Source: Filobasidium wieringae (lineage: Eukaryota > Basidiomycota > Tremellomycetes > Filobasidiales > Filobasidiaceae). From it: a DNA stretch of 64,000 nt. Under the pieces are notes generated by a model. The model was not told where the DNA came from, did no database searches, and saw nothing but the letters and a program-made list of their open reading frames with translations. Below are positions 1-64,000 of the stretch, one piece after another (within the stretch, counting starts at the first letter, position 1; each line of letters begins with the position of its first letter). A program made the translations under genes and the position numbers. The DNA lies in assembly GCA_001600055.1 (NCBI GenBank), contig BCIV01000025.1, forward strand, positions 51,254 to 115,253, given 5' to 3'.

Positions 1-2700
1 ATTGGCAAGTGCACGGCTGCCGTCGTCACTTGATGAAGCTGCCGTTTGCCCTGCCCTGATCTGACATATATTGCCATCAGTCGAAGTCTTTCCGCCTCAA
101 TACAATTGGAAGGCCGGCTCGTGCGGCATGGGCAAACAAGAGCTGTTCACATCAAACGCTACCGCACGGCAGATTCTCCTGATATCTTGCTTTACGATAT
201 GGTGTACAATGACGCGTCAGTCGAATGCAAGTGGGTGTCCTGTAACGTCCAAGCTGACCTCCGCTGTCAAATAGACTGCTCTGGGAGCAAACCGGAAGCC
301 GAGACTGACATATGAGATATACAAGGGTCTGAACCTGGCTACAGCAAGATGAAGTTGCATAATCCTATTGCCAATGGTTCCATCTGTCTTCAGCAGAAGC
401 GTTCCTAGTTGTGTGTTTAGCTATACTCGGAATTGGACTGTATCATCTACGATACCACGGCGCACGTAACAAGCCACGTAAACCACCTCACCTGGAAAAA
501 ATTGCTTTGTCCAAATATGCAGGATATGGTCCGAAACAGACTGCACTTATCGGTCCCACGATCGTGGCAACTGCGCAAATTCGATGCACAAGGGACTATT
601 ATAGGGGTAGGGAGGCTGCAGGGTGGACAATTAACATCCGTCCGCTCAAAGATCTCGCATCACTCCGATTGACGATAATTCCCAGCTGCTAAAGGAATGA
701 ACAAAGCAGTCTGCACATCTCGCCCAAAACAGATGAGCCTCAAGCTGCGTGACATCAGGCCCAGCATAAAACCGATTGATAAAATGGGTCGCTTTAGAGA
801 TTGACCGGAGGCTTACAAGTCGAGTGATTTCAATACCCAATCAACAACAAACTTGTTTTGAAAGCATAAGATCCTCAAGCGGCTATAACCTTGGCTTGCA
901 ACAAGCATGGTCCAGCCTTGAACTGGAAGTCCTTACATCGCGCTGCATATCAAGCATAATGGGTCAAAAGGATGTAAATCATCGTTCTGATTTTCAAAGA
1001 TGCGCAAGAACATACCTAGCGCGCCATAGAGGAGAGACCGCTACTTGGCTCTAGAAAAGGACAATCTACCGCTGGCGTGGTTCTGGTCTGGATGTCAGAA
1101 TGTAAGGTATTGTTGGCTACCCTCCTCTATTCCCACGAGGCTGTCACTGCTTAGCCAAAAGTGCAATTATAACCTTCTGCTGAGGTCACGGATGGACTGC
1201 GCTTGTATGTATATCCCTGGCCAAATTCGGACTCATGCCTATGAGCAGCGGAGAATCTCTCTGGGAAGATCAGCAACAAGCAGAGGTGGTGTGGCAACCG
1301 AAGTCCCTTGTTTAGTCGAGAGCCGGTCAAGTATCCTAATCTGTATCCTGTACTGGTCCGCCGGAATCCTCCTGGGACATACTTCTGATGGAAGTTCCTG
1401 GTACGGTCACACTGAATCGTCCATTTCAAGGCGGCGTATGATCATCTGTGGAAGGCTCGGGTCAACTCTGGGTGAATCACTGTCCAGGACGCGACCGATA
1501 TGAGACGCATTTTGCTTACGGTCAAGGTAAACGGCTACGATATTGCTCATGAGTATTTTGCTCTGCTAACAATACCTCTACAGTCAGTATTTTTTGCTTG
1601 CAAGTATGACTCTCTGAAACGGCTCAATATCAACGTGAAATCAGTTGCTAACCCCTAACCCTTTGGCTCAAAGCAAGAACCAGATAGCCGGGAAATCTGC
1701 GCAGGAACGCAATATGGCTGTTCACTTTATCAAGCGGACTTTACGTGCTTTATGTGATCTGATGCCCTTGGAACCTACCTTTCAAACGCTGCACGGAAAG
1801 GTTGCCCATCGATTTGACCCGCTGACAGCCGGCTAGGCGTACGAGGCGGCTGGGGCCGCAGAGATGAGCGTATTCGAGCCTTTTCCGGTTTTATATACTG
1901 GCGTCAACCAAGCTGGACGAAACACTGCATCACTCCTTACAACGGCACATGATGCACTGGGATTGGTGATTGCTCTTTTGGTTGATTGACATCGCCGCTC
2001 TTAGTCAAATCCCAGTGAGATATAGTCTCAAGCATGCCTCATCTCAGTCAGAAGCGGCAAGGCTCAAGTGTTCGGGCTCTTTTTGCACAAAACTGCATCG
2101 GGCCTACCACTGTCGATGCTTTAGCCTTCCGTGGATAATGAGTATACATAGAGGGGATGGATCTGATCGTTTTCGCAAGCCCGGTCAGAGAGAGTTGGAT
2201 GATCGGTTTGGCCTGTCAACCTTGGGAGTTCTTCAGCTTCTCGACGATTGCAGCTTCATCATTATAATATGGCATAGACGTATGTATGCCCAACTAGACT
2301 GACGGAAGGACACAGCTTCTCCGTCCCAATCTCTGGACGTACTGAGTCAGAATGCCAGGTTAATGGCTTCAATTCCGTTTCAAAACTAACGCCGACTTTG
2401 CGGGAAATGGACTCAGCCCCGTGGCACATATCTTGTTGATCCCCAATCGGAATCAGACAGGAGGAAGTGCAAGGGATACCGGATCTCAGTCAGTATTTAA
2501 CGCAACCGATAAGCTAGCTTCATGTCGGAAAGGAATAGCTTGAGCAAGCCAGAAAACAGTGTAACAAAAACTGCCTCAGACGGTCAGGCAAACTTTGATG
2601 TATCGATTCAGACTCTGAGTCTGTTGTCAAATGCACAGTGCTCAACGTGAGATGAAACCGGCAACAACGAGCTTGCGGTAGCTGTGCTGGAAACAGAGTT
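1..2700. other. Unassigned region, no recognisable gene
   Basis: No reading frame here has a domain, motif or splice pattern that I recognise. The longest open frame (1045-1503, plus) begins at a non-ATG codon, is of a length expected by chance and does not extend through plausible introns. The region borders the transposon nest and could be old mobile-element debris, but I see no terminal repeat or polymerase motif to support that. Confidence 0.5.
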
Positions 2701-4740
2701 GACAGCTTGACAGCCATTTATTTACAAGAGAATTTGTATTTGGGTAAACTATAGTAACTGAATGTGATAGGGATGTTAAAAACACTGCGGACTTACTGCA
2801 ACAGCTAAGTTTGCCAGGATCATAGTTTGTTGGGTCCAGATAGTGAGAGCACTGACCGAGAGAACAGAGAACGACAGAGTCGAGACAAGAGCACAGGGAG
2901 ACAGGCACCAAGGTAGAGATGACAATTTCTATGTTGATATAGGGCTTGGGGCCTCCAAGGCAGTGCGTGTTCACTAAGTGGCTGAAGTTGTTGTTTTCTG
3001 GTTTTCCTTGTTCCTTGTTCCTGTTGGTTCCCATGTTTCCCAATGGTTTTTATGCTCTATCCTTTGCTTACTGTTCCCACTGATTCTTGTTCACTTTAGA
3101 TCAATTGTACCAATGTAGTCCACATAGCAATGTTTGGGACAGTCAAATAGGTCTCTCTCCTCCCAGTGTATCTTCCAAGTCCATCTCGCTAGGTGTTAGG
3201 GCCGGCGGCAACTCCAAGGAGCGGTCCGACGACGCAGCAGGCGGTGTCCGGGAGGAAGAGCAGGTAGGGTTCAACATAGTATTGGTAAGAATGGATGAGA
3301 GACTTAAGGTCTACTCATCCGTAATACAACAAGGATACAACAAACAAGTAGTTCAAGAACCTGCTTGGACGATCCTCAGGCAACACCTACGGAGAAGGCA
3401 ACGCATACAACCACTGCAGTCCACGTCCATAACACTAGGTCCCATTTGTGAAGAAACGGATTTCTTTAGGGAATACCGTCTTTGTTGTTGCCAGTCTTAC
3501 TAAGAAGATTCTTCGATGTTACCATAATCAAGCGATCTCCGTCAACAAGTGGGTAGCTAATCCTCTGCTTACGGTCCTTCTAGGCTTAGAACAGGTATTG
3601 GGTATGTGTTCAATATGTGTTATTGGTTGGATAACTCTATCTGGTCTGTGTTGTAGCATCACAAGTGCGCTGACCGTGCCTCCTGATATGTCAAGAGGGT
3701 AGCAAACAACTCTACAAAGTGTCTGCTATAGATACTAATTGGATGGTAGGATATTACCCTGCTACACTAGTCCTGATGGTGCCATCTTGCGCCAGTGCGC
3801 CAGTGCATCATCTTGTGTGATCCTGCACCATCTTATACCATCCTTTGGGGACCTTGCGCCATCTTGCGCAATGGCTTGGCATTGTATCTCCTCTGTGGCT
3901 GAGTGCTATATCCTTGTCTCTCCTGTTCCTTTACGCCATTCGCTAGCATCTCAAAGTAGCACTGGCCTCAAAGTAACACCAACCTTGGTGCAAGTGTGGT
4001 CCAGGTTGGGTTCTCATTCCAGCTACCCCCCTCATGAGTGCCCCACACATTGCTCCTGAGTTGGTGGACACCTTAGACAGGTCCCTTCAGGGTCACAGAT
4101 CCCTCATGATCAAAAAAGAATCAACCTTTTGATAGTCTCTCAGCCAACATCAGACTGTACTCACAATCACTCATGGGCTTGCTGAGCTCTCCTTCTTCTT
4201 CTTTTTCTTGCTCTATAAGCTCCTTGTCTCTTCTTCCCACTATGCCAGAGAATTAGAGATATTGAAATGTACTGGGCAATCCTTTGGTGACATTATACAG
4301 CTTGATAGAAATGACCGACTTGTTGTACCATTGGTGGACAGATGATAGGCATCTGCAGTCTCTTCAATGAAAGGTTCCCAATGGATCTCTTTTCTGCACC
4401 TCTATGTATGCGGATTGGGCTCGCAAACGGTAATTCAGTGCAGAGTGAACCATTTTGATGTATACCTTCTGCACATCTTGAGGTATAATCAAAGAGTCCT
4501 TGTTCCATCTGCCAAGCTACTGTTGTCATTCTAGGTGAGGTCAATAATTGAGTACAAGACAGGACACTCAGAGATCTGAAAGAGCAGCTCAAGGCGTTTT
4601 TGTGTCGCACAATATAGCCCACCCGTTGGAAGTATCCAGCTCTTATTGAGCACAAATGAAGTACCTACAACCCCATCTGAGAGTGAGTTTGTACATGGAT
4701 GGGAGTAGAACTGACGTTTTGTACAATTTGTTGGGGAAAG
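2700..4740. other. Likely transposon-derived, non-coding
   Basis: No intact gene is visible. The stretch lies directly upstream of the gypsy-type LTR. It includes a patch at about 3740-3880 in which the short motif CATCTTGCGCCA and variants (CATCTTGTGTGA, CATCTTATACCA) recur several times. Short open frames on both strands (for example 2642-3043 and 4293-4655, minus) show no catalytic motifs. I consider it degraded mobile-element sequence by position only. Confidence 0.4.
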
Positions 4741-5410
4741 TGTGAAGGATACACGCACTATACGCACTACACACACTGGATACACCAACATGCACAGTTG
4801 AAACACCAACACAACACAGCTGCACAGCACTACGGATCATCCACGGACTCATCAATCAGTTTTGGACTTGATCAAACCTTCTTGATCTCAAACACGTACT
4901 TGATCAAACCTTGTGATCTCAAACACGTACTTCATCAAACTTAGTGTTCTCAAACACGTACTTCATCAATTCCTTGGCAGGAATAAGATTCACTTAACGG
5001 ATACTCGTACTACTTTACGAATGCTCGTACTACTTTACGAATCCTTGTTGATTACCTTTCACTTGTACTCTATTGTCTTGTAGACACTTGTAGACATATA
5101 TGTACAAGGCCAGAAGAGGAGGAACAGAGCTGAACACTCTTACCTCCTACTTCTTCAGTCTTCACAGAACATGCTTCCTGACTCATACCTTCACCACCAC
5201 CTTCAGCACTCACGCTTCAGCACCTTCAACCTTCAACACAACAAGGCCTAGCTACCCTTGTTGCTCACTTCAACTTCATCAACCTCACCAACTTGTTGAG
5301 ATATCAGTGGGATTCAGGGATAAGATAAGACAACTGCGAGAACCTGGACAAATAATAGCTGTGAGAGCAACTTGGTATTCTTCTGAACACCCGGTCACTC
5401 CACACTTGGG
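4741..5410 (+). repeat. Ty3/gypsy LTR plus leader, 5' copy
   Basis: This block precedes the gag-pol gene and recurs in inverted, diverged form at 13460-14088. Both copies start with a TGT-type end (TGTGAAGGATACACGCAC here) and share the stretch around 5300-5330, with the core CAGGGATAAGATAAGACA, which should be the LTR/leader junction or primer-binding region. The exact 3' edge of the LTR cannot be fixed because no 3' LTR exists in the window. The U3 part holds about three tandem 31-32 bp units (4867-4977), each ending in CTCAAACACGTA, and a 21-bp tandem pair near 5005-5045. Confidence 0.7.
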
Positions 5411-5713
5411 GGCAGCTCCCAGAATCTTCGCTTTCTTACCCATCCATCACTACTTCTCTTAATAAACTAAACCACTGGACGCAGTGTCAAGCTCTACAGC
5501 TTGCGTATTGAACATACATACTTCTTGATAGTCATCAAGGTTGGCCAACACCCAGATTGAACAAGCATCAACTCTGGTCCTTATCCCCTGAAGCCGTATA
5601 AACTTTGGAAGAACTGTTGCAACAGTTAGACTATAGGTCTTTTCATCACACAACGGAACGTGTCGATACACATCTTAACTTAGGACAGTTAATCTCTCAC
5701 TGCACATTGCTAC
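5411..5713 (+). other. Untranslated leader of the gypsy element
   Basis: This stretch lies between the LTR/primer-binding block and the Gag start. It has no long open frame and is the expected 5' leader. The first in-frame ATG of the gag-pol frame is at 5714. Confidence 0.5.
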
Positions 5714-8700
5714 ATGTCAGCCTCCATCAATCGATCGGAATCTCCAGACCCTTTGGATCAACCTTTGCCCAGGTCTCCAATCATGCCTATCCACAGGGAT
5801 ATACCTCAGGTACTACTACCAACGCCTTCAGCTGAGTCAGCTGACTCTACCCTCATGGCTATCCTTCAAGAACTTAAGGACCTTAAGCTTGATAGCCTTC
5901 AGCTCAGGGAAGACAATCTTCAGCTCAGGGAGGACAACGCCTCAATCAAGAGAGAACTTGCACAACTTAGTACAGTTGCAGCAGACAGCGCAGGTCATCC
6001 ATCTGACTATGATGATACCTCCATCCCTCTTTCTAAACCGTTGGAAACTCAGAACACCACCAATGACTTGGTATCAAACAACTCACGCACTCGCCTCAAG
6101 GCATCTGATCTGCCTAAATACCACGGCAAAGACACCGAAGATATTGACTTATGGATCGATAAAGTCACCGCCATATATGACTACTCTGGCATCAAGAACT
6201 CAGAGCTACTTTCTCTTCTGCCCATGGTCCTACAAGGCAATGCTCTTACCTGGTTCACTCAACTAGGAAGGATCAAGAGATCAACTCATGTCACTTGGGA
6301 AGATTGGCAGAAAGCTCTACGCAATGCTTTCTACTTGCCCAATCACAGATCTGCTCTCAGACGACAATGCCTTTACCGTACACTACGGACCACTGAGTCC
6401 TTCAGCAACTATTTCCAGGACAAACAGCAGCTCCAACACTACGTCTACCCGGAGGGAACTGGTGACTTTGAACTTATTGAAGACATGCTTGAGGGCATTC
6501 CGCAGACTTTAAGGCCAGTCATTAAAGCCAGCATCAATCGCTTCACCACACTTGAAGAATTCAGACGAGTTCTCATTGACCTTGAACCTGGACTGCGCAA
6601 CAACTTGCCCAAACGTGTCACACCATCCACTGGTACAACATCACCTTACAACAGGCCTTACAACAGACCTCCTCAGACAAACGCAACAGACACAAAGCCT
6701 CCTAGTCCATGTCCCTTCTGTCAAGGCGACCACTGGAAAAGAGATTGCCCTCAGCCACAAGGAAGAAACAACAGTTCCTCAAAGAAACCTCCAGCCACAG
6801 CGCCCAACAACACGCCTACTACCGCTAGCAAATGGAAGCCAGCACAAAGCAACAATGTGTCTCTTACTGCAAAGAAAAGGGTCAGATTTTCTCTGAAAGA
6901 GGACAAAGCTTCTTCTACTACCCTCTTGGCAAACCGCACCAGACCGTCAGATGTTCCACTACACAAGCTCCATCAAAGCAAGACTCCTGCCTATACGGAT
7001 TGTGCCATCAACAAACCTGAAGGGAAATTGCATGAAGTCTGCATAGACAGTGGTTCCTCAATCTCTTTGATGGACTCTGAATATGTTAAGCTTCACTTCC
7101 CGCAATTAAGGATCAACTATGGCTCTGCTTTCCAAATCAAAGGTCTTGGAGAGTCCACTGCTCTTGGTTACATTGAGACGGATCTCCATTTCAAAACCGC
7201 TAGCAAGGATATAATTACTCTTCCTATTGCTTTCTTCATTGCACCTGGGATGTCTAGTAAGATTATCATTGGTAACAACTTCCTGGAACATCAGGGAGCC
7301 ATTATCAATTTGGACGCTTCAACCCTTGTCTTGAGGGCTTTCCCCCATGAAATCCTTCTGCGCACCAGAATGGATCCTGCACGCTTTGGGATCTTCCGTT
7401 CAAAGGAGACCTATCACATTCTGCCTGGATGCCAACAGACAATTCAGTTGGAAACCACAATGGAACATCAGAACAAGGATTCGAATCAATACTACTTTGA
7501 ACCTCTCAAACGTCAAGACACACTGGTCATTGCACGCTCTATTGGGGACCTCAGTAACAACATCCAACAAACAGAAGTTCTAAACGTTGGACAGCGTCCT
7601 TTGACCATCTCTCAAGGGTCCACCTTAGGAGATCTGATACCTTTGGTTAACAAGGATACACCTCCACCAATGGAACCCATCTTTGCAAATGTCAACAATG
7701 TGACAACCTCAGAACTCTTGACAGAGTTTCAGCCATTCTTAGACGCAATGGACATCAACACAGGTCTACAGCTTGAACAGGTTGAACAACTTCGCCAGGT
7801 ACTCCAAGACAACCTGCAAGCATTTACTTTTGGATCAAGGAAACTAGGACAAACAGATCTGGTCACCATGTCTCTTGAAACAGGAGATGCAAAACCGATT
7901 TCTACTCCTCCTTACCATGCCTCTCCTGCTGGCCGCAAGATAATCGACGACACTTTGGCTGAACTTATGGCAGATGATGTTATTGAAGAGTCTGACTCTC
8001 CATGGGCATCACCTGTTGTATTGGTCCGTCAAAAAGGGAAGGATCGGTTCTGTATCGACTATCGAAAAATCAACGAGGTCCTCAGAGCGGATCAATACCC
8101 GATTCCCCGCATAGACGATATCTTAGGACAGTTTGCTGGCAAGCAATACTTCACAACCTTTGATGCCAACAAAGGATTCCACCAGGTGGATATCAAATCA
8201 GAAGATCAACAAAAGACCGCCTTCAGAACTCATAGAGGTCTTCATCAATTCAAACGCATGCCTTTTGGACTGAAGACAGGACCTTCTGTCTTCCAACGTC
8301 TGACCGACAGGATTCTTGGTCGCTACAAATGGCAGATTGCTCTGGTCTACATTGATGATATCATCGTCTACTCCTCAGACTTTGATGCACATGTCAAGGA
8401 CATCAATACTGTCTTACAATTGGTCTCCAAATCAGGTATCACACTATCTCCTAAGAAGTGTCATGTTGCCTATCGATCTATCCAAGCTCTTGGTCACTCA
8501 GTCAGCAACCTAGGAATTGGAACCGTTGGAGAAACCATTCGGGCCGTCTCTGAATTTCCAACACCATCTAACACCAAAGCACTTCAACGCTTCCTTGGAT
8601 TAGCTGTTTACTACCGCAAGTTTGTCAAAGACTTTGCCACAGCTGCTTCTCCACTCTACAGTCTTTTGAAGAAAGACATAGCTTGGAACTGGACCGAAGC

Positions 8701-9394
8701 TTGTCAACATGCTATGGACCAACTCAAGACCAATTTGGTCTCCGCACCTATCCTTGCTCATCCAGACTACAACAAGCCTTTTCTACTACACACAGATGCA
8801 TCCACTGTGGGACTTGGTGCAGTACTTGGACAATTGGATGAAAACAACCAAGAACATCCGATAGTCTATTTATCAAGAACACTCAACCCAGCTGAGAAGA
8901 ACTACACATCAACTGAGATGGAGTGTTTGGCAATAGTATGGGCCGTCAAGAAGCTGCATGCTTATCTCGATGGATCCACTTTCACCATCATCACCGATCA
9001 TTCTGCTCTACAATGGTTACTGGACTTCAATGGCTCCAACAAAAGGCTTGTCAGATGGTCAATGGAACTACAACCTTATCGGCCCAACATGACTATCCGC
9101 TACAGAGCTGGAAGGGTTCATGATAATGCAGACCCACTATCTCGTGCACCATTGCCTACAACAAACACAACAGCAATCTGCAACAACGTCAACTCTATTT
9201 CTCATGTAGAGTATCCTCCAAAACTAACCAATCAAATCAAGGCTAAATACAAGGACGACAAGGACTTTGGGTTAATTCTAGCCCTACTCACACAAGATGG
9301 TCCTGCACCACCACACCTGAAGCACTTCTACTATCGGTCAGAGCTCCTATTCTATTCAGTTCCTTTGATTTTGGCTGCAACCAGAACACTGTGA
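5714..9394 (+). CDS. Ty3/gypsy retrotransposon Gag-Pol, truncated before integrase
   Basis: A single 1,226-codon frame fuses gag and pol. In order it shows a Gag capsid-like region (about residues 125-310), a CCHC zinc knuckle (CPFCQGDHWKRDC, about 333-345), a retroviral-type aspartic protease (DSG at about 445), a reverse transcriptase with YIDD (about 879-882) and an RNase H (TDAS at about 1027) that runs to the usual RNase H end (DPLSRAPLP). Family members continue with an H2C2 zinc finger and DDE integrase. Here the frame runs into unrelated sequence near 9355 and stops at 9392-9394, so integrase and 3' LTR are missing. The rest of the frame is undamaged, which suggests a fairly recent insertion whose 3' end was lost. 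It could not integrate without help from another copy. The copia-type LTR at 9513 lies just beyond the breakpoint. Confidence 0.95.
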   Translation: MSASINRSESPDPLDQPLPRSPIMPIHRDIPQVLLPTPSAESADSTLMAILQELKDLKLDSLQLREDNLQLREDNASIKRELAQLSTVAADSAGHPSDYDDTSIPLSKPLETQNTTNDLVSNNSRTRLKASDLPKYHGKDTEDIDLWIDKVTAIYDYSGIKNSELLSLLPMVLQGNALTWFTQLGRIKRSTHVTWEDWQKALRNAFYLPNHRSALRRQCLYRTLRTTESFSNYFQDKQQLQHYVYPEGTGDFELIEDMLEGIPQTLRPVIKASINRFTTLEEFRRVLIDLEPGLRNNLPKRVTPSTGTTSPYNRPYNRPPQTNATDTKPPSPCPFCQGDHWKRDCPQPQGRNNSSSKKPPATAPNNTPTTASKWKPAQSNNVSLTAKKRVRFSLKEDKASSTTLLANRTRPSDVPLHKLHQSKTPAYTDCAINKPEGKLHEVCIDSGSSISLMDSEYVKLHFPQLRINYGSAFQIKGLGESTALGYIETDLHFKTASKDIITLPIAFFIAPGMSSKIIIGNNFLEHQGAIINLDASTLVLRAFPHEILLRTRMDPARFGIFRSKETYHILPGCQQTIQLETTMEHQNKDSNQYYFEPLKRQDTLVIARSIGDLSNNIQQTEVLNVGQRPLTISQGSTLGDLIPLVNKDTPPPMEPIFANVNNVTTSELLTEFQPFLDAMDINTGLQLEQVEQLRQVLQDNLQAFTFGSRKLGQTDLVTMSLETGDAKPISTPPYHASPAGRKIIDDTLAELMADDVIEESDSPWASPVVLVRQKGKDRFCIDYRKINEVLRADQYPIPRIDDILGQFAGKQYFTTFDANKGFHQVDIKSEDQQKTAFRTHRGLHQFKRMPFGLKTGPSVFQRLTDRILGRYKWQIALVYIDDIIVYSSDFDAHVKDINTVLQLVSKSGITLSPKKCHVAYRSIQALGHSVSNLGIGTVGETIRAVSEFPTPSNTKALQRFLGLAVYYRKFVKDFATAASPLYSLLKKDIAWNWTEACQHAMDQLKTNLVSAPILAHPDYNKPFLLHTDASTVGLGAVLGQLDENNQEHPIVYLSRTLNPAEKNYTSTEMECLAIVWAVKKLHAYLDGSTFTIITDHSALQWLLDFNGSNKRLVRWSMELQPYRPNMTIRYRAGRVHDNADPLSRAPLPTTNTTAICNNVNSISHVEYPPKLTNQIKAKYKDDKDFGLILALLTQDGPAPPHLKHFYYRSELLFYSVPLILAATRTL

Positions 9395-9512
9395 TATGTC
9401 AAAAGAGCTTGAGCTAAGATAACTTGGCTTGTCTGACTTGATTGATAGTTGTCTGGTTCAACTTTGTGGCACCGTATTGACAAATTAAGAAGAGCCCGCA
9501 AACCCCTGGCAG

Positions 9513-9673
9513 TGTTGGATACAGGCAATACGCTGTGTGACCTCAGCCTGGTGTCAAATGACATATCTCCTCTTGCGCAAGTCCTCCCTCTCCTATACAA
9601 GTCTCCTTGATCCTTCTGCCCACTTCACTTTAGTTTCCCTGTTGTGATCTATACTTGACACTGATCCACAACA
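9513..9673 (+). repeat. Copia-type solo LTR, family member 1
   Basis: This 161-bp element starts TGTTGGAT and ends CACAACA, so it has TG...CA ends inside a short inverted repeat (TGTTG/CAACA). Internal landmarks shared with the other copies are GACCTCAGCCTGGTGTCA near the start and TTTCCCTGTTGTGATC near the end. It is in plus orientation, unlike the other copies. The flanking 5-mers (GGCAG left, GGTAC right) do not match, so no target-site duplication is preserved. It lies just downstream of the gypsy breakpoint. Confidence 0.7.
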
Positions 9674-11289
9674 GGTACATTACTTTTGATACTTCATTAT
9701 GATTATCAGTCACTCCAACACTGTTGCAATGTGGTGTTTGTTTCTAATGTTAGATTGGCAATCATGAAATTCAGTTGTCAACTGAAGTAAATTAAATGCA
9801 AAACGGCAGTAGGAGTTAAAGTGGTCTCCCATATATATCTATCACGTGGTGCCACCTTGGTGTATGGTAATTGAGTATGAATTCTTGGGCTCCATTGAGG
9901 GATAGATGCCTAGTATAGTAGCATCAACCTGTGAACAGTCACATGTGATATGTGCAACCAGTAAAACGGATCAGATATACCTTACATAGTTGTTCATTAC
10001 GTTTCCTGCTTGTATAGGACTGATCCGGTCTATAAGGTGATTTGAGATTACAGCAAGTATGTTGTTGTAAGATGGGCAGTGACACATCCTATGAGACATG
10101 TGCCGTTCCTTTCCTTTCAGATGTGATTGGTGGCCCAGCTGGCAATAGCACAAATGCCTGTTTGTTGCAAATTGTATTGGTTTGACTTCATTAGTAATAA
10201 GCCATATAAGCAACATATGGACTGGCAATCTCGACATAAAGCAAATCATGAAGAGCAGTCAACATACCATGGAACACAGGATAGTACACCAATCATACAG
10301 TTGTGGTTGTTTATGTCAGTAGGTTGGCACAGACAATTGAAATTGTATCTATTGATATACAGATTGTTCCACATTTATTGTCCAGCCATCTGATCTAGAC
10401 ATGTGTCTACTCTAAGGGGTTATTGGTCATCTTGTGCCAAAGGGAGAGAGCAATGGTTGGATATGTTCCCACATTGGTCCCACAGTGGTCCCACTGATTG
10501 CGCATAGTACATGTCAACTGTCAACAGGATGACACTATACTTGTCATCTATCTATCCCTTGATGGAGTTTGAGATCTCATACTCAATTACCAAATTCCAA
10601 GATAGCATCACATGGCACCAGAATCTCCAATACATATATAGAGAAGGACACTTTGACCTCTACTTCTGTTCTCACTTTACTTTACTTGTAGTGATCAATG
10701 AGTTCAATGACTATTCAAGATTAGATTCATTTTGATGGAGCTCAGGGTTGACTGGCACGAGGTGTCTGTCTTGAGACGGTACAATAACAGAGATTGTAAT
10801 CATAATGATCTGTATTAGCGCAGAGCATAACACGCACATATCTCGAAGGAGAGTCAGGAGGATAAAAGGAATTGGCTTCTATAATATCAGCATTTGCTTC
10901 TTCCATTACATCGTAATGTAAGATGATCTGTTGAAGATTCGTAATTCTCTCCAGGTAGTCATCTTGTCCCTGCATTGCCAGAACTTTCTTCACATCCACT
11001 TGCCCTTTCGGTATGTCTGCATATGAGTCTATTCATCGGGCTGGCTGGCACGTTGCACACAGTATTTACCAAAGTCTTAGGTATGTTGCATACAAATAAG
11101 ATACAGATCTCAAACAGAGGATAGCAATAAGACAAGGAGGGCAAAGATACAATCATCTATTGCATTCCATCATCAACACTTGCCCAAAAAAAGTGGATGA
11201 ACCCTTATTTCATGGGAGCGATATACACACAACCTTTGGCCTTACCTGTGAGTCTTGAGCCAGCAACACCTAGGGACATTGATGGCTAC
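9674..11289. other. Non-coding transposon debris
   Basis: No frame with a recognisable domain was found. Short frames on the minus strand (10742-10999, 10959-11156) have no catalytic motifs. The position, between two copies of the same LTR family, suggests remnants of nested elements. Confidence 0.4.
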
Positions 11290-11386
11290 ATGAAAGAAAT
11301 AAGGAGAGAGAGAAGATGTACAGAAGAGAATGCATATTACATGACACTAGGCTGAGGCTGCATAGCGTGAGGGCGTATGTCCAACA
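11290..11386 (-). repeat. Partial copia-type LTR
   Basis: Only the 5' half of the family is recognisable on the minus strand. It includes the landmark ACTAGGCTGAGGCTGCATAG (plus-strand reading) and the terminal CCAACA at 11381-11386. The other end cannot be aligned by eye, so this copy is truncated or heavily diverged. Confidence 0.5.
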
Positions 11387-11602
11387 GACACGGGTGAGAG
11401 AGTACCACTGAGGCTGAATCAGCTAATTTCCCCAAGGAGATCAAATCTATCGTATTACAATTGTGTAGCTCAACACAACCTCAATGAATCATGCAGATCC
11501 TTATTCTGCTACCCTGTAAAACGTCCAGCAGACGCTTGGAAGGTCTTATGGCAATTAAAATGTCTCACTCTCTGGGATGTTTCAAGCATAAGCAGATATT
11601 CT

Positions 11603-11773
11603 TGTTGTGATCCAGTGGCAAGGAGAAATTGGCACCTATAGACTAGAGTAAAGTAGGGTGGAAGGGTGGGAAGCCTTGTGATGTGGACAGACAGACGAAG
11701 GGATTCACACAAGATGAGATATGCCACATGACACCAGGCTGAGGTCACATGGCAAGATAGTGCATATCCAATT
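11603..11773 (-). repeat. Copia-type LTR, probable 3' LTR of the fossil element
   Basis: This minus-strand copy is about 170 bp. Its outer end TGTTGTGATCC starts at 11603 and the family landmark ACCAGGCTGAGG is at about 11735. Its other end has decayed from CCAACA to CCAATT. It lies about 45 bp downstream of the end of the copia RNase H remnant, in the same orientation, which is where a 3' LTR should be. Confidence 0.6.
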
Positions 11774-11817
11774 CTCCCACTCAACCGGTATGCTGAAACA
11801 TCAAGATGATACAAACT

Positions 11818-12560
11818 TCACTTTACAAGTGACTGGTTTGTCAACCCAATGGTATTGTGCAGGTTCAGGAATATGTCAGCAGAGAGTGATTTAGTGATCA
11901 TGCATGCTTGGTTCTCTTTTGACAGAACATGCATAAGCTTGATTGACATGTATTTTACTTGCTCCCATAGGTTGGTGATGATGGGAAATGTGCTTTGACC
12001 TGTCATGACAAACCGAGTTCTGTGACAGCAGGATGGCTCCCATGTTGTCATTTTGGAGAGTAATTGAGTCACTTTGAGGGAAGCCAGGGTTGTCAAGTAG
12101 GAGTTTTAGCCAAAATGCTTGTTTGGCTGCATCTGCAGAGGACAAATATTCCGCTTCTACAGTGGAGAGTGACACTATAGGCTAGCGTCTAGCCCTCCAG
12201 GAGGTGGGACCTCCAAATGTTGTGAACAGATAGCCACTGGTGGACCTGAAGCGCCTTGACACTCATTCTAGTTGGAAGATATAGCCAAGGATGATCTGCT
12301 CACCAGATTTGAAATCATAAAATGGATACAGGTCAGAAGTACCCTGCAAGTGCCAGGCTTGGTGTTTACAGCTTGGTAGTGGTCTGCAGACCATTTGCTG
12401 GTCAGGCAAGCAGATCTGCAGCAAAGACAATGTCTGGCCAGGTATGTGGACAAGAGGACAGATCCAATTTCTCTAGGAAAGTCCAAATCCTCTGCGGCTG
12501 CATGTTTTTCTTCTGTTGTGGACATCGGCTGGGATGAAGCGGGATGTTGTGTTCTGACTG
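11818..12560 (-). pseudogene. Fossil Ty1/copia RNase H region
   Basis: Read on the minus strand, 12175-11818 encodes the hallmark end of a copia polyprotein: a VEAEYLSSADAAKQAFWL block followed by NDNMGAILLSQN and SKHI, then a final KSLSADIF-type tail. Farther upstream (about 12560-12180) pieces such as ARYLQGTSDLY-like and RPDIVFAADLL-like segments appear in different frames, so the frame is broken several times. Earlier Gag, integrase and reverse transcriptase modules are not recognisable. This is the 3' end of an old copia element on the minus strand and is non-functional. Confidence 0.75.
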
Positions 12561-12706
12561 AGTTGCAGTTGGTCATGTCAGAGAGCTTCCACAAGCCACT
12601 TCCGTGAGATGAATCTCTAGCTGTCCAGCTTGTCTGTCACCAATGACATTCTAACTGAGGGAATTGTCAACAGGGCTTGACAGGGTCAGTATATGTACAC
12701 TCAAGC

Positions 12707-12883
12707 TGTCCTGTGATTCAATAATACATATGAATCTCAATAGTGAACTTAAAGTAAAGTAAAATGAAAGGACCAAGAGACTTACAAATACAGGAGAAGG
12801 CAGAGAGTGAGGACATGCGCAAGAGGGAAGGTGTCACATGATACTAGGCTGAGATGGTGTAGTGTGATGGCGGAGATCCAACT
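12707..12883 (-). repeat. Copia-type LTR, diverged copy
   Basis: This minus-strand family member is about 177 bp. Shared landmarks are GCGCAAGAGGGAAGGTGTCA (about 12819) followed by ACTAGGCTGAG, and an AAGTAAAGTAAA block near the other end. Its termini are degraded (TGTCCTGTG and CCAACT). No target duplication is visible. Confidence 0.6.
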
Positions 12884-13459
12884 GACTGTGCATCAAGCTG
12901 TGCCTTAATAGCATCGAGAACACGCACAACCGTTGTTCCAGTTCTGAATCTGGCTGATGTTGCTGTTGTTAGATTGAGCAAATTCAAACAAGGCAGAGCC
13001 ACTAGCGTCATTGCTAGTGGTATGACGGGACCACTCAGTCTTGAAAGAACCAAACACATCTTCTAAGGCGTTACCTGGTTACTGGTATAAAAATTGGGTT
13101 GTGGGAAAGTGAGGCAGAATGAGAGCACAGAGCAGAGCAATGATGGACACCTGATCATCACATGAGGTTTTTCTGGTGGCTTCTAAGTAAGCAGAGCACA
13201 TCTGTGACCTTTATTAGATCTTCTTTTCAGGGGTTTGTATTGGTCCCCAAACGCTTTTCATCTGAACCTCAAGTCCTTGCAGGATAGATGCATTATCAGG
13301 CTGTCTAGGTTCATTGAAGAATAGTACAGCAGCAAGAGGTGGGACATTGCCAGCAACATGAAACAAAATGTGCCGTAAACTTCTGACAAGTACAAGATCA
13401 GTAAGAAGCCTGTGAATTGCTGCAGGGAGAGGGCAATGAATGCTAGTAGTAGTAGCTCT
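12884..13459 (-). other. Internal debris of the inverted gypsy-related copy
   Basis: On the minus strand this follows the leader of the inverted LTR copy, so it should correspond to the start of that element's internal region. A 91-codon open frame (13489-13214) lies here but lacks a zinc knuckle or any recognisable Gag feature. It does not align by eye to the coding part of the element at 5714. Confidence 0.4.
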
Positions 13460-14088
13460 GGAGTGACCAGGTGTAAGGATGAATACCAAGTTGCACTCAC
13501 AGCTACTAGATGTCCAGGTTTTTGCATCTGTCTTATCTTATCCCTGTATTCCACTGATATTTCAACAAGTTGATGAAATTGATGAAGCTGATGAAGCTCA
13601 TGAAGCTGATGAAGTCAAAGTAAGAGATAAGGGTATCTAAGTCCTGCTGTGTTGAAGGTTGAAGATGCTGAGGCGTAAGCACTGAAGCTGGTAGTGGAGG
13701 CATGAGTCAGGAAGTATATTCTAAGGAGACTGAAGGAGTAGGAGGTGAAAATGTTCAATTCTGTCCCTTCTCTTTTGGTCTTGTAGATATATGTCTAAAA
13801 TACTATAGAGTACAAGTGGGAGGTAGTCAACAAAGATTTGTAAAGTACTACAAGAATTGTGGAATGCAAATATCTATCAGTTGAATCTTATTGCCCTGGT
13901 AAAGAATCAAGGAAATACACGTTTGAGAATACTAAATGTGATCAAGTATGTGTTTGCAATGAAGAAAGTTTAATGAAGTTTGGAACTGTCCATAAGGCTC
14001 TATGTGATCCTTAGTGCTATCTAGTCGCGCTGTGATTTTCAACAGTGCAACTCAGTGTATTGGCAGTGTGTGATGCATGTGATTGACA
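13460..14088 (-). repeat. Inverted, diverged copy of the gypsy LTR and leader
   Basis: The reverse complement matches 4741-5410 along its length. It starts TGTCAATCACATGCATC, contains two rather than three of the CTCAAAC-type tandem units and includes the same CAGGGATAAGATAAGACA leader core. It then diverges near 13460. It faces the copy at 4741, so two 5' ends of one family point toward each other across about 9 kb. Many substitutions and small indels show that it is older than the copy upstream of the intact gag-pol. Confidence 0.7.
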
Positions 14089-14129
14089 CTGTGGAATGAG
14101 GACGGAAAGATCACTGGAACGCAAGATCA

Positions 14130-15080
14130 AAACAAACTAAAATCATCAACTAGAGCATGTAGAGCTGACAAATGGGAGGTACTAGAACTGAGAAGAGGGA
14201 TAGACTGGAGACAGGAAGCAAGATTGACTGGAGTCAGAAAGAGGAAGTGAGTATAATTGCTAATCAGAACAGGCTGAGGCCATCGGCAGAGCAGGGGGAA
14301 TCAGTCAATAGAGGGTACTAAAATTGTTGTGATTCAGTGATAGGTACAAAGGAGCGTCACTACTACAAGGTAACATACCTGTTGTGATTCAGTGATAAGC
14401 CTGAATCACAACAGGGAAACTTAAGTAAAGTCGTGCGAGAGGATGACAATGACTTGTATGGAAGAGAGTCAGAGAGAGGAAGGACGCGCACAAGAGGGAA
14501 GGTGTCACGTGACACTAGGCTGAGGCTGCATAGCGCAATAGCACATATCCAACAAGAACTAGGGATTGAGAAATTGAGGTGACTAGAAACATCAAGCGGA
14601 ATAGACTGGAATCGGAAAGCAAATGTGACTAGAATCAGGCAGCGGAACCGTGTGGAATTAGAAAGCAAACATGACTAGAATCAGGAAGTGTAACAGACTA
14701 GAAGTGAATATCGGAACAGACTAGAACCATGCGCCAGAGCAGGTGGAGTCGCTAAATGGAGGCAACTTGAAGTGAGAAGTGGCGGTGACTATAATCAGGA
14801 AGCGGAGTAGACTAGAATTAGGAAGATGATGTCACTAGACTCAGGAAGCGGAACAGACTACAATTCACAATCACAACAGACTAGACCCATCAGCTAGAAC
14901 CATTAGCTAGAGCGGGTAGAGCCACTAAATGGAGGTCACTGGAATTGAGAAGTGGAAGCGGCTAGCAACATGGAACAAAAGTGATTAGAAGCAGGAAGAG
15001 GCGGCAACTGGAAACAACACGCGGAATTAACTAAAATCAGGAAGGGGAGGTCATTAAACAGGAAGCGCTAGCCACAAGAA
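14130..15080. repeat. Degenerate minisatellite / higher-order satellite
   Basis: A short motif close to GACTAGAATCAGGAAGCGGA recurs many times with variation. A longer unit is superimposed: a block beginning GAGC-GGTAGAG and running through CTAAATGGAGG to TTGAGAAGTGG appears near 14739 and 14920 (about 180 bp apart), with weaker versions near 14153 and 14290. The array is interrupted by the copia-type solo LTR at 14380-14554. No coding frame is present. Confidence 0.6.
14380..14554 (-). repeat. Copia-type solo LTR, best preserved copy
   Basis: This 175-bp minus-strand element has clean TGTTG...CAACA ends (plus-strand TGTTGTGATTC at 14380, CCAACA ending at 14554). It carries all family landmarks: GTGTCACGTGACACTAGGCT, the CGCGCACAAGAGG block and TTAAGTAAAG. 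No internal region flanks it, so it is a solo LTR, inserted into the satellite. A partial duplicate of its outer end (TGTTGTGATTCAGTGATA) lies at 14325. Flanking 5-mers do not match, so the target duplication is lost. Confidence 0.75.
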
Positions 15081-17552
15081 CTATCAGCCGCGACCATGGG
15101 GAACTAGCACCACAAGGCAATTGGGTTTCAGAAGCGAAGGTACGGGCAGTAGCGAAGTGGACTTCATGAGGGTCAGGCAGTGCCACTGCCTGTAATCAGC
15201 CCTTTGAATAGGTCGAAACAACATCGCAAGCGTCTCTCATACTGGCACTGATCACAAGGATCTCCTCGAACAAAAGTTAAATCATACTCGAGACTCAGTA
15301 CTAAGCACTATTGTAGACAACTATCCGACATCCCGGTCTAACCCATCGGTTTCACGCCGAGACATGCCGAGAACGGTCTTGACTGGTACGGTATTGCCTC
15401 CAAGTCCTGATCATACTACTGGCTCGGATATTTCGGCGGTTCGACGCCGGTTTGAGACAGTCTAAGAACCACCTGGGCAGCTTTACCAGGGTTGCTTCGC
15501 GCCCAGCTTAGATAGACCTACTCACCCCTGTCCGCAGACAGACACAAAGCAGTAGAACGCACACTCACGTGTTTATACCGTCGCCCGTCAGAGTGCAAAC
15601 CCAGCTGCAAAGATCCGTCGACCCTATTAAATACGGATTAAGTCCGGTTACCTACCTTAGCGCGCACGGTTTCCTCAAAAAAAAAAGCAAATTGCGGGGT
15701 GGCTGGACACATACGAGCAGGTCCAAGTGAACCATAGTTTTGAGGGAGGGATCCTTTTGAACTAAGAAGGCCGGCCGCTTGAATGTCTTCGGGACTTCCT
15801 GAGAACGGATACATCAGCCAATCAGCAAATTTGACAGAGGCCCGTATGGCTGTGGATCTCGATGGACGCGTCCTCTAGAGCGAACCCCTCCACCCTGGTT
15901 TAGGTCGCCTCTTGACTCTGGGGACATATGGACCGGTGAGCGGCATAAATACTAGCATTCGGACTCGCCCGACAGGGTGACGGACGACCAACAAGGATCT
16001 CACCGGCCCATCCTGCTGTCCGAGACTTTCCTGTGCGCTGCGGGTAAGTTTTTCGTGACCTCTACAGCGGTAAAACTGATCATTAGTAGCGCCCCCAAGA
16101 TAAATTTGATGCGAGGGCAGAACGCTGGGGATACCGTACTATGCCCAGTTGAGAAATGTTCGGATGGCGGGAACGAAGTTCCTCCCGCTCGAGGCGATCG
16201 AGCACTTGTAATCCGCATGATTTCACGTAGGTATCTCTGGGCAGACGTACGGCGCATACTCTTCTCAATAATGGATGATCAACCGGTGTGTCCAGAATGG
16301 CTGGCCGTAGCATCGGATCGGTGTCATGTATCGTAGTATAGTAGGCAGCTATCAAAATTCATTTATCCGCCACATAATGATCAGTACAAAGAAGCTTCGG
16401 ACGATGAGTGTGATTCAGCCGCCAGCTTACTGATCGTTGGGCGTTAAACCCTAATGCGCCATGCCTGAAGATCTACTGTCTAGGCCATGGCAGCGTAAGG
16501 GGCTGAACAAATGGGCCGTTCACCATCAGTATGGTCATCTGCTGATCATCCCAGCATACACGCCATGTGTTTCATCTTGCACAAGCTGTGCAACAGTAAG
16601 AGTCAGGGAATAGCGTGCGGTCCGACACAAAGCAGATGACATACCAGGAAGGAATAACGCAATTAAGGAGCATGCAGCTCGCAAGAGGACTAGTTCTAAG
16701 TTGACCGGTGATATCGAATGAGAACTTAGCAAAGTAGACTTTTATAACAGCCGATCGGTCCCTCGAGCCACTCACAGACAAGGAAGGTATACTAGATGGT
16801 ACCGAAGTTTCGTTAAACTTGAATACAGAATCGTTCACGAGATCTCGAGAGCCTGGGAGTCAACCGGTAGCGGACAGGACCCTGTCTCATTCATCGCTTC
16901 TGCACCGCAGCCGAAGACAACATCTCAGTGATCTGGAACGAGCATGCCGTCTACAAAGCTCGCAATATTGTCCCTGTTCACTGCAGTAGGGGCTTGCCCG
17001 GGAAGGGTAAGCAGCATACGACGCTGGGTCCGGTCTCAGCGAAACTGTGGTGTTGGCGAATACTGGATCGGTGTTTCATCCGTACTTGTATGGTTTGGTC
17101 GTCAGGAGACTTCCAATTGCGCTCTACTGCAGAATTGACAGCAGATCTGTTCAGTTGAACTTGGACTTGAATAGTATTGCCCAAATACAACGACCTTATC
17201 GTCGTCTGCCGTCTTGTTCATTTGCGGTGGAAGGCCGCTTCTTATGCAAGAGATATCCGATACGAAGGGAGTCCAAAAGGCGGTCTAAATTCCCGACACT
17301 ATGCTAAGGTGGCTGGGCTTAGAAGCTTCTTCGACGGTATACAGATTCGAACTGCATGAATTCGAGGCTTAGCTGTAGCAGGCTAGGAGTCAGTGTTCCG
17401 AATCGAGGGAGTGACACGTCACGAATTCTGATAAGGTTATCACAATCAGAGTGCTTGTTACGGGTTGCACAATAGCTAGTCCTTTATTACTCGAGCAACT
17501 GCCCCCCTTATCCGTCGACAACCTCTCAGCTCGGAGCAATTCTTGGAACAAA
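15081..17552. other. Gene-poor interval
   Basis: No protein-coding gene is supported. The longest frames (15977-16336 plus, 16572-16838 minus) overlap one another on opposite strands and have no domain or splice pattern. Nothing resembling a tRNA or rRNA was seen. The right part is the upstream region of the HNH gene that starts at 17553. Confidence 0.5.
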
Positions 17553-18653
17553 ATGTATCCCACGCTTTCAGTCGTACCCTCGGCCCCACTGCCAAGACTT
17601 GTGGAACCCAAATCTTACGAGCGTTCCACCACTCATTGGACAGGTCCACAAATCACCATCATCAGTCCAAGTGACCAACCGATCGCTCACATACCGATCC
17701 GTTTCGTAATTCATGGGGGGAATAATACCTGGGCATATGTCATTCAAGTAGCTAGAGAGCTGGTGATAGAGAACGACGGGTGGATTTTCGCAAATGGCCA
17801 AGCTGTTGACGCAGCTGATCCACCCATGACGGGTACCTTTGTTTACTCGTCGCCAAGTAAGCCCGACCTTGAGCTCGATGCACTATTTCACAATTGTTGA
17901 TGAAAGCCTCACTTTCAGGTGGTAACGCTGTACGTTACGCTGCGGGACCGTCATATACTACACCGTATAAGCCAGCCGATGTCGACGGAAGTCAAAGTCA
18001 AGGTAGCCGTTCTGTCGCGACCACCCCAAAAAACCAAGTAAGTACAGGTTCGCCCTTGACTAGACAGATAGTCACTCATGAGTACCAACAGGCTTCGTTC
18101 AGGGAAACAGTTCGTATGCGTGATATATTCTGCACTGTCACCGAGACTTTCTACAATCGGTGTGAAGCGGCACATATCGTACCTCAATCGAGACCCGACG
18201 TAAGTATCAGCAGGTTTCCCTCGACGTGGGTCCGTCATGTCCCACATTGACGATCGATTTTCCGCTATTTCGTAAGGTCTTTCGTGCCATCTTGGGACTG
18301 CGTGAATCAGAGCCGGTCAACGAGATGTACGAGGCTTCCGCAGGCCTGCTCCTGCGAAACGATATACACAAGATGTTCGACAATCTCGATCTCTCCTTAT
18401 GGCATCAGGTTCGTACATCGCACAAGCATGGGTTGAATTTACAAGAACTAACCAACATCTGGCTTGTACTCTACAGGACGGCATACTCTACGTGCATGTG
18501 TTCCGTGATGTCAGTTTATTTGAATATCATGGTAAAGCAATACCTCCAGCAAGATTTCACATCCCTTACGATACCTATTGGCCGAAACCTGAGTACCTAC
18601 GATGGCACTATCGTCAATGCTTGATGACACGGTTTCGGGGATTCTCTGCTTGA
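17553..18653 (+). CDS. HNH-nuclease domain protein
   Basis: Four exons (17553-17856, 17919-18199, 18277-18408, 18477-18653) give about 297 residues. The core is an HNH endonuclease fold of the fungal HNH_2 type: a CTVT strand, the catalytic-type histidine in EAAHIVPQ (H187), then NEMYEASAGLLLRNDIH (second histidine about 226) and a FDNLDLSL strand. Such proteins are common orphan or transposon-associated genes in basidiomycetes; their substrates are unknown. The ATG at 17553 has A at -3. The second intron uses an AAG acceptor. A 30-nt in-frame GT...CAG stretch at 18038-18067 is treated as exon. The stop at 18651 may be bypassed by another splice ending at 18852 (see findings), so the C-terminus is uncertain. 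Confidence 0.85.
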
Positions 18654-18853
18654 ACCAGCTCCACGAGTCGCCCAGCGACGTAGCCAGACCATCAACTCAA
18701 TGAAGGAGTCCGGCGCACGACCTCGGGTTTCTCGAAACTTCTCGATCAATCGGATGACCTCACTGGACAACTACGCGAGCCTTGGACTGATGCCGTCGAC
18801 ACTATCGACTACTCAAGTCGAAACCCGTCAACTCATCGTCAAAGCAGGCTAAG

Positions 18854-21399
18854 CCGATTGCCAATGCTTGCATCCCAGCTCGTTACCCGATCACATACCT
18901 CCAATCTCTTACTGTATGCCGAATACCAGCCACCGACCGAAAGCGTTCTCGTGGATCATAAAACCCCCTCTTATGGGAGGCTGTTCTAACCGTGACGTAC
19001 CTCGTCCACCCACTACAAAAGCCAAAAAGCTTTTACCACCTCAAGATCTGCAGAGCAGGTCGCTCATTCAGCCAACGCATCGTAGACCGGTCGATATACA
19101 CTTCTCTGTTATGCGATGCTTAGTCTGCGGTGACGAAGGTGTAGGGCCAAGCCCTCAGGAGCACTCATCCGTTCGAACGGTCGCTTTCGAGTTCTGATCG
19201 GGCTTTCCGCCGGACGTCCTCATGGAAACGCTATATGCTTCGAGTCAAAATTCCAATCGCTATGGTGCGACAGCGGACGGACCTACAATTAGGGACGAGA
19301 AACCAGCAAGTTGTCGCGACCGTTCGGAGACTGATGAGAATGATGGTATGGCCGGCAGAGTGCAAACGCAAGGCGGCTTCACAGCAAATTCTGTAGGGAA
19401 GACGGAGATTGTTATCGGATCGATCAACGGAAGCGGATCGACCGGCAGGAATCGAGGGTAACGGATTTACATCATCGTTATCTCGTGTAAATGTGCGATA
19501 CTATATGAGTTGATTGCTGAATATGAGGGACGTACTATGAAATCGATCTTACGGTTTGCAACAGAGCGGGGATGGCTCACGCTAATCTGTGCATCGACCG
19601 TGACTTGAGTGGGCTAGGATCGTCTGTATCTAGCGGATGAGAAATAATGACAACAGAAGATAACATGCTGTTATATACTAGGCGCCTGAACGAGTTTGCC
19701 ATCTAAGTATCATACTGTGAATCGTCGTGTTCGCAAATGCGGTGTATAGACGATGCGCCACGTTCATATGTCTACAAAAATTCGAGGAGGATACCTACCG
19801 GTACAAGGAGAATTGTGACAAGGTGTGTACTAGTATCGTCTGGTGATCGAGCCTTTCCAACCAGAGGATTCTCCAATCTCTCGTGATCGTCTCGGAAGAG
19901 GTGGATGCTCAACTGACAGCCAGTTGGCTAGAATTGCGATCATAAGTATCGAGAAGTCAACGCCTCCTACGATAGGAGTAGTGGAACACGCGCTAGATAT
20001 TCAACTCCTGCGCTCTCTTTGCATCGGACATATGCCCAAGTGCAACCGAAACGTTACACAAAAGTTTGATACCGAGTGACTGAGAATGCAGATAGTAGAT
20101 CGAGAAGGAGGGGTCCAGTCGAAGATAAGCGTTGCAGGATGCGAGACTTCCTCACGCGACCGGAAGAACGGCTGTCTATCGATCTCAGGGTAGCGGACAT
20201 GTGGTATCATGAGGTGGACAAGGGGTGATGGATAGTAGCATAAGTATGATGCGATCCGATAGTGCTTGCCATTGAGTCGCAACGGTTGGTTTGGCAGTTC
20301 TGGACCGAGTTGCCACCGTAGCCGATCCATGATGACGGTATCTGTAGAGAATCCTCTCTCAACTTTGATCCTACGCGGCTCGGTGTCTTGAACAGTATAA
20401 CATAACTGATTCATGCAGGGAATCGAGTATTGCTGTAGCAGAAGATCAATCCAGTGCGAAAAGCGCCGTATTTTGTAGGTCGCATTCGAAATGACTGCCG
20501 GGTAGCAGCATCGCTTGATCTGACCGTCTGTACGCGCCTATGATGAACCGCATCATCCTCCAGACCCGTTGTGCAAAGCAGTATCCAGGGAATCGAATGC
20601 GAACGATGCTTGCTATCACGTTTTCGACGGACCGGAACTCGACTTCATCGATCGTTAGTATGTTTCTATCGTTCCCTGCTCACTCCGGTTGACTATCTTT
20701 AGAGGAGATCGATTTGCCCATTCGGCAAAGGTGATTGGTCCCCCAAAGGAGCTGGGGTTTCATCGCAGTTCTCGATCCGAGTCAGAGTACCCAGCTACTT
20801 TGGCCTGGAAGCTAATCTTCGAGCGCATCTTCCTAACGTTCTTGCCAATTGTATCGGTGTGATCATAAGTATACCACGGATTCAGTACTGCGTGATCTTC
20901 CCTAGGACATGGTAAAGCACCAGCAAACTCGACCAGAGCACGGGAACGAATCAGATCACTGCTGTTCCTACCATTCTCCACTTATTCCGCCTGATCAGTG
21001 AGCGATAGGCTCGAAGCGAAACGTCCAGACAGTCTGATATCGAGCCCTTTTCCAAAGATTTTGTGGTTGGATACGAGACTGACCCATTTTAAGGCTCATC
21101 CCGAGGTTGCCAGCTATTGAAAGGCTGCCAAGATCAGAGAGGGTCGAGCAAGGTCGCCTAAACGTCCACTCACATCTGCTCATGCTTAAGCGATTCAGGA
21201 GATCGGATGGGGGCACTTATAGCTATGTCGCAAAGCCTGGGATGCCGTACGCTATTGATCGTTTTGTACCTACTTGATCTCCTGAATCGCACTGAACGGC
21301 AAGCGATCCTACCATACCAGGCGCCTGCGGAGTTGCTTTACTGACTTGGTCATCGGCGTCGGTGACAGTCTCATCAAGTTTCAGTCGTATTTGAGGGAG
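18854..21399. other. Gene-poor interval with unrecognised frames
   Basis: No family was recognised. The longest uninterrupted frame is on the minus strand at 20537-20001 (about 179 codons, no ATG near its start). Its composition is plausible for protein, but it has no motif, and a run of this length is expected about once by chance in a window of this size. Another frame at 18868-19197 (plus) lies just after the HNH gene and may be its 3' untranslated region. Confidence 0.4.
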
Positions 21400-22260
21400 A
21401 ACTGATGGCTGAACCCTTTAGGAACGATCACTGATACTGGTCTCCGAAGGCTTTGAGCGGTATATCATCCTGTCGCGTTTAGCTCTTCCTCTCTTCGATA
21501 ACCTGCTCTGCCAGAAGATTCAAAATGAGGGTTGCTGAGTAAAGGCGGCAGACAGTAGATTCGCTGCACGCCAAGATCGTGACCAAGAAACGGGAGTGCG
21601 TGGATTTGTGGTCGACTTCAGTGCGCCATACGACCTTTACCTAAAGACTATCGGTTGGATCGATAAGGGTACCGATGAGATGGACCGCTTGTAGTGAAAA
21701 TCCTGCCTGTGTTTGGTGATCGAACTCTAATATCACAGGGGATTGAACTAAGCGTATGAACATCCTTTGCTTGAGTCGGAAGATCCTGACAGTCTGCCTA
21801 CTTCGGTGCTTGACAGTGAAAGCGGGATCAGCGGAGATGTAACCATAAAATGTCCATTTGACACCAAGTGGTAGACGGAGCAAGCAATAGAGCGACGTGT
21901 ATGTAAGTTCGCTAACACGGTCCATGCACGACGCTTCAACGGACATCATAACATGGCTCACGTCCTGTGTTGTTGGAACTCGAAGGTGGAGGTCGAACTT
22001 ACATAATACGTCCTCCGGAACCGTCCACCTCTTCAAGAGGTCGAACCCTCGATCAACGCGATCACCAACCTGGAAACAGGAAACTTTGGCCTCATCGGAC
22101 CATATTTCGGTAGAATTAGCCAAGCCTGGAGCCACGCTTCGTTGAAGAAACTCTAGCCTTATCTCCGTCTCCAGTCCTTCACGCGTTTACGACAATGCTC
22201 AGCATTCATCGCATGGAAACGACGCCGAGAGCCGAAATCAACCTTTGCAAGATATTCCTG
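21400..22260 (-). pseudogene. Decayed Tc1/mariner-like transposase
   Basis: Read on the minus strand, this holds scattered DDE-transposase landmarks in the right order but in different frames. A basic block resembling the pre-catalytic region is near 22230-22160. EIWSDEAKV, the typical first-aspartate motif, is at about 22100. A block at about 21955-21895 resembles the HVMVWGCF..GVGEL segment. LPP followed by YSxxLxxxxNLxAE, like LPPYSPDLNPIENLWAE, is at about 21500. The frame is broken repeatedly and no terminal inverted repeat was found. The match is by motif pattern only, so the family assignment is tentative. Confidence 0.4.
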
Positions 22261-25200
22261 CTCGTCGAATGCTTCTTCCTTTCTGGTTTCGATACACGAT
22301 CTGGCACGGATACCTTCCCTCGGTCTGCAATGCCTGGCTTTGCGTACTGGGACGCTACGTAAATGGTCATCACGTTTGCTTAGGAGATCGAGGCATTGCT
22401 GCTGCTTCTTTCGGATCTGGAATCGGTAAGTTCATCCGATGTAGGGGCTGACAGAAGTCTACTAAGGTGATCAAGAGCAGAGGAAGTCTCCTGAATCTTT
22501 GATTGCTTCAACCATACGGTAAGTACTTTACCGGATGCTACTCACAGTCATAGGTGCGATATCGTCCGTGTCCCACAAAGCTGATCGATCTCCATCCTTG
22601 GCCTTGTGCATCTTAGTCATCTGTTCGGAATACCCAAGCCTTAGGACTATCAACGATGCATGCCCCCTCAACATCAGCTAACCAATCCAATCATCTTGAG
22701 TGAGTCTGCGGGGCTTTCAAGGGACCAACATCAAGCCTTCTCCCCGTCGACACGTCTGAGGAACGTTTCTGAGTTATATGGATGGTCTCAGCCCAATGCC
22801 GCAATTTGGGAAACCAAGATCAGCTTTTCAATCGACTTCCACCTCGCACGCACTTTTAGTAAGCCATGTTGCGTTGCTCTTTGTGCCCAACAAAGTAGAT
22901 TTGAAACTAATCATGTACCGATCTCAGGCGGCACCGGCTTAACGGAGTCTATGCTTGAGGTCAGAAAGGAATGTCACATTAACGATCACGTACGATTCTG
23001 CTAACAGAACAAGAAGACCGGGCTATAGCTCAACTTCTCTGCGTTTCTCGGTGGAAACACATCCCAGCTAGGTTCCACCGGTCGAGACATTCGGGCAGCT
23101 CTTCCCCTTCGAGTATTATCGACATACACTGGCAAGCGATCCATTCATTGGCATGGGGTTGGTTCGTCTTGCTTTAGGGTCGATCATTCATGCAATCTCA
23201 AACTCCAGTTCCAGACACCGATCGATCGGACCCAGGCGGAGATCTGCACGATCGAGGAGTATGTGAAAATGGACGAAACCAATTTGCGCAAGTAAGCAGG
23301 GCAATAGGACCTCTCTTGTTCTCTTCCTGTTGCTGTATTATACATATACGGCGACCCGGTGCAACAAAACATTTACGCGATGCAAGGAATCGATATGCCA
23401 TCCCCCAACTCTTGTTTCTACAAGGTGATGAATCATGAGACGATCGAGATACATAAGATCCGCTGCGCCCGTCGCCCTCTTCCTTCTGGGTGTCTACCAT
23501 TTTCAATCTGGCTAGGATTCACTCGATTCGACCGGACCGCTGGTAATAACGTCAAAAACCTCTTTGATTCGGACGCTCGAGCCGTTCGCACAAGCTTCGA
23601 AGGGTTCGTCACGGAAACCTTGTCTTGCTTGAGACTAAGCATCCGGCCATCATTTGCTTCGTCGCCCGATCCGAGTCACGTTTTCCGTCATCGTTACTGT
23701 GACAGCTGGAATACCAGCGCGTATCGTTGGTTTTCACACCTTCAGCTCGCCTTGCCTTCTACGTCAGACGCCCAAATCTGGAAATAATTGCCTTCGCATT
23801 TACTGAAAGCTGTGCATAATATCATCTGCTTGTTGGGCGTTGCTTTCGATCCTGCATGACCTGCAGTGGATCATGAGAGATACAACCTCCCGCTGAGCGT
23901 TGCGAGACTCATTGCGATCTCTACATTATTGAATGCACCAACCCTGGTAATCTGGCTGGCTGCTCGCCGTTCGATGCAGTGATCTAAGCCTTGACTCTGA
24001 TGTTATCTGATGAAAAAGAACGATGCGACATCTTACGGTCACAGATGTCACTTCCTCTACTTGATTTTCACATCGAAAAAGACCGTCTGAAGAGTATTCC
24101 TATCCTTACGGGTCTCACAATGATACCCTTGGCCCCTCAATCTCCTTATCATAAGTTGAACCAGACCGATGGCCTATCTGCATTGGCCTTGCAGCGAGCA
24201 GGTCTTCCTGATAGTCACGAGCTGTTGGTGGGCTGGAGAATTGATAAAGACGAAAAAATGGGTGTTCCTGACCAGTACTCAGAGTCGTTCGCATGCGTCG
24301 TATATTTGTGTTGTCAGCTGAAGTCCTGAAACGATGAATTGTGCGAAACTCCAAAGGCCTTTTGCAGCGGTGTCATCTCACTATCTAATGCCATGATCGT
24401 AGTTGTTCTGGATGATGCAAAGATAATCGAGCTTACAGATCGGTTTTGGGAGCTTCGGTGACATCTAAACAACAAAGGCAATTTAGACGATTTGCAGGTG
24501 GACGTACGATCTAGATGATCATGGAACTTGTCACTTAAGGGTATCGTTGTGATAGCCGGGGTGCGCGATATCAAACGCGCTTGGTTACTCGTTGCGATAG
24601 GGGCTAAAACCTGAAGAATGTCCCTGATATGTGGATTTGTGGCATGTTACACCCGGCATTGACATCCCGGAAATGTGTTGTCGTTTTTTTCAATAAGTAG
24701 TGTATGTCAATGGTACTGAGCCTTCTTTTTCAATCGTCGGACACAAACTGGCGTATATGCCTCAGCGATTTAGACCTATTTCGCTGATTACCAGATCTCC
24801 TGTTCATCCATCTCGACATCCAAACATTTGGGAAAACTCACGTCTGAACTGGATCTGACTACAAAACTTTGACGATGTGTCATTTCGATAACTTAGTAGC
24901 CTACTGGCCTACTGTTGACTAATTTTACCTAAGGTGAACTACTGTGGCGCTGTGAGCTAAGCAGATCGACTATTCAACACACCCTTACTGAACCTACGAG
25001 CTCCTGACTCTGCATTCGAGCTGATTTGGTGGTGTAAGGTTAAGGTAGATCCCCCGTTTCTGTAGATGGTGCAGTCGGCATCCTTTCCGTGAGCCGATAT
25101 CAGTCAAGTGTCGAGGCATCCTTTCAGTGAGCCTGGGAATTGAACATCACGGAAGCTCGACTGCCATTACATTCGATGAGCGGCAAGGTTCGATATGACG

Positions 25201-25578
25201 ACCCGAGGGTATCGATGGGACAAACATGGCTTTGTGCCGACACCTGGATTCAACACTACAGATCATATGATTCGGTTTCACGGTGCGCCACTATCTGTCA
25301 CGGAAATCAGAACCAGCTTGATCGTCGTGACAAAGCTTTATTCAAAGCTTCCAATCGTCAAATAAGAGAGCATATCAACTTGTCATCTTGACGGGCGCGG
25401 AAGCTGGTAAGGTCTATCGTATTTAGTTGATGAATATTAATAATAGAACTTGTCCATTGCGTGCCTAAGGCAATGCATAAATATTTGATACACTGGTATC
25501 GATCAAAATCGCCTGTCTATATGCGAGAAGGTGTCTTGACAATGATAGAGGATCGTCTCTATTGGATCGACGGTAGCC
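22261..25578. other. Gene-poor interval
   Basis: No protein family, tRNA or repeat array was recognised. Open frames (for example 23359-23787 plus, 22660-23004 plus) are short, overlap on opposite strands and lack consistent splice sites. The leftmost part may include the upstream portion of the decayed transposase. The right end is downstream sequence of the esterase gene. Confidence 0.45.
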
Positions 25579-27336
25579 TCACACTCCGTAATCTTTGTTT
25601 CGAGACTCGTCCATTATCATATGGAAGAGCAGTATATTCCAGTAATTCTGTACCCCTGCTGTACACCAATGGAGACAGTCTCCGGGAGGGGCTGCAACGA
25701 CAACGACAAAAATTAGTCTAACCGTAATTTCAGCGTATCATCTGAGAACTCACACATGTGAGCATCGGGACGTTTTGCGGACATTGGCCATACGTCCATC
25801 AGTCGAAATTCTGGATTTTTGTGATGCGAGGTCTGTGAAGACGAGATGAAATCGAAATCGCTAGCATTCCTCTTTGATGTATGGACGCCGGTCATGAGAG
25901 CGTTCATCCACTCGAACCAATGGCTGTGCACCAGGCAAGCAAGTCAGTTCAGTCTTCCTCGAAGATTGTCGATTCGATGTTTGTGAAGGCAGACTGACTA
26001 GTTATGTGAGATTTTCTTCTCATCTGTCGGGCTCTTCCAATGCGTACGACTGTTGTCGTCTATTACGTTGAATTCGAGGAACATCAGGCTCAAGTAAGGA
26101 GGTGAGGTTTCCTTCCTGTACTTACGGACGGTTTGCATCCCACAATCGATATGTCCAGGAGATAGGGTACTCCACATGGCAGAAACGGGAATGGGCGCGT
26201 CTGCTACAATACTTTCCACCTTCTCGACCTGCCATCAAGCGAATTTGAAATGAGATCTAGCGAGAAGTGTTGCTTTGAACTTGGATAAGGTACTCACGGT
26301 CTTTTGCATTCCCAAAATGTAGTCCGACTCCGTCATGGCATCTCCGAATTCTGCGCCTCTCAAATGGGCCCCGAGGTTCAATATCAGAACGGTAGGTTCT
26401 TCTAACACGCTATAAATTTCCATCAAGTCGACTCCGTGGGCTTGCTTGATCATACGCGGATACCAGTAGTCTCCCGGTGGCTGTTTGGGATTGGGTTCGT
26501 ACCGTTCTCCTGCGTCCGCGAATGCTACAGCTTTATCTGCATGATCGAGTAAGTGATGATGCCTCCAGAACGTAACTAAAGGAACGTCCAGAAGCGAGGC
26601 CGCTACTCCCGCACTTCTTAGAAGGTGTTCAGGGTCGGAATGAGCTGGATTCAGCCAAAACTCAGCGGCCCAGTAGGATTGCCATTTCGATCGTATCAGG
26701 CCGCCATCGTCCTGGACAAGAAGACCTTCCAGAATACTGGTGTGGTGTTCCGTCAAAGAGTCGCCGACGAGTCTGTAGGAGGATAGTCGTTTTGAGCGAT
26801 CTGAATGATTACGATCATAACATAAGTGATAGACTCACACTAGCCCATTCCGAGCTCTTAACAATCGTTTGATCATTTCCTTTCTTGTCGGCTGCAAGAC
26901 TCTGCATCCGTACTTCCTGGGATTCAACTCCGGGGAAGCCACTTGCAGGACCCTTTGGAGCGCTTGAGCAGGATCATGTATATCTGCACCACCCTTGGGA
27001 TTGGGGATTCTTGGAGTGAGTGGGTCACATTGCGTCTTCGCGTATTTCTGGGAAGTGATAAAGAGCGATAAATCACAGGCCGATCTGATAGACGTCCCAC
27101 ATTGACTTAAAACTCACGCTGAGATGATACCTCTCCAGCAACTCGTTCCTCGTCGTGAGAGGTTTGTGCACGACCTACTCCCCGTGTACGATATCCTCTG
27201 TCGTGCAGACACTTCCGAGATGGATATCGCGATTTTGAGGTCTGGTAGATGGTACAGGCTTGGCTCTGACGATGGTCGCAAACAGCACCAGGAGCACGAG
27301 CAGATGCCTTGAAATCTGGTTGATCTGTCTATTCAT
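25579..27336 (-). pseudogene. TBL-like PC-esterase with one premature stop
   Basis: Seven exons (27336-27118, 27047-26839, 26772-26298, 26228-26126, 26059-25999, 25923-25754, 25691-25579) join in phase to 450 codons. The protein begins with a hydrophobic signal or anchor (residues 10-25). It carries the GDS motif (LVGDSLTEHH, Ser148) and ends with the PC-esterase/trichome-birefringence DxxH block (GDCLHWC, Asp417 and His420), preceded by DVWPMSAKRPDAH. Such SGNH-like proteins act in the secretory pathway on polysaccharide acyl groups. Codon 54 is TAG (27175-27177) at a place where a tryptophan fits the context HGE-x-VVHKP; one base change explains it. Everything else is intact, so this is either a young pseudogene, a strain-specific null allele or a sequencing error. 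No intron that removes the stop was found. Confidence 0.85.
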
Positions 27337-30300
27337 ATCGATGCCTCTGTGATGATCAGTTGATCGCGTTTATTCAATTTGGCCCGAGTGGGTTTGCAGT
27401 AGAGGCTGGAAATCGACCGGTGACATATGTACCTGCTTAGGGCGATACAAGACGAAGAAAGTAAAAGGCAACCGGTGTGGTGCGTCGGTGAGACTTGGTT
27501 CCGCGGGATATGTTCCGAAACGATCGTTTGATCCCGAACTCTAAATCGTCGGAGGCAACTTGCCCATGACCACGCGCGGCGCAGCATGTCCACGCCACAA
27601 GGTCGCAACGATTCTCTTCAGCTTCTACCGTAGAAACAGGTTGATCTGCCGGAGCTTATAACGGACAGATTCACTGCGCGAGGGAGCGTCTGAGTCAAGT
27701 TCGCGAGGAAGCTATCTGGCCACAGCCCGCTCCAGAGCCAAGCGCAACTCAACAAGGTTGTTCCGCATTCGGAGGGGCACACGGCTTTCCCGGTCGCTCC
27801 AAACTGTGCTATAGAGAACACACGACGACTGTTAGTCGATGTATAACTGTGACGTCTCCTCCCTCGAATCAAGCTGAGGGTTTGACGTGGCCTCTCAAGC
27901 AAAGCGATTCCATACCCAAAAGGGACATGCGGAGATCGGATTGGACAGAAGAGCACTACTCTTCATCGCAAGAAACCCTACGCGGCCGGATCGTTGGTTG
28001 ACCGAGTAGACTGCCTCTTCCCTAGGCAACATTCGACCCCAGTGCATCAATTAGGTGTCGCCCTGGTGATGTGCGAGCGGACCTCACATCGGTTCCAAGG
28101 ACTGAGGGATCGTTTGCATAGGGGATGATCCACAGGTTATCATCGAACATCGATATGAACCATTCGAGTCCAAAGCGGAATATTTTGTGGGTATCATCTG
28201 CCATGTGCTTGTGTAGTCGAGAAGGCAGAGATCGGCGGGACGTGTATTGTCGATTTAAGGGATTGAAACATTGGTGCTCGGATCGAACTTATGGTGCGAC
28301 AAGCAGGAAACCGAGCACGATGGTCATACCCGGGTGAGCCCAAGTTGTCGAGCTCAAGCGCTGATGTCGCATCCTTGATCCTTTCGACCCTTGATTTGAG
28401 CAGTTCGGCTTCGCAGGATCTTAGCGACGATGGTCACCCCCTTCCTCGAAGGACAGGCACAAAATCCCCTCATTCCAACCCAGATGACGTGTTGACGTTC
28501 CAGAAGTTGCGGACTGATCGTGTCGCATATTCTGATCTGAGGTATTGGCGAGCAGGCGGTGGTATATTGAAACGTCCATTTCCGGTTTGTCCGATAGCAA
28601 GGATGATCCGATTCAGGAGTCACTGATTATAGAATCGAGGTCGCTTTTACCTGGACATGTGGTGAACTGGGATCCCGCTGACTGATCCCAGTGACGGTGA
28701 TCAGAGATAGCTTGAGCTTGGAGTCCCGTACTGCCTTGTCTCGGGCAAGGCACATCACTCTTGTGTAGCTCGAGCTACGTCATGACGACCTTGAGCTGAC
28801 AATGCACATGCGGCTATAGTTCATCACTTACTGTGTTTTGCATATCATTCGTCCTCTTCTACTCATCCCGACCCGGATTCATTGCTAGACAAGGAGGACC
28901 ACGGACTTGCTTACTCCGTTGGTCCGTCAAACTTGACTTCACCATCGGCCGAACGTTACGAAGAGAGTCAACTGCATGTCATGGAATCGATAGCATGAGA
29001 TTACTCATATACTATTACAAACGTGAGATGGCGTGGGGTACATGTCATGCAGTTGTCCTTGAAGACTATTCGTATCCTTTGCCTCCTCTATGCCACGTAT
29101 TCCAGCGTCTCAAGGAGCAATGCCCGTCGCCGAGTCTTCCCGATCTTATCTTACGTATCTCACATGATGAGAGGGCGTACCTACATGCACGTCTCTAAGC
29201 TCGCGATGCCGCAAATTGATCATTCCATATCGTTCGGTCGATCCCGGTCCGCGATTTCCGGGCCAAGATCAGTCCTTTGCAAGAGAGCCAGCCCGCTGAA
29301 CGGAAAGTCGGACCGCTTATTGAGAGGTGAGATGCCGGGTCAACGATCCGATGATCTTGACGATTTCTCGATTTCAACAAGTACGACCGCGAAACACTTG
29401 CACAGATCATTCTGCTTTTATCTTGTATAGGCATTTTGTAATAGGGAGTCGAGTATTTATTTTGACATTGACAATTCCCCATGGCTTCTCGAGTTTTGAT
29501 GACGAGATCCAAGTGTGTTGTTGAGATAGTCGAGGACGTTGTACTGATCGTAATTGTAGTACCGGGATCGCTGCACGGTTGAGAGAATAGGGAGGTTTCT
29601 GCAGTGCCTTCGTAAAATACGAGATCAACCAAGAACTCTGGTGACGGTGCAGTTTGAGTTCGGGAGCTGAAGTAGGGACGGTGAACGTTCGAGATCTTGG
29701 GCCTCAATGTTTCGTATGTCCGACTGAGGCACGGGTTGAGCTTGAACGTTCTCTTGAGCGGTCTTCAGTGTGCTTCATCGGACTGGAAGCTCGATTCGCA
29801 AAAGTATATTCTTAGTATTGATTCTGCTTGTCAATTACCGTGCCTGGCTGGACGAACAGGTACGATCTTTCTTCAGATGATGGATTAAAAAGGATTGCTT
29901 GATTGCAGATTGTAAAGAGGAGGAAGATTGGCCGGAGTACCTCATCACCTGTCCTAAAGCTTGAATCTATCCGCCTAGGTGACAAAGGAAACAATGAGGA
30001 ACAATCACGAGGTGCGACTTACCGTATCAATCGTTCTTACGCCTTTGTTAACTCTGGGAAATTAAGGCTACTACGTGGTGAACAGTCTCTGGAGAACACT
30101 ATTTGAGGATCCGTCGAATCGATCGTTGAAAGCGATATTAGGATATTTGTGATTCAGATTTGATTGAAGACGTAGATTCCTGACGAGGTGAAGACTATGA
30201 ACGTTGCAGGAAGTTTCGGACGTGACAACAAAGATCAGCGACATGGGGAAGATTAATCCGGTTGTAAGGAAAGAAGCATACATACCTTGTTCTTGTTTTC

Positions 30301-30858
30301 GCTGCGCAATCGTTTCAGCTGTACTTCTAGTCCGAATGGGCATTCTAGCCATTTTCAAGGGTAAAAACGGATGAGACCGCCTTAGCTTTTTGCGTTCCTT
30401 GATCTTGTTTCAGGCTTCCCCATAGCGAATGGAGATCTCGTTATTGTTGATGGATACTTGTGAACGAAAGGATATCGGGAGCAACGGTCTACACCGATCG
30501 TATACCATCGGTTTGCATCCTAACACCGGGTACGAAAAGAGTAAGACCTGTGAGGACGATATCGATTGCTGACATCTATGCGATCAGCTGCAGCTAGCTT
30601 GAAGGTAGCGACAACGATGACCCAGCGGTCGTACTTGAATGTTCGGACTGGAATTGGAGATGCTAAAGGTCGTGAGTTGGTGTTGCCCGTATCAGATTTG
30701 CTGTCGCCGGTCACCTTCCTTTGGGTACACGTCGCCTGATGAATACGCGGCGCCTTTGTCGCCACCCGTCTCACATAGTCCTCGTCCACGCAGAGCTACT
30801 CCCTGTGCATCTGGTTCAAGACAATATGTATCAATTGTATGGAAAAAGAACATCCAAG
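27337..30858. other. Gene-poor interval
   Basis: No family was recognised. A few minus-strand frames have intron-like neighbours (for example a short ATG exon at about 30352-30285 with a GTATGT donor), but the joined products are under 60 residues and have no homologue I can name. A frame at 28204-28022 (minus) contains a hydrophobic, tryptophan-rich stretch without a known motif. The left part includes the promoter of the esterase gene. Confidence 0.45.
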
Positions 30859-30952
30859 TTCTTACTCGTCTATCGGCTAGGATGCGCGCCTCTCATTGAT
30901 TCAACAGTTCATGTGAACGCGCGAGGGCGGGGTTCGATTCCCCGGTAGGAAA
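30859..30952 (+). tRNA. tRNA-Glu (CTC) with a 22-nt intron
   Basis: The sequence folds as a tRNA. The 7-bp acceptor stem is TTCTTAC/GTAGGAA with one T-G pair, followed by discriminator A at 30952. The D stem is GTC/GAT with a GGCTAG-type D loop. The anticodon stem is CGCGC/GCGCG and the loop is CTCTCA-C, with CTC at positions 34-36. The T arm is CGGGG TTCGATT CCCCG. The intron 30896-30917 sits one base 3' of the anticodon, the normal eukaryotic site. The D-loop A box and GGTTCGATTCC B box would serve as the internal RNA polymerase III promoter. The anticodon reads GAG codons. Confidence 0.87.
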
Positions 30953-31079
30953 CGCTCTTTTTGCCCTCTTTCGATGCTCAGGAAATCGGAAACATCGCTC
31001 GGATCACATGCGCGAATACTATATATCTTCAACAATAATGCAGCAAACATGAAGTCCCAAAGCTGACAATCCGGCCGAC

Positions 31080-31508
31080 ATGGTCGGAGCCATCGACAAG
31101 GTCATAAAGGACGGTGACGAGGCAAAAGTAACCAACATCGCGGCTGAAGGCAAATCGGACCAAACCCAAGCCCAAGGCAATCTCCTCGAAGGAGGGGGAA
31201 CATTAACCAATGGAATTTTCGGTGGAGTAGGTATTGTTGGGGAGAGTGCTGGTGGTGCCATCAAATCCGCAAAAGATGGCAATACCGCTAAACGTGAGGC
31301 CGAGTCACGCGCCAAGTTGAACGCTCGCAATGCGAACACTCAGGCAAAACAAGTTCTGAACGAGGACGAGCGGGATGATCAACATGCTGTTAAAAATCGG
31401 TCCGATGAGAAACTGAAACAAGCGGAACACCTAGAGAGGAGTGCCGAGCACACAGCAAAGCAGGCTTCGGATTCAAAGCTCACGCTTTTGGAACAACATG
31501 AACGCTAG
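31080..31508 (+). CDS. Small hydrophilic protein, unknown function
   Basis: This intact intronless frame of 142 codons has an ATG in the context GCCGACATGG. The N-terminal half is rich in Gly/Ala with a GGVGIVGESAGGAIKSA-like segment. The C-terminal half is strongly charged and helical (many Lys, Glu, Arg and Gln), resembling stress or LEA-like hydrophilic proteins in composition only. There is no signal peptide. It begins about 130 bp after the tRNA and is followed 24 bp later by another small gene on the same strand. I recognise no family; coding status rests on length, start context and biased composition. Confidence 0.5.
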   Translation: MVGAIDKVIKDGDEAKVTNIAAEGKSDQTQAQGNLLEGGGTLTNGIFGGVGIVGESAGGAIKSAKDGNTAKREAESRAKLNARNANTQAKQVLNEDERDDQHAVKNRSDEKLKQAEHLERSAEHTAKQASDSKLTLLEQHER

Positions 31509-31532
31509 TCAGAAAGAGTCAAGCGAGCTCGA

Positions 31533-31966
31533 ATGACGGAACAGAACGCCGAGATCTGTCGCGAAGTCTTGGAAAGAGAACTAAGGTTACTATACCTCAA
31601 ATTCGAACAACAGATGCGTCCGGATCACCCCATGATGATTCCCCTCTTTGTGGCAAAGACGCGACTCTCGGCAATTATCCGTCAACGCGTTCATGATGGC
31701 TCATCGCATGTTGTCTCCTCCCACCAATCTCAAATGGTACCTCACATAAGAAGGTCATTCGCGACTGGAAACTGTTGAACGACCAACAAATGGTATACAT
31801 CCCCACTCAGTACATTTTCGATACTCGGGAAACTGCGTTGATGATTCATCAACGCGTTTCACAACCGTGTAGATACTGGAAGCGCCTCCTTCACGCAAAT
31901 GCCGTCAAAGGCATCCCTGACTTCAACATCCCCCCTGAAGATCTTCAAGCTGCCACAAAGAAGTAA
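31533..31966 (+). CDS. Small orphan protein with one intron
   Basis: An ATG at 31533 opens a frame (TEQNAEICREVLERELRLLY...) that would end at 31778. The downstream frame to 31966 (WKLLNDQQMVYIPTQYIF...) looks like its continuation. Removing either a 42-nt or a roughly 60-nt segment ending at the AAG near 31750 joins them in phase, giving about 120 residues; the donors (GTCTCC or GTTCAT) are weak. No domain is recognised. It lies 24 bp after the hydrophilic protein gene. The exact junction is uncertain. Confidence 0.4.
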
Positions 31967-32590
31967 ACAGACCTCTGTTCTCCATCAATCTTTGCGGAAA
32001 CCGAAGTCCGATCTTAACGATCCAGTCATTCATCATCTCGGAAAGCACGGCTTCTGAGAAGTTCCAGCTACCATATTCATTTGATCTGAGTCAATGATAT
32101 CGGGTTATCATAGCCTCGATCGGAAAGCTCATCAAGAGCGACCTTTTTGTGAAGGACATTCCGAATGAACCCACGAACCGCTTGCCCATCTTGAAGGTCG
32201 TGCGAAGGTTTTAGAAGGGATCGAGGTAAGGGGACCGTTGGTGCAGTGCAAGAAGTCTTCAAGGTCTCCGATCGTGGTTTAGCACAAGTTACCCATCTCG
32301 AATGCGTCAAGACAGGTACTGTGAAAGTCTGTCGTCAGTCCCGGGTTGGGCCTCGAAAACCTTTGTACGAGGAACATGGTGCAACATACGTGCATTCAAA
32401 CGGCGAGGGTTTGACGATTCCTGGTGCGTAATTGCTGGCCAGAGATCTCTTGAAACGACAGCAAGAGAATCTAGAAGCTTGAAAGCATAGTCAGAGGATT
32501 CATGGTATCTTAGCTGCATGAATATACAACTTGTGACCAGTATCTTGCGATGTAACTTAGAGAGCGCTGTATGCGAGAATGCCAAGCCCA
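31967..32590. other. Intergenic, tail-to-tail
   Basis: This lies between the 3' end of the small plus-strand gene and the 3' end of the minus-strand beta-glucosidase. No supported gene was seen; short frames on both strands overlap without motifs. Confidence 0.5.
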
Positions 32591-35500
32591 TCAAACACCG
32601 ACCCAGTTTGTAGTCTTTCTCAAGACAGTCCGAGCGGATAACACTGCATCTCGATCGCGAGAAGATTTGGCGAAGATCAATTCGAATTCGCCACTCTCCG
32701 CTCTCCATCTGGCTTCTCTCTCTACGTAATAGGAGAAGGTATACTTGTTCAAAGTGATTGTCAACTCTTGCTTCTGACCTGGTTCGAGGAAGACCTTGAC
32801 GCATCCTTTAAACTCTTTGGATGAGCGAGGGAGAGCGCTTGCTACATCCCGGACGTAGAGCTGCACGACCTCAGCTCCGGCGATACCACCACGGTTTGTG
32901 ACGATCAGTTTGACTGAGCCCGTAATGTCCTCCGCTTTGTTTCCTTCTTTCATTTCAACTTGCATATCAGACCACTCGAAGTGTGTATAACTCAAGCCTT
33001 CTCCGAAGGCGAACAACGGATCAGACTTCGCGAATTCGTAGCCTTTGTAGCCGACCTGATGATGTGCAATTGAGTGGAACCCGTTTTCTTTATCCGTTGA
33101 GAGGCCACTCTGAATAGCTTACATATAGTCCTTCGCCATAATATACCTTTCCTTCCTCATCTCCCCAATTCATGTGAGCGGAACAGTCTTCCAATTTATG
33201 TGGGAAAGTGACGGGCATTCTTCCACTGGGGTTCACGTTTCCGAAGACAACGTCTGCGATTGCGTTGCCTGGATCGAATCGAGGTCAAACCATGGAACTT
33301 TGGCTCTGGAAGAGTCGATTGACATACCTGACTCGTCTCCACCGAACCAACTTTGCATGATGCACTTGGCACGATCTGCCCATGGCATCGCAAAAGCTGA
33401 GCCCTTGACAAGAGCGAGGTTGAAAGATCAGCTCCTTAAAGCTAATGTCGGGAGAGCAGGACTAACGGATTGATTGCAGATGATGGTATTCGGTTTGACT
33501 TTCAATAGCGCTTCAACAAGCTGATCCGTCTTGCCCGGGAGATGCCATTGAGTTCGGTCGGCGCCTTCTGCTTCCCACAGCAGATCAGATCCAGTCACGC
33601 AAATCACGACATCGCTGGTCTTGGCCATCTCGGCAGCCCGAGTGATCGAATCAGACGAGATCTGTGCGCAGCCTCCTAGTCTGAACGCAGCCATGATCAA
33701 CATCGGCTGACCCTTCTTGTTAAGAGTTTCTTCCGGTCTCCGACTGCTGTAGAGAACTTCGATGTGATATTTCTGGCCCTCCTTGAAATGAGTAGTACCG
33801 ACTTCTTCGATAGATCCGGCGCCTGACCACATGAGGATGAGCAAGTTCCGTTATCGATTTCATCGATCACATGAGATCCTTGAGCTTACCATAGAACGTG
33901 GTGCCAGGCGTCTGCCTCTTCTCGAAGCCGTTGTCGATGACAAGCTCGCCATCGACGTATAGTTTCGCTCTCCCCACTACTGTCAATCCGAAATCGAACG
34001 GTCCGTCTTCTTCCGCAACAATGAAACCTGACGTTCGGATCCAGCAGTTGTCTTCCAGACCTGTTCGTCAAATGGTTTGGCGTTAGGATTGATAAAGGTG
34101 ACAAGCAGCGAGCTCTTGTCCTACCTACCTTCTGGCTTTTGATCGTTTATCCTTACTCTGCTGGACCTCAAGACACAAGTCGAGATGGGTTCCTTAGCCA
34201 TCGACCCATCTTCGACTTCGTTGTATAGCCTTGCGGTCCATCCCGGACTCCCGTCATCTGAAGTCATCCATCCGTCAAACATTGGCATCTCTCGGTGTCC
34301 TATGAAGCGAATAGTCAGCTGATGGCGCTTTGTGCTAGATGATGTAATGCATACCGTAGCATCCGGGAGCATAATCGACCTGCACCTGGGTGCCCTTCAA
34401 TGCCGATTGTATACCTTGTAGCGCAGTGACGGTATAGTGCGAAGTGAGATAAGCACTCCCTCCACCTGAAACCGTGCGAACTTTAGCGTTAGGTCCACAG
34501 ACCAGTATCCTCGAGATCTTGGAAGCGTCGATGGGTAAGATATCGTCTTGGTTCTTCAGGAGGACTATTGCGTTTGCCGCGACTTTACGATTAAGAGCAG
34601 AATCTTCTGGAGTTTGACGGCCTTTTTCAGGTTCGTGGTTATGTTTGACGGTCTCGGGATCTACTTGAACTGCCTTCTGTACGATCTGTCGATCCAGATG
34701 TTGACATCAGTATCTCGTTTCTAAGTGTCAACAAAACGAATTGGATGACCTACCTTGAGCACTTCCAGAGCCCTTGCATCGATTTCCGTCTCTGTCAACT
34801 TCCCACTCTGCAACGCATACATGGCTGCTTGACCACGATATCGACTCGGACCAGGCCTGTCGATCGCATAACCCAGTCGTTATCAGTCAAATGTCTGCCT
34901 ACTCGAGAAGATGCGAAGACCACTTACATCTCCAGATCGAGCCCAGCTAGTATGGACTTATCAGTGGAGTAACAACCGAACCAGTCACTCATGATCCTAT
35001 TTTCGAACCGGACGGATCAGTGTCAGAGCTATAGATTCTACTAAAAAACATGCCCACTCACAACCCATCGAACCCCCATTCTTTCCTCAAAACATCGTCC
35101 AGCAATCGTTTATCCTCCGAGACGTGCGTGCCGTTCACCCTGTTGTAGGCTGACATGACTGACCAAGGTTTCGAGAGTTTCTGCGCCAGCATGAATGGGT
35201 ATAGGTAGATCTCTCGGAGGACTAGAGGTGGAGAAGTACAGGAGTAAAAGGAGTGGAAGTAAGTGATCGAATCGATGCGAACAATATGTAGGCCATAGAC
35301 TGCACCTCTTTCACGTATCTCCGAGCTGACCGAGGTCCTTGAATTCTCTTGATCGTTCGCTACGAAATGCTTTATGACTGCGCCCGTCTTGCCTTTTTCT
35401 TGTAGACCGTTGATGTAAGCTGAGGCTAGTGTTCCTGATAGGAAAGGATCTTCGGAGAATGATTCGAATGCCTATGTCCGAGTCGAACGGCGTCAGTTCC

Positions 35501-35959
35501 AGATTGCCATCATCTACGAGGAGAGGATCAGACTCACCCTGCCTCCAGTTGGATATCGTTGTATGTTCACGGTAGGTGCTAATAGTAAACTCGATCCTTT
35601 CGCTTTACAATCTCTTCCGAGAAGACCGGCGATCTCGTACAAGAGGTCGACATCGAAAGTAGCACCTAGAGCAGTCCCACAGGGTATACAATTCGCGGGT
35701 GCTAAGAGGTATGTCACACTTCAACATCGATCATGCAGCTAGAGATGAAGTCGAGGTATCGCTTACTAGGCATGAAATGACTCGAACCTCGTACGCCATT
35801 CGGTCCGTCACACATCTTGATGGTAGGCACACCGAGACGGGGAATAGCATAGGTATTCCACCAGCCGACTCCACCGAGGAGATTGACCTTTTCATCGAGA
35901 GTGAGTCGGTCGAGGATATCGTTCAAGTTTGCCGTAGCGAAGTCTGAGTTGGTCGCCAT
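32591..35959 (-). CDS. GH3 beta-glucosidase with PA14 domain
   Basis: Thirteen exons join in phase to about 856 residues. The N-terminal block DEKVNLLGGVGWWNTY and GPNGVRG is the GH3 (alpha/beta)8 barrel start, and the nucleophile aspartate lies in LIMSDWFG (Asp232). The second GH3 domain follows and is split by a PA14 insert (about residues 395-560; GLEDNCWIRTSGF and YVDGELVIDNGF). The C-terminal fibronectin-III-like domain starts near FAFGEGLSYTHF. There is no signal peptide, so it should act inside the cell, cleaving beta-linked glucose from imported glucosides. PA14-bearing GH3 enzymes of this length are typical in fungi. It is transcribed away from an MFS transporter across an 891-bp shared upstream region, suggesting uptake plus hydrolysis. 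Introns are 55-84 bp; one (33404-33466) ends in AAG. Confidence 0.97.
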
Positions 35960-36850
35960 GATCAGACGTGTGAAATGCAGAATGAGAGCTGGATGAGTGG
36001 AGATCCATGTCGACCGGTTGATGACAAATCGAGGACATGTCTATTCAAGTAGCAATTTTAACAGCTGCGGCGTTCGGGAATACCTCGGATCGTTGTCTGC
36101 TAGTAAACAGGAGAGATCACCTGATCAAGGTATGCCGACCCACCGACCGAGAGAGAGCAGACCTATTATTGGTTTCGAATGCAACGCGCTCGGAGATCTC
36201 TGACTGGGATCTTGCGCCGATGGGCGTACGGCTGACTCCGTTTAGCGTAAGCCAGCGCTCGTTGAGAGCCGGACAGCGCAAGCTCGACGCCACTCAGCTT
36301 AGCATGGCGCCACAGTCAGGGTGATCTCTGGATTCCTGTGTCGTTATATTTCAGTCATGTCGGTCGTACATGTAGAACCTATTCATATCTATTTGTCTGA
36401 TTATTGATATACCCAGAACCAACTCTAGCTACTGGCTACTACAAATAGGGATCCACTACACCCTTCCCGTGCGACTACTTGATTGAACCTTAAACCCTAT
36501 CGTTCTATCGACAAGCTATCCTCTATATCTTCATCCCTTCATTCTACATTGGAACTTCCCATCACCGATCCATGATCGATGATGCAACACACCACTAGCA
36601 AGCTCGATATCTTCAAAACATCCTCTACCGCCCGGTCACGAGGTGCCACTTCGACTTGAACCCACTCTTCGGTCTTCCCGCCTCCACTCACATCGCAATG
36701 CCAAGCCAATCTCGGGGGTAAAACTCGATATGCCCGTGTGGACGATTTCAGTATGAACTCAGCTTGGTATAAGCCTCTTCTGGTTGGTTTCCTCTCTCGA
36801 TCATGTCTTGACCAACCATCGACATCGCTTTGAACCTGTCCGGTAACAAC
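35960..36850. promoter_or_regulatory. Shared divergent upstream region of GH3 and MFS genes
   Basis: This 891-bp gap separates two genes transcribed in opposite directions. No supported coding frame lies in it. A CT-rich tract near the MFS start (about 36460-36545) resembles fungal core promoters. No specific operator was recognised; co-regulation is inferred from arrangement only. Confidence 0.4.
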
Positions 36851-39191
36851 ATGTCCAGCTTCAATCCTTACCCTGAGGATGTCAAGAATCCTCATATCGT
36901 TCATCACGACAAGACCGATTATGTACCGGATTACATGGACGATGATGGGCATCACGTCGGCTCTCATTCCGCTGGGGTAACGCAAGGTGGATCGATCGGA
37001 CCGATAGACGAGGTGGCCAGTAAGAAGTTGACGAGGAAGGTAAAGCTTGTGATCTTGAGGAGTCATCTTGCTCGCACTCACGTCTAGATCCTCATTCACC
37101 ACCGCACATCAGATGGATATCTACCTCATTCCTATCGTGGCAATTCAATACCTCTTTGCATTCATCGATCGAGCCAATATCGGTCAGTCCTTTTCATAAT
37201 CACGTCGAGTCAAGCTTGAATATTGATCGTCGTTTCGTTTTCGTTCTTTCAGGAAACGCCAAGATCGCTGGACTTGAGAAGGATCTAGGGTTATCAGGGT
37301 TCGACTATAATACTCTCCTCAGTGTGTTTTATGTCAGCTACGTGAGTGTTGAATACCAAGCGTACCCTTTGCTTCTAGCTCATCTCGATCACCTCCCTTC
37401 CATCGACAGATCCTCTTCGAACTCCCAGCGAGCATGTTCACAAAATTTTTCGGACCCGGTCGAGCCATCCCACTCTATACGATCATCTTCGGAGTCTTAT
37501 CCATCGCCATGGCATTCGTGACCAACTTGGGATCGGGTTGTGCCGTCAGGTTCTTATTGGGTGCCGCGGAGGCGGGGATGTTACCGGGGATAGCTTATTA
37601 TCTGTCCAGATGGTACCCCAAACGGGAACTCGCTTTCAGATTGGCCATGTATCTCGGTAAGTTTCGCTCGATCTTGATGGATGTTCAGCATTGACGTTGA
37701 TCCATCGACAGTCTGTTCACCTCTTGCCGGAGCTTTCGGAGGTTTACTCGCTTCTGGAATCTTGAAGATTGATTCGATTGGTAGCGTCAAGAGTTGGGAG
37801 CGTGAGTCAACAGCCTGACGGACAGTCTCGAACGTAGAGAGAGACTTACGAGACGATTCTCGACGCACAGTTATCTTCCTCATTGAGGGAATCATTACCA
37901 CGGCGATTGGGATCTTTGCGTGAGTTACTGAATGGGTGTCTATCGTTTTGAGAAGAATGCTGATCGACTCGGTCATCGTAGTTACTTCTTCATGACTGCT
38001 AGTCCTACCACCGCTCGATGGCTATCTCCAGCGGAGAAGAGTAAGTTCGACACCCTCAATCACTGCAAGTATCGAAATGACAATCACTCACGTCCCATAC
38101 TCGACTTTTCAGAACTCGCCAACGACCGAATACAGAGAGAACAACTCGGCAGTCACGTCGTTGTGGAAAAGTTGAACAAGAGGGGGGTGATGCAAGGAAT
38201 CAAATCCCCCGTCATCATCGCCATCGCGTTCACTTTCTTACTCAACAACATTTCTGTTCAAGGGATCGGTTTCTTCACTCCCGTAGGTACTTTTGGTCGT
38301 CACACCAAGATATGTGCTGAGTTCCTTGCGGTCGACCTGCTTTAGACCATCGTCAGAACCATCTATCCGAAGAAGTCAGTCATTCAGCAACAACTTCATA
38401 CCGTACCTCCTTACATCGTCGGTGCCTTCATCACCGTCTTAGTACGCCCGCATAACCTGTTCCCTCTTGCAATCGCTGACTGGAGATACCTTTCTTAGTT
38501 TCCCTGGTTATCGATGAGATTCAACAAGCGAGGTCTTATCTGCCTGATCGGTGCTCCACTTTGCATCGCCGGTTGGCTGATTCTCCTGATCGCCAAGAAT
38601 CAGCAGGTTCGGTAAGTTAAGACCTTTTGGACACTTCTCAGAACGATTTCGTTAAACCGCATCTCGTTCTTTGCCGTAAACAGGTACGGTGCCATCTTTC
38701 TCACGATCGGAGGTGCTTTTGTACCTGGACCTATTACCCCTGCTTGGGCTTCCGGTAACGTCGTGGTATGTGTACCGTTCAGCGCGACCCGTAGAGCTCT
38801 AGCTGACCATGCTTTGAACTCTTGACCCATAGAGCGATAGTTCTCGGGCTGCCGCGATCGGATTGGTTGCTATGCTTGGAAACTGGTACATCAACGGATA
38901 AGTCGGGTCGAAAACCAGAACCAGGCTAATATTCAACCTCCAAACAGCGGCGGTCTCATCTCGACTTGGACTGCACTCCCCTCGGACGCCCCTTGGTATC
39001 AGATTCTGTCCGGACTCAATCTCGCCGCCTCTGCGCTCAACGCTGTGATCTGGGCCGGTCTGATCATCTACATGAGGAGAGACAACAAAGCTCGAGACGG
39101 TGGTAAGAATGATCATTACGTGGATCAATACCCGAGTGACGAACAATGGAAACTTGGGACGAAACAACCGGGATTTCGATGGATGGAGTGA
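36851..39191 (+). CDS. MFS transporter, Dal5-like anion:cation symporter type
   Basis: Thirteen exons (first 36851-37039, last 38948-39191) join in phase to about 516 residues with 12 predicted membrane helices. The N-terminus is hydrophilic. The first helix carries the family block YLFAFIDRANIGNAKIAGL. Helices 4-5 follow with FELPASM, RFLLGAAEAGMLPGIAYYLS and W-Y-KRE. The second half includes SRAAAIGLVAMLGN and GGLIS. These are signatures of the anion:cation symporter family (allantoate/nicotinate/carboxylate type), usually plasma-membrane proton symporters. The substrate cannot be read from sequence. Its divergent partner is an intracellular beta-glucosidase, so a glucoside or its aglycone is possible. 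All introns are 55-75 bp with good donors. Confidence 0.96.
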
Positions 39192-39921
39192 ACGAAAACA
39201 GTAGGATTATATGTAAACACAATTATCTGAACAATTCATGACAGGGATGTCACATATGGCTTGATTTGTTGAGCGGGCCGGTACTGCTGAGATCAGGTCA
39301 GAAACATACGGTCAAAACTGTTCCTGCGATCTGCCCAAGTTTTGATTTCTTGTCATTCGGTCAAGCAAGTATAAGCGCTCGAGCGCTGTTTATTCATTGG
39401 CCTCTCGGATCGGTCCCCCATACTCGATCTCATTCGCTGAACCTCGATGTACATCGCGCTTGAGCTGGACTGCGATCGTAGGTTGACCTGATCGTTAACG
39501 CGTGCCGAGCTTGGGATCATCACAACCAAACCATATCGTCACAACCGCCAAGATCGTTAGGCCGCTATGATCGAGACGTCCGACGATCCTCGACATTAAC
39601 CTCACCATACCTCAACCTCCACCGGACTGTTCTGGATAAGCACCAACACCGTGCTCAACGAATACCAACACTGTCCCTACTGCCTGTCTACACCTACCAA
39701 TACTCCCTGCTGCCTCTCGACAATCATCAATACTTCCTCTACTGCGTCTCATCAATCATCAGCACTTCCTCTACTGCCTCTCATCAATCACTAATCCTGT
39801 CTCTACTGCCTCTGGACAATCAGCATCACTGTCTTCACTGCCTCTTCGGCCGATCAATCTTACCGCCAATTCAGCCACGAAACCTGATCGTTTGAACGTG
39901 CCTGGCGAAACAATATCCTTT
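39192..39921. other. Intergenic; minisatellite at right end
   Basis: This follows the MFS gene. No supported gene was seen up to the FunK1 start. From about 39640 the sequence becomes a degenerate tandem repeat (separate entry). A plus-strand frame without ATG is open from about 39637 into the FunK1 first exon, so an unrecognised upstream exon cannot be excluded. Confidence 0.45.
39650..39850 (+). repeat. Degenerate minisatellite upstream of the FunK1 gene
   Basis: A unit of about 33 bp recurs four to six times with the core CTACTGCCTCTCATCAATCA and variants. Units differ by several substitutions and small indels. Read in the plus frames it encodes Ser/Thr-rich strings, so it may be 5' untranslated sequence or a low-complexity N-terminal extension of the kinase. 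The repeat ends about 70 bp before the proposed kinase ATG. Confidence 0.6.
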
Positions 39922-42526
39922 ATGGATTTTACAACCCGCTCAACCGATGCTTTTGGCAACGATGAGGCGAGTGACGTGAGATCTACACTTCATAAATCTT
40001 GGACAACTGTGTACGAACGTGTCTCGGAATCGAAGAGCAGGCGAGAGATCTGAAAGGACTAGCTGGCATGGCCAGAAGTCAACCGATCGACTTGAAATCC
40101 TACGACCTTCATAGTATCCGTCATGCCGCTATAACTAGTGAGCGACTCGAATCTATCAAAGCCTATATCTGGAATAAGGCAGACCCCAACAAATTGTCCC
40201 AATCCGACAGCTTGAGTGACCCTTTCGGCCATCTGGATCTCAATGCCGGGGAGACATCATCACATCCGATCGCAAACATAGATCCTCCTCGATCTCCACC
40301 TGCTGCAAACTTCACTAACATCGGCTCCCCTGCCCTGTCGACACCACCAAAGCCTCCCGCTCAAGGTTCACCCTTACCCTTTTGAAAAGCGCAACTCAAT
40401 AGGCCATGAAAAGAACGCATGGGATGCAGCGAAAGGCAGATTTGATCCTAGATTTGTGAAACCCTGCCCACCACCTCACCTCGTCGAGAAGTTGTCCGAT
40501 GCAACTCGTTGGCTAGAAACCAAGCCGGAAGAGTTGAATTCTCTGCTTACAGAGCTTCGAGGGAAACCGACCGAGAAGAGATGTACCAATCATTTCATCA
40601 GCATCGTGCACCATATCGGTAAAATCGTTTATGGAGATGGTGCATCAGAGATGATCAACAACGGTGAAACCAAATTACAGGCAAACGACGAGCTCAAGTT
40701 CCATACCGGCCGGAAGAATCCTTACGATTCGAGGTCCCCCATCAAGCCAGACGTGGTTATTCCTCGCTTTGGGAGACGGAACTCGAGGTCATTAATAGAT
40801 AACTGGAGGGATGTTAATTTAGCGGGAGAAATTCGGACCGCTGATCGCCAGGATATGAAATGCACGGCCGATGAACCCCATGAGAATGTCACACCTCGGA
40901 TGTTACGTTATGCAGTAAGCCGACTGCCTTGATTCCTAGCTAGTACTGTATTTAGCTCGTCGGTATGCTTTTCCTCCTTAGCAAGTCTTCGTGTACAATC
41001 ATCCCATCACTGGTAGGACCTTCTCTCTCTCTGTTACCGGACATAGCATCCGCTTATGGGCGTTTGATGCATTCAGTTACGCAACTTCTCGTGTCTGTCG
41101 TTTCGACGACCCACAACACTACCGCGAGCTGGTTGACATCATCGCTTTTATCGTTCAACCAGATCTATCACAACAGCAGATATGGTCTCCGCTCGAAGGG
41201 TTTAGCTGCAAAGATGGTCTAGATGGAACTGAGAAACGTTGGCTCTGGCAAGAGGAAAGCTGTGTTCTACTCGAGGTCCGCCTGGAGCTGTTCGGATCAC
41301 GGACTGTCGTTTGGACCGGAATGGCGCATGTAGACGGACCGAACCAAGAGGCTAAACGAGTCTTTCTCACGGTCTCTTTCACCCCGAATGGCGACGCCGC
41401 TCACGAGTACCACATGTACAAACGCTTGCACGGCCCTACTGCCGGCAATTTCGACTACGCTACGAGGACGCCGAGCCCCTTGGTCGTCAATTGCCTCGCC
41501 ATTGCTGAAGGCCTTCCCGTGCTGCCTGATGATTGGCAAACGCAACAGTTCGAAGGCAGATCCTTGCAACTGCATGGTTTGTTGACCTCCGGTGTGCTAG
41601 GCGATCCCTTACCGATGACGAAACAGCCCGATTTCGGTCTTCGCGCATTCATGCAAGTAATGCAAGGGGTAGACGGTTCGCTTTGGTATGCTGCTTCGAA
41701 GGGGATACATTACCGTGATATCAACTTAGGGAACATATTCTGGATAAAGCAAAAAGATCGTTATATCGGTTATCTCATCGATTTCGGTAAAGCTCGCTAT
41801 CTCAATCACCGGAGGATACAAGAGACCATCAATGTGGACAAATTTGACGTCATGTCTTTGTGCCAGGACGATGGTAGATCTATCAACCCGTATTTCCAGA
41901 GCGTAGCATCCCTGCGAACGAGTGAAGACGCCTCAAAGTATCAGGTGAACTCAGCGAACCTCAAGCGGTATCGGCAGGCCAAACGTTTCCAGCTCGTCGA
42001 AGATCTTGAACAGCAACAGCAGATTCTCAAAGTCGACGTAGAAAGATTGATGCATCGGTACATAGACGATCTGGAGTCGGCCCGATACCTTGATTGTTAT
42101 TATGTAAGCGGATCTATAGCCTCGAGCTCGGTTGAATAAGATTTGACTGCTCAGCTCCATAGGTTATCATGATCCAACTGGGTAGCTTACATTGCGATGA
42201 CTCTAACCGGGCCTACGACCTTGACGATCTGGAACAATTGCATCGCAAAGAGGCACATTGGAAACAAAACCTTTCAACCGTCAGTTGATAGTCATGAGCG
42301 CTTGCAGATCAGCCCTAATCACAGTCAATTACAGTTCGCCACTGCACCAGACGTCAATGAAAAGTGGGGAGAATATGTTATGAAAGTGGCTCGTGGCATT
42401 CGTGAAGATCGGGCAGCATTACGTGACCCTGAGCAACAACTTTCGAGACACGAATGGTTCTGTTACGAGAAGATTGTTGAAGCGGCAGACATAAGTGAAG
42501 ATCTTGCCCACCGGGGTTGGTCGTAG
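39922..42526 (+). CDS. FunK1-type protein kinase
   Basis: Six exons (39922-39975, 40041-40365, 40403-40914, 40982-42103, 42163-42279, 42335-42526) join in phase to about 773 residues. The kinase C-lobe has the catalytic loop IHYRDINLGNIFW (Asp543) and a DFG motif in LIDFGKARY (Asp564). FunK1 kinases are a fungal family expanded in multicellular basidiomycetes and of unknown substrate. The N-terminal half holds the family's conserved pre-kinase region (RMLRYAQVFVYNHPITGRTF). A charged C-terminal tail follows the kinase fold. Exons 2 and 3 connect only if a 37-nt GT...TAG intron (40366-40402) is removed; without it the frame stops at 40385. The start is the first ATG in frame, but open sequence lies upstream. 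Confidence 0.92.
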
Positions 42527-42816
42527 AATTCAAGACTCATACTTGTACCTAGCACAGTCGTTGCATCGCATATACCCGGATTTGTTCTAGAAACCCCTAT
42601 CTCTTCCTGTCTTATGATTGTAGGGAGGGACCGGGGTCGGGGCTGATAGCGCTGTTATCGGAAAGTTTGACCCGCTAAAAACAAAACACTCTATGTACAC
42701 CCTAGCAGTTATGTCAAACCCTGATACAACACAGAATCACTCCTGATCGAGTTCCGAGGTCGCATTCGCATCCAATTCTCCAGAGAATTCGTTGGACTGG
42801 TCACCTGAACCTGATT

Positions 42817-44482
42817 CTAGGGTTCTTTTTTGACTTCCAGCACAGACATCGAAGCCCATCGTCTGCTCAAGGCCCCCAGAATCGCAAGGGCCGTCGTGAT
42901 GATGGATAGACCTGCCAACATCGATAGCCGTGCTATACCTCTTCCGTCCTTAGGCCAACCGTAAGCGCGAAAAACCATCCGATAGTCCATCTCCTTCTTC
43001 AGTCTGATGGAGTCTCGGTCGCTGCTCCCAGTCAGCGCGGGGCGTCCGAACGTCTTGCTTTGCGAAGAGACGATCATCTCTGCCACCAGCATGTTCTCGA
43101 AAGGTGCGATGTCTCCTTGTTTGACGTGATTGATTGTCGACGTCAGAAGTGAATCAGAGCCATCGCTGTGGGAAAGCCGGCTCAGTCTATTGATGACCGG
43201 AGAGGCCAAAGAAGCAGTCAGGCTGGCTTCGAGTGCTGCGCGCGATACTACATGATACTCTGCAAGCTTCACCAACACGTCAGGGTCATCGATCCGCAGG
43301 CAAACGTCTGCAAAACCCGACAAGAACTTTAACCATATTGTACCCAAGCGTCTGCCTGATTCCAGCACTCACCAGCCTCTTCTGCTGACAATCGACAATG
43401 AACTTGAGTCGCGAGATAAGATCCCACCGCGTCTGACAATTCGCCGGTCAGCGTGTAGTACACCTCGCTCGAGCCGTCGGGCCGTCTACATTGGTTGAAA
43501 TGAAAGTTTGTCCCCGTTATGTTATACGGTGAAGTGGTTGGGGTATAGCATTTGTCAGTGTAGAAAAGGTCGCCATCCCGTTTCACAACCGACACGGGAT
43601 CAAACTCGATCGTACAGCTCGCTCGAGGGGAGATGACTGGAATGCAAGCTTCCGCATAAAGCCTGGATGATGACCCGACTTCAACCGTATGTGCGGACAT
43701 CTTCTTGATCAATTCCTGGTGTATCTCCTCGGACGCGTGACCAGACTTCGTCAGCAGGCCAGTTCCTATGACCGCGTCGATTCTGGTTCCCGCGTTGATA
43801 CTGATTCCCGACAAGGATTAGCCGCGGTTTCGTTAGTGAGAGGCCGGAGAGGTAGATTTCATTTGAGTACTCACGTTTGGGGTCGTAATGTAGTGGCGTG
43901 ATGTCTGACAGAATCTCCTTCCATCGTTCTGACATACACTCCCAAAGTCGGGATCAGCGCTGTCGACACGACGAGCGAGGTCGCCATCGATGTCAGCGTG
44001 CCGATGGCGATTATGCTCGGTCTCGATTTCCACCAGGACTCGGATGGTAGCGAGTGATGCAATGGTATTCTTGACCTGTGTAGTGACCGTCTGGCCGTCA
44101 AGACTCCGGCAGCTATTCCGATGATAATACTAAAGGAGGCCAACAAGTAGCCGATGTTATTTGCGCTGATCCATGAGCCTGGCGAAGGCTGTTCAGGAAA
44201 GATCAAGGTCTCGATTTGGGCGTAGCACATGAGTTCTGTAGCTGTCCACAAGGTCGCCGCTAATCCGATGACTGATATAGTGTCTGTGCTCGCACCCTGA
44301 AAGCATCCACTCAAGCCGCCTGCGCGTTTCGTGGGATGGTGTGCCGGTGACCCTTGTATCAGCTCTTCGCCCTTCTCAAGAACGCTGTCCCCGTGAAAAG
44401 TCCTATATGATCGAGACGGAGAAGAATTTAATAATCGGCCGTGCCTCTGAGCCGACTGGTGTACTAGAGGAGCGTATGCCAT
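42817..44482 (-). CDS. Four-pass membrane protein with large lumenal/extracellular domain
   Basis: Three exons (44482-43875, 43800-43373, 43307-42817) join in phase to about 508 residues. Hydrophobic helices lie at about 65-85 (ISVIGLAATLWTATELMCYA), 105-130 (GYLLASFSIIIGIAAGVL), 160-185 (SIIAIGTLTSMATSLVVSTA) and 475-498 (LSMLAGLSIITTALAILGAL). Between helices 3 and 4 is a domain of roughly 270 residues with several cysteines and potential N-glycosylation sites (for example NIT), so it probably faces outside or the lumen. I recognise no family. The arrangement is common among uncharacterised basidiomycete surface proteins. It is tail-to-tail with the FunK1 gene, 290 bp apart. Confidence 0.8.
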
Positions 44483-45556
44483 GATAAAGGTTTGACAAGC
44501 AGAACGTTATAAGCTTCGATATGCTAGCAACTTTCGAATCCAAGTTGCATTCTCACCTCCTAATAGTCTATATACAAAGACGAGACGCATAAACAAGTCT
44601 CCGATCATACCGTTGCACCGCAAGCAAAGCTTCCAGATTTGTTGGACAACTCACTTCCCGAACGAGAGTCGTTTCTACGTAGAATTAGCTTTGTTCATAC
44701 TTCCGAGCGGTCGCCACGCAGAAACCGGAGCCAAATCTCCGCGGGGCGTGTGCTATGCATTGCTTTTGATACCGACAGAAAGCTCGGGCCCACGCGCTTG
44801 CTGTCGGGCCGACGGCTCCGAGACACTCGATCGTTAGTGTCAGTTAATGTTTCGCTCAGGGAATCAATCAAGTTGTCGTGGCTCTAACCATTTCGTGTAT
44901 GCACAATAGCGCGCCTACCAAAAAGACTCAAAATCCCTCTGTAAATGGGATGCACGAACGACAGCTTCACGCTATGCGTTTACGTCCGTGCACACAATAC
45001 ATGGATCACCTAAGAAAACTTGGCTGTCTATCATGCACGTCGAGCGACAATATCAGTGGGCACGCGACTTTTGCTTCCCAGTGGCGTCGGTCACAAACTC
45101 TGTCGTACGACATGTATCAGAAGAGAAGACAAGTCGTAATCCCCAAGTTCGGAGGGAACTGTTCAGTTGGTTTTGCAGCGAGGCTCTGTACTCTGCATCG
45201 CTCACGGTTGGACGATCGTGCTAACGTCTGTCACCCCGATAAACCTGATTCTGTGCTTTTCCTACCGTTGGATGTGCGGTTTGTGGCCTTCGAAGTAAAC
45301 CTAGACAGTGACTGATTGGTAATGGTCTATGTAAATCAATATATCCAATCGATCTCCACGTAGTGACAGCTTTGGTACCCCAAAGCATATTCTTTCCCAT
45401 AGAAATCACTAGGGAAACAATAGTGTACTTCTAACTTTCTGGATAAACTACCTGAGTAACTGCTATATACATGGCAAAATGAAAAGCATTGCGCGTCTCA
45501 CGTGACAAAGCACTCGACCTCAACTTGACATCAGCAACCGTTCGTTGATCATCTGA
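44483..45556. other. Intergenic
   Basis: This lies between the membrane-protein start and the 3' end of the WSC gene. It contains no supported gene. The open frame 44878-45315 (plus) has no ATG-led coding signal or domain. Confidence 0.5.
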
Positions 45557-48500
45557 TCAGGAGCGATGCCCCCTGGTAGCCCTACGCTTGCTGTCCATTG
45601 TTAATCTTACTTTTCGAAACGGATTGGCCTTTGGGCTTCTGCCAACGACCATTGCGGGAAGGGCGATATCGTTGGTACGGTAGACTGCCATCGAATCGGT
45701 ACCTCCACACGTTTGATTGGCGTCTCCTGTGCATTTCGAAGTACAAGTCGTTGCCTGGACAAGACTCGTCCAGCTGGTCCCACAAAGACAGGTGTCTCCG
45801 TTCGTGACGGCCGCAATAGCGAAACCCTTGTATCGACAGAGAACCTATGGTAGAGACAAACTCAAGATCGGTTCCATGCTCTAGACTATTGTGACAGGTT
45901 TATTTGAGTGACTTACCTTACACATCGACGGATCAAGGGTCGAACACGACATTTCGAACGACGACATGACCTTCTTATCGAGGGCGTAACACACCGGCCT
46001 CGAAGAATTTAAGGTCGCGCTGGGCGCTGCGGCGATAGTAACAGAGGAGGAAGACGCCGTATTCTCGATTACGAGCGCAACGCTACCTGGAACTCCCTTC
46101 GTATTGGTAGACACTGAGCTAGTCCTAGCTGAGACGATGCTGGTAGGATTGCTGGCTATAGCGGTTACGGAACTGGTTTTTGCGGTGACCGCAGAAGCTA
46201 TAGTGCTGAGCCCAGCAGTGGTAGCCGTTCCTGTCCTACTTGCAGCCGTCGCGGAGCTAGTCCTTGCGGTGACTGCAGAAGCCATATTGCTAGCCCCAGC
46301 GGTGGTAGCCGTTCCCGTCCTACTTGTAATACCAGAGGAGGCCAACATCGTGGACGAAGCCCGTTGAGTGGAGGTTCCAGAAGCAGATGAAATATGCGTT
46401 GTTGTGGAAGATAGGGTGGCAGATAAGACAGTCGAAGCCGAAGAGGATGCGACCATGGACGAAAGGACCGTTCGAGAACTGAAAGCAAAGCTCGATGACT
46501 TGGTGGAACTGGCCAAGGAGGGGCTTGGAGTTACAACATCGTTCTTGCTGCTAGTGAATACACTAATCTTCTGAGACCCTCCACACTTGTCGGTAGATCC
46601 AGCGCCGGGACAGACCGTGCTACAGCTTGCTTCTGACTGCAGCATAAGGGGGATCTTCGTCCCGCAGGTGCAGTAGATTCCGCTCGTTCCAAACGTCGGG
46701 TAGCCCTTTGACAAGCAAAAACGTTGGCAATATTGCAAAGTGTTCGAGCTCAACGAAGTCCAAAAGTCAAATGCCGAAGGATTATCATCAGTAAAACAGC
46801 CAACATAGCCGGCTTGACCAAGGCTAGGTGGCATTGAGCCGGCCCCGCTAGTGTCATAGAGCGAGACCTGAGTACTTCCACCACACGAAACCGAGCTGTT
46901 TCCGCTGCAGGGAGTGCTACATACGCTGGCGGGTTGAGCAATGCCAGCGTCTGCTGCGGCACCACAGAGACATCGGTTCCCGTTGAGAAGGAAAGCCCCA
47001 GGCGCGCCCTTGTTTCGACAGGTCCTTCGGCAATACTCGGGCGTCATGGGACTATACACGACGGCATACGTGGCCTTGGCAATCACATTGCCCGTTGTGT
47101 AACAACCTATGTTGCCCTCCAGGCCGTTTGAAGTTGGGGCCTCCGCAGCACCAGCGGTCAACATGACCGCGAGACGATTGTAGCCACCGCACATCTTAGA
47201 CGCATCACCGCTACAAGCGGTATTACATTCGCTGGCAGCCACTCGGTATCCTCCAGAAGCTGGAGTCAGTCTGTCAGTACAAAAACACTGATTGCCAGCC
47301 TCAACTCCTGAGACCGCATAGCCCAATCCCTTGCAAGTGCTCTGACACGACAAAGGAGTGTTGGTATTGGACGTGACGACTAGGTTGGCCAACTTCGGGT
47401 TTCCCTCTGCAAAACACCCAACAACGCCGTTCGGATCCGCAGCGAGAGAGATGGCAGACGAGACGTTGGCGCCTTCGAGAGAAAATACGGAACCCACGTT
47501 GTTACCTCCACAGGTAAGATTGTTGTCTCCAGTGCAGACGGTTGCGCAATCCGAGTCTGCTCGCTGCTGTGACGGTCTCTGAGACCCACACCAACATCGA
47601 TTGCCGAGAGTGCTCAAGGCGAAGTGGAACGACCTAGCCTGACAATATTGATTGCATGTATCGCGGGTCATGTATGTGCTAGTGTAGGTAGCATTGTTGA
47701 CCTTGTTGACATCGGAGTAGCAACCAATGTAGCCAGAGGATGGTAGCGTCAAGGAACCAACTTCGTACGTATCGACCAGATAAGCTGCTCCGCAAGTCTC
47801 CGTCTTGTTCCCAGAGCACGCAACGTTGCAGCTAGTTCCAGGGTTGCGAGTAGTGGCTGCCGGAAGGATCTGCCCACAATAGCAATTGGTGCCCGATCGC
47901 GTTGCCGCGTAGGCGTAGCCTTGAGCAGCACACGACGCTCGACAGCTGGAAGATGACATTGAAGGCGAGCTATAATACGCAGCAGTAAAGCTACTCGAAG
48001 GGAAACATCCTTGCCACCCCAGTGCCTTAGAAGAAGCAGCGACAGGAGCATCGGTTGTGTTATAGATCGAAGCAGTATAACTACCACCGCAGACCGCGCT
48101 CGAGTTGCCTGTATCGACTTCCGAGGTCAGTGATTCCGACTGAACCGAAATGTCGCGCCAAGACCCACCTTTACAAGGAGTAGTACAAGAAGACTCGGGA
48201 AGGATACTGCCCGAGGCCCACTTGTTTCCACAGAAGCAAGCATTTCCACTCTCAGTTGCCGCTAGCTGGTACGGACCCAGCTCGCGACAACCCTGACGGC
48301 ACATCTGTATAGTCATATTGTCCGAGGTCCACGTGTATGCTGTCAAGCCTCGAGGATTTGCAGCATCCTTGTAACAACCGATATACGAAGATGGTTTGGA
48401 GGGTGAGTTGTCGCCCGAAGCTTTGGCAGTGACGTTGTAGACATCCTGAAACCCCGACGATCCGCAAAACTGGGTCGCGTTACCACTACAAGGATAGTTA

Positions 48501-51239
48501 CAGTTTTCGTGCGGCATTCTTCGCGATGTCGGTTCCGATCCGCAGTTGCAGATGTTCTTGTTCTGGACCCCAGCATAAGGGTATCCAAACTGAACGCAAC
48601 CCGCCTTGCATGTCTCGACGGTCATTGTTACAGCGGTCCAAGAGTAATTAGTCAACTGCAAATTGTTGCCCGTACTGGCGAAACATCCCATCCAGCCAAC
48701 CGGGTAGGTCGCCTTCAGCCCATCAAACGTGTAGTCGGCACCCTTGACGACATCGTAAATTTCGGTACTATAGGAAGAACCACACGTCTGCGTAGTATTG
48801 CCTCTACAGGGAGTTGTACATTCACTTGCAGGAAGACGAGAACCAAAGTTGCTGCCGACTTTACCACATTGACATTCTGGAAGGGGAAGGAACGACAGAC
48901 GTGAGTCAGCCGAGTTGAATACCATCATGTTCATGAGAAAAGGGACGCCTACTATTTCCAACGGCGACCGATCCATACGTGTAACCCATCTCACTACATC
49001 CGTTGACACACGACGCGACCGTCAGACTATTATTGAGCCAGGTCACATCATCGACAGCGTTTCCCCCGTCAGTGTAACAACCTAGCCAACCCGGGGGCTT
49101 GTCTGGCAAATTGATAGACACCGCAGAATTGCTCAAATTATATAGGCTGCCGACGTATTGACCTCCACAAATCTCGCTCGAATTGCCACTGCAGGGACGA
49201 TCGCAACGATCCATGGGAACGTAGTTTCCACCTGTGACAGCAGCAGTCTCGAGGCTAGTGTTTCCGCAGAAACAGTTAAGCCCTACCGTCGTCATGGCCC
49301 ACGTCGCGTTTCGATTGACACAGGCCTGCAAGCAAGTTTTTTTTGTGAGTGAGTTCGAGAAAAACGAGTAGAATGCGGTGCTCGTCAAGGATTGACTTCC
49401 AGCCGGCTGATAGCAACCCCGAAGTTCCTTTCCGCTTGTGCTTGCCACTGTTCCCGGGGGCGCGTAAAGAACGTCGACTATGTACCCGTTACCACACTGC
49501 ATTGAGTCGACATGGCCAGGCGGGATGGTCATCACCAGCTCGATCGACAGGAAAACCATTGGTTCGACGACTCACGGTCTGCGACGCATTTCCGGGACAA
49601 GGGACGGTACACATGCCTTCCTGAAAAGCGACGCCAGGATTGATGCCCGTACCGCAATAACACTGCCCGAAGTATTACGTTGAGGTCAGCTCTTTGGAGT
49701 CAAGAATTTGTTACAAATTCCATGACAATACGTGACTCACAGTATCTGCGTGGTTGCCCACGGCTGCATACCGATATCCAGCCTCGAGACAGGTCTCGGT
49801 ACAGCGATCCTGAGTGAGCCTATCGGGATCCTGGTAGCTAATCTGATTCAACAAACCTCCGGTCGAGATACAACCGATACGCTGCCATCCCCCAATAGTC
49901 GGTAGAGTAAACGCTCTTTGCTGTTCGGGTTTGGCTACAAGAGGACCATCCGTGCCCAACAACTTAGAAACGTCCAGTTTGTCGATAGAGGGGTTGCAGG
50001 TCGGTTTAAGGCTTTCGTTTCCCCCTAGAGAAGTGAAACAATAGGGTCAACATCGGAGAGGGATACTATGATAAATGACAATATACGATTTACACAAAGG
50101 ATTGCATCCAGGAAGAGCGGAGATGGCGGCGTTTTCCACTACTCCAGTTGGCTCAATTAACGTGCCTGCGCTTGGCCGGCAGGCTCGTGCCTTGTTGACG
50201 TCCATCGAGGCTGCAAAGACAGGACACGCCGACATGGCGATGTTGTCCCCGTTACCGTAACAAGCTGGCGAATCGAGCGCCCTCTGAAAGACATCGCGGT
50301 CCCAACCATTCGTAAAATCGCCGTGGAAACCGTAGCCGGTAGTGTCGCCATTGGCCCAGGCAAGGTGACCGTTGAGATTGGTGCCGGGAGCATAGTCGCT
50401 TGTTTTCCACGTGGCTTCCAACATCAATGTAGGTACTCGAACGGGATGGGACCAAGGACAAGCTCCAATCCTGGTGCTACCTTGGCCAGCAGGGTAAGAC
50501 ATGTGAGCGTTCCCGGGCAGCCAGAGGTCCTTGCCGTTCCAACAGTTTTGGTAGAACAGATTGGTCTTGAGTCCATACGGACAAGGCATGTCAAAGTTAA
50601 AATCAGGTCCCTGAATGATATCAGTAAGATTCCGATTCCTCTGACAGCTAAATGCGTATCCCCCGGTTGCTTGTTTGGCGTTCGGGTCACCGGAAACGAT
50701 CCGGAGACCATCAGGAAAGGCTGAGACGTTCGAATTGGGTGAATTTTCAGGCAAGAAGTAGTAGACACGGGTGGTCACGCCTAATGGGGCGAATTGCTTG
50801 CCAGAAGGCGTATCCTCGACCCAGTATAGTTCTGTCGTCGAAACAAGGAGAAGCGCAGTGAGGACGGGTTAGTTTGTAGATTTATTCGAAGCTCAAATCC
50901 CATACGGTACGTACGAGGCATCCAGTAGTTAGACATGTCTGCCTGGAAGGCGACCGAGGAACATGAAGATGCTCGGTTGTCTTCAAAGTTGAACGCTGCT
51001 TTGAAAGCAGAGGCACCTGCTCAGGAAGCGAGAAGAGCTTTAACCTCGAAGCGTTACCTATTATTTGTGCGATACTGACCAAAGATACGGTGCATGTGGC
51101 TCGACTGAGTGTTGGGGCTGATGATTGTATCCAGCTGCTCCGAAGCCAGAGGATAAAGCTCGTCCAGGTGCCAGCCCGGGCGTGCGGTCACTACGCCAGC
51201 GCAGATAAGAATGGTAGAACTGAAAGAGAAGACCCGCAT
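45557..51239 (-). CDS. DUF1996 protein with tandem WSC domains
   Basis: Eight exons (51239-51080, 51016-50915, 50831-50094, 50024-49741, 49662-49576, 49496-48953, 48876-45917, 45844-45557) join in phase to about 1,720 residues. A signal peptide (FSFSSTILICAGVVTA) leads into a DUF1996 domain (ISPNTQSSHMHRIFG, NYWMPQLYWVEDTPSG, about residues 25-330). About ten WSC domains follow, each with the GC(Y/F)...CxxxC...CxCG...C...CSG...CGG cysteine pattern. Next come a Ser/Thr/Ala-rich linker (about 1330-1560) and one more partial WSC-like module. WSC modules bind polysaccharide, and in yeast Wsc proteins they sense wall stress. DUF1996-WSC proteins are secreted fungal proteins of unknown function. 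No transmembrane helix or GPI signal is evident at the C-terminus (basic tail), so it is probably secreted and wall-bound. The long linker is a likely O-mannosylation stalk. Confidence 0.95.
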
Positions 51240-54200
51240 CCTGAATAGGTTCTGATAGTGATCGTCGCAAGCCTATCCGAATAGATACAAGAAAGAGGAA
51301 TCCTGAAAAGTTGTGAACTAGAGTGGACGTCCAGGGAATGTTGTACTACGAGCAGGCCAGCTGCGAATGGTATGTGGGGTGACAGGTTCAGATAGGAATC
51401 GGTGGCGGTGCAAGCAATGTGCAATGGGAAACTTGCTCCAGCTATCTTATATGATATCTGCATAAAATCGAAACCTTGTATTTGTTGTTCTCGATCCGTC
51501 CCTGCCACTTAAGCTCGAATCATTCTCCCCACCTTGATTCATCCGCATTCGGCGACGCGATTTCTTTCCAGTGAACAGTCCAGGGCAGGGCATACTTACG
51601 TCAATGCTGAACACTGCGCGCCGCTCGGCCTTCTGCTGGCTGCCCACCTCAAAGGCTTTTTTCATGGAAGCTTTCTCATTCCTAGAGTCAGGGACAGCCG
51701 AGCAGAGGGAGAGATCTATGTGACGCCGCATGACGCGCCTGTGAATTGGCCCAACCCCAGAAATGAAGTTAAACTACCAGATAAATGTACATATCAGGTC
51801 GATCATGTTGCAAGCGGTCCAAGGTGGTAGTGTCTCTGGTTGAACTCTATGCTGGTCTTGCACCGCCGCTTTCGAAACATCGTTGCACAAATCCACTGAT
51901 GGCGCAGGAGAAACGTCAGCGTTCTTCTCAAAGATCCGTTCAGCTTTCGCTCGTCGATTCTTGCGCATCATCTGTTGAAAACCATACCGTACCGCCGCTG
52001 AAGTCATATCTGGTTCAATACTGCGTCATCGTGAGGCAAAACACAGTACCGCTAGGGCGTCTGGTAGAATCAGACAGCGCGCCATTTGTAACTCGCGATA
52101 AAAGTATAGGCTGGAGCCTCGCTTGGTCGATTTTGTGGACCAGGTGGGTGACGTTACCATACCGATAGCTACAGACGCAAGGTGGAACGCTAAGTTGAGC
52201 TCGGCCGGGTTGTGCGAACCTCCTGCGTGATCACATATGGAAGTTCAGCAGTTTGATCATACGCGGACACATAACCGACCGGTTCTCACTCGTCGAACGT
52301 ATCATTGAGGCCTTAAGGAATCTCGTCCGTGAAGTGGAGCAGGACCGAAGGAATTCTCAAACAACTGTTTCGACGAGCTCGGACAATCACCGTCGCAGCA
52401 ATGTTGAGCGTCACAGCTATTTGCCTGGTACACAGTTGCAATACTCACAGTCCGATGTAGATAGATGGACTGATAGACGGGCGACCAATTCCCGAAAGCA
52501 ACTCACTGTCGGCCGACATCTTGGCATATCACTGCCTGGTTACCGTACCGGTCGTACGCACCCTAGCAGGAAGAACGAACGGATCCTCTGGACCGTTTCA
52601 TGAAACCGCTGTTGTGAACAAATTTAGTCCTGTCCCCACGACGATGATCGGCCAATCTTGACGAGAAGGCGCATAGGGGTAATCGAAGTGATCTGTGAGG
52701 AAGTGTCGCGCGGTCAACCGAGGTGAACAACGTCATCTCGGCAGAAAACATGAGCGGCGGAGGCACGATTAGCTTTGGCAAGTACCAGAGCCCGATCAGG
52801 CCTCTCTGCATGAGGCTTAACGGTGACCATCTTGCAGTATCTCTCATAAGAGTAAGGGAGATAAGTCGAGCTACTGTGTTTGTATGGTCTGTCCAGAGGT
52901 CAAATAGGGAGGCGTAGTCAATCTGGCAATGAGTACCGTAGCTTAGGCCATCTGGTCAAGAGATGAAGATGCCACACGGCATATCACTCGCCCTAATGTT
53001 CAGGCTCTCGGTTGAGTGCTTGAACTGATCCGTAGTTCATGCTATCGTGAGTTAGGTTAGAGAAACGCAGAAATAAATCGCAACACTGAAAGCCGCTGGA
53101 GTCAGCGAGAGTGAGGGAAAGATCTTATAGGACGAGAAGTAGGACGATCAGGACTGACCTCACATCGAACGGATCAGGATCAAACGATCATACTTGGCGA
53201 TAGCATTCCGCTCTCCGCCATCCTCTTGCAATTGTATCATAAGGATTCGCCGCAGAATTGTTCGCCGACTGCGACCCTGCTGAGCATCCGTAACAAAGGC
53301 TATCATCACCCGCCAACGTAGACACCAACGCTGATGGAGATGGATCTTCCAGTCCAGATATCCAGAAAGACCTCGTTTGGGCATCTAATATAGATACCCA
53401 GGTAGATAAACATAGTATAACGAAGACTACGACACGAGCTGATCGATTCCACAATCTCCATCTTGAGAACGCTCGCAGGGTTAGTCGCTAACGTTGTTAT
53501 ACGCGGGGAAAAACGGGTATTTATCGGATATAGGCGGACGACGGTCGGTAGGGACTGGTGGTCTGTAGGCTTGGGTCGTCCACAGCTATTTAGCGAAGTA
53601 AACAAAGGAGGAAGGTGGCGAGAGGACGTAAGGATAAGCTGGAAAGTCGAGTTATCAAGTTAGGCATCCCACATTGCTGAGGACGGTCGTCGATACTGTA
53701 ACAGAATCGTTCATACCTCTTGTCGAATAACGCAGGGGAAAGTTCGGCCCATTGCCAATATACCACAGCGGAAACAACACGAGACCTCCATTCAAGGTTT
53801 CTACTGGGGAACGGGAAGAAAACAAGGACTTTAGCTCTGGCTCCATCTGGTCTTCCACGATAGGCATCCCGTCGAATGTTTCCCGTTCCGCTCAGCGAAG
53901 CCCTCTTTCTCTTGTGGAAAGTCGATGTTGAGACATCTGCGAGAATCGAGATTCAGTACCAAGCATACCATGTTGACGTCACCCGGCGGTCGCGCGGAGG
54001 TACTACTCTAAGAAAAAAGGAATCAGATTCCGAGACGGCGTCTTCTAGCTGTCAAGTCAAAGTGCTACAGCCCTTCGAATCTGGACTCTTTTCGAACTAA
54101 ATGGTTCGATCCCAGAGGTCAAACGAGCATGCGTCCCGTCTAGATGACGAAGTGGGTTGCTCGGCATCCGACAGGATGTTCCGAGACATTTCAAGCTCAT

Positions 54201-54597
54201 CCAGGCACACATGCGCGTCGATCTATTTCTGATCCCGTTTTCGGAGCCTAACCTCGTTTCACCGCCGAGCTGCTCCCAGAAGCGAAACGTTTCCGAACCG
54301 ATAGCGCCAACTACAACTCTACTGGGCGATTGGCGATCAGGCGCATCCATGGGACCCAAGGAGTTGACATCCGAGGGTTATTGGAATCGGATACACCTTT
54401 ACATAGACATTCTCTACTGTACTACACCACGTTCTCACCCCTATGAGAACGGCTTTTATTGTATCTCAACCGGCGACGTTCTGGGGCTCGACTCCACTCA
54501 AAGTCCGTCAGTAACTAAGAGTTATCATATTAGACTATAGTACTACATCTGCCCCAGTCAAGAGCTGCAGACCATGATTCAGACTCTGCTATGATCA
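51240..54597. other. Intergenic, one possible broken secreted-protein frame
   Basis: No complete gene is supported. On the minus strand at 53454-53188 a frame without ATG encodes a hydrophobic leader (VVVFVILCLSTWVSILDA) followed by a natural-looking short secreted domain with Cys residues. The nearest ATG (53462) is in another frame. This could be the remains of a small secreted protein. The part near 51240-51500 is the promoter region of the WSC gene. Confidence 0.4.
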
Positions 54598-57098
54598 TTA
54601 CCAGTACCCGTTCCATCGCTCAAGCTCATAACACTCCGATATGGCTTTTATCCTTTCTGGCGCATGTAGCTGTGATTGTCCAGACATATTGGCTGCTTGT
54701 CCATATGCTATCCAATCGAATCTCATTATAGCATCTAGGTTCTCAAATTGTGTGGCAGCGCGCATCTCTACAGGAATGCTGTAAGAGCAAATTGCAATGT
54801 GAGATCTCGAGCTTGCCGGTAATTTAGGTGAACTCACTATCGATCTATAGGATTGCGGGCAGCTATTCTGACCTTCTCTATCATATCAGTGTTGTTGTTT
54901 GAATCCCAGCTGTAAACATAAGGAGGACCAAGGAGTTGAGCGGGTCCGTGTTGGGAATAATCTCTAAGGAGAGAATTTAGTATGTCATCTAATGGATCGC
55001 CATAACCACTGCTGCGTACTGGTTAAGAAGTTTCCAACCATCAGTCTGGAAGGCACCTTTATGGTATGGCAAGACCACTGGAGTTCCCGCACATCTGCGC
55101 AACAGACAGCAAATCAGCGGGCTATGAACTTCCTACCAATGACTCAAGAACACTCACAGTGATTCATATACAGAAGGACTGATTGGTGGACGTCCCAGAC
55201 CAAGCATGACTTTGCTTTCGCGAGCTATACGCCTGAACTCCTCCTTGCTAACCTCTCCTAGCACGGAAAGTCCTTCTGGCATAGGATAGCGCTCATCTCC
55301 TTCCTTGTGAGGTTGGTCTGAAGCTACAGTAAGAAATTGGAGACCGGTCAGGGCCTTAGATTCGGGCCAGAAAGTCGAAGGGATTCGACTTTCATGAAAG
55401 TATTTTGTGAGCTTGGCCAGAATGAACTGATACGAAGGCAATCAGATGATGGGAGGGTTGTATTTCCACTAGCCGACTCACAACTTCGTCCTTTTTTTCC
55501 GTGTAACTGATCGCGGGTTGAGCGATACATTCACGTTCGATTGAAAGATGTATCGCGGTGTGGTTTGGGTAGTCAAAAGGCCTAAGATTCGATCTTTCAG
55601 TCACATGCACGCGGTGTCTTTTACATCACTCTTACACAAGACTCATTGCCTGCGACAGTGGGTTAAAATAGAACTCGCTGTGTGGTAGGCAACCATCCCA
55701 ATTGCCAGGCCTTGCGCCCCACTGAGATCATCAAGTCCACTTAGTTCCCTGGACAATGCAGCACGCAAGGTGACTCACGTAGTTTACCGAGAACATCTTC
55801 CATAGCGGACTAGGATCAAACGAGTAGTGAGTTACAACGTGGACTGTTGGATCTGAGAGGTACGGCTAAGGTAGCAAGCTCACATTGTGCCTCTACTCTT
55901 GACAGGCAAACTATCTAAATCCTCTCTAGTCCAAAACCACTTCGGTCCTTTAATTGGTTGACCTTGATTGTCTGCCATTACCGAAGCACTCGAGTCAAAC
56001 TGAACGTCGTATCGATCCGAGGTAGGTTCGAACGTGGACCAATCACGACATCGGGCGTCTTCTTGACAGGCCAGAATCTGGTTGGTGTCCATCCAGATGT
56101 GGGTGCTGAATGTTCAGCTTACAGTGGTGAGCGTCGGACCCTGAGGGCTGAGAAAATCGATGACATACATGACATCAGGCATAGCGTTGTGGATCGCTAT
56201 CAGGCTTTGATAGTATTTTACCGCCAACACCGTATAACCCATTTCGATTAACGCGTCGATATTGCTTCTCATCCAGATTGCCTCGCCGTGCTCGACCCCT
56301 CCGGACGGTCGAAACGCCTGTGAGAAGTCGCCCCAATCGCCGAGAAGCACTTTGAATGTCGTTTGTGTGCATTCTTGCGGATCGGAGGAATCGGACTCAG
56401 AACGACCGGAAGTGAATGAGGTGGGGTAGATGGGCAGAGAAGATATAGGAAAGGTATTGTTCGCGGCGCAACGCTTTAGGCGGTCGAGAAATCGCCTATT
56501 CCGCTCGCGGTTGTCCTCCCTACAGACGCAACGTTTGAGGCTGTCAGTACCAAGGTCTGGGTGTATTGCCCTCGACAATGAGAATGTGCACGCACTCAGC
56601 ACGCGTTTCTCCCCACCAATCCCAATCATTGGCCTGTTTCCAGATCCTCGCTCTCCGACACTGGGACCACAGACGGTCCCCGGCCCCGACCTGCATCTCG
56701 GGTCGCCAGTCCCGACACATGTCCGCGTTGTCTCCTTCGTCCGCCAACCAGTCTCTCGACAACGCGAACATTTCCTGCTCGAGCCGAGCCACATCGATGG
56801 TTGAAGGGGTGTAAGCGGAATCTGCATCCATCAACATGTTTAGATGCTGATCGAACAGCCTTTTGCCAATCGTGCCGGGTCGATATACATTGCGTTGATC
56901 AGAATGAGACCACCCGTTCGCTGAATTGACAATATCGTCAGCGCCGTAATACGGCTGACTCGTGATAGCTTCAATACCTAAGTGGAAGCCATTTGTGTCT
57001 ATCAAAAGGGTGCCGTGGTGCAGGATGGCAGAGAGGAATAAAGCTGAGCCAATCACGAAGAATCTTGTCCTAGAGATCATCCTTCTTGAAGTCGTCAT
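54598..57098 (-). CDS. GT18-family glycosyltransferase
   Basis: Ten exons (57098-56596, 56519-56169, 56105-55904, 55865-55779, 55721-55636, 55593-55482, 55426-55158, 55094-55020, 54963-54838, 54778-54598) join in phase to about 663 residues. A single N-terminal helix (FFVIGSALFLSAIL) makes it a type II Golgi-type protein. C-terminal motifs are those of GT18 (MGAT5-like): VHVVTHYSFD, KVMLGLGRPPISPSVYESL, CAGTPVVLPY and QHGPAQLLGPPYVYSW. Animal GT18 enzymes add beta-1,6-GlcNAc to mannose; fungal homologues are uncharacterised as far as I know. Two introns are very short (55866-55903, 38 nt; 55594-55635, 42 nt) and are needed to keep the frame. Without them the gene would look broken. It is divergent from the epimerase-exostosin gene. 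Confidence 0.92.
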
Positions 57099-57927
57099 CG
57101 AAGTAACAGGCAAGTGTTCTTTGGATTCTTGAAGCTATGTTAAAGGACGATGACATGACTCATTTCACAAGCTCGCGAGTGCTACATCAACCTTTCCTTT
57201 ACCTATACATACTAGTACAGGGTAAAGGCAGAATCGTGGTCAGGCGAGGCAGCTAATCAAAGGAAAGCTTTCGCGCATGGCTGAAAGAATGTCGTCTGTG
57301 GGGGCAAACCATTCACAGCAAAAGATGGCAACCATCGTATTCGCAGACGTGCTATGCCTGGGACGGAGTGGTGCGATCCAGTGGAGTCCGATTTCTGTGA
57401 CGATCGGGAGGCAAAGCTTGAACATCGGTGAAGCAGCGGGTCGCGGATCAATTTAGGACCCGTTCCGGCGCTAACCTTACAGTCAGAGACTCGGAACCAA
57501 CGTCAGGTAGTTTCCCTTCTGGAACAAATATGCTTGGCCGTCGATACCGTGATGTTCTTGATAGACGTACTGGGGTCTATGTAATGGACGCTCAATTTAC
57601 TTCCTGCCATTCAAAGAATTAACCGGACCTAAACAACGCTCCGCTATCATCTGGAAACAGCATGCTCACGGTGATACAACGACTGACAGCTTATTGCTTA
57701 CATCGCTCCGACACGTTGGCCTTGCCACCGGTAACTCAACCAGTAAAAGAGCAATCACGCAAGGAGCCTTTGTATACTATATAAAAAATAGGCGAACATT
57801 GTTGAACTGCCCTACCTAATCTCCAGTTCCGCTTCAGCCGCATTGCCTCGGTCGACCTTCGTCGATACCTAGCGGCAAGTTGTCGAAATCAGCAGTCGCT
57901 CACAGCTAGAAATCCACGAATACAATC
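57099..57927. promoter_or_regulatory. Shared divergent upstream region of GT18 and epimerase-GT47 genes
   Basis: This 829-bp gap between two genes transcribed in opposite directions holds no supported coding frame. A TATAAAAAATA-like tract lies about 145 bp before the epimerase-GT47 ATG. A shared promoter is inferred from arrangement only. Confidence 0.4.
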
Positions 57928-60900
57928 ATGGAAATCCTTACATTGCAAACCTTTAGTCGAGCGATCAGAAGAAGGCGGACTATCTCAACCCTCTCCTTCA
58001 TCGCTATAATTTACAGTCTACTTATTCTTCATGCCGTACGTCTCATGCCGATGATCGCAAGGTTTCGTGTGTATACTGGCCTCAGTCTGCTGATTGGGGA
58101 CTGTCCTTTCCTGTTCACCCTATATAGTCAGTGTATGCTCCAAAATCTGTCGACCGGAAGCTGGGCGAGTTGGGATTCCTGCAGCAGAGAGAGCACCTTC
58201 GCCAAGAAATGTCCATACCCTTACCCAATGACCAAGGACTATATGCTGCTCCAATAAGAAGAAAAGGTCGGATAATCGTAACAGGCGGTGGTGGCAATAT
58301 AGGTAAGCCTATCCAGAAATCCTATGTTCTTCGTCGTTTTTCGTCACCCGCAACAGTGGTTGACGTATTACAAGAGAATTCATCAGGCCGCTAAATATTT
58401 GCTATTACAGGTAAACACCTCCTACACCGCCTTCTCTCGTCTCATATCCCAACGACCGTCGTCGATCTCATCTTTCATCCTCAAGAACTAAGTGCCTTTC
58501 ATGAACTTTATCCCTCCTCCGGATTTGAGTTTGTTCAAGCGGATATTCGTAACCGCACCGTCTTGCGACAAGCCCTTTCCCACTCTGACGGCACATCGAT
58601 CCCAGTCATAGGTGTCATCAACCTCGCTGCGGTCTCTCGCGTCCTCTGGTGTTTGGAAAATGAAAGGGATTGCCAGAGCATTAACATCGATGCACTTGGT
58701 TCGATTCTCGACATCACCTCACGATTCGCAGAAACGACCGGGAATCGACCATGGTTAATTCAAGCCAGTAGTCGTGAAGTGTACGGCGTTTCCGAAACTT
58801 TCCCCGTAGAAGAGCATCATCCTACCCTGCCTGCGAATGTTTACGGGTCCAGTAAATTAGGAGCAGAAGAAGTCATCACTCGACACGCCGGTGAGACCAC
58901 CGACTTGAGAGCGATCGCGCTACGGTTTTCCAATGTTTATGGAGGAGTCGCAGATCACAAAGAGCGATTAGTCCCGGCTATCATGACCAATGCGATGTCT
59001 CATCGTCCGATCCAAATCGTTGGGGGGAATCAGGAAGTCAGTCTTTTTCAGTCAGTATCGAGGTTCCTATATGTACTGAGGCTAAAAAGAACGATCGTGT
59101 TCGAATCGATAGCTGGACATGGTCCATATCGACGACGTCGTTGACGCGATAATTCTCGCCATGCATCGATTAGAGAATAATGAATCCGGGTCCTGGTGGT
59201 TTCCTTTTTTTAGCTTGCTAAGATCGACGAAGAGCTATCGAACGATAGCAAAACCCTCTTCTGTCGAATTTTTCAATGTGGTCGGTCAATCTGCCGTACC
59301 TGCAGTGGATCTCGTCAAGAAGGTCTTGATGTTGACTAGAAGTCAGTCCGCTGTTCAGCTCATACCAGCGGATGAGCGCTTTCCAGACAAGTACCAGGGA
59401 AGTCCTGATAAAGCTGAACGCGTGCTGGGGTACAAGGCTAGAATCGGAATCGACGAAGGCCTGCACCGGTTGGCAGCGGCGTATTATACCGAAACCGAAA
59501 GATTCCTTCACAGGAAGCAGCTGGCTGATTGCTCGAAAGGCGAATACGGAAAGCAAGACCTGCTGCGGCTGGACGGATGTCTGGGAAATGTAGCTGCCAG
59601 CCTTGATGGGATGATCGGTTTACTGAACTATGAGCAGCCAAGGAAAGGGGAAGTGAACAGACCGAGAGAATGGCGTTGGGCCGACGCAATCCATCCGTGG
59701 ACTTTCAAGTTTGACGTCAAGCAAAAGGAAGACGGTCAAGTTAGATTGATCATCCGAGATTGGACCAACAAGAAGTCGTGGCGAGAGTTCGTTCATGAGG
59801 AAACTGGCGCAATCTTCAATATCACGAATCGCTTACCTGGCGGCCCTGACGACGCTGATACCGAACTTATTATGGAGGTCCACTCTGGAACAGGGCACAT
59901 TGCTCTTCAGCACGCTTCAACCGGGTTCCACTTGATACCGCCGGAGAAAGACGGCGAGACGGTCTCCATCGCAAGGGAGCCAAGCCCAAACCCGTATTCG
60001 TTTAGGCTCATACCTACCTGCTGCGCCGGCCAAAATGCTCCCTGGCCATTCTTCAACGAGGATCCTGTTGCATCACTCATCAATGATCAGAAGCAAGTTG
60101 CACCTCATCTCTTTAACGCATCGTCGGTTGACGAGGCCTGCCAACGCCTAAGCATAGCTCACCAGGTAGTAAAGCTGAATCTGGACAGGCTCGAAGAATA
60201 TGCCCGTCCGATCACATTGGGCATGGGAGATATGCCATTGGGAAAACACAATGAGTGGGCATTTGCGAAACGGGATTCCTGCTCCAATCTCTGCGATCAT
60301 CCTACAATCTGTTTGGACACCCAATCATGTGCTTGTGTAAAATCGAACTGTGTCCCTCAGGCTAGGTTCCCTTTCTCCGCCTATGCGAATGTCGATAGGT
60401 TATCATACGGGGAGAATCATGATGGGTCTTTAAGGACGGACGCTGGCTCGTCCTTGGTCGAGCAGGTCAATCGCACATCATGGCTCTCAGTACTCCATGC
60501 GCCTGCTTCTAGATATCTAAGTCGTAATCCTGCTTTCCCGCGGATTAACGTGGGGTCCATTCCGCCAGACCTTCAGGCGAAATACGATGCCGAACCTGAC
60601 CGCTTCACCGACTTTCTCAACCACGCCGGATGTTTTTCAGCGGACGTTTCCCTGTGGCGAACGTTTGAGTTGATGGACCGGAATGCAGCCGGTCCGCCAG
60701 CTCTTACGTTCGTTCCCGTTCTCCAAAGGCCGTCTTTTGTGAGTCTCAACCCCGAACACAGAACAGCATTCATGCTCAACAGATTGTTACCATAGTATCA
60801 GAGTCTTCAGCCTATTTTTGATCATATTGCCCCTGTTCCTCAAGTTCCGTTTGTCGTTCCCTTCACGCACGACTGGGGTGGCTGTAACACGTTTGTTTGG

Positions 60901-61969
60901 GATGTATACGAGATCAGGAGGCAGCGAAAGAGCCTGGGCGAGGTTATGAATGGGAACATAGCCTTTTCAGTAATGGGAGATCTTGTAAGTCCCAGCGATA
61001 CCACAATGAGGATTGGTCGATCTGATAAAGGCATGTCGAACAGAACAGCAATTGTAGGTCGAGAGCGGGAAATAAAAAACCACGTAATGACAGAGCCTTC
61101 TTGCGAAATCACAGGCTATCGACCCGATCAAGACATCATGTGAGTCCCTCAGACAAAGGCTTCTCCTGTCCATCAAATCTGACCGGCATTTCATAGCATT
61201 CCTCCCCGCACTTGTCTAGCACAAGAGCTTTACGACCGATACAGTGACATGCGGAGTGTCAAACCTGCTCGATATCGGAAGGTCCTAACGACGTTCAGTG
61301 GATCCATTTGGGGCACTGGGGCTCACGTTCGTACAAAGGTGATGTGCGATCGACCGGTGAAACCGCGCAACTTGATAGGAGGCGAGCGTTTGGAAACGCT
61401 GTGGCAATCGAAAGGAAATTACAAGGACTATCTTGATCTGCTCAACGAGACAGTGTTCTGCCCCTTGATCAAAGGCACTACAGGTGGGCATGCACCTGTC
61501 GCTCGAATCATGTCTCCCGCATATGGCTGACCTTCGAACCACGGATGTTGCAGGTTGGGCGACCAGAACTGTTGACGTGATATATGCGTGAGTGTTGTCA
61601 TGCTAGGCGAGGGTCATCATCGGTTAAGGCTTATTGTCGTCCTGATCGTGGAGTAGTGGATGTATTCCAGTGATCATCGGCAAAGAAGCTCACTTTCCGT
61701 TTTGGGACATGATCGACTATGGCAAGATATCCATCAGCGTGACCGAGTCTGAACTCAACCGTTTGGAAGAAATCTTGTTGTCGTACACTTGGGAACAAAT
61801 TGAGGTTATGCAAGCCAACTTGATGCTCGTTCGAGATGCGTTCATGTATCCACTGAACGGCCGAGAAATGGATGCTCTGACTACGAGAGGACCGGCTTTC
61901 TTCGCGTTACACTCGGCCGCTCTGGGGCTACTCACCAGATATCCAACCGTGACGTTGTCCGATGGATAG
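57928..61969 (+). CDS. SDR nucleotide-sugar epimerase fused to exostosin (GT47)
   Basis: Eight exons (57928-58035, 58128-58302, 58411-59036, 59113-60738, 60796-61139, 61197-61483, 61554-61587, 61657-61969) join in phase to about 1,170 residues. An N-terminal helix (about 20-36) predicts a type II membrane protein. An extended-SDR domain follows: IIVTGGGGNIG (85-95) for NAD binding, QASSREVYG, the YxxxK pair in VYGSSK (Tyr239, Lys243) and VHIDDVVDA, as in UDP-sugar epimerases/decarboxylases. After an unassigned beta-rich segment (about 540-680) and a Cys-rich EGF-like patch (about 693-715) comes a GT47 exostosin domain with THDWGGCNTFVWD, GYRPDQDIIIPP, FSGSIWGTGAHVR and VDVIYAGCIPVIIG. The logical role is making a nucleotide sugar and transferring it in the Golgi lumen; the sugars are unknown. 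Open sequence around 59180-59250 may hide one further short intron. Confidence 0.92.
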
Positions 61970-62887
61970 GAGGAAGGGCAATAAAATGAAGGAACGACCA
62001 TTTAGATGTACAAGTCGACCATTGTGGTGTAATGCTATATGACAACTTTCAGGCGACAGACCAAGCGAATTATAGATGGCACACCGCTGTGCCAAACCTT
62101 TCGCCTCCTTCTGTGGCGCGCCGTTTGGGCCCTTGAGCTAATTTTTTGCGTTCTTTGTTGTGCTTGGTATTGTTTAAACCAGCGGCTCATGCTCATCGTC
62201 TAAAGGAGCTTGTTATACTTTAGCAACCTCCTTCATGTTGGTTGTTAGAGGAGACGGGCAGGGCTCAATCCAGTTGAATAGGGTTATTGCGATTGACCGA
62301 CGACTTGATTTTGTCGAAATCAAGACCGTGAACTGCGCACCCAAGGCGAGACCAAGAACGGATCCTAAACGCATACTATATGCCGAAGCCTTACCGTGAC
62401 GATCCGTAGAGGGCGGTGTATGAGTACCCCTTTTGCATCTTGCATGAACTTTGGGCAGTAAGGTATCGCCGCCGCGCTATGCCGGTCGATACTCCTACAT
62501 GGAACCAGAATCAGTTAGCTTCCATGGAAAGACGTTATTGCACTACGATACGACGACAACGCGTGCGCGCGGAAGGAACCTAACCTTAGGGGTTAGTAAA
62601 TGCCACCTACCGAACAAGATGATCGATGAAGTCGAGAGTCGAGGTGTTAGAGTTTGGGTCTCTTTCCCTCTGTCGCTTCGGAAAGAAAACGATCGATGAT
62701 CCATATAGTCCAGCCGTGCTTGGTCGGCAACGTTGATGATATGCGAAATGGAATCAGGATCACAATACACACAACTCACATTGTCACTTGTTCACTTGTT
62801 GACTTGCCCGCTTTGGCTCCAGCCTGCATACATCTTGAAAATTACTCACTCTCCACCGGAAAAGCCTTACCGCCTGAGCGCTTTGAT
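61970..62887. other. Intergenic
   Basis: This lies between the stop of the epimerase-GT47 gene and the ATG of the second GT18 gene, which run in the same direction. No supported coding frame or repeat was seen. Its right part is the presumed promoter of the second GT18 gene. Confidence 0.5.
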
Positions 62888-64000
62888 ATGTTCTCTCTAC
62901 ATGACATCTTGGGACCACCTAGACGATACCGCCTCATCTTAGTAATCGTGGCATTGCTCTTAGTAGTTCACTATACAGGTCAGACGGCACACATCATCCG
63001 TCATTGGCAACCCTCTGAGAAGAGGTATACACCCGGGAGACTCGGTAAGATCCTGGAGAAGCGTTATGAGAGCCTCGGTGCGACTGAGGAGATTTCCAAG
63101 GAACAAACTGGATGGGGTCTACTTGCTCAAAGTGAAGGACCGGAAATGTTCCCTCTCTTGCCCTACGAGCATATGCACAAGGATGATGACGCTATAGAGT
63201 GTTCGATACTTCAGAAACCAGAAGGGTTCGAAGACGGTCCGGATGACTTGCAGACTTGTTGGAGATTGAAGCTTCATAGACAATTGAGCGAATGGCAACC
63301 GCATCCCAAGCTCAGGTACGTCTCGGCTCATGGTGGCTTGATATCCGCTCGCGTGCGCACTTGCTTTTCTGCTTCCTGACACTGTTGGTGCAAATCCATA
63401 GCAACAGCCACGATCAAGGAGAACGGAACAACCTCGCCGCTCGCAGACTCCTAGGATGTCTCCTCGCCCCTCTTTTTCCAGAACCTCTCAATGAGGGCGG
63501 ATGTTCTCTCAAAACGACCAAGATAGTATTGGGAAATTGGGGGTACTGGACCCAGGCATTCAACCGTGATGGTACGTCAGGAGAACATATCTGGGCGATG
63601 AGCTTGGTAAGTGTCTCGTCCAAGATGACCAATCATATCCCTGCGGCGACTGTTTTGTGGAGTTCTGAGTAAAGATCTGCTCGTTTTCGCCCGTCTAGAT
63701 GGACGCGATGGAAGAACAAGGGTATACCGTCATGGCTGTGACCTCGTACGAAGGAATGATCATGACTCATGCCGCCTTACCTAATCTTGTGTGAGCCGGA
63801 GATGATTTGATCCTCTGCTCCCTCAAGACCTTATAGGGGGGTCCGGGGGTGGGGGTTTTTTTGGCGTCATCTAAACAAAACATGTTAGGTATGTCTGGAT
63901 GCGCATTTTTCTCAGCTCTCGGAATATACCAAAAGTTTTACGTAAAATCGTAAACTGACGGCGCTAGGGCCAATAAACCCCGTTTTTGAGCGCAATTTTG
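62888..64000 (+). CDS. Second GT18-family glycosyltransferase, incomplete at window edge
   Basis: Exons 62888-63315, 63402-63606 and 63699-63790 join in phase to about 241 residues. A fourth may start at 63889. Like the gene at 54598 it is a type II membrane protein (helix RLILVIVALLLVVHY) whose stem carries a KTTKIVLGNWGYWTQAF block. That block matches TTFKVLLGDWGDFSQAF in the other copy, and QGYTVMAVTSYEGMIMTHAALPNLV matches MGYTVLAVKYYQSLIAIHNAMPDV. The two are clear paralogues. After the VWM that corresponds to HIWM in the first copy, similarity ends abruptly and a stop follows, so the C-terminal catalytic half is absent here. A G-rich tract (63833-63862) lies in the last intron. The gene may be truncated by an insertion or may simply use a different exon beyond the edge. 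Confidence 0.8.
63833..64000. other. Sequence of unlike composition at the right edge
   Basis: A tract of G runs and T runs (GGGGGGTCCGGGGGTGGGGG then T7) at 63833-63868 is followed by AT-rich sequence that does not match the paralogous GT18 gene. G-rich termini like this occur at the ends of some DNA transposons, so this may be the edge of an inserted element. The other end is outside the window. Confidence 0.35.

What the first reader, a model, noticed from the sequence alone, without database searches (positions are those of the whole stretch)
57928..61969. Membrane-anchored SDR epimerase fused to an exostosin (GT47) in one gene
The sequence shows one continuous, phase-consistent gene with a Rossmann TGGGGNIG, an SDR YxxxK pair and a full exostosin domain behind one N-terminal membrane helix. 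SDR nucleotide-sugar enzymes and GT47 transferases are normally separate proteins. Inference: the protein converts a UDP-sugar in the Golgi lumen and hands it to its own transferase domain, a channelled step for a capsule- or wall-type polysaccharide. I know of no characterised protein with this order, but I cannot search.
Basis: partly seen in the sequence, partly recalled or inferred. Interest (0 to 1): 0.78.

Follow-up and report, generated by a model that had tools for sequence, protein, structure and literature searches.

The report
Fungal sugar-converting and sugar-adding fusion enzyme
One fungal gene joins, behind a membrane anchor, a part resembling sugar-nucleotide-converting enzymes, a lectin-like fold and a sugar-transferring part; the fusion is an old, conserved basidiomycete family whose function seems undescribed, with a sister branch in which the converting part has lost its catalytic tyrosine.

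Summary
Window 57928-61969 (+) is one intron-containing gene of about 1,155-1,170 codons. A 542-codon stretch without stops (59113-60738) runs from the SDR C-terminus through a middle module and an EGF-like knot into the GT47 part, so a two-gene reading is very unlikely. It is not a one-off: 31 proteins match, 21 of them over 88% or more of the query at 34-43% identity, in Tremellomycetes, Dacrymycetes and Agaricomycetes. The other GT47 gene found in this genome is the same fusion. The family splits into clade A (this gene: catalytic Tyr in 29 of 30 rows with a letter, Phe in one) and clade B (named members all Tremellomycetes, Cryptococcus included: Leu/Ile/Val in 31 of 31). In the rows compared, SDR is better conserved than GT47 in clade A and worse in clade B. 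Best reading: clade A is a type II Golgi enzyme whose SDR remodels a UDP-sugar and supplies its own GT47; clade B kept a non-catalytic SDR. Substrates and channelling are unproven.

The parts
57928..61969 (+). whole coding region, 7-9 introns, about 1118-1170 codons depending on two doubtful introns
   Evidence: in-frame splice model; full-length homologues
57976..58035 (+). N-terminal membrane helix (type II anchor expected)
   Evidence: hydropathy maximum 1.97 from residue 22 after RRRR; letters checked
58036..58127 (+). intron 1
   Evidence: GT..AG, frame restored
58266..59520 (+). extended SDR (epimerase/dehydratase) domain, introns included
58303..58410 (+). intron 2, inside the TGGGGNIG codons
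58761..58787 (+). QASSREVYG, SDR catalytic Ser and conserved Glu
58842..58856 (+). YGSSK, SDR catalytic Tyr/Lys pair
   Evidence: Tyr in 29 of 30 and Lys in 30 of 30 clade A rows with a letter
59037..59112 (+). intron 3
   Evidence: joins GGNQE to LDMVHIDD as in homologues
59190..59234 (+). doubtful intron 4, probably coding
   Evidence: relative P0032 carries the stretch without indels
59551..60036 (+). beta-trefoil (lectin-type fold) module, predicted
60280..60351 (+). EGF-like six-cysteine element
   Evidence: cysteines kept in every row with letters; no Pfam match
60352..61969 (+). GT47 (exostosin) domain, introns included; Pfam-matched part about 61066-61777
   Evidence: PF03016 E 3e-25; Exostosin-2 chains E 1.2e-9
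60739..60795 (+). intron 5
60985..61095 (+). possible further intron (GTAAGT..AG, 111 bases) or part of an insert that 7 of 8 relatives compared lack
61140..61196 (+). intron 6
61484..61553 (+). intron 7
61588..61656 (+). intron 8

Best explanation
The gene encodes a type II membrane protein of the secretory pathway, probably Golgi, with four modules in line on the lumenal side: extended SDR, beta-trefoil, EGF-like knot and GT47 glycosyltransferase. The SDR, with tightly held NAD+, most likely changes a UDP-sugar at C4 (4-epimerase-like), and the GT47 domain in the same chain uses the product to extend or decorate a cell-wall or capsule-type glycan, which the trefoil may hold. Shown by sequence or prediction: one gene, domain order, predicted folds, conserved SDR catalytic residues, an old family with a sister clade that lost the Tyr. 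Inferred: lumenal side, SDR activity, substrate, supply of product to GT47, glycan binding by the trefoil.
Against: The SDR reaches the cut-off of none of the NCBIfam models listed (GalE 83.5 of 262.3 bits, dTDP-glucose dehydratase 99 of 365.1). At residue 304 none of 61 rows with a letter has a basic residue, while all five solved chains shown have Arg or Lys there (two of the five are variants of one protein); in GalE this Arg binds the pyrophosphate (recalled). The Glu of SSREVYG is shared with 6bi4 (a 4,6-dehydratase) and 3vps, not with 8rdg, 8rdi or 3aw9, so the reaction may not be epimerisation. Clade B shows the fusion persisting without the Tyr. The genome has a separate GalE-like gene on contig 13. 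No activity, location or RNA data.
Confidence: 0.5

Rival explanations
1. The SDR part is structural or regulatory in both clades (a folding partner, dimer interface or nucleotide-sugar sensor for GT47); the catalytic residues of clade A are kept for NAD or sugar binding only.
For: Clade B lost the Tyr in 31 of 31 rows yet stays fused; no basic residue at position 304 in 61 of 61 rows with a letter, against Arg or Lys in the solved chains shown.
Against: Tyr, Lys and Ser are all but invariant in clade A, and SDR is the best-conserved module in the 15 clade A rows compared.
Confidence: 0.27
2. The SDR is active but is not a C4 epimerase: it is a 4,6-dehydratase- or decarboxylase-like enzyme that makes a deoxy- or pentose donor for GT47.
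For: The best sequence match among solved chains is a dTDP-glucose 4,6-dehydratase (6bi4, E 2.2e-18), and it shares the Glu before VYG.
Against: The Asp next to that Glu in 6bi4 aligns with Arg here; TIGR01181 99 bits against a cut-off of 365.1; 42 of the 50 structural rows shown are titled epimerase, 3 dehydratase.
Confidence: 0.15
3. Two neighbouring genes, or a mis-joined assembly, read as one.
For: The homologues are mostly or wholly gene predictions, and no RNA was available.
Against: A 542-codon open stretch crosses the junction; the second GT47 gene of the same genome, on another contig, has the same order; both Pfam domains are listed for 24 of 31 and 28 of 31 proteins found.
Confidence: 0.03

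Closest known systems
Fungal proteins listed as 'glycosyltransferase family 47 protein', 'Exostosin GT47 domain-containing protein' or 'hypothetical protein' (Calocera, Kwoniella, Naematelia, Cutaneotrichosporon and others)
   Same: same modules in the same order; 34-43% identity over 88% or more of the query in 21 of 31 matches (alignment)
   Different: annotated by domain only in the listing; no function, trefoil or A/B split described in anything found here
Plant MUR4 (UDP-xylose 4-epimerase) with ARAD1 (GT47), both facing the Golgi lumen (PMC3283625, passages)
   Same: a membrane-anchored SDR and a GT47 working in one compartment
   Different: two separate proteins; no trefoil or EGF-like module known to me (recalled)
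UDP-glucose / UDP-glucuronate / UDP-GlcNAc 4-epimerases (such as TM0509, human GALE, B. cereus UDP-glucuronate epimerase)
   Different: mostly soluble and unfused (recalled); Arg or Lys at the position of residue 304 in the solved chains shown; curated cut-offs not reached
Animal exostosins EXT1/EXT2/EXTL3
   Same: GT47 domain, Exostosin-2 E 1.2e-9 over about 97 C-terminal residues
   Different: there GT47 is paired with GT64 (recalled), not with an SDR
Beta-trefoil lectins of fungi (CNL, MPL, CCL2, Polyporus squamosus lectin)
   Same: beta-trefoil fold
   Different: 7-14% identity in those rows, no Pfam match by sequence; sugar binding not tested

Membership tests
Extended SDR, NDP-sugar type | TGxxGxxG nucleotide-binding motif | tested here: met
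   TGGGGNIG; G in every clade A row with a letter at the three positions (26, 25 and 27 rows)
Extended SDR, NDP-sugar type | Ser/Thr, Tyr, Lys catalytic residues | tested here: met
   clade A Ser 30/30, Tyr 29/30, Lys 30/30 rows with letters
Extended SDR, NDP-sugar type | basic residue before the D-x-x-H-x-x-D stretch (pyrophosphate binding, recalled) | tested here: not met
   Leu304 here, no basic residue in 61 of 61 rows with a letter; Arg or Lys in the five solved chains shown
UDP-glucose 4-epimerase GalE (TIGR01179) | curated score cut-off | tested here: not met
   83.5 of 262.3 bits
dTDP-glucose 4,6-dehydratase (TIGR01181) | curated score cut-off | tested here: not met
   99 of 365.1 bits
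GT47 exostosin (PF03016) | Pfam gathering score | tested here: met
   89.6 against 33.4 bits
GT47 exostosin (PF03016) | glycosyltransferase activity | not testable with these tools
   needs an assay
EGF-like domain | six cysteines in EGF-like spacing | tested here: inconclusive
   six cysteines kept wherever a row has letters (39-40 clade A, 27 clade B rows), no Pfam match
Beta-trefoil | fold | tested here: met
Beta-trefoil lectin | sugar binding | not tested
   -
Fungal SDR-trefoil-EGF-GT47 family, clade A | module order and SDR with Tyr and Lys | tested here: met

The most novel reading that the evidence does not exclude
Basidiomycetes evolved a self-supplying glycosyltransferase: a Golgi protein that makes its own activated sugar and hands it to its own GT47 domain, under guidance of a built-in lectin fold. 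After duplication, Tremellomycetes, Cryptococcus included, kept a second copy in which the SDR turned into a non-catalytic sensor or donor-binding subunit. This family would also account for the fungal GT47 enzymes noted without a known product in capsule-forming yeasts.
Probability: 0.35. Interest if true: 0.78.

Novelty: new variant of a known kind. Interest (0 to 1): 0.57.

Why it matters
The product of fungal GT47 enzymes seems unknown: PMC8355462 (passages) says the only fungal GT47 reported so far is from C. neoformans and suggests an acidic polysaccharide. Here both GT47 genes found in the genome, and 24 of 31 and 28 of 31 relatives by listed Pfam domains, are fused to an SDR that can be assayed with purchasable UDP-sugars. 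So the donor sugar, and from it the glycan, becomes testable. The A/B pair, an SDR with and without its Tyr on the same scaffold, is a natural experiment on whether the fusion serves catalysis or only assembly.

Tried and rejected
Two-gene reading: rejected by the open stretch that crosses the junction. Intron 59190-59248: rejected, out of frame. One-off fusion: rejected. Search for unfused relatives: the GT47 half alone gave 13 hits; none looks like a complete unfused GT47 protein, several are fragments, and short unfused proteins could not appear in the full-length searches because of the length limits. Assigning the SDR to a curated family: none of the models listed reached its cut-off (lists capped at 25). 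Crude clade assignment by identity put five clade A rows (P0020, P0021, P0023, P0024, P0069) and the fragment P0034 in B; the trees placed the five with A. The trees used 48 of 71 rows; 23 fragments or near-duplicates were dropped and their clade rests on similarity and on the search that found them. The identity medians use 15 of 40 clade A and 16 of 31 clade B rows that I picked. Whole-model fold search was filled by SDR rows and says nothing on GT47. A viral structure library gave mostly SDR matches and one phage GT47 in row 45; no row title names an SDR-GT47 fusion, but many rows have no name. Flanking genes as GT18: Pfam E 0.11, below cut-off, and no solved relative at E <= 0.1; the own genome has one GT18 match, on contig 16, below cut-off. 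An RGP (PF03214) search of the own genome gave 0 matches. Papers: ten searches; passages seen of PMC8355462, PMC5872309, PMC12289600 and PMC3283625, other papers as listings only.

Full report
What is there. The plus strand from 57928 to 61969 holds one gene. A splice model with GT..AG introns is in frame from an ATG at 57928 to a stop at 61967-61969, 1,155 codons; without the doubtful intron 59190-59234 it has 1,170. From the end of intron 3 (59113) to the start of intron 5 (60738) the frame is open for 542 codons. That stretch carries the last third of the SDR, the middle module, the EGF-like element and the first part of the GT47 domain, so an internal gene boundary is very unlikely. Uncertain points are intron 4 (the relative P0032 keeps the stretch in frame) and a possible intron 60985-61095 in place of part of an insert that 7 of 8 relatives compared lack.

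A family, not an accident. The whole protein finds 31 proteins at E <= 0.001: Kwoniella, Naematelia, Cutaneotrichosporon, Vanrija, Saitozyma (Tremellomycetes), Dacryopinax and Calocera (Dacrymycetes), Tulasnella, Cantharellus, Clavulina and Mycena (Agaricomycetes), and unnamed metagenome sources. Classes were looked up for Kwoniella, Cutaneotrichosporon, Naganishia, Dacryopinax and Tulasnella; the rest are recalled. Of the 31, 21 cover 88% or more of the query, and 24 are listed with both Pfam domains; others are fragments or poor models. The own genome (19.76 Mb, 33 contigs, unnamed) has three PF03016 matches, which fall in two genes. The second, on contig 10, is the same fusion: 1,184 aa in my splice model, 24.7% identical over a 1,200-column alignment, same order TM - SDR - middle - EGF - GT47. 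Its own search finds 31 proteins (only the best 7,993 candidates were scored), 28 listed with both domains, among them Cryptococcus, Kwoniella, Tremella mesenterica, Naganishia and Cutaneotrichosporon. Four of the 31 are strains of one species, and Favolaschia (P0069) belongs with clade A.

Two clades. With 48 of 71 rows, the SDR part and the GT47 part were put in separate trees (quick method). Both split into the same 24 and 24 rows with support 100, and the loss of the catalytic Tyr needs one change. Over all rows with a letter, clade A has Tyr in 29 of 30 (one Phe), Lys in 30 of 30 and Ser in 30 of 30. Clade B has Leu, Ile or Val in 31 of 31 in place of Tyr, with Lys in 27 of 31. Median pairwise identities: clade A SDR 0.51, trefoil region 0.28, GT47 0.42 (15 rows, 105 pairs); clade B 0.42, 0.42, 0.61 (16 rows, 120 pairs). 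Relative to GT47, constraint on the SDR is thus high where the catalytic residues are kept and lower where the Tyr is gone. Clade A covers a wider span of fungi than clade B, so only the ratio within each clade is meaningful. This is the best evidence here that the clade A SDR is an enzyme. The window gene belongs to clade A.

What the SDR may do. It reaches no cut-off of the NCBIfam models listed. The Ser/Tyr/Lys set is that of extended SDRs. The Glu in SSREVYG is shared with the dTDP-glucose 4,6-dehydratase 6bi4 and with 3vps, not with 8rdg, 8rdi or 3aw9. Residue 304 is Leu where all five have Arg or Lys, and none of 61 rows has a basic residue there. The structural neighbours are mostly 4-epimerases. 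I therefore favour C4 epimerisation of a UDP-sugar, with low certainty. The genome also has a free-standing GalE-like gene on contig 13, so the fused SDR is not its only candidate.

How it may work. By analogy with plant MUR4 and ARAD1, both shown to have lumenal C-termini in the Golgi (PMC3283625, passages), the SDR would convert an imported UDP-sugar in the lumen and GT47 would use it at once. Fusion would raise the local product concentration; true tunnelling is not implied by anything seen.

What is known. PMC8355462 (passages) states that the only fungal GT47 enzyme was reported from C. neoformans and finds GT47 in lichen-associated basidiomycetes. PMC5872309 (passages) notes GT47 in Cryptococcus and Mucoromycotina. 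PMC12289600 (passages) lists a GT47 entry by annotation as a xyloglucan galactosyltransferase. 'Epimerase' occurs in none of these three main texts. Ten searches of an open-licence library found no paper on the architecture; most subscription papers are not in it.

Neighbourhood. A minus-strand gene at about 54.9-57.1 kb and a plus-strand gene from 62.9 kb to the contig end share a related exon (E 1e-8). The first resembles GT18 enzymes by motif (recalled), with only E 0.11 in Pfam. The fusion may sit in a small group of glycan genes, but this is a lead only.

Verdict. The fusion is an old, conserved basidiomycete family, uncharacterised as far as I could find, with a beta-trefoil that Pfam does not list and a sister clade whose SDR lost its Tyr. 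The channelling claim stays a hypothesis that enzyme assays can settle.

Noticed in passing
G000 contig 10, locus L005 502-4471: Second SDR - middle - EGF - GT47 fusion gene of the same genome, catalytic Tyr of the SDR replaced by Leu.
   Followed up: yes
window 54900-57113 (-) and 62890-64000 (+): Flanking genes share a related exon (E 1e-8); the minus gene has a GT18-like motif (recalled), Pfam GT18 E 0.11 below cut-off.
   Followed up: partly
window 5714-9394 (+): A 1226-aa open frame that looks like a Ty3/gypsy-type retrotransposon polyprotein (read by eye).
   Followed up: no
window 45881-50778 (-): Exons with WSC domains (PF01822) and DUF1996 (PF09362), a likely wall-associated protein or proteins.
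   Followed up: no
proteins P0011 and P0055: A clade A and a clade B protein are both listed with a longest contig of 55723 bases, so the paralogues may be linked in one species; only the length was seen.
   Followed up: no
proteins P0001 and P0002: Kwoniella models carry an aminotransferase domain (PF00155) in front of the fusion, perhaps a mis-joined neighbour gene.
   Followed up: no
window 63300-64000: The contig ends at the window end, so the last gene is probably cut.
   Followed up: partly
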